This document shows positions 1 through 64,000 of a DNA stretch of 64,000 bases, in pieces. Under the pieces are notes generated by a model. That model had not been told where the DNA came from. It saw nothing but the letters and a program-made list of their open reading frames with translations, and did no database searches. A program made the translations under genes and the position numbers. Position 1 is the first letter of the stretch; the number at the start of each line of letters is the position of its first letter. Origin of the DNA: Nocardia coubleae NBRC 108252 (GTDB taxonomy: Bacteria; Actinomycetota; Actinomycetes; Mycobacteriales; Mycobacteriaceae); assembly GCF_001612805.1 (NCBI RefSeq), contig NZ_BDBD01000004.1:62001-126000 (forward strand). The letters run 5' to 3'.

Positions 1-2172
1 CTGGCGGAGCACGCCACTGGCGGGCACGCTCAGGGTGATCGCGCTGGGACGCATGTGTTCGGCAGCGGCGACCAAGGTATAGACACCCGACACGACGCCG
101 TGGCACGCGTAGGTACCGTCGCCGCCTGTGACGGCAGCCCCGATCACCTCACCACGCAGGTCGGTCACCGTGACGGTCGCACCCGGCAGAGGCGAACCGT
201 GGTCGGCGGTCCGGACGACACCCGACACCTCACCGGAGCCGACGAGGGTCAGATCCACGCGCTGAGGGCGCCGACCGACAGACACTTCGACCGCTGTCGG
301 CTGATGCCCGGACGCCGACACGATCAGCACATAGCCACCGGCCGTCGGTGCGTTGATCGCATAACCGCCGTCGGCGTCACTGCTCGCCCGCGCGACCTGA
401 CGACCACCCCGATCGATCAAGGTCAGCACCGCACCCGCCAACTCCTGACCGTCCTCGCGGCGGACGCTACCGTCCACCAGTCCGCCACTTGTCGCTTCGG
501 ACAGTACCGGTTCGGCGCCTTCCCCCATCTGCTCTCGGTCCCAGCCCGCATCCGCGAACGCCGCTAGTTCGGCGTCCAGCGGATCGGTCGGATCACCCTG
601 CGACGCGGAATCTTTCGTCTCGGGCTCGGGATCGAGGTCGATCGTGGTACGCAGCGGACGGTTCGGCAGTACGGCGACTGCCAGCAGTGCGACGACCGCC
701 GCACCCGCGGCAATGAGGAAGATCCGCCCGGTCGCGTCACCGTAGGCGGCGCGCACGACAGTGACGATCGGGGCGGGCAGCCCGTGAAGATTCAGGCTGC
801 CACCACCGGAAGAACCGGCAGGCACGCCGAGCTCGGCGAAACCCTTCGCCGACAGCTCGCTCACCCGGGTGGCCAGCACCGAACCCAGCACCGAGACGCC
901 GATCGCGCCGCCGAACGTGCGGAAGAACGCGACGCTGCTGGACGCGGCGCCGATATTGTGCACGCTCACCGTGTTCTGGACGGCCAGCACCAGGTTCTGC
1001 ATCATCATGCCGACGCCGAGCCCGACGATGGCGATGTAGGTGCCGACCAGCCACAGATCGGTGGCGTGATCGATCGTCGAGAGCAGCCCGAACCCGACCA
1101 CCAGCAACCCGCCGCCGATGACGACGAACGACTTCCATTTCCCGAACCGGGTGATCAGCTGTCCCGAACCGGTCGAGGCGACGAGCATGCCGAGGACCAG
1201 GGGGATAGTCAGGACGCCTGCCATCGTCGGCGAGTAGCCGCGCGAGGTCTGGAAGTACTGCCCGAGGAAGGTGGTCGACCCGAACATGCCGACACCGACC
1301 GCTATCGAGGCGATGATGGCCAGACCGGTGGTGCGCTCGGTGACGATCGACAACGGAATGATCGGCGACTTCGCTCGCGATTCGACCAGGACGGTCGCGA
1401 GCAGCAACAGCACACCTGAACCGACATACCAGGCGGATTCGCGGGAGAACCACTCGTAGTAGTTCGCCTTTCCGGCGAACGACACCCAGATGAGCAGCAC
1501 CGACACACCCGCGGTCAGCAGGGCGGCGCCCAACCAGTCGATCGAGACGCCCTCCTTGCGTTCGGTCGGCAACCGCAGCGTCCGCTGCAACAGAACGAGC
1601 GCGATGACCGCCAGGGGCACGCAAACGAAGAAGCACCAGCGCCAGCCGAGCGGACTGTCGACGATGACGCCGCCGAGGATCGGGCCGCCGGACATCGACA
1701 CCGCCATCACGGCGCCCATGTAACCGGAATACCGTCCGCGTTCGCGCGGCGAGACGATGGAGCCGATGATCGCGACCACGAGCGCGGTCAAGCCGCCCAT
1801 GCCGATGCCCTGCACGACGCGCGCCGCCAACAGGATCGGCACGTTGCTCGCGAAGCCCGCGATCACCGAACCGATGACGAAGATGACGATGGCCGACTGG
1901 ACCAGCAGCTTCTTGTTGAACAGATCGGCGAACTTGCCCCAGATCGGGGTCGACGCGGCATTGGCCAGCAGCGCCGTGGTGATGACCCAGGCGTACGCGG
2001 TCTGCGACCCCTCGAGGTCCCCGATGATCGTCGGCAGCGCGGTCGACACGATCGTGGTGCTGAGCAGCGCCGTGAACAGCGCTGCCAGCAGGCCCGTCAT
2101 GGCTTCCAGGACCTGACGATGCGTCATCGGGGCGGGCGCGGGCCCGGTCTGGGCCCCGACTGAATTAGACAT
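1..2172 (-). CDS. DHA2-family MFS drug exporter with C-terminal extracellular repeats (3' end cut by window edge)
   Basis: The frame is open from an ATG at 2172 to the window edge, 724 codons without a stop. The N-terminal ~510 residues are a run of hydrophobic segments typical of 14-helix DHA2 (EmrB/QacA) proton-driven exporters; the first helix carries LSTTIVSTALPTIIGDL, the family's motif region. After a charged linker near residues 515-555 come two beta-rich repeats of about 80 residues (DGSVRREDGQELAGA..., SGVVRTADHGSPLPGA...). They resemble carboxypeptidase regulatory-like/Cna-B folds and should face the outside. The start overlaps the end of the upstream marR gene by 8 bases, so the two are co-transcribed and translationally coupled. 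Substrate unknown. The C terminus lies outside the window. Confidence 0.88.
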   Translation of the reverse strand, partial: MSNSVGAQTGPAPAPMTHRQVLEAMTGLLAALFTALLSTTIVSTALPTIIGDLEGSQTAYAWVITTALLANAASTPIWGKFADLFNKKLLVQSAIVIFVIGSVIAGFASNVPILLAARVVQGIGMGGLTALVVAIIGSIVSPRERGRYSGYMGAVMAVSMSGGPILGGVIVDSPLGWRWCFFVCVPLAVIALVLLQRTLRLPTERKEGVSIDWLGAALLTAGVSVLLIWVSFAGKANYYEWFSRESAWYVGSGVLLLLATVLVESRAKSPIIPLSIVTERTTGLAIIASIAVGVGMFGSTTFLGQYFQTSRGYSPTMAGVLTIPLVLGMLVASTGSGQLITRFGKWKSFVVIGGGLLVVGFGLLSTIDHATDLWLVGTYIAIVGLGVGMMMQNLVLAVQNTVSVHNIGAASSSVAFFRTFGGAIGVSVLGSVLATRVSELSAKGFAELGVPAGSSGGGSLNLHGLPAPIVTVVRAAYGDATGRIFLIAAGAAVVALLAVAVLPNRPLRTTIDLDPEPETKDSASQGDPTDPLDAELAAFADAGWDREQMGEGAEPVLSEATSGGLVDGSVRREDGQELAGAVLTLIDRGGRQVARASSDADGGYAINAPTAGGYVLIVSASGHQPTAVEVSVGRRPQRVDLTLVGSGEVSGVVRTADHGSPLPGATVTVTDLRGEVIGAAVTGGDGTYACHGVVSGVYTLVAAAEHMRPSAITLSVPASGVLRQ

Positions 2173-2656
2173 CCACTTCCTGACTTTCTGACGAAACCGT
2201 TCGGCTTTCCCCGGTGTGGTGCGCGGCGGACGCCAAGGAATCCCTGAGCTTGTGAACAACCGCGGTGGCCTGCTCGGCCTCGCCTTCGGTCCAATCGGCG
2301 AGTGCGTCACGCAACCCCCGTGCCCGTGACTCCCGAACGCGCCACAGCAGATCGCGACCCTTGTCGGTGATGTGAATGAGCGTGGCACGACCGTCGAGTG
2401 GGTCGGCGCGGCGAGCGATATTGCCGGAGTTCACCAGCTCGGCGACGTGCCTGCTCAGCGTCGATTGACTGATGCACAAGTCCGCGGCCAGATCGACCTG
2501 ACGGCACGGTCCCCTGGCATCGAGCGAACCCAGCACGCCCACGCCGCCGGGAAGCAGGTCCCCTTCCTCGGGGTGCGACAACGCGGCGCGGATCGCCCGG
2601 CCCATCAAGAACAGCTCCCTGATCAGGCCCTGCGCCGCATCCGGGGACACCGCCAT
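2165..2656 (-). CDS. MarR-family transcriptional regulator
   Basis: A 163-residue winged-helix repressor. The recognition helix region reads DLCISQSTLSRHVAELV, followed by the wing RRADPLDGRATLIHIT. I chose the ATG at 2656 (MAVSPDAAQG) because upstream in-frame sequence is AT-rich promoter-like DNA rather than coding. It overlaps the exporter gene by 8 bases, the usual arrangement in which a MarR protein represses its own drug-efflux operon. Repeated AACTA/TAGTT half-sites lie just upstream and could be its operators. Ligand unknown. Confidence 0.88.
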   Translation of the reverse strand: MAVSPDAAQGLIRELFLMGRAIRAALSHPEEGDLLPGGVGVLGSLDARGPCRQVDLAADLCISQSTLSRHVAELVNSGNIARRADPLDGRATLIHITDKGRDLLWRVRESRARGLRDALADWTEGEAEQATAVVHKLRDSLASAAHHTGESRTVSSESQEVDV

Positions 2657-2676
2657 AGTCACTCCCAGCACGAGGA

Positions 2677-2725
2677 TAGTTACTTGCAGAACACAACTAT
2701 ATATTTCCTTGTTTGTACTATGCAA
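2677..2725. promoter_or_regulatory. AT-rich promoter region with candidate MarR operators
   Basis: In a window of very high GC this stretch is strikingly AT-rich. It holds TAGTT at 2677-2681 facing AACTA at 2695-2699, and a second partial dyad at 2713-2725 (TTGTACTATGCAA) running into another AACTA. Spacing and position directly upstream of the marR start fit an autoregulatory operator and core promoter. The assignment is inference from position and symmetry. Confidence 0.45.
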
Positions 2726-2823
2726 CTAAGTACCCGACAAGGCACCCGCACCACCGGACACTCGGAGGCCGACGGCCCGGAGTCTGGATTCGGGGCGCGG
2801 AATCGGTGCGAGAGAATGGTCGG

Positions 2824-3732
2824 GTGAGCGAGCACGTCGAGCTGGACTACGCGCTCGATCTGCGGGTATTGCCCGAGGTCGAGTGGCAGGCCGCCGCGTC
2901 CGCACACCGGGAGCGACTCGATCGGCTGGTCGGTCCGTATCTGGAGCGGCGGGCGGCGGGGACCGCGCATCCGGTCATCGATTTCTTGTTCACGTACTAC
3001 GGGAACAAGCCCGCGCAGCTGCGGCGGTGGCATCCGGGGTTCGGGATCGGTTTGCGGGGAGCGCGGGAGTACGCGGGGGCCCGCGGGTATCACCGGGTGG
3101 GCGACGACGTGTTCACGGCCGACCCGGCGTATCTGGTGAAGCGGCGGGAAACGGTGGAGTTCGTCGGGCGGTTGCTGACCGCTACCGCGACGCGTCCCGC
3201 GCAGCTGTCGTGCTTCGGGTTGCACGAGTGGGCGATGGTGTATCGCACCGACGAGGTGCGCCATCAGCAGGTGCCGTTGCGGTTGGGGCATGCGGGGACC
3301 GATGCGGTGGTGGAGTCGATGTCGTTGCGGTGCACGCACTTCGACGCGTTCCGGTTCTTCACCCCGGACGCGGTGGGGCGCAATGCCGAGCCGCTGACCC
3401 GCGCCGATCAGGTGCGGCGGGAGCAGCCGGGCTGTCTGCACGCGAACATGGATTTGTACAAATGGGGTTTCAAACTGGCCCCGCTGATCCCCTCGGATCT
3501 GCTGCTGGATTGTTTCGAACTCGCCTGCACCGCACGGGAACTCGACATGCGCGCCAGTCCATACGATTTGCGCGAATTCGGCTACGAACCGGTCCGCGTC
3601 GAAACCCCTAACGGCCGTGCGGAATACGTGCGCGCCCAAGCCGCCGTCGCCGAATCCGCCGATTTGCTCCGCACACGATTACGCGACGCCTGCACCGAAT
3701 TGTCGGCGACCCTCGAGCAGCTCGCCGCCTAA
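2824..3732 (+). CDS. Conserved actinobacterial protein (often annotated 3-methyladenine DNA glycosylase)
   Basis: 302 residues, starting at GTG 2824. A -10-like GAGAAT ends 6 bases before the GTG and no ribosome binding site is present, so the mRNA is probably leaderless. The protein has a conserved N-terminal block around residue 40-70 (HPVIDFLFTYYG, KPAQLRRWHPG) and no signal peptide or membrane helix. From memory, orthologues in mycobacteria and nocardiae carry the name 3-methyladenine DNA glycosylase, but I cannot see a helix-hairpin-helix or other glycosylase motif, so I would not rely on that function. Its stop codon overlaps the end of the convergent MFS gene. Confidence 0.7.
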   Translation: MSEHVELDYALDLRVLPEVEWQAAASAHRERLDRLVGPYLERRAAGTAHPVIDFLFTYYGNKPAQLRRWHPGFGIGLRGAREYAGARGYHRVGDDVFTADPAYLVKRRETVEFVGRLLTATATRPAQLSCFGLHEWAMVYRTDEVRHQQVPLRLGHAGTDAVVESMSLRCTHFDAFRFFTPDAVGRNAEPLTRADQVRREQPGCLHANMDLYKWGFKLAPLIPSDLLLDCFELACTARELDMRASPYDLREFGYEPVRVETPNGRAEYVRAQAAVAESADLLRTRLRDACTELSATLEQLAA

Positions 3733-4937
3733 CCGCCGCGCCGCAGCACGACAGCGCTCGCACACAGCGCGACCGCCACCGCGACCCACGGCGCACTCCC
3801 CCCGGGCACCAGATCGATCAGCACACCGGTGACCACGGAGCCGATCAGCACACCCACCCCGCCGATGGACGCGAGCAACCCGTAGTACGACCCGAGCCGC
3901 CGCTCACCGGCGATGCGCCCCACCATGTCCCGCGACACCGGCAGCACGATCATCTGCCCGAGCGCCAACAGCAGCACGAACACCGCCGCCGGAATCAGCC
4001 CCGCCACGCCGTGCCACCGGGCGGGCGCGCACACCGCCATCACCAGGAACGCGGTCGCCATCACCAGCAGCCCGACCGGCAGGGCGGCGGCTGAACGCGC
4101 CCGCCGGGTCACCGGTAACTGCGCGACCACCACGAACAGCGACGAGAGCGCGAAGAACCAGCCGAGCGGCGCCTGCGAACCCCACGCCCGCTCCACCTCG
4201 AGCGGCAGCAGCAGATACAGCTGGTTGTAGGCGATCAGCTGCGTGCTCATCGCCACCGCGAACACGAGGAACCGCTTGTTGGCGAGCACTTCCCGCCAGC
4301 CCTCGCGCCAGGTGCTGTGCGCACCGGGTGTGCGGGGCAACCACCGCAGATGCGCGAGCAGGATCACCACGAAGACTCCGGCCGCGACCAGGCACGCCAC
4401 CGCGAAGTCGGCGGCGAGCAGCAGGGCGCCGAGCAGCGGGCCGGTGAACGCCCCCACCTGACCGAATGCCGAGTACAACGCGAACGCCTCGGTGCGTGCC
4501 CGCCCCGCGCTGCCGGCCGCGGTGGCGAGCGCGCTTTCGACGGCGGGCGAGAACAACGCGCCGGCGAACCCGATCAGCACGGTCGCCACCACGATGCCCG
4601 GCACCGAGGTGACCGCCGCCAGGCCGACGAACCCTGTGATGCGGCACAGGCAGCCGGCGACGACCACGGGTCGCACACCCCACCGGTCGGCCAGCGAACC
4701 ACCGACGAAGAACATCCCCTGCTGCGAGAACGTGCGCAATCCGAGCACCGCCCCGACGAACGCCGCGCGCAGCCCGAGATCCTCGGTCAGGTACACCGAC
4801 AGGTACGGCAGCACCATGAAGAAGCCGACGTTGAACGCCAGCTGGGTGAGCACGAGCAATCGCACCGCCGGAGTCGCGGCGACCAGATCACGCGACAGCG
4901 ACCACCGGTCGAGCAGTGGCCGACCCGAACCCGGCAC
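3729..4937 (-). CDS. MFS transporter, last gene of the iron-siderophore operon
   Basis: 402 residues with about 12 membrane helices. The loop motif GGSLADRWGVRPVVVAG near residue 79-95 is the classic MFS motif A. The gene starts (GTG 4937) seven bases after the end of the ABC ATPase gene and shares its direction, so it is probably part of the siderophore uptake operon. In that context it may export a siderophore or recycle it after iron release. That role is inferred only from position; a general drug exporter is the alternative. Confidence 0.8.
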   Translation of the reverse strand: MPGSGRPLLDRWSLSRDLVAATPAVRLLVLTQLAFNVGFFMVLPYLSVYLTEDLGLRAAFVGAVLGLRTFSQQGMFFVGGSLADRWGVRPVVVAGCLCRITGFVGLAAVTSVPGIVVATVLIGFAGALFSPAVESALATAAGSAGRARTEAFALYSAFGQVGAFTGPLLGALLLAADFAVACLVAAGVFVVILLAHLRWLPRTPGAHSTWREGWREVLANKRFLVFAVAMSTQLIAYNQLYLLLPLEVERAWGSQAPLGWFFALSSLFVVVAQLPVTRRARSAAALPVGLLVMATAFLVMAVCAPARWHGVAGLIPAAVFVLLLALGQMIVLPVSRDMVGRIAGERRLGSYYGLLASIGGVGVLIGSVVTGVLIDLVPGGSAPWVAVAVALCASAVVLRRGG

Positions 4938-4943
4938 CGCGGA

Positions 4944-5729
4944 TCAGGGTGCGGGGACCGGGACCGGCCCCGGTTCGAACAGGATGGACAGCCGGCCCTT
5001 CGCCGCGTCGGTGATCACCTCGGCGCGCACGTTGTACACCTCGGCGATCAGATCGGCGGTCAGGACGTCGACCGGCGGACCACCCGCCACGACCCGGCCT
5101 TCCTTCAACACGACCACCGCATCGCAGAACATCGCGGCCAGGTTCAGATCGTGCAGGGCGATCACGCTGGTCACCGGCAGCCGGGTGACCAGGGCGAGCA
5201 ATTCGAGCTGATGGTGGATGTCGAGGTGATTGGTCGGCTCGTCCAGCAGCAGCTCACGCGGTTCCTGCGCCAGCGCCCGCGCGATCTGCACACGCTGCTT
5301 CTCACCACCGGAGAGCCGGTGCCACAGGCGGTCCGCCTTCGCCGTGAGCCCGGTGTGCTCGAGCGCGGCGGCCACCGCGGCTTCGTCGGCGGCGGTGTTG
5401 CCGCCGAACGCGCCGCGATGCGGGATGCGGCCGAGGCGAACCACGTCGGCGACGGTGATGTCGACGTCGGTGTCGGCGTGCTGACTCACCACGGCGACCG
5501 CTCGCGCGATCTGCCTGCGTTTGACGGTGGCGAGGTCGTCACCGTCGAGGGTCACCACGCCCGAGGTCGGCCGCACCACCCCGTTGAGCAGCCGCAACAA
5601 CGAGGACTTCCCGGACCCGTTGGGCCCGAGTAGGCCGACGGTCTCCCCCGGCGACGGAGTGAGACTCACCCCGTCGACGACGAGCGATCCACCCCGGTCC
5701 CAGGTGACGTTCTGCGCGTGCAGCGTCAT
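4944..5729 (-). CDS. ABC transporter ATPase for Fe3+-siderophore uptake
   Basis: 261 residues with a complete ATPase set: Walker [10 protein letters not shown] near residue 36, signature LSGGEKQRVQIARAL near residue 140, Walker B LLLDEPTNHLD, and the switch His in IALHDLNLAAMF. The TNHLDIHHQLELL block is typical of FecE/FhuC-type importers. The start overlaps the stop of the permease gene by four bases (ATGA), so the two subunits are translated together. It powers uptake from the cytoplasmic side. Confidence 0.92.
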   Translation of the reverse strand: MTLHAQNVTWDRGGSLVVDGVSLTPSPGETVGLLGPNGSGKSSLLRLLNGVVRPTSGVVTLDGDDLATVKRRQIARAVAVVSQHADTDVDITVADVVRLGRIPHRGAFGGNTAADEAAVAAALEHTGLTAKADRLWHRLSGGEKQRVQIARALAQEPRELLLDEPTNHLDIHHQLELLALVTRLPVTSVIALHDLNLAAMFCDAVVVLKEGRVVAGGPPVDVLTADLIAEVYNVRAEVITDAAKGRLSILFEPGPVPVPAP

Positions 5730-6784
5730 CGCACACTCCTTCGCCGCGACAGAATGACGATGAACGCGGGCACACCGATCAGGGCCGTCCCCACCCCGAC
5801 GGGCAGCGGGGTCGGCGCGAAGGCCACCCGTGAGATCGCGTCAACCCACACCATGAACACCGCGCCGAGCAGCGCGGTAGCCGGAACCAGCCGGCTGTGA
5901 CGGGGACCGACGAGGAACCGCGCCGCATGCGGCAGGACGAGTCCGACGAACCCGATCGCGCCCGCGACGCTGACCAGGGTCGCGGTGATGAGCGCGGTCA
6001 CGACGAGCAACAGCATGCGTACCTTGGCGACGGCGATGCCGAGCGAGGCGGCCACATCGTCACCGAAGGAGAAGGCGTCGAGCACGTAGGCGAAGTACAG
6101 GCACACCGCCGCGCCCGCCAGCACGACGATCGCGCACAGCGTCACGTCGTCCCAGCGCACCCCTTCGAGCGAGCCGAGCAGCCAGAACATCACGCCGCGT
6201 GTCTCGTCGGAGTCGGCGAACGCGAAGATGACGAAAGAGGTGAGCGCGGAGAACAATTGGGTGCTCGCGACGCCCGCCAGGATCACCCGGTCGTTGCTGC
6301 CGCCGGACATGCGGGCCAGCAGCAGCACCAGCCCGAACGCGACGAGCGAACCGAGGAACGCCCCACCCGACAACCCGAGCGCCGCCCCGCCCACCCCGAG
6401 CACACCGACGATCACCGCGCCGGTCGACGCACCGGAGGAGATACCGAGGACGAACGGGTCCGCCAGCGGATTGCGCAGCAGCGACTGCATGATCACACCG
6501 CAGATGCCGAGCCCGGCACCGCACGCGGCGGCGACCAGGGCACGCGGCAGGCGTTCCTCCCACACGATCGCGTTCTTCGACACCCGCACGGGGACATCGG
6601 TGAGCCCGAGGTGGTTCAGCAGCACGTCGCGCACGTTCACCGGCGAGATGTCGGCCGGGCCGAGGGTGACGGCGATCAGGATCGACACCGCGAGCGCGGC
6701 GAACCCACCGAGAACGATCAGCGTCCAGAGCACCAGGGGACGCTCCCGAACCGGACCGAGGGTGGTGCGTGCCTGCTCGCGCAC
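5726..6784 (-). CDS. FecCD-family iron-siderophore ABC permease
   Basis: 352 residues with about nine to ten hydrophobic segments. Family landmarks are WEERLPRALVAAACGAGLGICG near residue 72-94, MQSLLRNPLADPFVLGISSGAS near 98-120, and GFVGLVLPHAARFLVG near 275-290, where the permease contacts the ATPase. Start GTG 6784 lies five bases from the end of the binding-protein gene. It forms the membrane channel of the siderophore importer with the ATPase downstream. Confidence 0.93.
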   Translation of the reverse strand: MREQARTTLGPVRERPLVLWTLIVLGGFAALAVSILIAVTLGPADISPVNVRDVLLNHLGLTDVPVRVSKNAIVWEERLPRALVAAACGAGLGICGVIMQSLLRNPLADPFVLGISSGASTGAVIVGVLGVGGAALGLSGGAFLGSLVAFGLVLLLARMSGGSNDRVILAGVASTQLFSALTSFVIFAFADSDETRGVMFWLLGSLEGVRWDDVTLCAIVVLAGAAVCLYFAYVLDAFSFGDDVAASLGIAVAKVRMLLLVVTALITATLVSVAGAIGFVGLVLPHAARFLVGPRHSRLVPATALLGAVFMVWVDAISRVAFAPTPLPVGVGTALIGVPAFIVILSRRRSVR

Positions 6785-6789
6785 GGTAC

Positions 6790-7839
6790 TCAGTTGGGCA
6801 CCTTCAGTTCGCGCAGGCCCGCGGCCACCTTCTCCAGGCCGTCGACGGCGCGGATGGAGGGATTCATCTCGGCGCCGTGCAGCGTGATGTAGCGCTCGGC
6901 GCGGACGGCCTCGAGGTCGCGGGTGACGGGATCGGATTCGAGGAAGGCGGTCTTGTCGGCCAGCCGGTCACCGGGGAAACGGTTGCGGAGCAGGTCACCG
7001 AGGACGAGCACGTCGGGGTTGCGGTCGACCAGGGTCTCCCAGCCGACGGCGGGCCAGTCGTCGGTGAGGTCGGCGAACACATTGGTCGCGCCGACCGTGG
7101 TGGCGAGCAGGTTCGCCGAGCCGAGACCGCCCGCGACATAGGGGCTCTTGGTGTCGGCGAACCAGAACGCCATCGACACGTTCGTCTTCGTGATCCCCGA
7201 GACGGCCGCGTCCGCCCGGCTGCGCAGCTCGGCGATGAGCCGGTCGCCGCGGTCGGTGACATCGAAGACCGTCGCCAGCTCACGAATCTCCTGGTATAGC
7301 GAGTCCATGGTCAGCGGGTTGGTTCGCTTGCCGCCGCCGTTGATGCTCACCCCGTTGTCGCAATCGGTGGGCGACAGGTAGGTGTCGATGCCGGTTTCGG
7401 CGAACCGGGCGCGATCGGCGACGCCGCCCTGCTTGAAGTGCCGACCGAACGACGCGGTGACGAAGTCCGGATCGGTGTCGAGGACGACCTCGTAGGTGGG
7501 GGCGTTGTCGGCCAGGCGCGGCACCGACTTGTTCGCCTCGGCCAGGTTGTCGCGCACCGGATCGGTCCAGGACGCGGTGCCGACGACCCGGTCGCCGAGC
7601 CCGAGCGACAGCAGGATCTCGGTGGATCCCTGATCCAGCGACACCACCCGCTGCGGCGGCGCGTCGAGGGTGACGCTGGTACCGCAGTTGTCCAGCGTGA
7701 GCGGATAGCTGGTGCGGCCTTCGCCGCCTGCCGCCGCGCCGGGACCCGCGACCTGCTCGGATTCGCCGCAGGCGACGAGCACGCTCGCCACCGCGGCGGT
7801 GACACAAACCAGACCGATCCGACCCACAGACAATTTCAC
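6790..7839 (-). CDS. Iron-siderophore-binding lipoprotein
   Basis: 349 residues. The signal peptide MKLSVGRIGLVC... ends in a lipobox VLVAC (Cys near residue 24), so the protein is a lipid-anchored binding protein. The mature part has the periplasmic-binding type III pattern: QRVVSLDQGSTEILLSLGLGDRVVG near residues 64-90 and NPDVLVLGD near 265. The GTG start at 7839 lacks a clear ribosome binding site. Instead TAGGCT (7847-7852, read on the minus strand) ends 7 bases before it, pointing to a leaderless transcript. First gene of the four-gene uptake operon, with an iron box overlapping its promoter. Confidence 0.92.
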   Translation of the reverse strand: MKLSVGRIGLVCVTAAVASVLVACGESEQVAGPGAAAGGEGRTSYPLTLDNCGTSVTLDAPPQRVVSLDQGSTEILLSLGLGDRVVGTASWTDPVRDNLAEANKSVPRLADNAPTYEVVLDTDPDFVTASFGRHFKQGGVADRARFAETGIDTYLSPTDCDNGVSINGGGKRTNPLTMDSLYQEIRELATVFDVTDRGDRLIAELRSRADAAVSGITKTNVSMAFWFADTKSPYVAGGLGSANLLATTVGATNVFADLTDDWPAVGWETLVDRNPDVLVLGDLLRNRFPGDRLADKTAFLESDPVTRDLEAVRAERYITLHGAEMNPSIRAVDGLEKVAAGLRELKVPN

Positions 7840-7858
7840 GAAAGGCAGCCTAACCTAA
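7840..7858 (-). promoter_or_regulatory. Probable IdeR/DtxR iron box over the -10 element
   Basis: Read on the minus strand this is TTAGGTTAGGCTGCCTTTC. Its first 12 bases match the actinobacterial IdeR consensus (TTAGGTTAGGCTAACCTAA); the second half is degenerate. It covers the proposed -10 hexamer TAGGCT of the siderophore operon, so bound Fe-IdeR would block transcription when iron is plentiful. Confidence 0.75.
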
Positions 7859-7867
7859 AGTAACTGG

Positions 7868-9601
7868 TCAGTCGCTGGGGTCCTTCTTTTTGAGATCGAT
7901 GACGATCTCGTCGGTGGCGGGCTCGGTGACCAGAGCGAAGTCGCCCTCGTGCAACTCGGTGCCCTTGTCGACGGCGATCTCGATGAGCTCCGCGCCCCGG
8001 TCGGCCCGCACGATCAGCGGGTCGTCGCGCAGGTCCTTGTAGAGCGAGAAACACATCGCGATCATCACCACGAGGAACGGCAGCGAGACGACCGTCGTCA
8101 GTGCCTGCAGGCCGGTCAGCGCGCCACCGAGATTGTCGGAATCGGCGATGACCAGCATGATCGCCGCGACCGCACCCGTCGCCGCACCCCAGAAGATGAC
8201 GATCCACCGCGACGGTTCGATGCTGCCGCGTTCGGACAGCGTGCCCATCACGATGGAGGCGGCGTCGGCACCGGAGACGAAGAAGATCGCCACCAGAATC
8301 ATCACCACCACGGTGGTGATCGAGGTGAGCGGGTACTGGTCGAGCAGGTGGAACAGGGCGAAGTTCGAGTCCACCGAACCGTCGGCTTCGGTGAGCGCGC
8401 GGTCCTTGGTCTGCTCGGCGATGCCCGCGCCACCGAAGACGGCGAACCACAGCAGGCTCACCACGCTCGGCACCAGCAACACACCGGTGACGAACTGGCG
8501 GATGGTGCGGCCGCGGCTGATGCGGGCGATGAACATGCCGACGAACGGGGTCCACGAGATCCACCACGCCCAGTAGAAGATCGTCCAGCTCGACAGCCAG
8601 GCCTTCATCGCCTCGTCACCGGCGCCGGTGCGTGAGGCCATGGTCGGCAGCATCTCGATGTAGTCGCCGAGGGCGATCGGCAGCAGGTTCAGCACGAACA
8701 GCGTCGGCCCGGCGATGAACACGAACGCCGCGATGGCAAGGGCCAGCACCATATTGATGTTGGACAGCCACTGGATACCGCGTTCGATACCCGAGACGGC
8801 CGAGAACACGAACGCCACGGTGAGGCCCGAGATGACGGCGACGAGACCGATCTTGCCGACACCGTCGACCCAGCCGTTGAACTCCATGCCCGCACCGATC
8901 TGCAGGGCACCGAGGCCGAGGGAGGCGGCCGAGCCGAACAGCGTCGCGAAGATCGCCATCATGTCGATCGCGCGGCCGCCGAGACCGTCGGCGTGGCGGC
9001 CGAGCAGCGGCCGGAACACCGAGGAGATCAGCTGCGAGCGGCCTTTCCGGAACGTGCCGTAGGCGATGGCGAGGCCGGCGACGGCGTAGATCGCCCACGG
9101 GTGCAACGTCCAGTGGAACAGCGTGGTCGCCATCGCGACCTCGGCGGCGGCCGGTGAGCCCGGCTCGGCGGTGTGCGGCGGCGGATTCACGAAGTGCGAC
9201 AACGGTTCGGCCACGCCCCAGAACATCAACCCGATGCCCATGCCCGCGCTGAACATCATGGCGATCCAGGAGACCGTGCGGAACTCGGGTTTCTCGTCGT
9301 CGGCGCCGAGCGGGATACGACCGTAGCGGCTCGCCGCCAGCCAGATCACGAACACCACGAACGCGGTGGCGACCAGCACGAACAGCCAGCCGGTGTTGGT
9401 GATGACCCACTTCTGGGCGGAACTCGCCGCGGCGGCGAGGCTTTCGTCGTCGAGTGCACCCCAGGCGACGAAGGCCAGCGCACCGATCGCGGTGGCGGCG
9501 AAGACGAATCGATCGAGTCCCGGTTTACGCGATGCTCCCGGGGGTACCGCTCCCGGTGTCGCGTCGGCGTCACCGGATTTGTCGACAGCGTTGTAAGACA
9601 T
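7868..9601 (-). CDS. BCCT-family betaine/choline/carnitine transporter
   Basis: 577 residues with about 12 membrane helices. Diagnostic motifs are GMGIGLMFWGVAEPLSHF near residue 120-140 and WAWWISWTPFVGMFIARISRG near 350-370, the tryptophan-rich substrate box. The start at 9601 (MSYNAVDKSG) has a strong upstream AGGAT site; the extra in-frame sequence upstream is not convincing. A ~70-residue cytoplasmic C-terminal tail, acidic and mixed-charge, could sense osmotic stress as in BetP. It most likely imports compatible solutes with sodium. Single gene, 28 bases upstream of the siderophore operon's iron box on the same strand. Confidence 0.93.
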   Translation of the reverse strand: MSYNAVDKSGDADATPGAVPPGASRKPGLDRFVFAATAIGALAFVAWGALDDESLAAAASSAQKWVITNTGWLFVLVATAFVVFVIWLAASRYGRIPLGADDEKPEFRTVSWIAMMFSAGMGIGLMFWGVAEPLSHFVNPPPHTAEPGSPAAAEVAMATTLFHWTLHPWAIYAVAGLAIAYGTFRKGRSQLISSVFRPLLGRHADGLGGRAIDMMAIFATLFGSAASLGLGALQIGAGMEFNGWVDGVGKIGLVAVISGLTVAFVFSAVSGIERGIQWLSNINMVLALAIAAFVFIAGPTLFVLNLLPIALGDYIEMLPTMASRTGAGDEAMKAWLSSWTIFYWAWWISWTPFVGMFIARISRGRTIRQFVTGVLLVPSVVSLLWFAVFGGAGIAEQTKDRALTEADGSVDSNFALFHLLDQYPLTSITTVVVMILVAIFFVSGADAASIVMGTLSERGSIEPSRWIVIFWGAATGAVAAIMLVIADSDNLGGALTGLQALTTVVSLPFLVVMIAMCFSLYKDLRDDPLIVRADRGAELIEIAVDKGTELHEGDFALVTEPATDEIVIDLKKKDPSD

Positions 9602-9822
9602 GAAGTCCGTAATCCTTTCCGGCCGCACGCGCCCCGGCCCGCCCAGACGAACCGGCCGGTTGCAGCAACCGTACAGCGCATCGATGCGGACCTCGGGTAA
9701 GGCACGACCCAGCCTTGACTTGGTTCCCCGAAACCACCTCCGGCAATCTTTCGGTTGCTTTACGATTCGCACAGACGACTGTCTGAGTCAGTAGTCGTCG
9801 GGGGCGGATCGAGGAGGCAACG

Positions 9823-11385
9823 ATGCACCTGTGGACTCGGGTCGTGCGCGCGACGGCACCGGCGGCGGTGGCCGCGCTGATCACGATCGGACTGCCGTCG
9901 GGCGCGGCCGCCGATCAGCCCTTCGATCAGCTGGTGCACGAATTCTTCGACATCGGGCGGACATCGGTGCCACGCGCGGAGTGCGGGCCGGGGTCCGCGC
10001 CGGAGACGGGGCTGCAGGGCGACGTGCCCGCCGCCGACCGGGACAGTGGTCGCAGCGCACAGGGCTACCACTGCAATATGTCGATGGCAGGCGGATACAC
10101 CGGGCGCGGAGCCGGAATCACCTCCACCAGCTTCGAACACTGCGTCTATGTCGGATCGTTCTTTCCCGGCACCCTGCTCGGTGAACACCCGGGCGTGCAA
10201 GTGCTCGACGTGTCCGATCCGGCGAATCCACGGCACACCGCGACGCTGGCCGAGCCCGCGATGCTGGCCGGTACCTGGGAGACGTTGAAGGTCAACACGA
10301 CTCGTAAACTGCTCGTCGGCACCGGCGTTCCGCTCGCCATCGGCGCGGGCTTCCTGTCGGTGTACGACATCTCCGATTGCGCGCATCCCCGGCTGCTGAA
10401 TCCGGGACCGGGCACGAATCCCGCGATGCCGCTGCCGATCACGACGCACGAAGGCGGCTTCTCCCCCGACGGCCGCACCTACTGGGCCTCGGGTATCGCG
10501 CCCGGCCTGCTCAGCGCGATCGACCTGACCGATCCTGCGAATCCGCACGTGATCTGGCAGGGGCTCACCGGGATCGAGGCGCACGGCTTCGGAGTGAGCC
10601 CCGACGGGAACCGGCTCTATATCTCCGCGCTCGGCGGGTTCACCGTGCTCGACGTGAGCGCGGTGCAACGTCGGGATCCGAATCCGCAGGTCCCCCACCT
10701 CGGGCGCACCTTCTGGACCGACGGCTGGGCCACCCAGCACAGCGTACCGGTGACCTATGACGGTGTGCCGCACCTGTTCACCGTCGACGAAGGCGGTTCC
10801 GGCGGGGTGAAACTCATCGATGTCTCCGACGACACCGCGCCGCGCATCGTGAACAAGATCAAACTCGAGATCAATCTCGGCGAGCACGTCGACGCCCAGA
10901 TCGGTTCGGCCATGGGCAATTCGCTGTTCTCCTACGATCCGCACTACTGCACGGCGGATCGACCGGCGAACCCGACCGCGCTCGCCTGTGGCTGGACCTC
11001 CTCGGGCATCCGGGTGTTCGACGTGCGCGACCCCGCCGCGGTCCGTGAGATCGCGTACTTCAACCCGCCCGCCCGCACCGGACGCAACCTCGAGATTTGG
11101 AACTCCCCGCACGCGCTGGCCTCGATCATCGGTATCCCCGCGATGAGTGCGCCCGCCGCGCTGCGGGCCATGGCGGACGGGTTGTTCGATCCGGCGCAGG
11201 TGTTGTCGGCGCGGGCGGGGCGGGTCGCGTTCGGTGATCTGTCGGCGGACTGGTGCATGTCACCGCCCGAGTGGCGGGGGAATCAGCTGTACGTCACCTG
11301 TTCCGACAACGGGTTCATGGTGCTGAATCTGGACGAGTCGGTGTATCGGGCGCCCGCCGACCAGGTTTCGACGCTCGGGTCATGA
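9823..11385 (+). CDS. Secreted LVIVD-repeat beta-propeller protein
   Basis: 520 residues, ATG preceded by GAGGAGG. Residues 1-30 form a Sec signal peptide ending near SGAAADQ. The mature protein carries repeated blades of the LVIVD type: VQVLDVSDPANPRHTATL, SAIDLTDPANPHVIWQG, VKLIDVSDDTAPRIVN, IRVFDVRDPAAVREIAYF. Several cysteines (for example near residues 50, 85, 107 and 188) suggest disulfides outside the cell. No enzyme motif is visible. The stop overlaps the start of the DUF305 gene (ATGA), so the two secreted proteins are co-expressed and may act together. Confidence 0.82.
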   Translation: MHLWTRVVRATAPAAVAALITIGLPSGAAADQPFDQLVHEFFDIGRTSVPRAECGPGSAPETGLQGDVPAADRDSGRSAQGYHCNMSMAGGYTGRGAGITSTSFEHCVYVGSFFPGTLLGEHPGVQVLDVSDPANPRHTATLAEPAMLAGTWETLKVNTTRKLLVGTGVPLAIGAGFLSVYDISDCAHPRLLNPGPGTNPAMPLPITTHEGGFSPDGRTYWASGIAPGLLSAIDLTDPANPHVIWQGLTGIEAHGFGVSPDGNRLYISALGGFTVLDVSAVQRRDPNPQVPHLGRTFWTDGWATQHSVPVTYDGVPHLFTVDEGGSGGVKLIDVSDDTAPRIVNKIKLEINLGEHVDAQIGSAMGNSLFSYDPHYCTADRPANPTALACGWTSSGIRVFDVRDPAAVREIAYFNPPARTGRNLEIWNSPHALASIIGIPAMSAPAALRAMADGLFDPAQVLSARAGRVAFGDLSADWCMSPPEWRGNQLYVTCSDNGFMVLNLDESVYRAPADQVSTLGS

Positions 11386-12008
11386 GCATGCCCGCTGCTC
11401 GCCCGAGGGCTCTCGGGGTGGCGGCCGCACTGGCGGCGGCCGTGTTCTTCTTCGTCCTCGGTGCGGCGTCGCGCCCGTTGCTCGCGGCCGAAAGATCCAC
11501 GCCCGCACCGGTGCTGAACACGACCGAGCTGGGTTTCGTGCAGGACATGACGGCTCATCACCAGCAGGCCATCATCCTCGTGCAACGGCTCGACCCCGCC
11601 GCCGACGCGGGGGTGCGTGCGCTCGCCGAGCAGATCGCCGACACCCAGCGGGTCGAGATCGGCACCCTGCTCGGCTGGACACAGCTCGCCGGAGCCGCGC
11701 CGACCGCGACCACACCGATGAGCTGGCTGACGGCGCACCACCATTCGACCGGTCCCGCGACCATGCCGGGGCTGGCGACACAGGCCGACCTCGACGCCCT
11801 CAGCACGGCACGGGGTGCCGAGGCCGAGATCATGTTCCTTCGGCTGATGTACCACCACCACGCGGGCGGAGTCACGATGGCGCGCGCCGCCGATGCCCTG
11901 CTCACCGACGGACCGGTCAAGCAGGCGGCCAGGTCCATGGCGCAATCGCAGAGCCGCGAAATGGGCTCGCTCGGTGTGCTTCTCGAGTTGCGCGGTGCGC
12001 GGCCCTGA
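11382..12008 (+). CDS. Exported or membrane-anchored DUF305 protein
   Basis: 208 residues. A single hydrophobic segment near residues 9-33 acts as signal or anchor. Two His-rich DUF305 motifs follow: DMTAHHQQAIILVQ near residue 54 and MYHHHAGGVTMA near residue 155. The domain is a four-helix bundle often linked to metal handling; its biochemical role is not established. The ATG overlaps the stop of the LVIVD gene, so it is translationally coupled to it. Confidence 0.85.
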   Translation: MSMPAARPRALGVAAALAAAVFFFVLGAASRPLLAAERSTPAPVLNTTELGFVQDMTAHHQQAIILVQRLDPAADAGVRALAEQIADTQRVEIGTLLGWTQLAGAAPTATTPMSWLTAHHHSTGPATMPGLATQADLDALSTARGAEAEIMFLRLMYHHHAGGVTMARAADALLTDGPVKQAARSMAQSQSREMGSLGVLLELRGARP

Positions 12009-12009
12009 C

Positions 12010-12870
12010 CTACTCGCTCCGGAGGTCGCGCCGGGTGAACATGTCGTTCAGCGCGTCCTGACCGAGCTGGTTCTCGGCGTAGGTGAAGGTGCCGTGGTCG
12101 GCCAGTTCGCGAGCGGCGTCGAACAGGTGGCGGTAGAGCATGCGGGCGATGCTGCCGCCGACGGTGACCCGTCGGACACCGAGATCGGCGAGTTCGGCCA
12201 TGGTGAGGCTGGCGGTGAGTCCCATGACGACATTGAGAGGGCCGTCGAGCTCGCGGACGAGGGTGGCGATGGTTTCGGTGTCGGCGGCACCGGGAACGAA
12301 GACGCAGTCGGCGCCCGCCGCGAGATAGGCGTTGCCCCGGCGGATCGCCTCGTCCAGCCCGCCACCGACGAGCAGCACGTCGGTGCGGCCGACGAGGACG
12401 AACGGCGCACCGCTGGCCGCGACCGCCGCGCGGGCGGCACGCACCCGGTCGACGGCGTGCACCTCCTCGAACAGCGGGGCCGCGCGCTCACCGGTGAAGT
12501 CCTCGATATTGCCGCCCGCCGCCCCGGCTGCGATGGCCTCCGCGATGGTGGTGGCCACGGCCTGCGCGTCCGGCCCGTACCCTTCCTCGAGATCGGCGCT
12601 CACGGGTATCCCCACCGCACCGGTGATCTCCCCGATCCGGCGCATCATCGTGCCCTTGTCGACCCGCCCGTCCTCTTCCGAGGCGTGGAAGTCGTGGTCG
12701 GGCCTGCCATAAGAGAACGCGATCCCCGCACTCGTCGTGGCGATCGCCGGAAACCCGGCGGCTTCCAGTACCCGCGCACTCCCCGCATCCCACGCGTTGG
12801 GCAACAGAAAACACCCCGACCGATGCAGCTCGACAAACGCCTGTGCCCGCTTCCGCTGTCCCGTATCCAC
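12010..12870 (-). CDS. Isocitrate lyase/PEP mutase superfamily enzyme
   Basis: 286 residues of the alpha/beta-barrel superfamily that makes or breaks C-C and C-P bonds. Key stretches: LPNAWDAGSARVLEAAGFPAIATTSAGIAFS near residue 22-52, the Mg-binding DLEEGYG near 93, and NIEDFTG near 122. It lacks the KKCGH catalytic cysteine motif of true isocitrate lyase, so it belongs to the broad PEP-phosphonomutase-like group of unknown substrate. The GTG at 12870 is the best start, but GGAGG sits only one base away, so the start is uncertain. It ends two bases from the convergent DUF305 gene. Confidence 0.85.
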   Translation of the reverse strand: MDTGQRKRAQAFVELHRSGCFLLPNAWDAGSARVLEAAGFPAIATTSAGIAFSYGRPDHDFHASEEDGRVDKGTMMRRIGEITGAVGIPVSADLEEGYGPDAQAVATTIAEAIAAGAAGGNIEDFTGERAAPLFEEVHAVDRVRAARAAVAASGAPFVLVGRTDVLLVGGGLDEAIRRGNAYLAAGADCVFVPGAADTETIATLVRELDGPLNVVMGLTASLTMAELADLGVRRVTVGGSIARMLYRHLFDAARELADHGTFTYAENQLGQDALNDMFTRRDLRSE

Positions 12871-13012
12871 CCCTCCATTCAGCCACGCGAATCCGGTCCG
12901 CGCACCAAGACCACGCCGAACCGCATCGCACCGGCGGTGACCGGCGGGGGTGAGGACAACGTTATCGGGCGGCAACTGGGGAGAAAATCGCAGGCAATGG
13001 GGGGTGCGGACG

Positions 13013-14257
13013 ATGGGCGGAGTATCGGCGGGCGGAAGGTTGGACGTGGTGGTGAGCGCGCGGGCGGAGATCGTCGCGGTGACGCGGTGCGGGCTGGAAC
13101 AGGTGCGTGCGCGGATCGCGGCGGGTCTGGAGCCGGTGGGGGTGCGTGAGCTACCGGTGACCGAGGCGCTCGGGGGAACGCTGGCGGTGGCGTTGCGTGC
13201 CGCCACGCCGCTGCCGCGGGTGGATACGGCGGCCATGGACGGTTACGCGGTCGCGGGGCCGGGTCCGTGGTGGCGGGTGCACGAGCAGGTCGGGTACGCG
13301 GGGCGTCCCTGTTCGGTGGTGCTCGCACCCGGTGAGGCGGTGCGGATCGCGACCGGCGCCGCCACCCCGTTGGGCACCACGGCCACTCTGCGCGACGAAC
13401 ACATCGTCACCACCGTGGTGTCGGGCAAACCGGTGGTATTGCGCGCGCCCGATGCCCCGGTACGCGACGACACCCGGCGGCAAGGTGAGAACTGGTCCAG
13501 TGGAACGCAATTGGCGCCCGCTGGCACGCGCGTGTCGGCCGCGCTGGTGTCGGCCGCGCTCAGTGCCGAGGTCGAAACCGTCACGGTGCGTGGGCCGTTG
13601 CGCGCGGATGTGGTGATGACCGGTGACGAGATCCGTGCGGTCGGCCCGCTCGGTCCCGGCGAGACCCGCGATTCGCTCGGCCCGGTACTGCCGGAGTTCC
13701 TGCGCTGCTGCGATATCGAGAGCACCGGGCTGTGGCATCTGGCCGACGAACGCGACCTGCTGCGTTCCTGGCTCGCCCTGAAATCGCACGCCGACCTGGT
13801 GGTGATGGTCGGGGCGACCGGCCGGGGCGCCGCCGACCACCTGCGCACCCTGCTCGCCGACCTCGGTGCCCGCATCGTCGTGGACCGGGTCGCGATCCGC
13901 CCCGGCGGCTCCACCCTCGTCGCCCAGCTCCCCGACGGCCGTGTCCTGCTCGGCCTGCCCGGCAACCCGCTCGCCGCCGTCGCCGCCCTGCTGGCCGTCG
14001 GCCCCGCTGTCATCGACGCGCTCACCCTGCGCACCCCCGGCCCGACCATGTGGGGCAGGCTCTCCGACGCGGGCGTGATGGCGGGCGACGCCACCCGCAT
14101 CGTCCCCGTCCAGCAACAGACCGGCGGCGTCTGGCGCAGCACCGGCCCCGCCCACACCCCCCACCTGGCCGGCCTCATCGGCTGCCAAGCCCTGGCAGTC
14201 CTCCCGCCCGGCACCGGCCGAGGCACCCTCGTCGAACTGCTCCCTCTCCCCCGCTGA
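13013..14257 (+). CDS. Divergent MoeA-like molybdopterin molybdotransferase
   Basis: 414 residues. MoeA inserts molybdenum into adenylated molybdopterin. Family marks are present: VDTAAMDGYAV near residue 70, IATGAATP near 115, MTGDEIRAVG near 200, and LGLPGNPLAAVAALL near 315. However, the usual TGGxSxGxxD loop is replaced by VGATGRGAADHLR near residue 265, so the MogA-like substrate pocket is altered and activity is doubtful. The start ATG at 13013 has a G-rich site 9 bases upstream. No other molybdenum cofactor gene is nearby. Confidence 0.82.
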   Translation: MGGVSAGGRLDVVVSARAEIVAVTRCGLEQVRARIAAGLEPVGVRELPVTEALGGTLAVALRAATPLPRVDTAAMDGYAVAGPGPWWRVHEQVGYAGRPCSVVLAPGEAVRIATGAATPLGTTATLRDEHIVTTVVSGKPVVLRAPDAPVRDDTRRQGENWSSGTQLAPAGTRVSAALVSAALSAEVETVTVRGPLRADVVMTGDEIRAVGPLGPGETRDSLGPVLPEFLRCCDIESTGLWHLADERDLLRSWLALKSHADLVVMVGATGRGAADHLRTLLADLGARIVVDRVAIRPGGSTLVAQLPDGRVLLGLPGNPLAAVAALLAVGPAVIDALTLRTPGPTMWGRLSDAGVMAGDATRIVPVQQQTGGVWRSTGPAHTPHLAGLIGCQALAVLPPGTGRGTLVELLPLPR

Positions 14258-14264
14258 CCGCGAA

Positions 14265-14304
14265 GGCCCGGACCGGTGTCGAATGCCGACTACCGGTCCG
14301 GGCC
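14265..14304. terminator. Bidirectional terminator hairpin
   Basis: Perfect 13-bp stem GGCCCGGACCGGT / ACCGGTCCGGGCC around a 14-base loop. It lies between the convergent MoeA-like and SPFH genes. Confidence 0.8.
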
Positions 14305-14333
14305 CCCGATGAAACCCGCACGGAGAGTGCTGG

Positions 14334-15563
14334 TTACGACTGCTGCGGCGGCTGCCAGGGGCGGCCGTACGGGTCACCCGGCTGGGACTGGGCCGGGCCA
14401 ACCGGCGGCGGTTCGGGGAGGTTGCGTTCCGGTTTGGGCGCAAGGTTTTTCGGCAGCGTCGGTTCGAAACCCTCGACCGGCTGACGGGCGGTGGCCTCGG
14501 CGGCGCGGACCGCTTGCTCGATTTTCGGGTCCGAGGCGGTCTCGAACCAGTCGGCCACGTCGGAGTCGTCCTCGATCTTCACCGGCGGTGTGTCCTCGGT
14601 GTTCGGTTCGTACCGGAACACCCCGTCCTCGCCCTTGGTGGCGAAGTTCTGCGCGAACCCCTCGAGGGCCTTGCCGAAATCGCTGGGGACCAGCCACACC
14701 TTGTTGGCATCGCCCTTCGCGACCATCGGCAGCGTCTGCATGTACTGGTAGGCGAGCAGTTCCGGTGTCGGCTTGCCGTTCTTGATGGCGGCGAACACCT
14801 TCTCGATGGCCTTGGCCTGACCTTGCGCCTGCAGGTAGGACGCGGCCCGCTCACCCTGGGCGCGCAGGATGCGGCTCTGCCGCTCACCCTCGGCCGACAG
14901 GATCGCCGACTGCTTGGCGCCCTCGGCCGACAGGATCTGGGCCTGCTTGGCACCCTCGGCGGTCTTGATCTGCGACTCGCGGGTGCCCTCGGCGGTGAGG
15001 ATCATGGCCCGCTTCTCGCGGTCGGCCTTCATCTGCTTTTCCATCGACTCCTGGATCGACGGCGGCGGGTCGATGGACTTGAGTTCCACCCGGGCCACCC
15101 GAAGACCCCAGCGGCCGGTGGCTTCGTCGAGCACACCGCGCAGCTGGTTGTTGATCTGGTCGCGCGAGGTCAGCGTCTCCTCGAGCGTCATACCACCGAC
15201 CACGTTGCGCAAGGTGGTTACGGTGAGCTGCTCGACGGCGGCGATGTAGTTGCTGATCTCGTACACCGCGGCCTGCGGGCTGGTGACCTGGAAATACACC
15301 ACCGAGTCGATCTGCAGGGTGAGGTTGTCCTGGGTGATCACCGGCTGCGGCGGGAACGACACGACCCGTTCACGCAGGTCGACTTTGGCGCGCACCCGGT
15401 CGGCGAACGGGACGAGGAACGTGAGCTGACCCGACACCGTGCGCGAGTACCGGCCGAGCCGTTCGATCACCGCCGCCTCGGCCTGCGGAACGAGCGCAAT
15501 AGATTTGAAAACCACCACCACGACCAGCAGGACGAGGACGGCGGCCACGATCAAGGCAACCAT
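14334..15563 (-). CDS. SPFH/Band 7 membrane scaffold protein
   Basis: 409 residues. One N-terminal membrane helix (VALIVAAVLVLLVVVVVF) is followed by an SPFH domain at about residues 25-210 (VPQAEAAVIERLGRY, DSVVYFQVTSPQAAVY). Then comes a coiled region with tandem repeats near 215-285 (AEGAKQAQILS, AEGAKQSAILS, AEGERQSRIL) and a proline-rich C-terminal tail. Such stomatin/flotillin-like proteins organise membrane microdomains and pair with NfeD proteins. The NfeD gene lies immediately upstream, stopping five bases before this ATG. The pair corresponds to Rv1488/Rv1487 by order. Confidence 0.92.
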   Translation of the reverse strand: MVALIVAAVLVLLVVVVVFKSIALVPQAEAAVIERLGRYSRTVSGQLTFLVPFADRVRAKVDLRERVVSFPPQPVITQDNLTLQIDSVVYFQVTSPQAAVYEISNYIAAVEQLTVTTLRNVVGGMTLEETLTSRDQINNQLRGVLDEATGRWGLRVARVELKSIDPPPSIQESMEKQMKADREKRAMILTAEGTRESQIKTAEGAKQAQILSAEGAKQSAILSAEGERQSRILRAQGERAASYLQAQGQAKAIEKVFAAIKNGKPTPELLAYQYMQTLPMVAKGDANKVWLVPSDFGKALEGFAQNFATKGEDGVFRYEPNTEDTPPVKIEDDSDVADWFETASDPKIEQAVRAAEATARQPVEGFEPTLPKNLAPKPERNLPEPPPVGPAQSQPGDPYGRPWQPPQQS

Positions 15564-15568
15564 GGACT

Positions 15569-16003
15569 CTAAGGACCCTTCCAGACGACGGCAGTGGCGC
15601 CGTCGATCTTCATCACATAGACGGTCACACCGGCTTCGTAGACTTCGCTCGGATCGAGCGGACGCGCCGTCCACACTTCGCCACCGAGTTTGACCCGGCC
15701 CGAATACTCGGCGACGTCTTCGAGAACGAGCGCCGACTTCCCGGTCAGCGCATCGACATTCGTCGGTGTGGGCGGTGGGGTACCGAACCTGCGGCGCAGC
15801 GCCGGGCGAACCCCGAGGAACAACACCCCGGCCATCGCGCCGAAGACGAGCGCGTCACCCCACAGCGGCAGCCCCGCGGCGGCGCTGACGCCCGCGGTGG
15901 CCAACGCCGCCACTCCGAGCATGAGCAGCGTGAGATCCCCGGTGAGCATTTCGGCCGCCGCCAGCACGAGGCCCGCGATCAGCCAGACTATTGCGGCCAC
16001 CAC
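15569..16003 (-). CDS. NfeD-family membrane protein
   Basis: 144 residues: three to four membrane helices in the first 70 residues, then an OB-fold-like soluble domain (GKSALVLEDV, GRVKLGGEVWTARPLD, GVTVYVMKIDGATAVV). This is the short NfeD1b form without the serine protease domain. It is predicted to bind the neighbouring SPFH protein and modulate its assembly in the membrane. Confidence 0.9.
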   Translation of the reverse strand: MVAAIVWLIAGLVLAAAEMLTGDLTLLMLGVAALATAGVSAAAGLPLWGDALVFGAMAGVLFLGVRPALRRRFGTPPPTPTNVDALTGKSALVLEDVAEYSGRVKLGGEVWTARPLDPSEVYEAGVTVYVMKIDGATAVVWKGP

Positions 16004-16127
16004 CCAAGCCTAGCCCCGATCGGGCCGTCGCGGGCGGGGTCGCCGCCCCCGAAGCCGATCTTGTGGTCCAACGGTTTTCGCGCGCCGCTCCCGCTGCCCC
16101 GGTGCCGGCGGCTCTAAGCTCGGGCGG

Positions 16128-16955
16128 GTGAGTGCGCGTGACATGTACGGCGGCGATATCTACGCAGGCCACAACCGGACGAAGAAGACCCCGGTACCGC
16201 AGGTGGCGGCCGAACGGGATCTGGTGGTCGAGGACGCGGCGAGCGGATTCTGCGGTGCCGTAGTCGGTTTCGATCGCAGCTACGACGGCGAGTTCGTGAA
16301 ACTCGAGGACGGGCGTGGGGCGGTGCGCCTGTTCGCGCTGCGCGAGGCGGCGTTCCTCATCGACGGCAAACCGGTGACGCTGGTCCGCCCGAAGGCCACC
16401 GCACCCGAGCCGCCGACCCGCTCCGCGTCCGGCTCGACGCGGGTAGAGGGGTTGCGCGCGCGGGTGGCTCGTGGCAGCCGCATCTGGGTGGAGGGCGTGC
16501 ACGACGCCGCGCTCGTCGAGCGGGTGTGGGGCCACGACCTGCGGGTCGAGGGCGTGGTCGTGGAACATCTCGAGGGGCTCGACAATCTCGGCGCCCGGCT
16601 CACCGAGTTCGGGCCCGGTCCAGGCGCACGAGTGGGGGTGCTCGTCGACCACCTGGTGACCGGTTCCAAGGAGTCCCAGCTCACCACCGGGCTCGGCCCG
16701 CACGTCCTGGTCACCGGGCACCCGTTCATCGATGTGTGGCAGGCGGTGCGCCCGGCCGCCGTCGGGATCGAGGCCTGGCCGACGGTGCCGCGCGGTGAGG
16801 ACTGGAAGACCGGCATCTGCCGCAGGCTCGGCTGGGGCACCCCGCAGGAGGGGTGGCGCCGGGTGTACAACGCGGTCGACTCGTTCCGCGATCTCGAGGC
16901 ACCGCTGATCGGCGCGGTGGAACGGCTCATCGACTTCGTCACCGAGCCCGAGTAG
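16128..16955 (+). CDS. DUF3097 family protein
   Basis: 275 residues, soluble, starting at GTG 16128. TAAGCT at 16115-16120 ends seven bases before the GTG without any ribosome binding site, so the message is probably leaderless. Recognisable DUF3097 stretches: DMYGGDIYAG at the start, VGFDRSYDGEFVKLEDGRG near residue 45, SRIWVEGVHDAALVERVWG near 120, and GHPFIDVWQAVRP near 200. The middle part resembles a TOPRIM-like fold (WVEGVHDA), but function is unknown. Divergent from the NfeD gene. Confidence 0.82.
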   Translation: MSARDMYGGDIYAGHNRTKKTPVPQVAAERDLVVEDAASGFCGAVVGFDRSYDGEFVKLEDGRGAVRLFALREAAFLIDGKPVTLVRPKATAPEPPTRSASGSTRVEGLRARVARGSRIWVEGVHDAALVERVWGHDLRVEGVVVEHLEGLDNLGARLTEFGPGPGARVGVLVDHLVTGSKESQLTTGLGPHVLVTGHPFIDVWQAVRPAAVGIEAWPTVPRGEDWKTGICRRLGWGTPQEGWRRVYNAVDSFRDLEAPLIGAVERLIDFVTEPE

Positions 16956-17013
16956 CTCGACCGCAGGTCAGACCCGGCACACGGATCCGGGCGAACCTTT
17001 ATGCTCGATGATT

Positions 17014-17829
17014 ATGTGCTCTCCCAGTGCCACGCTGACGGTCTGGGCCGGCTCCTGGCTGGCCGGTACCAGCGCGCCCGACGACGTGCTGGAGTCGCTG
17101 CACGCCTGGGCGCCACGCCACACCATCGCCGCAGGCGACCCGGCCACCGGTGGCCGCACCGACCTACCGTGGACCTCCCGCGGCGACCTTCCCGGCACCG
17201 GCGCCATGCCGCTGCTCAAGGTGATCCGTGAGGCGATGGCCCCTGCGGGCGCACACCTGCGCCTGGTCCTGCCCGCACCCGGCGACGTGCGCGGCCTACC
17301 GGTGGGCAGCGCCTTCGCCGCGGACGCGATCGACGCGGAGGAAGGCATCCTGATCGGCGTCCCCGGCCAGGAAGGCACCGGCCTGATCCCGCACTGGGAC
17401 GACGACGACACCCTCCAGTGGACCGTCTACAGCGTGATCGTCCCGCCCCTCGGCGACCCGGACATGACCCTCGGCGCCGCCGAGTACACGATGCGCGAAG
17501 CGGTCCGCGACGCCGCCGACGCGCTCATGCAGCTGCACACCACCTCGATCGGCCCGTCCGACGCCGACCCGCGCGAGCAGATCGAAGCCCAGCTCGCCGC
17601 CTACGCCAAGCACGCGTACCCCGACTCGATCCCGTTGCGCGCCAAGCGCATTCTCGACACGGCCGACCACGTCGCGGCGATTCTCACTGTCGCCGAACAC
17701 GAACCGGCATCGTCACCGACCTCGGCCACCGCCATCGGCGCCCACGAATCACTGCTGCGTCCGCTGTGGAACACGATTCGCCAGGCCCGGCTGGTCGCCA
17801 TCCACGCGGCCGCGCGGCCGACGGCCTGA
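17014..17829 (+). CDS. Conserved actinobacterial protein of unknown function (position of Rv1486c)
   Basis: 271 residues, no signal peptide or membrane helix. TATGCT at 17000-17005 ends eight bases before the ATG at 17014, so a leaderless start there is more likely than the ATG at 17008. The protein contains an acidic stretch (PHWDDDDTLQW near residue 128). No domain is recognised. Its place between the SPFH/NfeD pair and hemH, on the opposite strand, matches the uncharacterised M. tuberculosis gene Rv1486c. Confidence 0.72.
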   Translation: MCSPSATLTVWAGSWLAGTSAPDDVLESLHAWAPRHTIAAGDPATGGRTDLPWTSRGDLPGTGAMPLLKVIREAMAPAGAHLRLVLPAPGDVRGLPVGSAFAADAIDAEEGILIGVPGQEGTGLIPHWDDDDTLQWTVYSVIVPPLGDPDMTLGAAEYTMREAVRDAADALMQLHTTSIGPSDADPREQIEAQLAAYAKHAYPDSIPLRAKRILDTADHVAAILTVAEHEPASSPTSATAIGAHESLLRPLWNTIRQARLVAIHAAARPTA

Positions 17830-17894
17830 CACCGGAAACGGTTGCCCGACAACGGATCCGACGAGCGGTCAGCGATAAACGGGGAACCGCCGCT

Positions 17895-18287
17895 TCAGAA
17901 TCCGTTCAGCGCGGTCTTCATGTCCGGATAGTCCAGGACGGTGAGGGTGTCGGCGCGGACCTCGGGGCAGCTGCGGTCGGTGACCTCGTCGACCACGTAG
18001 CGGTCGTAGGAGACAGCGGCATTGGCGGTGGTGTCGCGCAGCGCCCACAGGCGCATGGCGCCGTTGAACGCCACCCGGCCGACCTCCGGGCCGAGCGCCT
18101 TCCAGGTGCCCTGCTGGGAGTCGAGGATGCTGCACAGGCTGTCGACGGTCGGTTGGGAAATGGTCGGCTCGGTCGGTTCGGGGCCGGTCTCGTACCCGGA
18201 ATCACCGCCGCAGCCGGCCAGGGCGAACGTTCCGGCGACGGGCAGCAGGAGCAGCGTGGCCGCGTGACGGCGTCTTGTCGAGCGCAT
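17895..18287 (-). CDS. Small lipoprotein of unknown function
   Basis: 130 residues. A basic start (MRSTRRRHAA), a hydrophobic core and lipobox LAGC (Cys near residue 26) mark it as a lipid-anchored exported protein. The mature part has two further cysteines (near residues 51 and 106) that may form a disulfide. No known domain. It follows hemH on the same strand after 71 bases. Confidence 0.72.
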   Translation of the reverse strand: MRSTRRRHAATLLLLPVAGTFALAGCGGDSGYETGPEPTEPTISQPTVDSLCSILDSQQGTWKALGPEVGRVAFNGAMRLWALRDTTANAAVSYDRYVVDEVTDRSCPEVRADTLTVLDYPDMKTALNGF

Positions 18288-18358
18288 CGGATGCCTCCGA
18301 TCTGTCGATCACAACAACCGCCCAGCCTACCCGCGTACGAGGCACGGGCGGTGAATGG

Positions 18359-19423
18359 TTATGCGGTTGTGCTCACCGCACGCGCGGGGCGCGGGGGCAG
18401 TTCGCAGCAGCCGGGAGCGCACAGCGCGCCGTCGACGGTGCAGCCGTAACCGGGGACTTCGCCCAACTCACGCACCTCGCCCGCGCTGAGACGCTCCTGA
18501 ATCAATTCCACGATCATCCGGGAGAATCGGGGATCGGTACCGGGTGTGGCGGCGCGCGCGAAGGCCATGCCGAGTTCACCGGCCCGGGTGGCCGCCTCGT
18601 TGTCGAGATCCCAGATCACCTCGAGATGATCGGAGACGAATCCCACCGGACACACGACCACGGACTCGATTCCCTTGCCGTGCAGCACATCCAGGTGATC
18701 GACGATGTCGGGTTCGAGCCACGGCACCTGCGGCGGGCCGGACCGCGACTGCCACACCACGTCGTACTCGGCGAAACCGGCTGCGGCGGCACACAATCGA
18801 GCGGCTTCGGCCACCTGCCTGCTGTAGAGGCGGCCACCGTCGGCGGGCGGTCCCGCGACATTGTCGGCGGCGACGGGGATGGAGTGCGCGGTGAACACCA
18901 GACGGGCGCCCTCACGATGGTCGGCCGAAAGCTGTTGCACCGCAGCGGTGATCGCGTCGGCGAACGAGGCGATCAGCAGTGGATGATCGAAATACTGGCG
19001 CAGCTTCACCAGCTCGGGGGCGCGCTCACCCACGGCGGCGCGGGCGCGGGCGATATCCTCGTCGTACTGGCGGCAGCCCGAGTACCCACCCCACGCGGAG
19101 GTGGGGAACACCAGGGCCGAGCGCACACCGTCGGCCGTCATCGTGGCGACGGTGTCCTCCACCATCGGATGCCAGTTCCGGTTGCCGAAATACACCGGCA
19201 GGTCGAGTCCGGCGTCGGCCAGATCGGCTTCCAGCGCGGTGATGATCTGCCGGTTGAGGGCGTTGATCGGCGAGACTCCGCCGAAATGCAGGTAGTGCTC
19301 GGCGACCTCGGCCAGCCGTTCCGGCGGCACCCCGCGGCCCCGGGTGACGTTCTCCAGGAACGGGAGCACGTCCTCGGGACCCTCGGGGCCGCCGAACGAC
19401 AGCAGCAGCAGCGCGTCGGCCAT
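18359..19423 (-). CDS. hemH: Ferrochelatase (coproporphyrin type)
   Basis: 354 residues. It inserts iron into the porphyrin; in actinobacteria the substrate is coproporphyrin III. Seen here: N-terminal [19 protein letters not shown], the catalytic His in [10 protein letters not shown] near residue 180, and [19 protein letters not shown] near 255. The C-terminal [15 protein letters not shown] holds cysteines that, with one upstream, ligate the [2Fe-2S] cluster of actinobacterial ferrochelatases. The ATG shares one base with the inhA stop (TGATG), so it is coupled to inhA, as in M. tuberculosis. Confidence 0.95.
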
Positions 19424-20259
19424 CAGTTGGCGGTGAAGTTCTCCGGGAACCACATGTTGTGGCTCGCGCCGCCGTCGACGTAGATGATCGAGCCCGTGGT
19501 GGCGGGCAGCCAATCCGAGAGGAGCGCCACGATCGACTTGCCCACGGCGCGCGCGTCGGCGCCGTCCCAGCCGATCGGCGACGCGCCGTCCCAGTACTCG
19601 TCGAGCTGGCGCAGCTGCTTGGCGTCGTCGGTGGCGGTACCGGCGATGGCCTTGGCGGCCAGGGTCTTCACCGGACCGGCGGCGATCAGGTTGGAGCGAA
19701 TCTTCTTGGCGTAGCCCACTTCCCGGGCCACGTACCGGTTCACCGACTCGAGCGCGGCCTTGGACACGCCCATCCAGTTGTAGTACGGCATCGCCACGCG
19801 CGGATCGAAGTCCATGCCGACGATCGAGCCGCCTTCGTTCATCACCGGCAGCACGGCGCGGGCCAGCGAGGCGTAGCTCCAGGCGGAGATCTCGAAGGAC
19901 TTGGCCACATCCGGGCCGGGGCCCTCGAGGAACGGCACCGCGTCGGGACCCATCAGGGTCTTGGGCGCGAACGCGATCGAATGCAGCACACCGTCGACGC
20001 CCTCGGGCGCCAGTTCACGGATGGCATCGGCCAGCGCGCCGAGGTTCTCCTCGTTGGTGACGTCCAGCGGAATGGCCGGGGGCACCTCCTGCGGGAGCCG
20101 CTTGGCGATGCGGTCGATGAGACGCAGCCGCTCGGGGATGCCGGTGATGATCACCTTCGCGCCCTGCTCCTGCGCGACCGCGGCCGCGCTGAACGCGATC
20201 GAGGAATCGGTGATGATGCCGGTGATCAGGATGGTCTTGCCTTCGAGCAGTCCGCCCAT
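19423..20259 (-). CDS. inhA: NADH-dependent enoyl-ACP reductase InhA
   Basis: 278 residues. It reduces trans-2-enoyl-ACP in FAS-II, the chain-extension step for mycolic acids. The NADH site [21 protein letters not shown] retains the Ile16, Ile21-type residues. [12 protein letters not shown] carries the serine equivalent to M. tuberculosis Ser94. [19 protein letters not shown] holds the catalytic Tyr and Lys. Positions linked to isoniazid resistance thus look wild type. It lies 71 bases downstream of fabG and overlaps hemH by one base. Confidence 0.97.
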
Positions 20260-20330
20260 GGGTTTTCGGTTCTCCTGCGATTCGGGGATGCGGCGGGCTG
20301 ATCGCCCGCCACGGGGAGTCGGTCAGCGGG

Positions 20331-21131
<801 letters not shown>

Positions 21132-22136
21132 CTAGGGCAGGCGTTGACGATAGAGCAAGCTGACGAGCACGCCCGCCGCGACGAACAACATGCCGCCGAG
21201 CAGCCACGGCCTGCTGGCATCGCCCCGCGTGGTCTCGTAGCCGATCTGCTCTTCGAGAGTGTCGTAGACGGCGGTGAGTTCGGCGAGTGAGGAGGCGGTG
21301 TAGAAGTCGCCGCCGGACAGCTCGGCGATCTCGCGCAGCGAGTCGTTGTCCACGGGGACCTTCACCCGCTGCGAGCCGCCACCGTCGGAATCGGGGATCT
21401 CGACGGTGCCCCACTCGGTTCCGAAGGAGATGGTCGACACCGGGATGCCCTTGTTCTTGGCGAGGCGGGCGGCGGTGAAACCGTGGCGCGGGTTGTCGAT
21501 GTCCTTGTCGTCGGGCACCGTCTGCTTGCCGTCGGACATGAGCACCACGCGTGCGGGCGGCGGCGTTTCCGCACCACCGAGCACCGCGGCGAGGGTGTCG
21601 ATGGACTGCAGGGCCGTCAGGATGCCCTCACCGGTGGCGGTGCGCTCGGCCAGCTTGATGTTGTCGATCGAGTGCTTGACCGCCTCACGATTGGTCGTGG
21701 GCGACACCATCACCGACGCGGTACCGGCGAACGTGACGAAACCGAGGTTGATACCCGGGGTCAGTCCCTCGACGAAGTCCTTGCCCGCTTCCTGCGCGAC
21801 CTGCAGCCGGTTGGGCGGCACATCGGTGGCCTCCATCGACAGCGACACGTCCATCACCAGCACCACCGTCGCGCGGTTGCGCGGCACCTTCTGCACGGCG
21901 GTCGGCCCGGCGGCGGCGATGGTGAGCAGGATCAGCCCGACCAGGATCAGCGCGATCGGCACGTGCCGCATCGGGCTCGGCCGCGACGGCGCGACCCGCT
22001 CGAGCACGGTCATATTGCCGAACTGCAGCATCCGCTTGTGGCGGGCGCGCTGCACGAGCACGTAACCGAGGACGAGCAGCGCGACGACGAGGAGGAAACC
22101 GAGCCAGGCGGCGGCGGTGAAATGCGAAATACTCAC
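21132..22136 (-). CDS. VWA-domain membrane protein (Rv1481-like)
   Basis: 334 residues: an N-terminal membrane pair (near residues 8-27 and 60-78), a von Willebrand A domain at about 85-290 with an intact MIDAS start DVSLSMEATD, and a C-terminal helix near 310-327. Such BatA/BatB-like proteins work with MoxR ATPases and DUF58 proteins. The ATG overlaps the DUF58 stop by four bases, so the three are one operon. In mycobacteria this set is linked to cell-envelope integrity; the exact client is unknown. Confidence 0.92.
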   Translation of the reverse strand: MSISHFTAAAWLGFLLVVALLVLGYVLVQRARHKRMLQFGNMTVLERVAPSRPSPMRHVPIALILVGLILLTIAAAGPTAVQKVPRNRATVVLVMDVSLSMEATDVPPNRLQVAQEAGKDFVEGLTPGINLGFVTFAGTASVMVSPTTNREAVKHSIDNIKLAERTATGEGILTALQSIDTLAAVLGGAETPPPARVVLMSDGKQTVPDDKDIDNPRHGFTAARLAKNKGIPVSTISFGTEWGTVEIPDSDGGGSQRVKVPVDNDSLREIAELSGGDFYTASSLAELTAVYDTLEEQIGYETTRGDASRPWLLGGMLFVAAGVLVSLLYRQRLP

Positions 22137-23112
22137 TGGCGAGGCACCCGCCCGCTCGGGGCGCCGAGATTATGGCGCCGGGTGGACACGAACCGGACCA
22201 CGTCGGCGATCCAGTCCCGATCGGTCTGCAGGGTCAGCACCGGCGCACCACAACTGCGCAGCGCCTGATGCACCTGTTCGCGCTGCGCGTTGGCCGCGGC
22301 GGCGAAATCGGCGCGCAGCGTAGGGGTGACGCTGAATTCGCGGGTGTGCCCGGTCTCGGGGTCGTGCAGCACGACATCGCCGCCGTCGGGCAGGACGATG
22401 TCGAGCGGGTCGAGCACCTCCACCGCGAGCAGGTCGTGGCGGGCCGAGATGGCGCGCAGCGAACGCTGCCAGTCCACGTCGCCGAGGAAGTCGCTGATCA
22501 CCACGGCGAGACCGCGTTTGCGCTGCGGGCGGCGCAATGATTCGATGCCCGCCTTCAGGTCACCGCGCACACCGTCGCGAGCGTGCGGGGTGGTCGCGAT
22601 GCCACGCAGCATGGTCTGGGCGTGCAGGCGCCCGGCCCGCGCGGGAATCCGCACCAGATCCTGACCGGTCGCGACGACGGCGCCGATGCGGTTGCCGCCG
22701 CCGGAGGTGAGGTGGGTGATGGCCGCGGCCGCAGCGATCGCCAGGTCGCGTTTCTGCACGCGCCCGGTGCCGAAGTCCAGACTCGACGACAGGTCGACCA
22801 CGAGCCAGGTCTCGAGCTCGCGATCGGCGATCATCTGGCGCACGTGCGGATGGGTGGTACGGGCGGTGACCGACCAATCCATCTGGCGCACATCGTCGCC
22901 CGGCTGGTACAGCCGCGCCTCCCCCGGCTCCGAACCCGGGCCGGGGATGAGGCCCTGGTGGTCGCCGTGCAGCACACCGTCGAGGCGGCGGCGCACCGTC
23001 AGCTCGAGCGTTTTCAGCGCGGCCGACAGTTTCGGATCGGTCAGCTCCCCCGCCCGGAACGACGGCGGTACGTGAGACGGCTCGGGCACGCGGGCAACGG
23101 GTTCCGGCGCAC

Positions 23113-23116
<4 letters not shown>
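22133..23116 (-). CDS. DUF58 protein (Rv1480-like)
   Basis: 327 residues, soluble. Core DUF58 motif RLYQPGDDVRQMDWSVTARTTHPHV near residues 70-95, followed by a VWA-like region (WLVVDLSSSLDFGTG near 105) with a MIDAS-like DLSSS. It links MoxR chaperone ATPase to the VWA membrane protein in the same operon, overlapping both neighbours by four bases. Confidence 0.92.
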
Positions 23117-24279
<1,163 letters not shown>

Positions 24280-24709
24280 CCCCGCTTTCGCTTTGGTCCT
24301 GTGCGTGCGGCCCCAACTATTCCATTGAATCGCCCGGTGCGCCGCAACCGGCCATGACTCGGCGGCAATTCGGCCCTCTCGGTGCGACAGCCCGAACGGG
24401 CGTGAGCGCGGAGTGCGGGGACACTACCTGCATCATTGCCGAAATCCGCCGGCTGCGCGACGGGTCCGCCGACATCGCCGAATTCGTCGACCGATGTCGT
24501 AGTTGCCGCACGACAAGTGTGTGCGCGTGCTTCCTCGCTGCGCGGACAGTGGCGGCACGCCTGCTCGAACCGCAGCCGGGCAACGGCGTGGACAGCCTGG
24601 GCGTCCGGACGATTCGCCGACGACTCGCCCGAACCCGGGCAGCTTGTTACCCTCCCTCGCGAAACACATTGCGCCCGAATAATTCTCGGGCCGGGGGGAA
24701 CGATTGGCG
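24280..24709. other. 430-base gap between divergent moxR and the frameshifted gene
   Basis: I see no gene I can support. The moxR promoter should lie at its left end, reading leftwards. A short plus-strand open frame around 24352-24660 has scattered cysteines (RCRSC, CACF) but no start signal and no family I recognise. The last bases hold GGGGGGAA at 24693-24700, the ribosome binding site of the next gene. Confidence 0.4.
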
Positions 24710-25805
24710 ATGTATCCGGGGAATCAGCAGTTCGATCAGGGGCAGTTCGATCGGGGGCAGCCGTATGGTGGCCCGCCGATCCATTACCCGCCGCAGCCGG
24801 TCTTCGATTTCGAGAAGCCACGCCCGCGCGGGAGGGTGATCGGGCTGGTCGTCGGTTCGGTGGTAACGGTGTTCGCCTTGGTCGTCGGCGCGGCGGTGTG
24901 GCTGGCGTGGCCGGAGCCTGCGGGCAGCAGCGCGCCGTTCCACCCCGGCGAACGATTCGTTCGAGTCCGACGCTGCCGAATTGGTCCTCACCGAAGTCGC
25001 GGACTCGCTCGATCAGGTGCGGGCCGCGTTGCGCAACGCCATCGGCCGGCTCGCGGGCGCGGTGAACAGCGACTTCACCTTCCGTCCCGGTCAGGGCGCG
25101 TTGACCTGCAGCACCGCGGGATGCACCGTGCGGCAACCGTTCACCGGCCGGATCACCCGCTCGGACCGGGCCCGGGTCACAGGAACCGCCACCGTCACCC
25201 TCACCGCGACGGTCTCGGTCGAGGGCCGCCATGGCGGCCGCTGTAGTGCGAGTGGCTCGTTTCCCTTCGACACCACCGGATTCGACGGCGAACTGACGTG
25301 CTCGGCACCCGAGGCCGGTGCGGTATTCGCCGCGGTCAATGCCGAGAAGCAGGCCGCCGCGGAGCGTCAGGCCCAGGCCGAACGCCGGAACGTGAGCTAC
25401 GAGACACGCTTCGAGGCCGACACCGAGGCGATTGCCGAGGCCGTCGGTCGGGCGCAGGTGCAGGGTCTGCTCGACGCGATCGAGGAAGGACTGCGCGAGC
25501 CCGACTGCGGCGCCGCGGGGTCGCCGTGTTCGGCGGCCGAGGGTCAACGGCCGGTGCCCGAAGCGGTGCGGCAGGCGGTGGAGCAGCTGCGCAACGGCGG
25601 ACTGCCGCAGCGGCTCGACGCCGACGGCACGCCGATCGTGTACGAAGGCAACCCGGACACGTCCTTCGCGGACCTGCTGGAATGGGAGAACTCGACGATC
25701 CACGGGGTACCGGGAATGGCCACCACCTACCGGCTCCTCCGCAACCCCGACGGCGACATCGGCTGGACCGACACCCACAACGGCCGGATCATGCCGTACC
25801 GGTGA
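24710..25805 (+). pseudogene. Membrane-anchored protein with a frameshift near 24939
   Basis: Two open frames join into one protein of about 365 residues. The first (ATG 24710) has a Gln/Gly/Pro-rich cytoplasmic start and one membrane helix near residues 43-66, then runs out as PFHPGERFVRVRR. The second, in the +1 frame, continues naturally from about 24940 (TPANDSFESDAAELVLTEV) to a stop at 25805. Removing one T of the pair at 24938-24939 would restore a continuous reading (APSTPANDSF). The outer part has four to five cysteines, an Ala/Gln/Arg coiled segment and a C-terminal region near IHGVPGMATTYRLLRNPDGD. No domain recognised. Either a real mutation or a sequencing error. Confidence 0.65.
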
Positions 25806-25814
25806 CCACCGGGG

Positions 25815-27239
25815 TCACTCGGTGACGATGCGCACCGCGTACGGCATGATGCCGCCTTCGCGCACGGGCGAAATCTTCACCACGTCACCGGATTCGGGGG
25901 CTTCGATCATCGTCCCGTCGCCGAGGTAGAGCGCGACGTGCTGGCTGCCGCCGGGGCCCCAGAACAGCATGTCGCCGCGTTCGCGTTCCGCGACGGGGAC
26001 CCGGGTGCCCGCGTTGTACTGGTAGCCGCTGTAGTGCGGCAGCGAGACACCGATGCCCGCGAAGGCGTAGAGCATCAGGCCCGAGCAGTCGAAGCCGACC
26101 TTGTTGTAATCGCCGTGCGAGTCGCCGACGCCGCCGTCGCGGATGCCGAGGGTCGGTCCTTCCTCGTCGCCACCGCCCCAGGCGTAGCTCACGCCGAGTT
26201 GGGACATGGCGCGGTCGATCACGGTCTCGATCGCGGCCGAGCCGGTGACCTGCGGTGTCGTCGATCGGGGTTTGGATTTTCGCGGTGCGGTCGGTGTCGA
26301 TTCCAGGTCGGTGTGCGCGCGCTGGTCCTCGCCGAGGCGGGCGGCGCGGTCGCGGGCGGCCTGGTCGGCGGCGGCGCGGGCGGCGGCCGCGTTGGCGGCG
26401 GCGAGCAGGGCGGAGAGCTGGGCCTTCTGCTGATCGTTCCAGTCGAGGAAGATCTCGCGCTGACTCTGCAGGCCCGCCACCGTCGAGCGGGCGGTGTCGA
26501 GGGCGATCTGGGCGGCGGCGCGGTCGCGCTGGAGGGTGTCGCGGGCGGCGGCCTGGTTGTCGAACTCGGCCTTGGCGACGTCGACGGCGGCCTGGGCGGC
26601 GTGCTTCTTCTGTTCGGCCGCGCTCGCGGTGGCGTCGGCGTCGGCCTTGGCCTGGCGGGCGGCGGCGTTCTGGTTGGCCTGGGCGATCTGGGCGCGGCGC
26701 AGGTCGTCGAGCACCTGGCGCTGATTCTTCGACACCATGCTCAGCACCTGCGCGCGGTCCATCGCCGCGTCCGGCGTGGAGGACGCGAAATAGGTGACCA
26801 CGGAACTGGAGGACGGACGCACATAGGCCTGGGTGGCGAGCTGATCGAAATCGCCTCGCGCGGCAACAACTTTCGCGCCGACATCGGCGAGCTGGGTCTG
26901 GCTGTCGGCCACGGCGGCAGCGGCCGAGTCGGCGGCGTCACGGGCCGTCTGCAGATCGACGAGCGCCTGGTTCACGGCCTCGCGCTTCCCTGCGAGAGCG
27001 TCGTCGAGAGCACGCAATTGTTGATCGGCGGCGGCGACCCGGTTGATGAGGGCGCCGATCTCGCCGACGCGCGCATCCACCTCCGCGCCCGCGCCTGCGA
27101 TCTCGCTGTCGGACGGGTTCGGCGGTGGCGGCGGCACGGCCGCCGTCGGACCCGCGGTCACGACGACAGCGAGCACCGCCAGCAATCCGATCGCTACCCG
27201 TAACCGCCCTGGTTGATCCTGCCCGCTCGCACCGCGCAC
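25815..27239 (-). CDS. ripA: NlpC/P60 peptidoglycan endopeptidase, RipA-like
   Basis: 474 residues, GTG start with GGAGG upstream. A signal peptide (hydrophobic near residues 15-33) is followed by a long Ala-rich coiled coil at about 45-290, a basic linker, and an NlpC/P60 domain at about 345-474. The catalytic Cys is in GFDCSGLMLYAF, His in GSQHVALYLGDG, and the third polar residue in IEAPESGDVV. It cleaves the peptide stem of peptidoglycan during daughter-cell separation. M. tuberculosis has ripA-ripB in tandem here; only one copy is present, with the frameshifted gene in the ripB position. Confidence 0.92.
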   Translation of the reverse strand: MRGASGQDQPGRLRVAIGLLAVLAVVVTAGPTAAVPPPPPNPSDSEIAGAGAEVDARVGEIGALINRVAAADQQLRALDDALAGKREAVNQALVDLQTARDAADSAAAAVADSQTQLADVGAKVVAARGDFDQLATQAYVRPSSSSVVTYFASSTPDAAMDRAQVLSMVSKNQRQVLDDLRRAQIAQANQNAAARQAKADADATASAAEQKKHAAQAAVDVAKAEFDNQAAARDTLQRDRAAAQIALDTARSTVAGLQSQREIFLDWNDQQKAQLSALLAAANAAAARAAADQAARDRAARLGEDQRAHTDLESTPTAPRKSKPRSTTPQVTGSAAIETVIDRAMSQLGVSYAWGGGDEEGPTLGIRDGGVGDSHGDYNKVGFDCSGLMLYAFAGIGVSLPHYSGYQYNAGTRVPVAERERGDMLFWGPGGSQHVALYLGDGTMIEAPESGDVVKISPVREGGIMPYAVRIVTE

Positions 27240-27466
27240 GGCACCTCCGAGTGACTCGACTCGACATACGCCACTGGCGCATCAGCCGACTCAGTGACCC
27301 CAAGGGTCGACCAATGCCCCCTGTACCACTGCTTTCCCGATCGCGATCACCGCTACCGTACGACACATATTTCACAAAAGGAAACAACTGCCACGGCGTG
27401 ACGGGACATCAATTCGGCGATTGCCCGGCATTAGCCTGAGGTGCGCCATGTTTCGGCGCGCAGAAA

Positions 27467-27481
27467 CAGACCGAAGGTCTG
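27467..27481 (-). terminator. Terminator after the Rv1476-like gene
   Basis: On the minus strand CAGACC-TTC-GGTCTG is followed by TTTCTG, a small intrinsic terminator 25 bases past the stop of the upstream gene. A second stem, ACTGG / CCAGT, lies between (27490-27508). Confidence 0.6.
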
Positions 27482-27505
27482 GAAATGTGACTGGAGAGAA
27501 ACCAG

Positions 27506-28057
27506 TTAACGGAGAGAACCCGCATCGTCGCCCGCGACGACGACCGCGTCGCCCTCCGGGCCACGCCGGGCCTTCACGAAGTAGAGCCCCGCGATCACCA
27601 GGACGGTCAGCGCGAGCATCACGCCGGTGATGGCGCCCCACGACACGCCCTCGGGCTGCTCGAGGCGGCCGACGAACGCCGACACGGCCTCCTCGGGGTG
27701 GTTGCCCCGGTACTTGGCCACGTCCTCGGCCCACTCGAGCCGGACGCGGCTGATGTCGTCGCTGTAGGTGCCGATCCAGTCGTCACTGAGCACCGCGACC
27801 GTGCCCTCGGTGTTCTTGCCCAGCTCGGTGGCCAGGTCACGTAGGCTCGAATCGTGGCCGGGATTACCGGGAACGACGACAACACTGAGCGGAATGCCGT
27901 CCGCGCGCGCCTCGGCGACGATCGCGGCCAGTTCCTGCTGATCCTTGCCCTTGGGCGCGGCCACGTGGTTGTCGGCGAGGTCGGCGCGGAGACCGCCCAG
28001 ATCCGTGTTCGGCGGCAGTTCGACGGCCATCGGCGCAAAGGTGTGCAAGACGGTCAT
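27506..28057 (-). CDS. Membrane protein of the Rv1476 family
   Basis: 183 residues from ATG 28057 (MTVLHTFAPM), with GGATGG just upstream. A soluble domain of about 130 residues (LRADLADNHVAAPKG, GIPLSVVVVPGNPGHDSSLRDLATEL) precedes one membrane helix near residues 140-162 (WGAITGVMLALTVLVIAGLYF) and a short tail. By topology the soluble part probably lies outside. It sits between ripA and acn, as Rv1476 does in M. tuberculosis. Function unknown; the neighbouring endopeptidase suggests a cell-envelope role. Confidence 0.8.
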   Translation of the reverse strand: MTVLHTFAPMAVELPPNTDLGGLRADLADNHVAAPKGKDQQELAAIVAEARADGIPLSVVVVPGNPGHDSSLRDLATELGKNTEGTVAVLSDDWIGTYSDDISRVRLEWAEDVAKYRGNHPEEAVSAFVGRLEQPEGVSWGAITGVMLALTVLVIAGLYFVKARRGPEGDAVVVAGDDAGSLR

Positions 28058-28228
28058 TTTCCATCCGGTCTGTCGAGCCCCGGTCGCGATGCGACGGGCA
28101 TCCAACACTGCCAAGGTGAGCGTCACTGCGTCTGTCCCCGACTCGCTCGACAGGCACAGTACGCGACGGCGCGCGGGAACCGGTCGCCACGGCACGCCGT
28201 GTGCTGACGCGGCGCCCCGATTATTTCA

Positions 28229-28244
28229 TAGGACAAGCGTACTG
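28229..28244 (+). promoter_or_regulatory. Probable AcnR operator at the acn promoter
   Basis: TAGGACAAGCGTACTG matches the AcnR motif described for Corynebacterium glutamicum (CAGNACnnnCGTACTG) at every fixed position but the first. A -10-like TAGGCT lies at 28246-28251, so bound repressor would sit on the core promoter of acn. The acnR orthologue is encoded directly downstream of acn. Confidence 0.75.
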
Positions 28245-28344
28245 TTAGGCTCGTACGGCGAGGAAACCGGCATCTCACGGCGCCGGATCCCCCTCCGAAG
28301 ACGCGAGCCGCCGGCACAGCCCCGCCGGCGGCACACCCTCACCA

Positions 28345-31155
<2,811 letters not shown>

Positions 31156-31166
31156 TTGCCCGATCG

Positions 31167-31196
31167 GTGGCGCGGTGTCGAACGACGCCGCGCCAC
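31167..31196 (+). terminator. First of three hairpins after acn
   Basis: Stem GTGGCGCGG / CCGCGCCAC, nine perfect base pairs, extendable inward by four more with a G-U pair. It begins 12 bases after the acn stop. A second stem-loop follows immediately (31197-31220, GCATCC / GGATGC core). Confidence 0.65.
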
Positions 31197-31232
31197 AAGG
31201 GCATCCGCTCGGATGCTCTTCGTGCTGTGAGT

Positions 31233-31260
31233 CCCCCGCCTCGGTGTTCCGGGGCGGGGG
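31233..31260 (+). terminator. GC-rich hairpin before acnR
   Basis: CCCCCGCC pairs with GGCGGGGG around a 12-base loop. It ends 27 bases before the acnR start and 12 bases before its GGAGGA ribosome site. It could terminate acn transcripts or limit read-through into acnR. Confidence 0.5.
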
Positions 31261-31287
31261 TCCGCATATGGCGTCACTGGAGGAATC

Positions 31288-31857
31288 ATGCCCAAGGTCA
31301 GCGACGACCACCTCGCCGCCCGCCGCAGCCAGATCCTCGACGGTGCCCGGCGCTGCTTCGCCGAATTCGGCTACGAGGGCGCCACGGTGCGCCGTCTGGA
31401 AGAGGCCATCGGCATGTCCCGCGGCGCCATCTTCCACCATTTCCGGGACAAGGACGCCCTGTTCTTCGCCCTGGCCAAGGACGACGCCGAACGCATGGCC
31501 GAGGTCGCGGCCAACCAGGGCATCGTGCAGGTGATGCGCGATATGCTCGCCCGCCCCGAAGAATTCAACTGGCTGGGCACCCGCCTCGAGATCGCCCGCC
31601 GCGTGCGCACCGATCCCGATTTCCGCGCGGGCTGGACCCAGCGCTCGGCCGAACTCACCGCCGCCACCCTCGCCCGCCTGGAGCGTCGCAAGGCCGCGGG
31701 CGCCCTGCGCGACGACGTCCCCACCGACGTCCTGCTCGGCTATCTCGACCTGGTCCTCGACGGCCTGATCGCGCGCATCGCCTCCGGCCACACCGACGAA
31801 AACCTTTCCGCTGTACTGGATCTCGTCGAAGCGTCCGTGCGGCGCAAGGAGTCCTGA
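31288..31857 (+). CDS. acnR: TetR-family repressor of aconitase, AcnR-like
   Basis: 189 residues. The N-terminal HTH (ARRCFAEFGYEGATVRRLEEAIGMSRGAIFHHFRDK, residues ~14-50) is typical TetR; GAIFHHFRDKDALF is characteristic of AcnR. The ATG is preceded by GGAGGA. It lies 132 bases downstream of acn on the same strand, as in mycobacteria (Rv1474c) and corynebacteria, where AcnR represses acn. The matching operator upstream of acn supports the call. Confidence 0.92.
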   Translation: MPKVSDDHLAARRSQILDGARRCFAEFGYEGATVRRLEEAIGMSRGAIFHHFRDKDALFFALAKDDAERMAEVAANQGIVQVMRDMLARPEEFNWLGTRLEIARRVRTDPDFRAGWTQRSAELTAATLARLERRKAAGALRDDVPTDVLLGYLDLVLDGLIARIASGHTDENLSAVLDLVEASVRRKES

Positions 31858-31872
31858 GCGCCACCCGAACGC

Positions 31873-32418
31873 TCAGCGGGAAGACCGCGTACCTCCATCC
31901 CCCGGAGCGGGATCGGGTCCGCTCTCCCACTCGCCCAACAACTTTCGCGCGATCCTGTCGAGCGCTACCTGATCGTCGCGGTCCAGCACCGACAGCATGG
32001 CCGTCTCGTTCTCGGTGTGCGCGACGACGACCCGGTCGACCAGTTCTCGGCCCTCCTCGGTGAGCGCCACCCGCACGGCCCGCCGATCCACCCGATCCGC
32101 GATGCGCCGCACCAGCCCCGCCGCCTCCAGCCGGTCGATCCGCCCGGTCATGCCCGCGCGCGACAGCATCAGGGTGTCCGCGAGCACCGAGGGGTTGAGT
32201 TCGAACGGCGCACCCGAACGGCGAAGTGCGGCAAGCACATCGAACTCCCCGCGCTGCAACCCGTGCGCGGTGAACACGGATTCGATACGGGCCGTGGCGA
32301 CGTTCAGCAGTCGGCCGAGCCTGCCGAACACCGCCATCGCCGCCAGGTCGAGGTCGGGGCGTTCGCGGCGCCACTGTGCGGCGATCGCGTCTACGGCGTC
32401 GGCGGTCGATTCATCCAT
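31873..32418 (-). CDS. MarR-family transcriptional regulator
   Basis: 181 residues. Winged-helix core at about 55-125, with recognition region LADTLMLSRAGMTGRIDRLEAAGLV and wing RIADRVDRRAVRVALTEEG. It is divergent from the cupin gene, and a good palindrome lies between them, so it probably represses itself and the cupin gene. Ligand unknown. Confidence 0.9.
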   Translation of the reverse strand: MDESTADAVDAIAAQWRRERPDLDLAAMAVFGRLGRLLNVATARIESVFTAHGLQRGEFDVLAALRRSGAPFELNPSVLADTLMLSRAGMTGRIDRLEAAGLVRRIADRVDRRAVRVALTEEGRELVDRVVVAHTENETAMLSVLDRDDQVALDRIARKLLGEWESGPDPAPGDGGTRSSR

Positions 32419-32442
32419 GGACAGGATTCTATTCGACGGGAT

Positions 32443-32462
32443 ATAGTTCGGTAGCGAATTAT
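32443..32462. promoter_or_regulatory. Palindromic operator between marR and the cupin gene
   Basis: ATAGTTCG-GTAG-CGAATTAT: eight-base arms with one mismatch around a four-base centre. It is 24 bases from the marR start and 21 bases from the cupin start, the expected place for a shared MarR operator. Confidence 0.7.
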
Positions 32463-32483
32463 CAATCGACGAACGGAACCGTC

Positions 32484-32975
32484 ATGGACACACGTGACAT
32501 CGCCCTCTGCCTGCCCGAGGACGCCGAGACGCTGAGCACCGACCGCGTTCGCGTGCGGCTGCTCACCGATTCCGAGGCAAGCGACGGCACGGTGAGCACC
32601 GTGGAAGTGACCCTCGACCAGGGCGCCGACGGGGCCGCGCCGCACTATCACACCCGCTCCGACGAGCTGTTCTACGTCGCCGACGGCGAACTGCAGGTGA
32701 TGGCGGGCGACCGCATCCTCACCGTCGGCGCGGGCGGATCGCTGGTCGTGCCCCGCCGGATGCCGCACGCCTTCGGCGCCACACCCGACAGCGGGGCCCG
32801 CATCCTCATCGCGCTGATGCCGGGCGTGCAGCGATTCGAGTACTTCCGCCTGCTCGACCGGCTCGCGAAGGGCACGGCGGATCACACCGAATTCCTCGCC
32901 GCCCAAGCGGAATTCGACAACTACTTCATCGACGCGCCCACGTGGACAGCCGAGCGAAACGCCCAGCGCCGCTGA
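32484..32975 (+). CDS. Cupin-domain protein
   Basis: 163 residues. A single cupin barrel with metal-binding motif 1 HYHTRSDELFYVADGELQV (His-His-Glu pattern near residues 53-61) and motif 2 VVPRRMPHAFGATPD near 93 (terminal His). The C-terminal 50 residues are helical. No substrate can be read from the sequence; such proteins range from dioxygenases and isomerases to sugar or quinone binders. Divergent from, and probably regulated by, the MarR protein. Confidence 0.85.
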   Translation: MDTRDIALCLPEDAETLSTDRVRVRLLTDSEASDGTVSTVEVTLDQGADGAAPHYHTRSDELFYVADGELQVMAGDRILTVGAGGSLVVPRRMPHAFGATPDSGARILIALMPGVQRFEYFRLLDRLAKGTADHTEFLAAQAEFDNYFIDAPTWTAERNAQRR

Positions 32976-33057
32976 CCCATACGCGGGTGACGCGAATGTG
33001 GCCGAGGTTGCACCGGCATCGGGAACATTCCGCGCGAAGGCGCCGGTTGTACGCTGT

Positions 33058-33477
33058 ATGACGTTCTCGGTACCGGTCCTCGTCCGCGGCTACGAGCTCG
33101 ACACCCAAGGCCACCTGAACCACGCCGTCTACCACCAGTACGGCGAGCACGCGCGCTGGGAACTGCTGCGCGCGGCAGGCATCCCGCAGGACAAGTTCAT
33201 CGCCAGCGGCATCGGCGCGGTGGTGCTCGAGTCGACGATCAAGTACAAGCGCGAACTGCGCGGCGGCGACGAGGTCACCGTGACCTGCGCCTTCGACTGG
33301 CGCGACGGCGAGAAGGTGTTCCGCTTCCACCACCAGATCATCAAACTCGACGGCACCGTCGCCGCCGAGATCACCGTCACCGCGGGCGCGATGGACCTGA
33401 CCACCCGCCGACTCGTCGCCGACCCCGCGGGCCACTTCCGCTCCCTCGCCGAGAACCCCGAAATCCTCGGGCTGTAA
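33058..33477 (+). CDS. Hotdog-fold acyl-CoA thioesterase
   Basis: 139 residues. The catalytic motif YELDTQGHLNHAVYHQYGEHARWELL near residues 11-35 is that of 4-hydroxybenzoyl-CoA-type thioesterases, with the Asp nucleophile or base near residue 14. The usual VNN is HLNH here. It should hydrolyse an acyl-CoA of unknown chain. Starts 82 bases after the cupin gene, so possibly the same transcript. Confidence 0.88.
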   Translation: MTFSVPVLVRGYELDTQGHLNHAVYHQYGEHARWELLRAAGIPQDKFIASGIGAVVLESTIKYKRELRGGDEVTVTCAFDWRDGEKVFRFHHQIIKLDGTVAAEITVTAGAMDLTTRRLVADPAGHFRSLAENPEILGL

Positions 33478-33506
33478 CACGGCGGCTGGCGCCGCGGGTT
33501 CTCGGC

Positions 33507-33533
33507 CCGGGAGGCCTCGATCTTCCCTCCCGG
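33507..33533 (+). terminator. Terminator after the thioesterase gene
   Basis: Perfect stem CCGGGAGG / CCTCCCGG with an 11-base loop, 29 bases past the stop. Confidence 0.6.
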
Positions 33534-33878
33534 CGGGCACTCCTTCGTCGCACCCTCTGGTCAGTCCAGATCGAGGCGGCCGAGAACCGGGACATAGCAG
33601 GCGGCGCGGCAGGTATCGGTCGGCAACTTCGCCGGGGTGCCTGTCGGGCCGTTGCTGTTTTCGTTTGCTGATCGATTGCCCGTGTCGGGGACCTGCGCGC
33701 ACTGCGGTTGCCCGAAATTCTCGTCCTGCTAGGCGATCACGCGCCGCTCGGCGGTTTGCCCGGCGCTCCGTAAATCTCGCGAACACCCTCGGTGAAAGGT
33801 TCGCTCACGTTATGATCCGAAGCGCCTAGAGGGGTTCTGGCAAATCGCGAGCAGACGAGAAGATCGGAGTGAGTGCCC
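33534..33878. other. 345-base gap upstream of the ATP-grasp locus
   Basis: No gene is visible. Near its right end TATGAT (33811-33816) may be the -10 of the next operon, giving an untranslated leader of about 55-60 bases. GGAG at 33866-33869 is the ribosome site of the next gene. The rest shows nothing I can assign. Confidence 0.4.
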
Positions 33879-34295
33879 ATGACCGACGCCATCCACCTCC
33901 CCGCTACCGCGTCGTCCCGAAGCCGGGGCCCCGCCTTGCGGGGACAGCTGGTGGCCGAGTCCGAGCGCGATGTCTCGGTCCGCGTCGACGGCGGGACCTG
34001 GACCTTCGATCGCCGCGATATCCTGCGGCTCACCGAGGAGCGCGCGGCGGAGGGACGGCAGGTGCAGGTCGACATCCGGCCCGGCGCCACCGCGGATTTC
34101 ACCCGCCGGATGCGCGTGGAACTCGTCGAACGACCCATCACGCTGGCCCCCGCACCGTCGGAGGCCCTCGGCGACGAACAGCTCGCCGAAGCCACCCGCA
34201 GCTGGGCGGCGAAACTGCGGATCGCCGAGCGTGGCGGCACCTCAGGGGCGACGTTCACCTTCCACGACGGCATCAACTGCGACAGTCTCGACTGA
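33879..34295 (+). CDS. Candidate precursor or partner of an ATP-grasp peptide-modifying enzyme
   Basis: 138 residues from ATG 33879, nine bases after GGAG. Residues ~20-90 look like a small beta-rich domain (GQLVAESERDVSVRVDG, TWTFDRRDILRLTEE). Residues ~95-118 are probably helical. The C-terminal tail TSGATFTFHDGINCDSLD (121-138) is rich in Thr/Ser (121, 122, 125, 127, 136) and Asp (130, 135, 138), the donors and acceptors used in side-chain ester crosslinks of graspetides. It lies 16 bases upstream of an MvdC/MvdD-like ATP-grasp gene. I infer that the tail may be the modified core; a non-substrate partner role is possible. No known family recognised. Confidence 0.6.
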   Translation: MTDAIHLPATASSRSRGPALRGQLVAESERDVSVRVDGGTWTFDRRDILRLTEERAAEGRQVQVDIRPGATADFTRRMRVELVERPITLAPAPSEALGDEQLAEATRSWAAKLRIAERGGTSGATFTFHDGINCDSLD

Positions 34296-34311
34296 AGCGG
34301 CCGACACAGTC

Positions 34312-35271
34312 ATGGAACGCGCGACCGACGCGGTGCTCATCGTCTCCGAAACCGACGACCTGCACGCCGACGCACTGGCCGTCACGTTGCGCGAGCACCA
34401 CCGCCTCGATCCCATCCGGCTCGACCTGCGCGACTTCCCTTCCGAGACAGGCAGTTTCCGTCTCGACAAGGCCGGATCGAATCGGGCGTTGTCGCATGTG
34501 CACGGCCTGGACGACGTGCGCGCGGTGTGGTGGCGCAGGCCGCACCCGTGCCGCGTCCCGCACGGCGTGCGCGCCGCCGACGACGAATTCCGCCAGGCCG
34601 AATGCGACGGTTTCCTCCAGGGGATGCTGTGGTCGATCCCGGCCTACTGGGTGAACGACCCGGCCGCCGAACGCACCGCGAGCCGCAAGATCGTGCAGCT
34701 CGAAACGGCACACCGGGCCGGTTTCGCCGTCCCGGAAACACTCGTCACCAACGACCCGGACGAGGCGCGCAGTTTCGTCGAATCCCGTTCGGTGCCCGTG
34801 GTTTACAAACGCACCGGTACGGGCCGTGGTGAGTTCTCCGAGACGCGCATCATCACCCGGCCCGAGCTGGGCCGGCTCACCTCGATCCGTTCGACGCCGA
34901 CGACCTTCCAGGATTACGTGGACGCCACCTGCGATCTGCGGGTGGTGTGGGTCGACGGCGTCGAATGGGCGGTGCGCATCGATTCACAGGCGGGTGTCGG
35001 CCGGGTCGATTCGCGGCTCGACACCTCGGTGGCGTTCGCCCCGGACCGGCTGCCCGCCTCGGTGAGCAAGTCGCTGGCCACGCTGATGGGCGCGCTCGGC
35101 TTGAGTTTCGGCGTGGTCGACCTGCGCTTGGGCGTCGACGGCGAGTACTACTTCCTCGAGGTGAATCCGCAGGGCCAGTTCGCCTACCTGGAGATCAAGA
35201 CGGGGCTACCCCTGTTCACCAGCCTGGCGAATCTGCTGGTGCAGGGTGACGGGGCGGTACCCGGCTGGTGA
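34312..35271 (+). CDS. MvdC/MvdD-like ATP-grasp ligase
   Basis: 319 residues. The N-terminal pre-ATP-grasp region starts VLIVSETDDLHADAL. AVWWRRPHPCRVP (71-83) is the signature of the MvdC/MvdD-type peptide-modifying ligases. The ATP-grasp core has VVYKRTGTGRGEF (163-175, nucleotide Lys), GVVDLRLG (267-274) and FLEVNPQGQF (281-290, Mg-binding Glu and Asn). Relatives close ester or amide bonds between side chains of ribosomal peptides (microviridin-type graspetides). The gene directly upstream is the obvious candidate substrate. No transporter or protease is nearby. It ends one base from the convergent HTH gene. Confidence 0.82.
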   Translation: MERATDAVLIVSETDDLHADALAVTLREHHRLDPIRLDLRDFPSETGSFRLDKAGSNRALSHVHGLDDVRAVWWRRPHPCRVPHGVRAADDEFRQAECDGFLQGMLWSIPAYWVNDPAAERTASRKIVQLETAHRAGFAVPETLVTNDPDEARSFVESRSVPVVYKRTGTGRGEFSETRIITRPELGRLTSIRSTPTTFQDYVDATCDLRVVWVDGVEWAVRIDSQAGVGRVDSRLDTSVAFAPDRLPASVSKSLATLMGALGLSFGVVDLRLGVDGEYYFLEVNPQGQFAYLEIKTGLPLFTSLANLLVQGDGAVPGW

Positions 35272-35541
35272 TCAGTCGGCCGGGTTCTTGCGGCGGTTGG
35301 CGCCGCCGCGCCCGCGCAGCTCGACATGCGATTCGACCAGCACATTGTGAATGAAGCCGTACGAGCGGCCGGTCGCCCTGGCCAGGGAGCGGATGCTGGC
35401 ACCCGCCTCGTACTGCTTCTTCAGCTGGGACTGCAACCTGTCACGGGACTTACCCGTGACCCGGGTGCCCTTCCCCAGCGCGGTCTTGCCTGTCGATGTT
35501 GCCTTGGCCGATCGAGCGGCCTGTCTCGCACTGTCGCTCAT
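35272..35541 (-). CDS. Small basic helix-turn-helix protein (Rv1473A-like)
   Basis: 89 residues, strongly basic. A Lys/Arg-rich N-terminal half is followed by a helix-turn-helix at about 45-70 (YEAGASIRSLARATGRSYGFIHNVLVE), resembling the resolvase/sigma-type HTH. Both tails suggest DNA contact. M. tuberculosis has the short predicted regulator Rv1473A at the same place between the ABC-F gene and acnR. Target unknown. Confidence 0.82.
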   Translation of the reverse strand: MSDSARQAARSAKATSTGKTALGKGTRVTGKSRDRLQSQLKKQYEAGASIRSLARATGRSYGFIHNVLVESHVELRGRGGANRRKNPAD

Positions 35542-35682
35542 GGCTTCCTCCGAGTCGCCGAGCAGCTCATTCCAGGCTAGACACTCCGCACCCGGTGATC
35601 AACGGAAAACAGTGACGAACCTCACGAAAACCCCGCGAGTTCCCTCGCGACACACCGATCTCCTGGCCGAAGGCCGGTCCGC

Positions 35683-37314
<1,632 letters not shown>

Positions 37315-37463
37315 AGAGCTTCTCCTCGATGTCGAAAGCAGATGGTCGCCGAACCGTCTCCATGGTGCACCGACGGTTCCGGCAAGAACCACTTATTTTA
37401 CCGCCCCGCCGCCTGCGCCTCGAACCTGGCGCCGACGGATGTGAGCGTGGTTACTCTCGTCGC

Positions 37464-38228
37464 ATGACTACCGATCTAGTTGGCCGTACCGCTCTCGTCA
37501 CCGGCGCCAGCCGGGGCATCGGCTTGGCGACGGCCGCCGAACTGCTGCGCGCGGGCGCGAATGTGCTGATCACCGCCCGCAAACCCGAACCGCTGGAAGC
37601 CGCCGCGCAGGAGTTGCGCGCCCTCGGGCACAAGGGTCAGGTGAGCACCGTCGCGGGCAACTCCGGTGACGCAGACGCGCGAGCCGAGGCCGTGTCCCGG
37701 GCGGTCACCGAGTTCGGTTCGCTCGACATCCTGATCAACAACACCGGCATCAACCCGGTGTTCGGTGCGCTGATGGACGCCGATCTCGGTGCGGTGAGCA
37801 AGATCTTCGACGTGAACGTCGTGGCCGCGCTCGGCTATGTCCAGCAGGCCTACAAGGCGTGGATGGCTGAGCACGGCGGTGCGGTGGTGAACGTGGCGAG
37901 CGTGGCCGGTATCCGCTCTTCGGGGGTGATCTCGGCCTACGGCGCCTCCAAGGCGGCGCTGATCCGGCTCACCGAGGAGCTGGCGTGGCAGCTCGGCCCG
38001 AACATCCGGGTGAACGCGGTCGCTCCCGGTGTCGTGAAGACCAAGTTCGCCGACGCACTGTTCTCCGCCGACGAGGAACGGGCGGCGAGCGTGTATCCGA
38101 TGAAGCGCCTGGGCTCCCCCGAGGACGTGGCGCGCCTGATCACCTTCCTGGTGTCGGACGAGGCGTCCTGGATCACCGGCGACTGTGTCCGCGTCGACGG
38201 CGGGTTGCTGGCCACCGGCGGCATCTGA
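37464..38228 (+). CDS. Short-chain dehydrogenase/reductase
   Basis: 254 residues, classical SDR. Cofactor motif TGASRGIGLATAAELL near residue 12-27, NNTG near 92, catalytic Ser in VASVAGIRSSG and Tyr/Lys in YGASKAALIRL near 156-164. TACTCT at 37452-37457 ends six bases before the ATG and no ribosome site is seen, so translation is probably leaderless. FabG-like reductase of unknown substrate; not part of the fabG1-inhA run. Confidence 0.9.
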   Translation: MTTDLVGRTALVTGASRGIGLATAAELLRAGANVLITARKPEPLEAAAQELRALGHKGQVSTVAGNSGDADARAEAVSRAVTEFGSLDILINNTGINPVFGALMDADLGAVSKIFDVNVVAALGYVQQAYKAWMAEHGGAVVNVASVAGIRSSGVISAYGASKAALIRLTEELAWQLGPNIRVNAVAPGVVKTKFADALFSADEERAASVYPMKRLGSPEDVARLITFLVSDEASWITGDCVRVDGGLLATGGI

Positions 38229-38232
38229 ACCG

Positions 38233-38258
38233 AGGGCGGGGCGCACGGGCCCCGCCCT
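38233..38258. terminator. Terminator between convergent SDR and MmpL genes
   Basis: Perfect 10-bp stem AGGGCGGGGC / GCCCCGCCCT with a six-base loop. Confidence 0.75.
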
Positions 38259-38260
38259 GC

Positions 38261-40663
38261 TCAGTCCTCGCGGGCGCCCGCCAGCGCCTCGTCGCCCTTG
38301 GCCGCGACGCGCCTGCTCTGCTCGGTATGCGCCGACGACTCCTCCCCCTTCGCGGCGGCACGTTCGGCCTCGACGCGGGCGAGCGGGTCGTCGACTTTGG
38401 CGGCAGCGCGTTCGGCCTCGGCCCGGGCGAGCGGGTCGATCACCTCGACGGTCGGCTTTCCGGTGACGCCCAGCGGATCACGCACCGGCAGATTCGCGCG
38501 TGCGCCACCCTCGTCGAGACCCCACCGGTCGTGCAGCCTGCGCAGGAAATCCGGTGCGTACCAGTTGGCCTCGCCGAGCACCTTCATCGCGGCGGGCAGC
38601 AGGAACCCGCGGACCAGGGTGGCGTCCACGATCACCGCCAGCGGCAAACCGATGCCGAACGCCTTCATGAACGTGATGTCGGAGGCCAGGAAACCGAGGA
38701 AGACCAGCGAGATCAGGATGGCGGCCGCGGTGACGATGCGCCCGATCCGTTCCAGGCCGAGCGCGACGGCCGCCTCGTTCTTGCCGGTGCGGTCGTACTC
38801 CTCGCGGATGCGCGAGAGCAGGAACACCTGGTAGTCCATCGCCAAACCGAACGCGGCGGCGAACAGCATCACCGGAACGGTGGCCGAGAGGTCACCGGTG
38901 ACGGTGAAGCCGAGCACCCCCGACAGATGCCCGTCCTGGAAGATCCAGACCAGCGCACCGAAGGTGGCGGTGAGGCTGAGCGCGCTGAGGATCACCGCGA
39001 GCACCGGGAGCACCACACTGCCGGTGAGCAGGAACAGCACGATCAGCATCAGGATCACCACGAAGGCGAGCGCCCACGGCAGGGCGTCTTCGATGGCGTT
39101 CACCGAGTCGACATTGGCCGCCGCGACCCCGCCGATCAGGATCTCGCTCGGAACCTCCTGGGCGCGAAGCTGTTCCACCAAGGTGCCGAGTTCGTGGCTG
39201 TCCCCGGTGGACGGGACGATCGACAGGTAGGCGGCCCGCTCGGCCCGGAAGCGGGCATTGAGCGCGGTCGGTTCGGCCAGCCGCCCGCCCTGGGCGTAGC
39301 TGCCGGTCGCGGTGTCGACGCGGCGCACATTGTCCAGGTCCGACATCGTGCGCGCGATGGCGTCCAATCCCTCGGCGCTGTAGGCGCTGTCGGGCAGGAC
39401 AGCGACCAGGGTGTCCTGGTCGCTGTCGCCGAAGTCGCGCTGCACGGTCTCGGCGACCTGCCGCGAATTCATCGACGGGGGCAGCACCCGTTCGTCCGGG
39501 AAGCCGAGTTTCACCCCGAGGAACGGGGTGCCCAGCAGCAACAGCACCGCGGCGACGGCGAGCCCGATCGGGATCGGTTTGCCCATGACGGCGGTGGCCA
39601 GTTTGTGCCAGGCGCCCTCGCCCGGTGCGGGCCGTGGCGCACGCAGGAACCACCAGCCGAGCTGACCACGGTCGATATTGGTGCCGAGCAGCAGCAGGAT
39701 CGCGGGCAGCACGGTCAGCGAGACCAGGGCGGCCAGGCCCGCGACGATCACGCCCGCGTACCCCATCGACCGGATGGCCAGCAGCGGGAAGAACACCAGA
39801 CCGGCCAGCGCCACCGCGACGGTGAGCGCCGAGAACGCGACGGTGCGGCCCGCCGTGCGCAGGGTGGCGCGCACGGCGTCGGCCGGGGCGCGGCCCTCGG
39901 TGAGTTCGTCGCGGTAGCGGTTGACGATCAGCAGGCTGTAGTCGATGGCCAGGCCGAGCCCGAGCAGGGTCGCCACATTGGTGGCGGTGACCGCGAGCGG
40001 GGTGAACACCGCGAGCAACCACAGCGTGCCCATCGTCATCAGCACGGTGACCACGGCGACCAGCAGCGGCAGGCTCGCCGCGACCAGCCCACCGAACACG
40101 AACAGCAGCGCCAGCAGCGTGAGCGGGAACGCGATGGCCTCGCCCTTGACGATGTCGGTCTTGCTCTGTTCGACGGTCTCGTGCATGAGCATCGCGAAAC
40201 CGCCCACGCGGACCCGCAGTTCGCCCTGGGTGCCCGCGAGGTCGGCGGCGACGGCGGCGACCCGTTCGTCGATCTCGCGTTCGCTGCCGAGGACCGTGGC
40301 CACGATCAGGCCCTGTTTGTTGTCGAGGCTGCGCAGCGCGGGCTGGTGGGTCGTCCAGTAGGACAACACGTCGGTGATACCGGCGCGTTCCTGCAGGTTG
40401 GCGACGAGCGCTGTCGCGGCGGCGGTGGACTCGGGGTCGTCGACCGAGTCCTCGGTTTCCACCAGCAGCACCAGATTCGGTGGGCCCTGGCCGAATTCGT
40501 CGCGCAGCACGTCGAGTGCCCGGCTGGACTCGCTGCCGCTGTCGGTGTAACCGCCGCCCTCCACCCGGTCGAACAGCGTCGCGCCGAGTGCTCCGAGCAC
40601 CAGCGCGAGCACCGCGAAAACACCGAGCACCCAGCGGCCGCGCCGCTTGGTGAATTCGAACAC
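38261..40663 (-). CDS. MmpL/RND-family membrane transporter
   Basis: 800 residues from GTG 40663 (FEFTKRRGRWVLG). The RND layout is clear: one helix, a large outer loop, six helices near 180-350 (GLGLAIDYSLLIVNRYRDEL, with the proton-relay Asp-Tyr pair), a second outer loop, then six helices near 520-700 (GLAMDYQVFLLSRIREEYD). Proton-driven export of lipids or hydrophobic compounds is expected. The cytoplasmic tail of ~75 residues carries tandem Ala/Glu repeats (DPLARAEAERAAAK, DPLARVEAERAAAK). No polyketide or lipid synthesis genes adjoin it, so the cargo is open. Confidence 0.92.
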   Translation of the reverse strand: MFEFTKRRGRWVLGVFAVLALVLGALGATLFDRVEGGGYTDSGSESSRALDVLRDEFGQGPPNLVLLVETEDSVDDPESTAAATALVANLQERAGITDVLSYWTTHQPALRSLDNKQGLIVATVLGSEREIDERVAAVAADLAGTQGELRVRVGGFAMLMHETVEQSKTDIVKGEAIAFPLTLLALLFVFGGLVAASLPLLVAVVTVLMTMGTLWLLAVFTPLAVTATNVATLLGLGLAIDYSLLIVNRYRDELTEGRAPADAVRATLRTAGRTVAFSALTVAVALAGLVFFPLLAIRSMGYAGVIVAGLAALVSLTVLPAILLLLGTNIDRGQLGWWFLRAPRPAPGEGAWHKLATAVMGKPIPIGLAVAAVLLLLGTPFLGVKLGFPDERVLPPSMNSRQVAETVQRDFGDSDQDTLVAVLPDSAYSAEGLDAIARTMSDLDNVRRVDTATGSYAQGGRLAEPTALNARFRAERAAYLSIVPSTGDSHELGTLVEQLRAQEVPSEILIGGVAAANVDSVNAIEDALPWALAFVVILMLIVLFLLTGSVVLPVLAVILSALSLTATFGALVWIFQDGHLSGVLGFTVTGDLSATVPVMLFAAAFGLAMDYQVFLLSRIREEYDRTGKNEAAVALGLERIGRIVTAAAILISLVFLGFLASDITFMKAFGIGLPLAVIVDATLVRGFLLPAAMKVLGEANWYAPDFLRRLHDRWGLDEGGARANLPVRDPLGVTGKPTVEVIDPLARAEAERAAAKVDDPLARVEAERAAAKGEESSAHTEQSRRVAAKGDEALAGARED

Positions 40664-40846
40664 CGGTATACCCCTGTCTCGTCGAGCAACACTGCGGCAC
40701 GCATCTCGACGTGCGGTATTCGGTGTCACCCGGTCGGCCCGCCTCGTCGGCCCGATCCTGCTGGCGGGTCGGCGCGTTCGCCCGGCGATGTTAGCAATCC
40801 CGCGACGTTCGCGCCGTCGCTCCGATATCCCCGTTACCGCTGTCGC

Positions 40847-41914
40847 TCAGCCGAGTCCGAGCGAGGAGGTCGCCAGGGTGCGCCGGACCCGAGGCGGAAG
40901 GCCTGCGAACAGGGTGGCCATCGCGGCGAGGGTGCCGGTCAGGTCGTCGTGGCCGGACAGGTACGAGCGCTGCTGGGCCGCGGGGAGATCGAAGAACGCC
41001 TCGAAGAAGACCGGTACGTCGCGGGGCGGGAGGGCGAGCAGGGACCGTAGCCCGGCCCGGCGCAGGGCCGCCACCGCGCGTGCGCGTGCGGTCCACAACC
41101 GGTTGCCCTCGACGACGGTGTCGGCGGCGGCGAGCGAGGCGGCGACGCTGTATCCGGTGGCTGGGTGGATCAGGCCGCCCGCGGCTCCGAACCGGCCGCC
41201 GCCGGGCTTGCCGCCTTCCACCGGGAACCGCACCCGCTCAACCGGTTCCGTGCCCTCGAGTTCGATGCCGCGTTGCCGGAGCCGGTGTTCCAGTCGCGTG
41301 CGCAGCAACTCGGGTGTCAGTGCCGGGCGCCCGGCAAGGCATGTCTCCTCGAACAGCATCCGGCCCTTCGCCACCGGCACCGTGTAGAGAAACGACCGGG
41401 GTTCGTCGGGTCCGGCGCCGTTGTCGAGCCGCCAGTCCATGAACACGCAGGGCTCGTCCGCTTCGACGACCACCCCGTAGGCGGTCTGTTCGGCCCGCTC
41501 CGGTGCGCGCCCGACTCCCCGCGCGTCGATCACCCGGCCGTGGAAGACTTGCCCACCCGCCGTCCGCACCGAACCCGCCCGCGCGTCCACCTGGGTGACC
41601 CGGTCCGCGATCACCCGGACCCCGTCCACCGCCAGGGCGTTCTGCAACCGCGGCGTATCGAACACCCGGTACTCCCGCTCGATCCGGTGCTCCCCCATCG
41701 CCCACACCGTCGGTTCCGCTCCGTCCCCGGCGAAAACCTCGTCCCCCACCCACTCCGGAAGCTCGTCCGCCCACGCCGCGTACGTCGCCGTCCACGTCCG
41801 CTCCGGACGAGGATCGATCGCCACCACCGACAAACCCCGCACGGCCGCCCGGTGGGCCACGGCCCTGCCCGCGGGCCCCAACCCACAAACGATCAACTCA
41901 GCGCGCACGCCCAC
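40847..41914 (-). CDS. Lycopene cyclase-family flavoprotein
   Basis: 355 residues. The N-terminal dinucleotide fold ELIVCGLGPAGRAVAHRAAVRG is followed by VVAIDPRP. CrtL-type motifs include FMDWRL near residue 158, FLYTVPVAKGRMLFEET near 174, and GGRFGAAGGLIHPATGYSVAASL near 237. It probably closes lycopene ends to carotene rings. No other carotenoid gene is in the window, so the pathway partners lie elsewhere. Confidence 0.87.
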   Translation of the reverse strand: MGVRAELIVCGLGPAGRAVAHRAAVRGLSVVAIDPRPERTWTATYAAWADELPEWVGDEVFAGDGAEPTVWAMGEHRIEREYRVFDTPRLQNALAVDGVRVIADRVTQVDARAGSVRTAGGQVFHGRVIDARGVGRAPERAEQTAYGVVVEADEPCVFMDWRLDNGAGPDEPRSFLYTVPVAKGRMLFEETCLAGRPALTPELLRTRLEHRLRQRGIELEGTEPVERVRFPVEGGKPGGGRFGAAGGLIHPATGYSVAASLAAADTVVEGNRLWTARARAVAALRRAGLRSLLALPPRDVPVFFEAFFDLPAAQQRSYLSGHDDLTGTLAAMATLFAGLPPRVRRTLATSSLGLG

Positions 41915-42021
41915 AATTTGACCAGACCTGTCATGGAATCAAGCGCTCGCGCATTACGACGGGGCACCGGTTGTGCATCGCCCGCTCGCCCCGGGAGCAC
42001 GAATCGATCATGATGGGGTCT

Positions 42022-42930
42022 ATGAGGTCGATCTGGAAGGGCTCGATCGCTTTCGGGCTGGTCAACGTCCCGGTCAAGGTCTATACCGCGACCGAGGACC
42101 ATGACATCCGGTTTCATCAGGTCCACGCCAAGGACGGGGGCCGGATCAAATACGACCGGGTCTGCCAGGTGTGCGGCAAATCGGTGCAGTATTCCGATAT
42201 CGACAAGGCGTATGTGTCACCCGACGGCGAGCAGGTCGTGCTCACCGACGAGGACTTCGCCAAATTGCCCGCCGCGGAGAAACACGAGATCCCGGTGCTC
42301 GAATTCGTGCCGTCGGATCAGATCGACCCCGTGCTGTTCGACAAGAGTTATTACCTGGAACCCGATTCGGCGACGCCGAAGGCGTATCAGCTGCTTGCCG
42401 CGACACTCGAACGGATCGACAAAACGGCACTCGTGCATTTCACGTTGCGGCAGAAGACCCGGTTGGCGGCGCTACGCGTGCGTGAGGGCGTACTGGTGCT
42501 GCAGACATTGCTGTGGCCCGACGAGGTACGCGCGGTCGACTTCCCTTCGCTCGAGGACGCGCCGACTCCGCGCCCGCAGGAATTGAAGATGGCCGAAACG
42601 CTGGTCGAATCGATGTCGGGTGATTTCGATCCGGGCGAATACACCGACGAATACCAGATCGAATTGCAGAAATTGCTGGACGAGGCGATCGCCAGCGGCA
42701 CCGGCAAGGTCGAATCCACCGCCGCCGAACCGGCCGAGCAGCCCGATGCCGAGGTGGTCGATCTGGTGGCCGCCTTGCAGCGCAGCCTCGAGGCGAGCGG
42801 GCGGCGAGAAGGCGAGTCGGCCGCCCCGAAGAAGAAGCCGGCGAAGAAGGCCGCGGCCAAGAAAGCGGCCCCGCGCAAGGCGGCGAGCAAATCCACGGCG
42901 AGCAAGTCCACGGCCCGCAAGGGGGCCTAG
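42022..42930 (+). CDS. ku: Ku protein, non-homologous end joining
   Basis: 302 residues from ATG 42022 (MRSIWKGSIAFGLVNVPVKVY), the conserved Ku beginning; two upstream ATGs are less likely. The Ku core spans about 1-255, including HQVHAKDGGRIKYDRVCQVCG with a CxxC pair near residue 45. The C-terminal 40 residues are a Lys/Ala-rich tail (KKKPAKKAAAKKAA), which in bacterial Ku extends DNA binding. It binds broken DNA ends and recruits LigD, which is not encoded here. Confidence 0.96.
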   Translation: MRSIWKGSIAFGLVNVPVKVYTATEDHDIRFHQVHAKDGGRIKYDRVCQVCGKSVQYSDIDKAYVSPDGEQVVLTDEDFAKLPAAEKHEIPVLEFVPSDQIDPVLFDKSYYLEPDSATPKAYQLLAATLERIDKTALVHFTLRQKTRLAALRVREGVLVLQTLLWPDEVRAVDFPSLEDAPTPRPQELKMAETLVESMSGDFDPGEYTDEYQIELQKLLDEAIASGTGKVESTAAEPAEQPDAEVVDLVAALQRSLEASGRREGESAAPKKKPAKKAAAKKAAPRKAASKSTASKSTARKGA

Positions 42931-42944
42931 GGCACACTGGCCCC

Positions 42945-43478
42945 ATGGACCGAGCGATCGCCGTCGTACCGATGGGTCTGGGGCACCTGCGTCAAGTCCT
43001 CGACCTCGGGCATCAGGTTTTCGACACGACGACCAAGCCGTACACGTCCTGGTCGCTGACGGCCGTCGCCGAGCATCTGGACAGCCCCGACAACGCCTGC
43101 TGGGTGGCCCTGGACTCCGATCGGGTGGTCGGGTTCGTGCTCGGTTCGATGGAGTTCGAGCACCGTGACGACTGGGCCTACCTCGAGTGGATCGCGGTGG
43201 CGCCGGATATGCAGGGGCACGGCATCGCCCGACGGTTGGTCGACGTCTGCTCGGAGGCGTTGTTCGCGCGCGGTGCCCAGCACATCGTCACCGACGTGGA
43301 GGAGCGCAACGGCGCCTCGGCGGCGCTGATGCGGCGCAGCGGTTTCGTGCCCGCGGCGACGGTCACCCTGCTGGTTCGCACCAATCCCGAGACGCCGGGC
43401 GACGACCCGCTGCCGCCGATCGCCAAACACGACCTCGTCCGGCGCGGCCGTCTGTCGCTCGACCACCCGCGACGATGA
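42945..43478 (+). CDS. GNAT-family N-acetyltransferase
   Basis: 177 residues. The acetyl-CoA loop is seen as EWIAVAPDMQGHGIARRLVDVC near residues 84-105, and ERNGASAALMRRSGF near 125-140 is the usual C-terminal half. The layout resembles RimI-type protein acetyltransferases. CACACT ends six bases before the ATG and there is no ribosome site, so a leaderless start is likely. It lies 14 bases downstream of ku. Substrate unknown. Confidence 0.88.
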   Translation: MDRAIAVVPMGLGHLRQVLDLGHQVFDTTTKPYTSWSLTAVAEHLDSPDNACWVALDSDRVVGFVLGSMEFEHRDDWAYLEWIAVAPDMQGHGIARRLVDVCSEALFARGAQHIVTDVEERNGASAALMRRSGFVPAATVTLLVRTNPETPGDDPLPPIAKHDLVRRGRLSLDHPRR

Positions 43479-43479
43479 G

Positions 43480-43511
43480 AAGGGGCGCGAACCCTTCGGT
43501 TCGCGCCCCTT
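43480..43511. terminator. Strong bidirectional terminator
   Basis: Perfect 14-bp stem AAGGGGCGCGAACC / GGTTCGCGCCCCTT with loop CTTC. Shared by the convergent GNAT and DUF4189 genes. Confidence 0.88.
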
Positions 43512-43524
43512 GTCGAGGAATGCG

Positions 43525-44025
43525 TCAGACGTTCGCCGTGCAGGCGGACAGGATGACCCGCGCCGGACGCGGCGACGCCGAGCCCAGGTCGGGGAACGGC
43601 GGGGCGCTCAGACCGAGCACATCCACCGCCGAACGCTCGGCGGCGGCCAGCGAGTGGTCCCACGACCAGCCGAACCGGTAGTCGGCGCCCTGGGCCACCG
43701 CACCGCAGGCATTGCGGAACGAGACGACCACCTGGCAGTCCCACACACCGCATTCGGCGAGCGCGGCGTGCTGGGCGTCGGCCCAGCTGCCGTAGTTCAC
43801 CGCGGACGCGACCACGGCCTCGTCCGACGACAGCGCGAGCGCGCCGTAGAGGTCACCGGCGGCGGCCTGGAAACCGCCATCACGTGACACGGCGGTGTAA
43901 CCGGGCGCTTCGGCGATCGCCACACCGCTGGCACCGGCGGCGGCCGGACCCGCGGCGACCACCGTGAACGCGGCCACCGCGGATACGGCGGCCACACCGA
44001 GGGCGTACTTGCCCACAACAGACAT
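43525..44025 (-). CDS. Secreted DUF4189 protein (distant copy)
   Basis: 166 residues from ATG 44025, with GGGGAGA upstream. Residues 1-34 are a Sec signal peptide (hydrophobic, ending near PAAAGASG). The mature part has the DUF4189 pattern: YGALALSSDEAVVASAVNYGSWADAQHAALAECGVWDCQVVVSF, a Cys pair per domain, and the C-terminal LSACTANV. It is a fourth, more diverged relative of the three DUF4189 genes at 47.4-49.0 kb. Function unknown; small and exported. Confidence 0.85.
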   Translation of the reverse strand: MSVVGKYALGVAAVSAVAAFTVVAAGPAAAGASGVAIAEAPGYTAVSRDGGFQAAAGDLYGALALSSDEAVVASAVNYGSWADAQHAALAECGVWDCQVVVSFRNACGAVAQGADYRFGWSWDHSLAAAERSAVDVLGLSAPPFPDLGSASPRPARVILSACTANV

Positions 44026-44049
44026 CAGAATTCTCCCCGTCGAAAGTTC

Positions 44050-44066
44050 GGTCCCAGACCGGGACC
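44050..44066 (-). repeat. Leader inverted repeat of the first DUF4189 gene
   Basis: GGTCCC-AGACC-GGGACC, six-base arms, 24 bases upstream of the start codon. The same placement is seen at the three other DUF4189 genes. Confidence 0.55.
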
Positions 44067-44121
44067 ACCCCCAATCATGAACGCCCACAGCCCCACCGAG
44101 AAATGCCTTTCCCGAATAGCT

Positions 44122-44679
44122 CTACCCAGCGAGTTCCTCGCGCGCCCGCATCAACGCGAACCCCAGCAGATTCAGCCCCCGCCATCGCGTGGGATCACCC
44201 GCCCGCTCGTCCTTCGCCGACAGCCCGATCCCCCACACCCGGTCCATCGGACTCGCCTCCACGAGCACCCGCCCCGCCGTGCCCACCAAATACGACCGCA
44301 ACTCCGCATCCGATCCGAACTTGGCCACACTGCCCGCCACGACAATGTCGAATCGCGCTTCCTCCCAGATACTTTGGTCGAACCCGCGGACGAGCCTGCC
44401 CATCTTCTTCGCCTCTGCGGGATGCGCGACCTCGAGCACCCGCTCGGCCGCCTCGAAATCGCCGAACAGCAGCGCCTTGCGCCACATCATGTAGTGCTCG
44501 GCGGTGGCGAACCGCTCCCCGTCGACCGAGAAGGGCGCAGGCCACCATTGACTCAGGCAGCCCGAGCCGAGCGTCCCGTCCCCACGCGGCCGATGTCCCC
44601 AGAACAGCAGGTATTTCGGCACAACTCCCCGCTCGACAGCCGCACACAATTCTTCGACCGATCGCACAGTCCACCCCAT
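44122..44679 (-). CDS. NADAR-family protein (YbiA-like N-glycosidase fold)
   Basis: 185 residues. The NADAR landmarks are LLFWGHRP near residue 24, LSQWWPAPFSVDGERFATAEHYMMWRKALLFGD near 43-75, and RWRGLNLLGFALMRARE near the C terminus. Family members cleave N-glycosidic bonds of riboflavin intermediates or of ADP-ribosylated molecules. No riboflavin gene is nearby. It stands alone upstream of a decayed transporter locus. Confidence 0.88.
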   Translation of the reverse strand: MGWTVRSVEELCAAVERGVVPKYLLFWGHRPRGDGTLGSGCLSQWWPAPFSVDGERFATAEHYMMWRKALLFGDFEAAERVLEVAHPAEAKKMGRLVRGFDQSIWEEARFDIVVAGSVAKFGSDAELRSYLVGTAGRVLVEASPMDRVWGIGLSAKDERAGDPTRWRGLNLLGFALMRAREELAG

Positions 44680-44737
44680 CCCTCGTTTTGGTCAAATGAA
44701 CTATATAGGCTGCGCAGCGAATTCGAACCGAGGGCAA

Positions 44738-44820
44738 GTGAAATTCCGTCGGTACTGGCGATCCCGGTCCTCATGGCAACCGCTGCCCTGACCCTCACGG
44801 CATGCGGCTCGCCACGCTGA
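44738..44820 (+). pseudogene. metQ remnant: lipoprotein signal peptide only
   Basis: GAGGGCAA precedes GTG 44738 (VKFRR). After a one-base frameshift near 44752-44754 the sequence reads LAIPVLMATAALTLTACGS, a perfect lipobox signal peptide, and then stops after three more codons. The mature binding protein is missing. Position ahead of metN and metI fragments identifies it as the start of a methionine-binding lipoprotein gene. Confidence 0.65.
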
Positions 44821-44872
44821 TGTGATCCTCGCGGTCACCGACCGGGTCGCGGTGCTCGCCGAGGGCCGGTTC
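44819..44872 (+). pseudogene. metN remnant: ATPase fragment
   Basis: About 18 codons, DVILAVTDRVAVLAEGRF, resemble the region after the switch His in MetN-type ATPases (DVVRxxxDRVAVLxxGR). Nothing else of the ATPase survives. It abuts the metQ and metI remnants directly, as expected after internal deletions. Confidence 0.55.
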
Positions 44873-44879
44873 CGAGGCG

Positions 44880-45260
44880 GCGCTGTTCGTGATGATCGTG
44901 GCCGCTTCGTTCGGCATCGCCCGCATCGTGGAACAGAACCTGGTCACCGTCGACCCGGGGGTGATCGAAGCGGCCCGCGCGGCGGGTGCGGGTCCGCTGC
45001 GCATCATCCTCACGCTGCTGATCCCGGAGGCGCTCGGCCCACTGATCCTCGGCTACACCTTCGTGGTGATCGCGATCGTCGACATCTCCGCCATGGCGGG
45101 CACCGTCGGCGGCGGCGGCCTGGGCGACTTCGCCATCGTCTACGGCTACCAGCAGTTCCGATGGAGGGTCACCCTCGTCGCCGTCCTGATCATCATCGCC
45201 GGCGTCCAGGCCGTCCAGTTCCTCGGCAACTGGCCGGCCCGGAAGGTGTTGCGCCGCTGA
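44880..45260 (+). pseudogene. metI remnant: C-terminal part of a methionine ABC permease
   Basis: About 126 codons are open to the natural stop. The ABC-contact loop is intact (VDPGVIEAARAAGAGPLRIILTLLIPEAL) and so is AMAGTVGGGGLGDFAIVYGYQQF, typical of MetI. The N-terminal helices are missing and no ribosome site exists, so a working permease is unlikely. With the preceding pieces it shows a former metQ-metN-metI operon reduced by deletions. Confidence 0.8.
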
Positions 45261-45278
45261 ATCACCCGGTCCCCGGAG

Positions 45279-46553
45279 CTAGGCCGAGCGCACGCCGCCG
45301 AGTCCCGGTGCGGGACAGACCTCGACGTCCGCCCGGGCCCGGCGCGGGCCGCTGGTACCCACCGGGCCACCCAGGCCGGTCGAGGCCACCTGCTCGGCGG
45401 CCACTCGCGGACCGGTGTGGAAGCTGCGGGCGATCATCGCCGACCGCAACTGCCACAGCCCCGAGGCCTGCGCCGGGTCGAGCCCGGTGAGCTGGGCGAC
45501 GCGCCGCAGCCGGTAGTCGACGGTGTTGGTGTGGATGTGCAGCAGGCGGGCCGTACGCTGCCGGTTCATGTTGTTGGCGATGTGCACGCGCAGCGTTTCG
45601 TACAGCTCGGGGTGCTTGTCCAGCGGAGCGAGCAGTTCACCGAGCCGGGCGCGGCCGGGACCGGGTCGGGTGAGCTGGTATTCCAGCGCCAGATCGCCGA
45701 AGCGGTACAGGCCGGGTTCGCAATCGAGCCGCTCCACCATGTCGAGCAGTTCGTGGGCACGCTGCGCCGCGTCGGGGATCTCGGCCGCGGGCGAAGTCAC
45801 CAGCGCCGCGGTCACATCCACGCGGGCGGCCCGCGACAGGGCCTCGACGAGGCCGTCGAGCTGATCGTCGGCGAGCAGGTCGGCCGGAATGAGCAGCGTG
45901 CCACCGTCGACCGACAGCAGCGACAGCGCCTGTTCCCCGCACCGGTGCGCCAGCGCGGCCTGCACCCGGCGCAACTTGCGCCGCGCGACCACCGAGGAGT
46001 TCAGCCGGGCATCGTGCTCGTCGGGATGCTCCCCGATCGAAAGGGCGAGCACCGCATACGATTCGGCTACCGAGATCCCGCACTCGCGGGCCATCGTGAT
46101 GGTCGGCTGCCCGGCGAGCAGGGCGGAGGTGAGCGTGTGCACGGCGGTGTGGTGCTCACCGGCGATCTCGCGGTGCTCGCGGATGTAGGCGCGAGTCACG
46201 GTGGTGCACAGGACATCCGAGATGGCGATCAGCCGGCGGAACTCGTCGGGCAGGCTCATCCCGGCGCAGGCCGCGTCGAAACCGATCCGGAAACCCTCGT
46301 GCAGCGCGTGCAGGATCGTGTCGATGGGCACGCCCTCGCGCGCCCACCCCGACGCCGCGACCGCTAGCCGGTGCAGCTTGGCCTCCTCGTCGCGCCCGTC
46401 GAGCAACCCGGCGCAGATCTCGAGGCACATCCTCGTCACCGAGGTCACCTCGCCGGAGATCGCGTCACCGGGCAACGTCCGGCAGGTCGCCACGTTGTTC
46501 ACGAAATGGGTGACCAGCGTGGATGTCAGCCCCCTGTCCACTGGGATCGTCAT
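45279..46553 (-). CDS. PucR/CdaR-family transcriptional regulator
   Basis: 424 residues from ATG 46553, with GAGGAGGAG upstream. The C-terminal HTH near residues 325-370 (LRVHIANNMNRQRTARLLHIHTNTVDYRLRRVAQLTG) is the PucR type. A central GGDEF-like region and an N-terminal helical domain (residues 1-130, RsbRD-like) come before it. Such proteins usually sense small molecules. Divergent from a TetR gene, with a palindrome between. Target unknown. Confidence 0.87.
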   Translation of the reverse strand: MTIPVDRGLTSTLVTHFVNNVATCRTLPGDAISGEVTSVTRMCLEICAGLLDGRDEEAKLHRLAVAASGWAREGVPIDTILHALHEGFRIGFDAACAGMSLPDEFRRLIAISDVLCTTVTRAYIREHREIAGEHHTAVHTLTSALLAGQPTITMARECGISVAESYAVLALSIGEHPDEHDARLNSSVVARRKLRRVQAALAHRCGEQALSLLSVDGGTLLIPADLLADDQLDGLVEALSRAARVDVTAALVTSPAAEIPDAAQRAHELLDMVERLDCEPGLYRFGDLALEYQLTRPGPGRARLGELLAPLDKHPELYETLRVHIANNMNRQRTARLLHIHTNTVDYRLRRVAQLTGLDPAQASGLWQLRSAMIARSFHTGPRVAAEQVASTGLGGPVGTSGPRRARADVEVCPAPGLGGVRSA

Positions 46554-46652
46554 CGTCGACTCCTCCTCGTTCACACCGTTCGGTGCTGCTTCCCCGGTAC
46601 CTGTCCCAACGTGATGGCCGACACCGAGGTCTTCTTCGTGACATGACTGTAG

Positions 46653-46670
46653 GGTGAGTAACCGCTCACC
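46653..46670. promoter_or_regulatory. Palindromic operator upstream of the TetR gene
   Basis: GGTGAG-TAACCG-CTCACC, six-base perfect arms, 31 bases before the TetR start and overlapping a -10-like TAGGGT at 46650-46655. It is probably the autoregulatory TetR site, and it may also affect the divergent pucR gene. Confidence 0.65.
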
Positions 46671-46700
46671 TTCTACTCCTCTTTCCCGCGAGGTGCACCG

Positions 46701-47333
46701 ATGCCCCCACAAGCCGATAAGCAGCGCAAACGTCCGAAACAGGATCGGGCACGGGAGACGCGGGCACGCATTCTGGAGGTATCCGCTCACCTTTTCGGCA
46801 CCCGGGGCATCGGCAATACCTCGACCAACCGGATCGCCAGCGAGGCGGGCATCAGCATCGGCACGCTCTACCGGTATTTCAACGACCGCGACGAGATCGT
46901 GAAAGAGCTGACCGACAGCCTGTTTCTGCAGGTGGAGGACCGATACAGCAAGTTCCTCACCGTCGCCGCGGACAAGACACCGCGCGATTCGGTGGCCGAG
47001 GTGATCCGCACCGCCGTGCAGATCCTCGTCGCCAACGGGCCCCTGGTCCGGGCACTCGTCGCCGATCTGCACTTCTACGGCAGCGGTATCCCCGAGTTCG
47101 AGCCGCGGCTGCGCATGATCATCAAGCTGTATCTGATCCACCTGCTCGGCCCGACCAAGACCATCGATATCGACACGATGGCGTTCGTAGTGCTCAACGC
47201 CGGTTTCGCCACGGCGCTGCGGTCGGTGGAAATGGAAGACGAGGGCCTGGACCGCGATGTGGTGATCGACCAGACCGCCGACATGATCGGCGCCTGGATC
47301 GCCTCGGCGCTCGAGGCCGAACCGGCCCGATAA
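46701..47333 (+). CDS. TetR-family transcriptional regulator
   Basis: 210 residues. HTH at about 20-65: ARILEVSAHLFGTRGIGNTSTNRIASEAGISIGTLYRYFNDRDEI. The C-terminal ligand domain is unremarkable. A basic N-terminal arm (KQRKRPKQDRAR) is typical for added DNA contact. Neither a clear target operon nor a ligand can be read from the neighbours; it is divergent from the PucR-like gene. Confidence 0.9.
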   Translation: MPPQADKQRKRPKQDRARETRARILEVSAHLFGTRGIGNTSTNRIASEAGISIGTLYRYFNDRDEIVKELTDSLFLQVEDRYSKFLTVAADKTPRDSVAEVIRTAVQILVANGPLVRALVADLHFYGSGIPEFEPRLRMIIKLYLIHLLGPTKTIDIDTMAFVVLNAGFATALRSVEMEDEGLDRDVVIDQTADMIGAWIASALEAEPAR

Positions 47334-47339
47334 CGCGAC

Positions 47340-47370
47340 GGGCCCGGATCCCACGAGAGGATCCGGGCCC
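47340..47370. terminator. Bidirectional terminator GGGCCCGGATCC
   Basis: Perfect 12-bp stem GGGCCCGGATCC / GGATCCGGGCCC with a seven-base loop between the convergent TetR and DUF4189 genes. The same stem sequence recurs at 48525-48555. Confidence 0.85.
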
Positions 47371-47385
47371 GGTGTTCGGTATCGA

Positions 47386-47814
47386 TCAGCGCGCGTTGGC
47401 GGTGCAGATCGCGTCGACGACGTGGGCGCCGCTCAGGTTGGCCGAACCGGTGTTGGCCAGCATGGCGGTCGGGGTCAGCTCGGTCAGGCTCTCGTAGGCC
47501 GTGCGCTCGGCATCGGCCCGGGTCGGGCCGGACGCCCACGCGAGGCCGTCGTTGCTCTGGACCAGAACGCCGCAGCCGTTGGCCCAGGTCATGACCTCGT
47601 TGCAGTCGGCCAGGTGGCAGTCGGCGATCGCCGCGGCGATGGCGGCCTCGGCGCTGCCCTCGTTCACGCTGATGCCGTAGATGGCCTCGTTGTCGCTCAA
47701 CGCGACCGACGCCCACTGGTCACCCGCCGCGCTCGCCGAACCGGCACCGAGCACCGACCCGGCCGCAAGGCCGAGTGCCACAACGGCGAAGCCGGCCTTA
47801 CTCATGAAACTCAT
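47386..47814 (-). CDS. Secreted DUF4189 protein, paralogue A
   Basis: 142 residues from ATG 47814, with GAGGAGA upstream. Signal peptide MSFMSKAGFAVVALGLAAG is cleaved near SASAAGDQ. The mature ~112 residues have DUF4189 motifs (VALSDNEAIYGISVNEGSA, CHLADCNEVMTWANGCGVLV, AYESLTELTPTAML) and five cysteines, probably paired. The first 30 codons and the upstream leader are nearly identical to paralogue B, showing recent duplication. Confidence 0.88.
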   Translation of the reverse strand: MSFMSKAGFAVVALGLAAGSVLGAGSASAAGDQWASVALSDNEAIYGISVNEGSAEAAIAAAIADCHLADCNEVMTWANGCGVLVQSNDGLAWASGPTRADAERTAYESLTELTPTAMLANTGSANLSGAHVVDAICTANAR

Positions 47815-47837
47815 TCGAATGTTCTCCTCTGGAAACT

Positions 47838-47855
47838 GTTCCGGAAGTCCGGAAC
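47838..47855 (-). repeat. Leader palindrome of paralogue A
   Basis: GTTCCGGA-AG-TCCGGAAC, eight-base perfect arms, 23 bases upstream of the start codon and just before the ribosome site. Identical to the copy before paralogue B. Confidence 0.7.
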
Positions 47856-47921
47856 CTTCCAGATCATCATCGAAAGTTCGGTAATAGCCAACTCCAGGGG
47901 TAAAGGTACCGACGCAAAAGA

Positions 47922-47946
47922 ACCCGGATCCGCTCGAGATCCGGGT
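47922..47946 (-). terminator. Terminator of paralogue B
   Basis: Stem ACCCGGATC / GATCCGGGT with a seven-base loop; on the minus strand it is followed by TCTTTT. Confidence 0.75.
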
Positions 47947-47962
47947 CCGATTGCTATCGCGT

Positions 47963-48391
47963 TCAGCTCGCGTTGGTGGTGCACACCGTTTCGATCACGG
48001 TGCCGCCTGCCATCTGCGACGAGCCGAGGTTGACGAGCAGGTTCTGCGGGGTGCCCTCGGTGAGCGCGAGGTAGGCCTCCCGCTCGGCCTCGGCGCGGTT
48101 CGAGCCCTTGCCCCAGGCGATGTACTGCTCGTTCTCCACCAGGGCCAGGCAGCCGTTCACCCAGGACACCTCGATGGCGCAGCCGTCCGCGCCGCACTGA
48201 TCCAGTGCGGCGGCCTCGGCCTCGGCGCGGGTGGGGTAGTCGACCGAACGGCCGTAGTTCGACCAGTCGGCGTCCACGGCCATGGCGCCCCACTGGTCAC
48301 CCGCCGCGCTCGCCGAACCGGCACCGAACACCGACCCGGCCGCAAGGCCGAGTGCCACAACGGCGAAGCCGGCCTTACTCATGAAACTCAT
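47963..48391 (-). CDS. Secreted DUF4189 protein, paralogue B
   Basis: 142 residues from ATG 48391. The signal peptide matches paralogue A at all but one of the first 30 residues; the mature domain differs strongly (MAVDADWSNYGRSVDYPTRAEAEAAALDQCG, EVSWVNGCLALVENEQYIAW). So the leader and signal peptide are conserved while the exported domain has diverged or been exchanged. It has its own leader palindrome and terminator, and so is probably a separate transcript. Confidence 0.88.
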   Translation of the reverse strand: MSFMSKAGFAVVALGLAAGSVFGAGSASAAGDQWGAMAVDADWSNYGRSVDYPTRAEAEAAALDQCGADGCAIEVSWVNGCLALVENEQYIAWGKGSNRAEAEREAYLALTEGTPQNLLVNLGSSQMAGGTVIETVCTTNAS

Positions 48392-48414
48392 TCGAATGTT
48401 CTCCTCTGGAAGCA

Positions 48415-48432
48415 GTTCCGGAAGTCCGGAAC
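48415..48432 (-). repeat. Leader palindrome of paralogue B
   Basis: The same 18 bases as at 47838-47855, again 23 bases before the start codon. Confidence 0.7.
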
Positions 48433-48523
48433 TTTCCAGATCATCATGCAATTCGCGCGAAAGGCCAACCGAAACGCGAAATCTCACATCACCGGCTTCG
48501 GTGTATCACCGACGGAGAAACGA

Positions 48524-48556
48524 CGGGCCCGGATCCTGAGAGAGGATCCGGGCCCG
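48524..48556 (-). terminator. Terminator of paralogue C
   Basis: Stem CGGGCCCGGATCC / GGATCCGGGCCCG, 13 bp, with loop TGAGAGA; followed on the minus strand by TCGTTTC. The stem matches that at 47340-47370. Confidence 0.82.
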
Positions 48557-48570
48557 CGTCGTTGCGTCGA

Positions 48571-49005
48571 TCAGCGCGCGTTGGCGGTGCAGACCACGCG
48601 GGCGACCTTGGCACCACTCAGGTCCGAGGACCCGAAGTTCGCGAGCTGGGCGGTCGGGGTGAGCTCGGAGAGTCGCTCGAACGCCGCGCGCGTCGCCTCG
48701 GCCGCGGTGCGCCCCGAGGCCGCCGCCACGCCGTCGTCGCTGACGACCAGTGTGCCGCAGCCGTTCGCCCACGAGATCATGACCTTGCAGTCGGCGGCGC
48801 CGTTGGTGCCGCAGCTCGCGATCGCCTGCTCGCGCGCCTCTTGCTCGCTCGGCCAGCTGCTGCTCGACCCGTAGGTCCAATCGGTCGTACTGAAAGCGAT
48901 CGCGCCGAACATGCTCTGCGCGTTCGCGGTACCGGCGCCGAACACCGAACCGGCCGCAAGACCGAGCGCCGCGACGGCGAAGCCGGCCTTACCCATGAAA
49001 CTCAT
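48571..49005 (-). CDS. Secreted DUF4189 protein, paralogue C
   Basis: 144 residues from ATG 49005. Signal peptide MSFMGKAGFAVAALGLAAG is close to A and B, with cleavage near TANAQS. The mature domain carries FGAIAFSTTDWTYGSSSSWPSEQEAREQAIASCG, VMISWANGCGTLVVSDDG and FERLSELTPTAQL; its C-terminal third is closest to A. It has a related but different leader palindrome. Confidence 0.88.
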   Translation of the reverse strand: MSFMGKAGFAVAALGLAAGSVFGAGTANAQSMFGAIAFSTTDWTYGSSSSWPSEQEAREQAIASCGTNGAADCKVMISWANGCGTLVVSDDGVAAASGRTAAEATRAAFERLSELTPTAQLANFGSSDLSGAKVARVVCTANAR

Positions 49006-49029
49006 TCGAAAGTTCTCCTCTGACAAACA

Positions 49030-49047
49030 GTTCCGCGATCGCGGAAC
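49030..49047 (-). repeat. Leader palindrome of paralogue C
   Basis: GTTCCGCGATCGCGGAAC, an 18-base perfect palindrome, 24 bases before the start codon. The outer GTTCC/GGAAC is shared with A and B while the centre differs in a compensated way. Confidence 0.72.
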
Positions 49048-49122
49048 CGACAAGTGGACCATTTCGGACCACCGTCCGCCAATCGGAGTGACGCACTTCA
49101 CGTTTGAACGCGGATGCGAAAA

Positions 49123-49164
49123 CGCCGCAGGCCCGGCACCCACGCGGGGTCCGGGCCTGCGGCG
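49123..49164 (-). terminator. Intrinsic terminator of the suf operon
   Basis: Perfect 14-bp stem CGCCGCAGGCCCGG / CCGGGCCTGCGGCG with a 14-base loop, followed on the minus strand by TTTT. It lies 11 bases past the sufT stop. Confidence 0.9.
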
Positions 49165-49175
49165 AAAAGTGTTGT

Positions 49176-49568
49176 CTAGACCGTGAATCCGAGGGCGCGC
49201 AGCTGTTCGCGGCCGTCGTCGGTGATCTTGTCGGGACCCCACGGGGGCATCCAGACCCAGTTGATCTTCAGGTCCTCGACCAGGCCGCTGCGCACCAGGG
49301 CGTTGCGGGACTGGTCCTCGATGACGTCGGTCAGCGGGCAGGCCGCCGAGGTGAGCGTCATGTCGAGGGTGCAGATGTTGGCGTCGTCGACGGACATGCC
49401 GTACACGAGGCCGAGGTCGACGACATTGATCCCGAGTTCGGGGTCGACCACATCGCGCATGGCCTCTTCCAGATCGGCGATGTGCTGGATCTGCTCGGGC
49501 GTCAACTCCGCTTCGGGAGTGGGCGCGGCGGTTTCGGTCGTGGCTTCGTCAGCCTTGGTCTCACTCAT
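49176..49568 (-). CDS. sufT: SufT-type DUF59/MIP18 Fe-S maturation protein
   Basis: 130 residues from ATG 49568. A short acidic N-terminal tail precedes the MIP18 domain: LEEAMRDVVDPELGINVVDLGLVYG near residue 35-58, and TLTSAACPLTDVIEDQ near 75-92, which contains the conserved Cys. It assists delivery of Fe-S clusters to target proteins. Last gene of the operon, overlapping sufU by one base; corresponds to Rv1466. Confidence 0.94.
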   Translation of the reverse strand: MSETKADEATTETAAPTPEAELTPEQIQHIADLEEAMRDVVDPELGINVVDLGLVYGMSVDDANICTLDMTLTSAACPLTDVIEDQSRNALVRSGLVEDLKINWVWMPPWGPDKITDDGREQLRALGFTV

Positions 49569-50044
49569 CACGCATCCCCATTTCCCATGGCAGGCTTGGC
49601 ATCTTCGGCCGAGGCGATCTGCACGACGGCGTCCTTGAACGCCATCCACCCCAGCAGTGCGCACTTCACGCGCGCGGGGTACTTGGCGACACCGGCGAGC
49701 GCGATACCGTCGCCGATCATGTCCTCGTCGCCCTCGACGGTGCCGCGGCTCGAGATCATCTCGCTGTAGGAGTCGACCACCTTCAGCGCCTGCTGCACCG
49801 GCAGTCCGATCACCTGATCGGTGAGGATCGAGGTGGCGGCCTGGCTGATCGAGCAGCCCTGACCGTCGTAGGAGACATCGGCGACCTCGCCCGCGTCGTC
49901 GATGTGCACGCGCAGGGTCACCTCGTCACCGCAGGTCGGGTTCACGTGGTGCACCTGGGCACCGAACGGTTCCCGCAGCCCGCGGTGGTGCGGGTGCTTG
50001 TAGTGGTCCAGGATCACTTCCTGGTACATCTGCTCCATGCGCAT
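49568..50044 (-). CDS. sufU: SufU sulfur-transfer protein
   Basis: 158 residues. The zinc-site residues are present: Cys and Asp in NPTCGDEV near 36-43, Cys in GQGCSISQAATS near 62, and Cys in VKCALLGW near 130. SufU accepts persulfide from SufS and passes sulfur to SufBCD. The ATG at 50044 lies three bases after sufS; an in-frame ATG at 50038 is also possible. Confidence 0.95.
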   Translation of the reverse strand: MRMEQMYQEVILDHYKHPHHRGLREPFGAQVHHVNPTCGDEVTLRVHIDDAGEVADVSYDGQGCSISQAATSILTDQVIGLPVQQALKVVDSYSEMISSRGTVEGDEDMIGDGIALAGVAKYPARVKCALLGWMAFKDAVVQIASAEDAKPAMGNGDA

Positions 50045-50047
50045 GTT

Positions 50048-52083
<2,036 letters not shown>

Positions 52084-52116
52084 CGAATTCGAATCCTTCG
52101 TTGCAGTAAGTGGGTG

Positions 52117-53295
52117 TCAGATACCGACAGTGGCGAGTTCGGCCTCGATGGCCGCCTCGAGCCGCTCCCGGACCTCGGGGACCGTGACCTTCTGGATGAT
52201 CTCGAAGAAGAAACCGCGCACGACCAGGCGGCGGGCCACATCCTCGGGAATGCCACGAGCGCGCAGGTAGAACAGCTGCTCGTCGTCGAAGCGGCCGGTG
52301 GCACTGGCGTGTCCGGCACCGGCGATCTCGCCGGTCTCGATCTCCAGGTTCGGCACCGAATCGGCGCGGGCGCCGTCGGTGAGCACCAGGTTGCGGTTCG
52401 CCTCGTAGGTGTCGGTGCCCTCGGCCGCGGCACGGATCAGCACATCGCCGATCCAGACCGTGCGGGCGTCGCCCTTCGGCGAGGACGGGTCACCCTGCAG
52501 CGCACCCTTGTACAGCACGTTGGACTTGCAGTTGGGCTCGGCGTGATCGACCAGCAGCCGCTGCTCGAAGTGCTGGCCCGCGTCGGCGAAGTACAGGCCG
52601 AACAGTTCGGCCTCGCCGCCGGGACCGGCGTAGCGCACGGTGCCCGACAGGCGGACCAGGTCGCCGCCGAGGGTCGCCGACACGTGCCGCAGGTTCGCGT
52701 CGCGACCCAGCTTCAGGTGATGCGCGGTGACGTGCACGGCGTCGTCGGCCCATTCCTGGACGGCGACGACGGTGAGCTTGGCGCTGTCACCGAGCACGAA
52801 TTCGACGTTCTCGGCGTAGGTTCCGCTGCCGCGCTGATCGAGCACGATCGTGGCGACGGCGAAGTTGTCCAGCCGGATCTGCAGGTGACCGTAGGCGGTC
52901 TTGCCCTCACCCGGACCGGTGACGGTCACGGTGACGGGGTCGGAAACCTCGGTCTCCTTGCCCACGGTGATGACCGTGGCCGTCTCGAAGCCCGAATAGG
53001 CCTGGGCGGCAACGCGATCGGCCGGGGTACCGGCCTGACCGAGCCGGGCGTCGGTGCGGTCGACCGTTTCCACGGTGACACCGGCGACTTCGCTCACCTC
53101 GACAGTGGCCTGACCGTCACGCACGGCCGTACCGTCGTGCAGGCCGCGCAGCCGACGCAGCGGGGTGAACCGCCACGCCTCGTCACGACCCGACGGGATC
53201 TCGAATGCGTCCACGTCGAACGAGGTGAAGACCTCGCCCTTGTTGACCGCGGCGCCCGCGCCCGGATTCTGGGTCGGCGTCTCGAGCGTCGACAT
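52117..53295 (-). CDS. sufD: SufD scaffold subunit
   Basis: 392 residues, beta-helix core at about 120-340 and the conserved helical C terminus EQLFYLRARGIPEDVARRLVVRGFF near 345-370. The His used at the cluster site is likely in GEIAGAGHASATG near 330. It pairs with SufB and SufC. Its ATG shares a base with the sufB stop. Confidence 0.96.
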   Translation of the reverse strand: MSTLETPTQNPGAGAAVNKGEVFTSFDVDAFEIPSGRDEAWRFTPLRRLRGLHDGTAVRDGQATVEVSEVAGVTVETVDRTDARLGQAGTPADRVAAQAYSGFETATVITVGKETEVSDPVTVTVTGPGEGKTAYGHLQIRLDNFAVATIVLDQRGSGTYAENVEFVLGDSAKLTVVAVQEWADDAVHVTAHHLKLGRDANLRHVSATLGGDLVRLSGTVRYAGPGGEAELFGLYFADAGQHFEQRLLVDHAEPNCKSNVLYKGALQGDPSSPKGDARTVWIGDVLIRAAAEGTDTYEANRNLVLTDGARADSVPNLEIETGEIAGAGHASATGRFDDEQLFYLRARGIPEDVARRLVVRGFFFEIIQKVTVPEVRERLEAAIEAELATVGI

Positions 53296-54731
53296 CAGCC
53301 CACGGCCCCTTCCATCTGCAGCTCGATGAGCCGGTTCAGTTCCAGTGCGTATTCCATCGGCAGTTCCTTGGCGATGGGCTCCACGAAGCCGCGCACCACC
53401 ATGGCCATCGCCTCGTCCTCGGTGAGACCGCGGCTCATCAGGTAGAACAGCTGATCCTCGGACACCTTGGAGACCGTGGCCTCGTGGCCCATGGTCACGT
53501 CGTCCTCGCGGATGTCGACGTAGGGGTAGGTGTCGGAGCGGCTGATCGTGTCGACCAGCAGCGCGTCACACTTCACGGTCGACTTGGAGCCGTTGGCACC
53601 CTTGTTGACCTGGACCAGACCGCGGTACGACGCGCGACCGCCGCCACGCGCCACCGACTTCGACACGATGGTCGAGGAGGTGTGCGGGGCCAGGTGCAGC
53701 ATCTTGGCGCCGGTGTCCTGGTGCTGGCCGGGGCCGGCGAACGCAACGGAGAGGACCTCGCCGTGCGCGTGCTCACCGGTCATCCAGACCGCCGGGTACT
53801 TCATGGTGACCTTGGAGCCGATGTTGCCGTCGACCCACTCCATGGTGGCGCCCGCCTCGGCCTTGGCCCGCTTGGTGACCAGGTTGTAGACGTTGTTGGA
53901 CCAGTTCTGGATGGTCGTGTAGCGGCAGCGGCCGCCCTTCTTCACGATGATCTCGACGACCGCGGAGTGCAGCGAGTCGGACTTGTAGATCGGCGCGGTG
54001 CAGCCCTCGACGTAGTGGACGTAGGCGTCCTCGTCGACGATGATCAGCGTCCGCTCGAACTGGCCCATGTTCTCGGTGTTGATCCGGAAGTAGGCCTGCA
54101 ACGGGATGTCGACGTGCACGCCCGGCGGCACGTAGATGAACGAGCCACCCGACCACACGGCGGTGTTGAGCGCGGAGAACTTGTTGTCACCGGCGGGGAT
54201 CACCGAGCCGAAGTACTCCTGGAAGATCTCCGGGTGCTCCTTGAGCGCGGTGTCGGTGTCGAGGAAGATGACGCCCTGCTTCTCCAGGTCCTCGCGGATG
54301 GAGTGGTAGACGACCTCGGACTCGTACTGCGCGGCGACACCGGACACGAGACGCTGCTTCTCGGCCTCGGGGATACCCAGCTTGTCGTAAGTGTTCTTGA
54401 TGTCCTCGGGCAGGTCTTCCCAGCTCTCGGCCTGCTTCTCCGAGGAGCGGACGAAGTACTTGATGTTGTCGAAGTCGATGCCGTCGAGGTTGGAACCCCA
54501 GTTCGGCATGGGCTTGCGATCGAAGATGCGCAGGGCCTTGAGACGGATGTCGAGCATCCACTCCGGCTCGCTCTTCTTGGCCGAGATGTCGCGAACGACA
54601 GCCTCCGACAGGCCGCGTTGCGCACTGGCACCGGCCACATCCGAATCGGCCCAGCCGTAACCGTAGTTACCCAGCGAGGCGATGGTCTCGTCCTGGGTCA
54701 GCGGTTGCACCTGGTCGGTGGTCGTCGTCAT
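53295..54731 (-). CDS. sufB: SufB scaffold subunit, intein-free
   Basis: 478 residues from ATG 54731, with AAGGAG upstream. Beta-helix scaffold landmarks: [19 protein letters not shown] near residue 200, [20 protein letters not shown] near 240, [26 protein letters not shown] near 400, and C-terminal [16 protein letters not shown]. It is where Fe-S clusters are built, with SufC and SufD. The M. tuberculosis homologue carries an intein; no insertion interrupts this copy. Confidence 0.97.
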
Positions 54732-55513
54732 TCGGCACTCCTTCCGGAGTCGTTCGTTCGTCCCGCCGCGGGCTGTGCGGCGGATGGGATTTTCGGCACC
54801 GCGACCAGCGGCACATGGGTGGTGCAGGCGCAATCGCCGTTGGCGATCGTCGCAAGTCGCTGCACGTGGGTGCCGAGCAGGTCGCGGAAAGCGTCCAGTT
54901 CGGCGGCGCACAGCTGCGGGAACTCCTCGGCCACGTGGGCCACCGGGCAATGATGCTGGCAGATCTGCACACCGGCACCCACCTGGCGGGTGGTCGCGGC
55001 GAAACCGGCGTCGGCGAACGCCTCGGCGATCTCCTCGACCTTGGCCTCGATCACGGGGGCGCTGTGCTCGGCGACCGGCTCGATGCCGTCGACGATCGTG
55101 CGCACCCGTTTGCGGGCGAACTCGCTGATCGCCTCGTCGCCACCGATCTCACCGAGCTGACGAATCGCGGCGCCTGCCAGGTCGTCGTAGGCGTGGCCGA
55201 GGTTGCCACGTCCGGCCGCGGTGAGCTGGTATTGCTTGGCTGGCCTGCCGCGCCCCTTCTGCTGCCACGGCGCCGACTGGCTCGCACGCGCCTGACCTGC
55301 GTCGATCAGCGCGTCGAGGTGCCTGCGCACTCCCGCGGGCGCGAGCCCGAGTTCGGCACTGATGGCGGTGGCGGTGATCGGACCCTGCTCGAGCAGCAAC
55401 TGGACGATGGCCGCCCGGGTCTGCCCCTCGTGCGCGGGCACAGCAGACGACCGGGTGCCGGTCGTCTTACGACCGGTCCCTTCCACGCCTGTCCGCAAAC
55501 CCACGGTTTTCAC
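54728..55513 (-). CDS. sufR: SufR, Fe-S-sensing repressor of the suf operon
   Basis: 261 residues, DeoR/ArsR-like winged helix at about 30-100 ([27 protein letters not shown]). Cluster-binding cysteines lie in [22 protein letters not shown] and GDCACTTH near residues 190-240. It overlaps sufB by four bases (ATGA) and so heads the operon, as Rv1460 does. It should bind DNA with its cluster and de-repress the operon when clusters are lost. Confidence 0.95.
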
Positions 55514-55525
55514 AACACCAGTGTG
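55511..55525 (-). promoter_or_regulatory. Candidate SufR operator at the sufR start
   Basis: On the minus strand CACACTGGTGTTGTG contains the dyad ACAC-TG-GTGT and the wider CACA-N7-TGTG. It covers the GTG start. About 15 bases further upstream an imperfect dyad at 55538-55555 (CCCTTATTAGATTTAGGG) in an AT-rich patch may be promoter or a second site. Inferred from symmetry and position only. Confidence 0.45.
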
Positions 55526-55749
55526 GCGGAATTACTTCCCTAAATCTAATAAGGGTCACCTTGCCAAGGGCACCCTGACCTGCGGCGAAGACGTCACACC
55601 ACCGCACGGCCTTCGTAAAACCCCAGGTGCGGCCCCTACCCGCGGACCCGTTCACCGACCGCGAGGTGACTCATCGCACACCCGGCAGATCTCCGCACGC
55701 CCCGGCGAGCAATCCCGAGACCAGCGCATACCCGACCTGGGCACTCGAA
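55526..55749. other. Intergenic region between sufR and the large hairpin
   Basis: The right-reading strand holds nothing I can call. The first 40 bases are AT-rich and contain the suf promoter on the minus strand. The rest is GC-rich without an open frame supported by a start signal or by similarity. Confidence 0.45.
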
Positions 55750-55804
55750 CACCACGCTCTGGTGGCGGGAGGCTCTCGCGAGACGTCGCCACCAGAGCGT
55801 GGTG
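55750..55804. terminator. Large hairpin with an 18-bp perfect stem
   Basis: CACCACGCTCTGGTGGCG pairs perfectly with CGCCACCAGAGCGTGGTG; the 19-base loop holds the further palindrome TCTCGCGAGA. It begins 14 bases past the stop of the Rieske oxidoreductase gene on the minus strand and probably terminates it. The stem is longer than any other in the window and has no T-run, so a repeated palindromic element is the alternative. Confidence 0.65.
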
Positions 55805-55818
55805 ATCGGTTGTCCAGC

Positions 55819-57294
55819 TCAGCGGGGAGAGAGGGGGTGGGTGGCCGGGCCTTCGATGACGGCGCCGTCGGGTTCGAAGCGGGAGCCGTGCAGGGGGCAG
55901 TCCCAGGTGCGTTCGGCGTCGTTCCAGTGGAGGATGCCGCCCAGGTGCGGGCAGATCGCGGAGATCTCGGTGGTGACGCCGTCGACGGTGGAGACGGCGG
56001 TGGGATGCAGCCCGTGGCGTTCGACGCGGCCGCAGCCCTCCGGGGGAATGCTGTGCTCGTCGGCGCCGAGCAGGTGCAGCCAGCCGGTGGACAGGTAGCG
56101 GGCGACGGTCGCGTTGACGCGGGCGCCCGCCGGGAGGGAGGCGACTTCGCCGAGCCGCCAGGCGGAGAGGGTGTCGGCCCATTTCGGCGTGTCGCCGGTG
56201 ATGCGGCCCGCGAGGGCGAGTGCGGCGGCGGCGCCGTTGGTGAAACCCCACTTGGCGAACCCAGTGGCGACGAGGACTTCCTCGCGACCGGGAACGAGCG
56301 GGCCGACGTAGGGAAGTTCGCCCACGGGGTGGTAATCCTGCGCCGACCAGCGGTGCAGCAGTTCCGCGCCCGGGAACCACCGGCCGGTCCAGTCGAGCAG
56401 GTCTTGCACGTGGGCCTCCGCGGAATCCTCGCGGCCCACCTCGTGGCCGCTGCCACCGACCAGGAGCACGTCGTCGGCCGGGTAGCGGCGCAGCGACCGG
56501 ATCGGTTGTCCCGCACTGATGTACATCTCCTCCGGCATCGGCCCTGGCACCTTGAACGCGGCCAGATAGGAGCGCTGGGCGGTGACGCGGGCGAAGTAGC
56601 CGCCCCGGTCGAAGATCGGTGTTCCGGTCGCGACGACGACGTTGTTCGCATCCACCTCGCCGTGTTCGGTACCGATCACCACCCGGCCGTCGTGGTGGCG
56701 AAGCCGTTGTGCGCGCGTCGATTCGAAGATCGACCCGCCCTGGGTTTCGACTTCGGCGGCGAGGGCGGCCAGGAAGGCCATCGGGTTGAGCTGGGCCTGT
56801 TCGCGCAGCCGCACGGCACCGTGGAGCGGGAACGGAACGTCGACGTCGTCGACCAGGTCGGTGGGCAGTCCGGCCGACCGCGTCGCCTCGAATTCCGCTC
56901 GGACGGCGGACATCTCGGATTCGTTCTGGGCATAGGTGTAGGCGGCCACGCGCTCGACGGCGAGGTCGCGTCCGGCGCAGAAATCCAGCAGCCAGTCGAA
57001 GCCGTCGAGATTGGCGGCGACGTAGCGCGAGAGGGTCGCGATGCCGTGCCTGCGGGCGATGGTCTGGGCCCGGGTGCCCTGCAGGAGCGAGACTTTCGCC
57101 GTCGACGCGGCCGTGGTGCCCGCGCCGACCCGTTTCGCCTCGATCACCGCCACCTCGCGGCCGCGCTCGGCCAACAGCAGCGCGGTCGTCAACCCGACGA
57201 TGCCCGCGCCGAGGACGACGGTGTCGAAGTGCGAACCGGGGGTCAGCCGTAACCGGGCGGGGACTTCGGCGTTGTTCAACCACAGAGACGTCAT
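55819..57294 (-). CDS. FAD-dependent oxidoreductase fused to a Rieske [2Fe-2S] domain
   Basis: 491 residues from ATG 57294. The N-terminal DAO-type flavin fold has TVVLGAGIVGLTTALLLAERG near residue 25-45 and EAKRVGAGTTAASTAKVS. The C-terminal ~90 residues form a Rieske domain with both ligand pairs: ICPHLGG and DCPLHGSRF. Such fusions pass electrons between a flavin and a Rieske cluster; the substrate is not known. It lies beyond the suf operon on the same strand, but transcribed separately. Confidence 0.92.
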   Translation of the reverse strand: MTSLWLNNAEVPARLRLTPGSHFDTVVLGAGIVGLTTALLLAERGREVAVIEAKRVGAGTTAASTAKVSLLQGTRAQTIARRHGIATLSRYVAANLDGFDWLLDFCAGRDLAVERVAAYTYAQNESEMSAVRAEFEATRSAGLPTDLVDDVDVPFPLHGAVRLREQAQLNPMAFLAALAAEVETQGGSIFESTRAQRLRHHDGRVVIGTEHGEVDANNVVVATGTPIFDRGGYFARVTAQRSYLAAFKVPGPMPEEMYISAGQPIRSLRRYPADDVLLVGGSGHEVGREDSAEAHVQDLLDWTGRWFPGAELLHRWSAQDYHPVGELPYVGPLVPGREEVLVATGFAKWGFTNGAAAALALAGRITGDTPKWADTLSAWRLGEVASLPAGARVNATVARYLSTGWLHLLGADEHSIPPEGCGRVERHGLHPTAVSTVDGVTTEISAICPHLGGILHWNDAERTWDCPLHGSRFEPDGAVIEGPATHPLSPR

Positions 57295-57483
57295 GGGGAG
57301 CGCATAGCCCGGCCGGGCCGGTCGAAACCGGACACGCCCACCGGACCGCCGCACCCCTATGCCGACCCGTGCGCCTCGCCGAGGTGCAGATGGTCTGCCG
57401 TCGCCGGGAACCGTGGGCGAGCCGCCGACCGACGACGTTCTCACAGCCCGGCTCGTGTCGGTGACTCATGGCACGATGACCAT

Positions 57484-58380
57484 GTGTCACACCCGCCCGC
57501 ACAGACGTGCGTCCGCCACCCAGACCGGCCGACCGGCCTCGCGTGTACGCGCTGCGGCCGCCCCGCCTGCCCCGAATGCCTCCGCTCGGCCGCCGTCGGC
57601 CAGCACTGCGTGGACTGCGTGCGGCAGGGTCAGCGCGACGTGCGGCAGGTGCGCACCGTCGCGGGCGCCCGGGCAGGCGCGTCGCCGGTACCGATGGTGA
57701 CCTACGGGCTGATCGCGATCAATGTCCTGGTCTACCTGGTGACCGCCGCGCAGGCGGGCAACCCGATGCAGAACCATCGGGGTTCGTCGGTGTTCGGCGA
57801 GTTCGTGCTGGTCCCGCTGCTGGTCGCCGACGGTGAGTGGTGGCGGGTGCTCGGTTCGGGGTTCCTGCACTACGGCGCGATCCATCTGCTGGTCAACATG
57901 TTCGCGCTCTACGTCGTCGGCCGCGACCTCGAGCAGGTGCTCGGCCGGGTCACCTACGGCTGCCTGTATCTGGTCTCGCTGCTCGGCGGTTCGGCGGCGG
58001 TGATGGCGCTGTCGGATCCGTACACCATGACCGCGGGCGCGTCGGGCGCGGTGTACGGCCTGTTCGGCGCCGTGACGGTGACGCTGATCCGCTTGCGGCA
58101 GAGCCCGACTCCGATGCTGGTGGTGATCGGCGTCAACGTGCTCATCAGCTTCTCGCTGCCGGGGATCTCGCTGTGGGGTCACCTCGGTGGACTGGCGGCG
58201 GGCACGCTCAGCGCGCTGGGCATCCTGTTCGTTCCCGGCTGGCTGTCGGCGCGGGACCTGCGGTCGGCGCAGCGCATCGGCTGGGTGGCGATGGGCCTGG
58301 TCGCGGTGATCTGTCTGGTCGTCATCGTCGCGGCCGCGCTCTGGGTACGCACCGACCCGGTGTTCGTCGGTCCCGCCTGA
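57484..58380 (+). CDS. Rhomboid intramembrane serine protease with N-terminal zinc-binding motif
   Basis: 298 residues from GTG 57484. CACGAT ends six bases before the start, suggesting a leaderless message. Residues 9-45 hold a B-box-like set (Cys9, His12, Cys21, Cys24, Cys29, Cys32, His41, Cys42, Cys45) that should bind zinc. Six to seven membrane helices follow, with the catalytic Ser in TAGASGAVYGLFG near 182 and His in SLWGHLGGLAAG near 230, and the HLLVNMFAL motif near 135. It cuts membrane proteins within the bilayer. Substrates unknown. Confidence 0.93.
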   Translation: MSHPPAQTCVRHPDRPTGLACTRCGRPACPECLRSAAVGQHCVDCVRQGQRDVRQVRTVAGARAGASPVPMVTYGLIAINVLVYLVTAAQAGNPMQNHRGSSVFGEFVLVPLLVADGEWWRVLGSGFLHYGAIHLLVNMFALYVVGRDLEQVLGRVTYGCLYLVSLLGGSAAVMALSDPYTMTAGASGAVYGLFGAVTVTLIRLRQSPTPMLVVIGVNVLISFSLPGISLWGHLGGLAAGTLSALGILFVPGWLSARDLRSAQRIGWVAMGLVAVICLVVIVAAALWVRTDPVFVGPA

Positions 58381-58453
58381 TTCGCGCAGGTCGGGGCGGC
58401 GACGCCGACCGGTGCCACAACGATCACGGCCGGGCGCACTAGGCTTCGACCCC

Positions 58454-60169
58454 GTGGCGGTACTGGAGGGCGCGGCGCGCAAGACACTGGCGTTCGGGCG
58501 GCGAGCCCTCGGCTTCGACGTGCCCGCGCCCGATCACACCGTCGCGGCCCTGCACCGCGACGAGACCGAGGTCCCCGGCCTCGACAAACGCGAACGCGCC
58601 CAGCTGGACCGCATCCGGTTGATGGGCGCCACCGGTGCCGTGCTGATGGCCATCGCCGCGCTCGGTATCGGCGCGCAGCCCGTGCACCAGAATCCGGTCT
58701 CCGGTGTACGGGTGCTCGGCATCTTCGCCCGCGCGCACACCGGGTCGCTGGCGATGTGCATGTTCGGCACCGTGCTGGTGATCGGGGCCTGGTTGCTGTT
58801 GGGCCGCTTCGCGATCGGCGGCCTGGCCGGATCGCCATTGCACCGGCTCACCCGGTCCCAGCTCGACCGGACACTGCTGCTGTGGATCATCCCGCTGTCG
58901 GTGGCACCGCCGATGTTCAGCAACGACGTCTACTCCTACCTGGCCCAGAGCGAGATCGCCGCGCGCGGCATCGACCCGTACGCCGAAGGGCCCGTCGCCG
59001 GGCTCGGGATCGACAACGTTCTCACCAACAATGTGCCGACCATCTGGCGTGACACACCGGCGCCCTACGGCCCGCTCTTCCTGTGGATCGGGCGCGGTAT
59101 CGCCGAGCTGACCGGCGACAACATCATCGCGGGCGTGTGGGTGCACCGGTTGCTCGCGCTCGCGGGCGTCGCCTTGATCGTGTGGGCGCTGCCCCGGCTC
59201 TCGGTGCGCTGCGGGGTGGCGCCGGTGAGCGCGCTGTGGCTCGGCGCGGCCAACCCGCTCGTGCTGTTCCACCTGGTCGGCGGCGTGCACAACGACGCGC
59301 TGATGATCGGTCTGATGCTGGCGGGCATGGAGCTCACGCTGCGCGCCATCTACGGCGACGGCGGACGGCGCGACAGCCTCAACGGTGCCATGCCATCACT
59401 GGACGCCCGCGGCTACGCCCTGCTGATCGGCGGCGCGGTGGTGATCACGCTGTCGTCGTCGATCAAGTTCACCTCCATCATCGCGCTCGGCTTCGTCGGG
59501 ATGGCGCTGGCCCGGCGCTGGGGCGGCAGCCTGCTCGCCGTCGTCAAGGCCGCCGCCCTGCTGGGGGTGATCGCCGGAGCGACAACACTTTTCGTGAGCT
59601 GGGCCAGCGGGCTCGGCTTCGGGTGGGTGTTCACCCTCAGCGTCGCCAACGCGGTGCGCAGCTGGATGTCGCTGCCGACGGTGATCGGTGTCATCACCGG
59701 TTTCGGCGGGGTGCTGCTCGGGCTCGGCGACCACACCACGGCACTGCTGTCGATCACCCGGCCCATCGCGGGGCTCGTCGCGGGCTATGTGACGGTGCGG
59801 ATGCTGGTGGCGACCGGCACCGGCCGCCTGCATCCGGTTGGCGCGCTCGGTGTGTCGCTCGGTGCGATCGTGCTGCTGTTCCCGGTGGTCCAGCCCTGGT
59901 ACCTGCTGTGGGCGATCGTCCCGCTCGCCGCCTGGGCCACGCAACCGGTGTTCCGCGTGCCCGCCGTGGCGTTCTCGGCGGTGGTGTCGATGCTCGTCAT
60001 GCCGCGTGGTGCCGAATTCCAGGTCTTCCAGATCATCGGCGCCGCCCTGGCGGCCGCGGTGTGCTTCGCGCTGTTCTACGTCCTCACCCGGCACACCCTG
60101 CCGTGGCGGGCCCAGGCGGGGGTGTCGGCTCCGTCACAGGAGGCCACGGCTTACCGTGTCACATCGTGA
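58454..60169 (+). CDS. mptB: MptB-like alpha-(1->6)-mannopyranosyltransferase
   Basis: 571 residues from GTG 58454. TAGGCT at 58440-58445 ends eight bases before the GTG, and there is no ribosome site, so it is probably leaderless; the earlier in-frame GTG at 58412 is less likely. It is a polytopic GT-C enzyme with about 13 membrane helices; the acidic outer loop NDVYSYLAQSEIAARGIDPY near residue 155-175 is the catalytic region. Its position matches Rv1459c, which elongates the mannan core of lipomannan using polyprenyl-phosphate mannose. The stop overlaps the ABC ATPase start (GTGA). Confidence 0.87.
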   Translation: MAVLEGAARKTLAFGRRALGFDVPAPDHTVAALHRDETEVPGLDKRERAQLDRIRLMGATGAVLMAIAALGIGAQPVHQNPVSGVRVLGIFARAHTGSLAMCMFGTVLVIGAWLLLGRFAIGGLAGSPLHRLTRSQLDRTLLLWIIPLSVAPPMFSNDVYSYLAQSEIAARGIDPYAEGPVAGLGIDNVLTNNVPTIWRDTPAPYGPLFLWIGRGIAELTGDNIIAGVWVHRLLALAGVALIVWALPRLSVRCGVAPVSALWLGAANPLVLFHLVGGVHNDALMIGLMLAGMELTLRAIYGDGGRRDSLNGAMPSLDARGYALLIGGAVVITLSSSIKFTSIIALGFVGMALARRWGGSLLAVVKAAALLGVIAGATTLFVSWASGLGFGWVFTLSVANAVRSWMSLPTVIGVITGFGGVLLGLGDHTTALLSITRPIAGLVAGYVTVRMLVATGTGRLHPVGALGVSLGAIVLLFPVVQPWYLLWAIVPLAAWATQPVFRVPAVAFSAVVSMLVMPRGAEFQVFQIIGAALAAAVCFALFYVLTRHTLPWRAQAGVSAPSQEATAYRVTS

Positions 60170-61098
60170 CGAGAAGCCCGGGACCCGCCGTTAGCGTCGA
60201 CGGCGTGGTCAAGCGCTACGGCGACACCACCGCGGTCGACGGCCTGCGTTTCGACGTGGAGCAGGCACAGGTTTTCGCGCTGCTCGGCCCCAACGGCGCC
60301 GGTAAGACCACCACCGTCGAGATGTGCGAGGGCTTCGTGCGCCCCGACGCGGGCACGGTCCGCGTGCTCGGTCTCGACCCGATCGCCGACTCCGAACAGC
60401 TGCGGCCACGCATCGGCGTGATGTTGCAGGGCGGCGGCGCCTACCCCGGCGCCCGCGCGGGCGAGATGCTCGACCTGGTCGCCGCCTATTCCGCCGACCC
60501 CATCGACCCCGACTGGCTGCTGCGCACCCTCGGCCTGCAGGACAACCGCCGCACCCCCTACCGGCGCCTCTCGGGCGGTCAGCAGCAGCGCCTCGCCCTG
60601 GCCTGCGCCCTGGTCGGCAGGCCGGAGATCGTGTTCCTCGACGAACCGACGGCCGGTCTGGACGCCCAGGCCAGGCTGATCGTGTGGGAACTGATCGATG
60701 CCCTGCGCCGCGACGGGGTGAGCGTCGTGCTCACCACGCACATGATGGACGAGGCCGAACAGCTCGCCGACCAGCTCGTCATCATCGACCACGGTGAGAT
60801 CGTCGCCCAGGGCACCCCCGCCGAGGTCACCGCGCACGGCGCCGCCGGCCAGCTACGGTTCTGCGCCCCACCGAAACTTGATATCGAACTGCTGAAATCG
60901 GCTCTGCCCGAAGGGTTCTCGCCACACGAGACCACGCCGGGCACCTATCTGGTCGAAGGCGAGATCACCCCGCAGGTACTGGCGACGGTCACTGCCTGGT
61001 GCGCGCGCATGGACGTGCTCGCCACCGATATCCGCATCGATCAGCGACGCCTCGAAGACGTCTTCCTCGAACTCACCGGACGGGACCTGCGCGGATGA
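60166..61098 (+). CDS. ABC transporter ATPase (Rv1458c-like)
   Basis: 310 residues, GTG start overlapping the mannosyltransferase stop by four bases. Walker A LLGPNGAGKTTT near residue 43, signature LSGGQQQRLALACALV near 140, Walker B IVFLDEPTAGLD near 160, switch His in TTHMMDEAEQLADQ near 195. DrrA-like exporter ATPase with an ~80-residue C-terminal extension. It works with the permease encoded next. Coupling to the mannosyltransferase suggests, without proving, a role in exporting an envelope component. Confidence 0.92.
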   Translation: MTRSPGPAVSVDGVVKRYGDTTAVDGLRFDVEQAQVFALLGPNGAGKTTTVEMCEGFVRPDAGTVRVLGLDPIADSEQLRPRIGVMLQGGGAYPGARAGEMLDLVAAYSADPIDPDWLLRTLGLQDNRRTPYRRLSGGQQQRLALACALVGRPEIVFLDEPTAGLDAQARLIVWELIDALRRDGVSVVLTTHMMDEAEQLADQLVIIDHGEIVAQGTPAEVTAHGAAGQLRFCAPPKLDIELLKSALPEGFSPHETTPGTYLVEGEITPQVLATVTAWCARMDVLATDIRIDQRRLEDVFLELTGRDLRG

Positions 61099-61874
61099 CC
61101 GAGACCGTGAGCCGGTTCCAGCCCGGCACCTTCACCCCCGACCCGCGCCCCGCCTCGCGCGCCGCGATGCTCGTCGCGCAGACCACGCTCGAGCTGAAAC
61201 TGTTGCTGCGCAACGGCGAACAGCTGCTGCTCACCATGTTCATCCCGATCACCCTGCTGATCGGGCTGACCCTGCTGCCGTTCGGCGATCTGGGTGCCGA
61301 CCGCGTGAACCGGGTCGTGCCGATGGTGATGATGACGGCGGTGATGTCGACCGCGTTCACCGGTCAGGCCATCGCGGTGGGCTTCGACCGCCGCTACGGC
61401 GCCCTCAAACGGCTCGGCGCCACCCCTCTGCCGCGCTGGGGTGTGATCGCGGGCAAGTGTGCCGCCGTGCTGATCGTGGTGGTGCTGCAGGCGGTGCTGC
61501 TCGGGGCGATCGGGATGGCGCTCGGGTGGCGTCCCGGTGCGGGCGGGCTGGCCCTCGGCGCGCTGGTGATCGCGCTCGGCACGGCGACCTTCGCGGCGAT
61601 GGGTCTGCTGCTCGGCGGCACGCTCAAGGCCGAGATCGTGCTGGCCCTGGCCAATATCCTGTGGTTCGTCATGCTCGGTGTCGCCAGTCTCGTCCTGGTC
61701 GACACGGTGCCCGCCGCGCTGACGGTGATCGCGCGCCTGGTTCCCTCCGGCGCACTGGCCTACGCCCTGGAAGCGGCGCTGGCCGGTTCGATCGACTGGT
61801 TCGGCGTCGCGGTACTCGCGGCGTGGGGCGTGGTGTGCGGGTCACTGGCCAACCGGCTGTTCCGCTTCAGCTGA
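61095..61874 (+). CDS. ABC-2 type permease (Rv1457c-like)
   Basis: 259 residues with six membrane helices; the loop RRYGALKRLGATPLPRWGVIAGK near residue 97-120 is typical of DrrB-type exporters. The ATG overlaps the ATPase stop by four bases. The two proteins form a half-size exporter; cargo unknown. Confidence 0.9.
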   Translation: MTETVSRFQPGTFTPDPRPASRAAMLVAQTTLELKLLLRNGEQLLLTMFIPITLLIGLTLLPFGDLGADRVNRVVPMVMMTAVMSTAFTGQAIAVGFDRRYGALKRLGATPLPRWGVIAGKCAAVLIVVVLQAVLLGAIGMALGWRPGAGGLALGALVIALGTATFAAMGLLLGGTLKAEIVLALANILWFVMLGVASLVLVDTVPAALTVIARLVPSGALAYALEAALAGSIDWFGVAVLAAWGVVCGSLANRLFRFS

Positions 61875-61941
61875 CGTGACCAACGACGCACTGTAGTAGC
61901 CCGGGTATCGAGCGGGAATCGGCTGCCAGTACCATCGTGAC

Positions 61942-62913
61942 GTGCTGTATCGCGCCTTCCTCGGCCTCGTCGACCGGCTGCCACTCCCCTCGCTGCGGAC
62001 CCAGCGGCTCATCGCCCTCGCGGTGATTCTGAGCCAGGCCGGAATCTCGGTGACCGGCGCGATCGTGCGCGTCACCGCGTCCGGTCTCGGCTGCCCAACC
62101 TGGCCGCAGTGCTTCCCCGGCAGCTTCACCCCCGTCGGGGTGTCGGAGGTGCCGGTGCTGCACCAGACCGTCGAATTCGGCAACCGGCTGCTCACCTTCG
62201 TGGTGACGCTGTGCGCGGCGCTGATCGTGCTGGCCGTCGTCCGGGCTCGCCGTCGCAAGGAAGTCCTCGTCTACGCCTGGCTGATGCCCGGCGGCACCGT
62301 CGTGCAGGCGATCATCGGCGGCATCACCGTGCGCACCGGCCTGCTGTGGTGGACCGTGGCCGTGCACCTGCTCGCCTCGATGGTGATGGTGTGGCTGGCG
62401 GTGGTGCTGTACGCGAAGATCGGTCAGCCCGACGACGGTATCGACACCGTGCAGGTACCCGCTCCCCTGCGCTGGCTCACCGCGCTGAGCGGCGTGGCGC
62501 TGGCTGGTGTGCTGATCGCGGGCACGCTGGTCACCGCCGCCGGACCGCACGCCGGTGACAAGAGCATCGACCGCCCGGTGGCACGCCTCGAGGTCGAGAT
62601 CGTCACCCTGGTGCACCTGCACTCGCAGCTGCTCATCGGCTATCTCGCCCTGCTCATCGGCCTGGCCTTCGGCCTCTACGCCGTCGGCATCACCCCCGCC
62701 ATCCGCAAGCGGCTGTTCGTGCTGCTCGGGATCGTCCTGTCCCAGGCGCTGGTCGGTGTCGTCCAGTACTTCACCGACGTCCCCGCCGCCCTGGTCGCCA
62801 TCCACGTCGGCGGCGCCGCGGCTTGCACCGCTGCCACCGCTGCCCTGTGGGCATCCCTGCGCACCAGAGAGACCGTCGACGCCCCCGCTGTGTCCGCTGC
62901 GGCGACGCACTGA
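61942..62913 (+). CDS. ctaA: Heme A synthase
   Basis: 323 residues from GTG 61942. TACCAT at 61930-61935 ends six bases before the start and there is no ribosome site, so it is probably leaderless. Eight membrane helices carry heme-ligand histidines in VLHQTVEFGNRLLTF, AVHLLASM, LVHLHSQLLIGY and AIHVGGAAAC. The Cys pair in GLGCPTWPQCFPG near residue 50 is typical of the Gram-positive CtaA type. It makes heme A for cytochrome aa3 oxidase. Corresponds to Rv1456c. Confidence 0.94.
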   Translation: MLYRAFLGLVDRLPLPSLRTQRLIALAVILSQAGISVTGAIVRVTASGLGCPTWPQCFPGSFTPVGVSEVPVLHQTVEFGNRLLTFVVTLCAALIVLAVVRARRRKEVLVYAWLMPGGTVVQAIIGGITVRTGLLWWTVAVHLLASMVMVWLAVVLYAKIGQPDDGIDTVQVPAPLRWLTALSGVALAGVLIAGTLVTAAGPHAGDKSIDRPVARLEVEIVTLVHLHSQLLIGYLALLIGLAFGLYAVGITPAIRKRLFVLLGIVLSQALVGVVQYFTDVPAALVAIHVGGAAACTAATAALWASLRTRETVDAPAVSAAATH

Positions 62914-62941
62914 CCACCGACTTCCGGGTACGAAAAGCACG

Positions 62942-62981
62942 CGGTCGCCGCAGCCTCACATCGTGAGTGCTGCGGCGACCG
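62942..62981. terminator. Bidirectional terminator
   Basis: Stem CGGTCGCCGCAGC / GCTGCGGCGACCG (13 bp) continued inside by CTCAC / GTGAG. It lies between convergent ctaA and the small unknown gene. Confidence 0.85.
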
Positions 62982-63011
62982 GCTGAAAGCTTGGATCGCG
63001 GCGGTCCGGGA

Positions 63012-63377
63012 TCAGGCTCCGGGGAAGACGTTCGCGTTGCGGGCCTTGGGGAACTTGGTCGAGCGAGCGACCCAGCCCGCCATCTTCGCCCAGTGCCCCT
63101 TGGCCGGGGTGACCTTGGAGACCAGCTCGCGGTCCCACTCTTCGGTCTCGGTGAGCCCGTCGACGCGCTCGACGACGGCCTTGGCGGTCGCCAGATCGGC
63201 CACCACACGGTCGCCGAGGACGCCGTCCTCGCCGACGAGGGTGATGCGCACACCCTGCTCGCCCAGGTACTGCAGCACGGCCGTGCCCGAACCGCCGTGC
63301 TCGGCGACGAACTTCGCGATGGACTTCTCGACCTCGGCAGGCACCTTCACGGCCTCGGGCGCGGCGGTTGTACTCAT
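63012..63377 (-). CDS. Small conserved protein of unknown function
   Basis: 121 residues from ATG 63377 (MSTTAAPEAVKVPAEVEKS). No signal peptide or membrane helix. The sequence pattern (EKSIAKFVAEHGGSGTAVLQYLGEQGVRITLVG) suggests a compact alpha/beta domain with a basic C-terminal tail (KAGWVARSTKFPKARN-like). No family recognised. It is divergent from the qor gene, with 76 bases between. Confidence 0.7.
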   Translation of the reverse strand: MSTTAAPEAVKVPAEVEKSIAKFVAEHGGSGTAVLQYLGEQGVRITLVGEDGVLGDRVVADLATAKAVVERVDGLTETEEWDRELVSKVTPAKGHWAKMAGWVARSTKFPKARNANVFPGA

Positions 63378-63453
63378 GGGCGAGAGTTTACCGGTCGGTA
63401 GTTTCGCGTCCACCCCCGAGTGACACCGAACACGGGGTGTACAAAGGAGACTC

Positions 63454-64000
63454 ATGCGCGCGATTCAGGTTTCCGAGCACGGCGGTCCCGAGGTTCTGCG
63501 GTCGGTGGAGGTGGACGACCCGCGAATCGGCCCGAAACAACTGCTGGTCGACACCCAGGGTGTGGGTGTCAACTACATCGACATCTACTTCCGCACCGGG
63601 TTGTATCCGCAGGCCACGCCCTATGTCCCGGGCTCCGAGGGCACCGGCGTGGTCGCCGAGGTCGGCGCCGAGGTCACCGAGTTCGCCGTCGGCGACCGGG
63701 TGGCGTGGGCGGCCGCACCGGGCAGTTACGCCGAGAAGGTGGCCGTCGACGAGGCGGTGGCGGTGAAGGTGCCCGAGGGCGTGGAACCGGCCGTCGCCGC
63801 GGCAGCGCTGCTGCAGGGCATGACCGCGCACTACCTGGTCGAATCGGTCTTCACCCCCGAACCCGGCGACCCGGTCCTCGTCCACGCTGGCGCGGGCGGG
63901 GTCGGTCTGCTGCTCACTCAGCTGGCCGCCGCCAAGGGCGCGCGCGTCATCACCACGGTCTCGACGGATGCCAAGGAGAAGCTCTCCCGCGAAGCGGGCG
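63454..64000 (+). CDS. qor: NADPH:quinone oxidoreductase, start only (cut by window edge)
   Basis: The first 182 residues are visible, with ATG after AAAGGAGA. Medium-chain reductase fold: HGGPEVLRSVEVDDPRIGPKQLLV, GVNYIDIYFRTGLYP near residue 39 and PGSEGTGVVAEVG near 60 are typical of QOR. The cofactor motif VLVHAGAGGVGLLLTQLAAAKGA is near 145. It lacks zinc-ligand cysteines, as expected. It reduces quinones with NADPH. By order it matches Rv1454c. Confidence 0.92.
   Translation, partial: MRAIQVSEHGGPEVLRSVEVDDPRIGPKQLLVDTQGVGVNYIDIYFRTGLYPQATPYVPGSEGTGVVAEVGAEVTEFAVGDRVAWAAAPGSYAEKVAVDEAVAVKVPEGVEPAVAAAALLQGMTAHYLVESVFTPEPGDPVLVHAGAGGVGLLLTQLAAAKGARVITTVSTDAKEKLSREAG

Follow-up and report, generated by a model that had tools for sequence, protein, structure and literature searches.

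A conserved ATP-grasp gene pair of Nocardia that probably forms a graspetide-type system acting on the tail of a folded protein

The window, a stretch of 64,000 nucleotides from Nocardia coubleae NBRC 108252 (genome of 6.6 Mb; nearest named relatives N. rosealba, N. ignorata, and N. caishijiensis), carries a two-gene locus that we regard as probably a graspetide-type system, in which a 138-aa protein would serve as a dedicated substrate and an ATP-grasp ligase would form Thr/Ser-Asp esters in the tail of this folded protein (Table 1). Comparative evidence argues strongly for the 138-aa protein as the enzyme's dedicated substrate, as comparison of the homologous loci shows strict pairing of the two genes, purifying selection on both tail and barrel, and joint decay of the protein and the enzyme's active site. 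We further infer ester chemistry, a ring pattern, a role for the barrel and helix, and a tail that is not cut off. The locus looks like an old and conserved protein-tail modification rather than a strain-specific antibiotic.

Table 1. Features of the locus and of related loci (positions are those of the window unless a locus is named)
Feature	Position	Strand	Basis or remark
138-aa ORF, candidate substrate (precursor) protein	33879..34295	+	homologues in 136/150 Nocardia genomes
Predicted small six-stranded beta-barrel, residues 19-76	33933..34106	+	AlphaFold2, 29 homologues; invariant motifs
Predicted helix, residues 98-112, before linker and tail	34170..34214	+	AlphaFold2; Leu102, Thr106, Trp109 invariant
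Tail ATFTFHDGINCDSLD, residues 124-138	34248..34292	+	column conservation, 61 distinct sequences
ATP-grasp ligase, graspetide-type, 319 aa, ATG at 34312	34312..35271	+	family and active-site matches
HTH_58 gene	35272-35541	-	converges on ATP-grasp gene; stop abuts stop, zero spacer
Conserved upstream region	33772..33869	+	alignment of 20 upstream regions, two from protein-loss genomes
AAATCT box	from 33772
TATGAT hexamer	33811-33816		invariant, -10-like
Upstream block TGGCAAATCGCGAGCAG	33838-33854
Upstream block AGATCGGAG	33861-33869
First barrel-like protein gene	L112 2840-3244	-	before sister ATP-grasp gene
Second barrel-like protein gene	L112 2424-2843	-	before sister ATP-grasp gene
Metallopeptidase-like genes before ATP-grasp genes	L160 5772-6992, L161 4971-6236, L114 2570-3724	-	K-D/E repeats
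Metallopeptidase-like gene before ATP-grasp gene	L164 2448-4016	+	T-D repeats
Homologue with repeat expansion	L071 823-1482	+	between barrel and helix

Both genes lie where a sequence-only reading of the window had placed them, separated by 16 bp, and the ATP-grasp gene is complete. That reading had also credited the enzyme with the full catalytic core of a peptide side-chain ligase, which is borne out by its full-length homology to synthetases and by active-site positions that are intact in the window enzyme; the metal-binding set comprises Asp270, Glu283, and Asn285. The enzyme aligns over its full length with solved enzymes of the MdnB/MdnC/CdnC type (1e-28 to 1e-26), matches the MvdC and MvdD models, and reaches 7.6e-67 with TIGR04187, where its 225.7 bits are below the curated cut-off of 350. 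A synthetase-type ATP-grasp gene adjoining a precursor gene is a graspetide-type feature.

For the upstream gene product, AlphaFold2 run on an alignment of 29 homologues gives pLDDT values of 87-97 over residues 21-80 and a disordered tail, and the longer homologue L069 yields a similar prediction of barrel, helix, and disordered tail. The folded beta domain proposed from the letters alone is thus matched by strands predicted with confidence. The barrel motifs GTWTF and TADFTRRxR, together with the three helix residues in Table 1, are nearly or fully invariant. Estimates of dN/dS were 0.12 for the tail, 0.11-0.12 for the barrel, 0.30 for the linker, and 0.48 for a barrel loop; these are Nei-Gojobori values from pairs at 75-95% identity and provide a rough measure. 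No curated family matched the protein, Pfam matches (DUF1285_C and others) fell below cut-off, and its profile found nothing convincing among PDB sequences. Searches of the barrel against PDB structures with Foldseek and VIA-align 2 gave no significant match, and SH3/OB-like barrels at Z 3.6 or less were uninformative. The Phhx(1,2)h-type leader motif, reported for about half of graspetide precursors (PMC8939145), is absent from the first 30 residues of the window protein and occurs in loose form in 30 and in strict form in 4 of 61 homologues. One homologue, L071, contains a repeat expansion built of GTEGSATHGNDVL-type units.

The last 18 residues of the window protein, TSGATFTFHDGINCDSLD, contain five Thr/Ser and three Asp residues as first claimed, with Thr125, Thr127, and Ser136 as candidate donors and Asp130, Asp135, and Asp138 as candidate acceptors. 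Across 61 distinct sequences the full-tail consensus is ATxTxCQT[KR]SxxxSDDGxxCDSLD, and the Thr/Ser donor and Asp/Glu acceptor columns keep their kind of residue in 97-100% of the sequences that have them, while the residues between them vary (F/M/Y, Y/F/C/R, L/H/F, N/A/H). The pattern that the sequence-only reading had anticipated, conserved Thr/Ser and Asp with variable flanking residues, therefore holds across these sequences, and C-terminal Thr/Ser donors and Asp acceptors at conserved positions are a second graspetide-type feature. Members of the window lineage (13 distinct sequences) have a shorter tail, ATFTF[HR]DGINCDSLD, which is missing about 9-10 residues of most relatives (CQT[KR]S and three or four more) and has Arg or His where the relatives have the first Asp of SDD; the longer tails of most relatives add further donors and one more Asp. 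Tail Lys is confined to a single column, occupied by Lys or Arg. With no conserved Lys in the tail, the conserved linkage is more likely to be an ester than an amide. A nearly invariant Cys in the tail (57 of 61 sequences) counts against this reading, as it could point to a different chemistry.

The tail also bears on the idea that the ATP-grasp enzyme adds an amino acid or amine to the Asp side chains or to the C terminus, in the manner of RimK-like or PGM1-like ligases, and makes no cross-links. The same fold serves such ligases, the enzyme scores weakly with the RimK family, and the protein invariably ends in Asp. However, the best full-length matches are to macrocycle-forming enzymes, and the tail Thr/Ser columns are conserved as much as the Asp columns, and we consider simple attachment improbable.

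Of 150 Nocardia genomes searched with tblastn, 146 have the enzyme and 136 the 138-aa protein. Co-occurrence of the two genes had been expected from the outset, and in all 136 genomes with the protein the enzyme is found on the same contig and strand, with the protein gene first and at one syntenic place, at an intergenic distance of 13-360 bp (median, 26). A profile of the 29 homologues, searched against 401 genomes of the family, gave clear matches confined to Nocardia; short matches in three genomes of one other genus (E 0.004-0.008) were treated as chance, and about 350 genomes from 30 related genera yielded no clear relative of the protein.

The gene order is acn, acnR (TetR), MarR (minus strand), cupin, 4HBT thioesterase, the pair, HTH_58, ABC-F, and SDR. 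This neighbourhood is largely retained from acn to SDR genus-wide, even where the 138-aa protein is lost; the HTH_58 and ABC-F genes stay together throughout Nocardia, and the thioesterase, cupin, or MarR gene is absent or relocated in some species. In correction of the sequence-only reading, the pair does not stand alone between acnR and the HTH gene, as the MarR, cupin, and thioesterase genes intervene. Since a single syntenic neighbourhood extends across the genus, the pair is an old, vertically kept locus, and to describe it as an insertion was too strong. Similarly, the statement that no protease or exporter is linked holds for conserved positions, where comparison of the locus across Nocardia found no protease or dedicated exporter near the pair, but some 3 kb downstream, past the HTH, ABC-F, and SDR genes, the opposite strand carries a gene for an MMPL transporter. 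The MMPL gene is present in the flanks of 21 of 24 relatives, and nothing ties it to the pair.

These features speak to whether the locus makes an ordinary graspetide product. In that case an unlinked protease would release the cross-linked tail from its oversized leader, and the exported peptide would act, for instance, as a signal or protease inhibitor. Such a product would be compatible with the MMPL transporter, with the variable linker before the tail (dN/dS about 0.30), as for a possible cut-site region, and with the many graspetide loci in which a clustered leader protease is missing (PMC8939145). Leader proteases of graspetides are often unclustered, and therefore their absence says little about tail release. 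On the other hand, barrel and tail are equally conserved, there is hardly any diversification of the tail, and almost every Nocardia genome has the locus, whereas a second, distant ATP-grasp (32-33% identity) is present in only 2 of 150 Nocardia genomes, as would be expected of ordinary, sporadically distributed clusters. On balance, we find an ordinary released product unlikely.

Ten Nocardia genomes (L056-L065) contain the enzyme gene while the intact protein gene is gone. Most of them keep the conserved upstream region, often with a short remnant ORF that has a protein-like start. In all ten of these enzymes Asn285 is replaced by Asp or Glu, a change seen in none of the 71 distinct enzymes that occur with the protein (72 alignment rows including the window reference); Lys126 is changed in eight of the ten and Asp233 in nine. 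Twelve active-site positions, by comparison, are invariant in the 71 enzymes from protein-bearing loci. Fisher's test for the loss of Asn285 gives 5e-13 but takes no account of relatedness, and the fair count is about four independent events. According to a tree built from the adjoining ABC-F and HTH_58 genes, the protein was lost four times, which rules out a single shared ancestor for the effect, and two of the losses are nested, with support of 99-100, among species retaining the pair. Joint loss of the protein and the catalytic site is what a dedicated enzyme-substrate pair would predict. In most of these genomes the decayed enzyme gene retains an open reading frame (that of L063 is broken), which leaves room for a second, non-catalytic use. 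At L064 (G102), a 33-aa ORF just upstream of the ATP-grasp gene, MTDAIRLPGTNTSYQNESSTYGDHHCSNDDDLG, has a protein-like N terminus and a T/S/D-rich end and no barrel. This barrel-less ORF counts against our favoured explanation, but the enzyme beside it has lost active-site residues.

The conserved upstream region is a putative promoter, and its AGATCGGAG block likely holds the ribosome-binding site. The region with its TATGAT hexamer is kept even where the protein was lost. In many relatives, a TTTGCC...GGCAAA inverted pair flanks the TATGAT region.

A tree of 62 ATP-grasp enzymes places the Nocardia clade (support 0.997) within a clade of 0.995 support that also contains L112, L114, L133, L134, and the partial L143. 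A typical short precursor just upstream of the enzyme was seen at none of the four complete sister loci. At L112 the enzyme gene is preceded by genes for two small barrel-like proteins, the first of which has the core-like C terminus TATRTSAQGCDATDDYCCRPV; a search of 200 genomes from its family recovered no relative of this tailed protein besides itself. Comparison of the Nocardia barrel with the L112 barrel-like protein by hhalign returned E 0.001 and a probability of 21%, and homology is not claimed. The second L112 protein has no core-like tail, which would suit a different arrangement in which the 138-aa protein acts on the ATP-grasp enzyme as partner or activator, with the true substrate encoded elsewhere, and partner-dependent graspetide synthetases do exist (rosaritide MirC, PMC13097080). 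Yet in the Nocardia family the 138-aa protein itself bears the nearly invariant donor/acceptor tail, and the Nocardia locus showed no further small conserved gene, making a mere partner role very hard to credit.

The remaining sister loci have a different gene in first place. At L114, L133, and L134 a metallopeptidase-like protein with K-D/E repeats in its C-terminal part is encoded directly before the enzyme, and at a further locus, L164 on a Burkholderia stagnalis replicon, an M43 peptidase with T-D repeats precedes the enzyme gene. In the Streptomyces-like genus g144, the enzyme of a peptidase and ATP-grasp pair occurs in 4 of 150 genomes. Makarova et al. reported ATP-grasp branches that are linked to peptidases but have no recognised precursor, and suggested that the peptides are supplied by the peptidases (PMC8939145). 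As a lead and not a result, cross-linking at L114, L133, L134, L160, L161, and L164 may act on the peptidase itself. A broader and more doubtful suggestion, which we offer tentatively, is that this ATP-grasp branch cross-links the retained tails of folded carriers, namely the Nocardia barrel, the L112 barrel-like protein, the L114, L133, and L134 metallopeptidases, and perhaps the L164 peptidase.

In graspetide chemistry, the enzyme phosphorylates an Asp or Glu carboxylate, which the donor side chain then attacks (PMC13097080). Under the graspetide-type explanation that we favour, the Nocardia enzyme would spend ATP on activating the side chains of Asp residues in the C-terminal tail and link them to those of Thr/Ser as esters, giving up to three ester macrocycles in the window protein and possibly four in longer-tailed relatives. 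Together, barrel and helix would be a folded module built into the substrate, which offers the tail to the enzyme and, once the crosslinks are in place, probably goes on carrying the tail; the helix, which lies just ahead of the tail, may act as a leader or recognition helix, and the barrel may aid binding or be the carrier. ThfB, a related graspetide synthetase, can cross-link engineered whole proteins (PMC12291112).

Among known systems, TgmA/TgmB (TIGR04186/TIGR04187, SAV_5884 family) have the same two-gene core with the precursor upstream of the ATP-grasp gene and give the enzyme its best NCBIfam match. The Nocardia enzyme nevertheless falls under the TIGR04187 cut-off, its closest counterpart outside Nocardia among the genomes sampled has 39% identity, and its precursor carries a fused barrel and fits no model, with no NCBIfam precursor model among the matches of any of the 29 Nocardia members. 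The enzymes of microviridins (MdnA with MdnB/MdnC) and CdnC share full-length homology and active-site residues with the Nocardia enzyme, but microviridin precursors are short and have a PFFARFL leader helix (PMC8939145), whereas the Nocardia protein has a barrel before its helix and tail. Pre-fuscimiditide (ThfA/ThfB, graspimiditides) resembles the Nocardia tail in the Thr-rich and Asp-rich sides of its C-terminal core and shares a Thr-x3-Thr spacing with the long-tailed homologues (PMC12291112); it differs in its short leader and Asp spacing, and no methyltransferase was seen at the Nocardia locus. Corallotide (CorA/CorB and partners) has a large precursor whose folded N-terminal domain binds the enzymes (PMC13097080), and the Nocardia precursor is also folded. 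The corallotide domain is helical, however, and is accompanied by repeated Lys-containing motifs and an oxygenase partner, in Corallococcus only, while Nocardia has a beta-barrel, a single Thr/Ser/Asp tail, and no partner gene. The Nocardia pair would work like a graspetide system and has its testable core features but not the TgmA/TgmB scores, and it stands apart through the folded domain fused to the tail, conservation throughout the genus, and the absence of linked processing genes. Because the corallotide precursor already has a folded N-terminal domain, the claim to novelty is limited. The Nocardia microviridin and RiPP literature yielded nothing relevant. Overall, the sequence-only reading was accurate in what it observed and largely so in what it made of it. 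The pair had been called undescribed, and it had no match in the literature and family libraries searched, but the supplementary tables of large graspetide surveys may list the family.

Graspetides are usually regarded as variable, patchily distributed peptide products. A pair that about nine in ten Nocardia species keep at one place, and that includes a folded domain fused to the putatively modified tail, points to a cellular function. The natural losses of the protein, with matching decay of the active site, act as a genetic test of whether enzyme and substrate belong together. Should the tail stay attached, the Nocardia protein would be a natural counterpart of ThfB engineering, with ester cross-linking as part of a protein.
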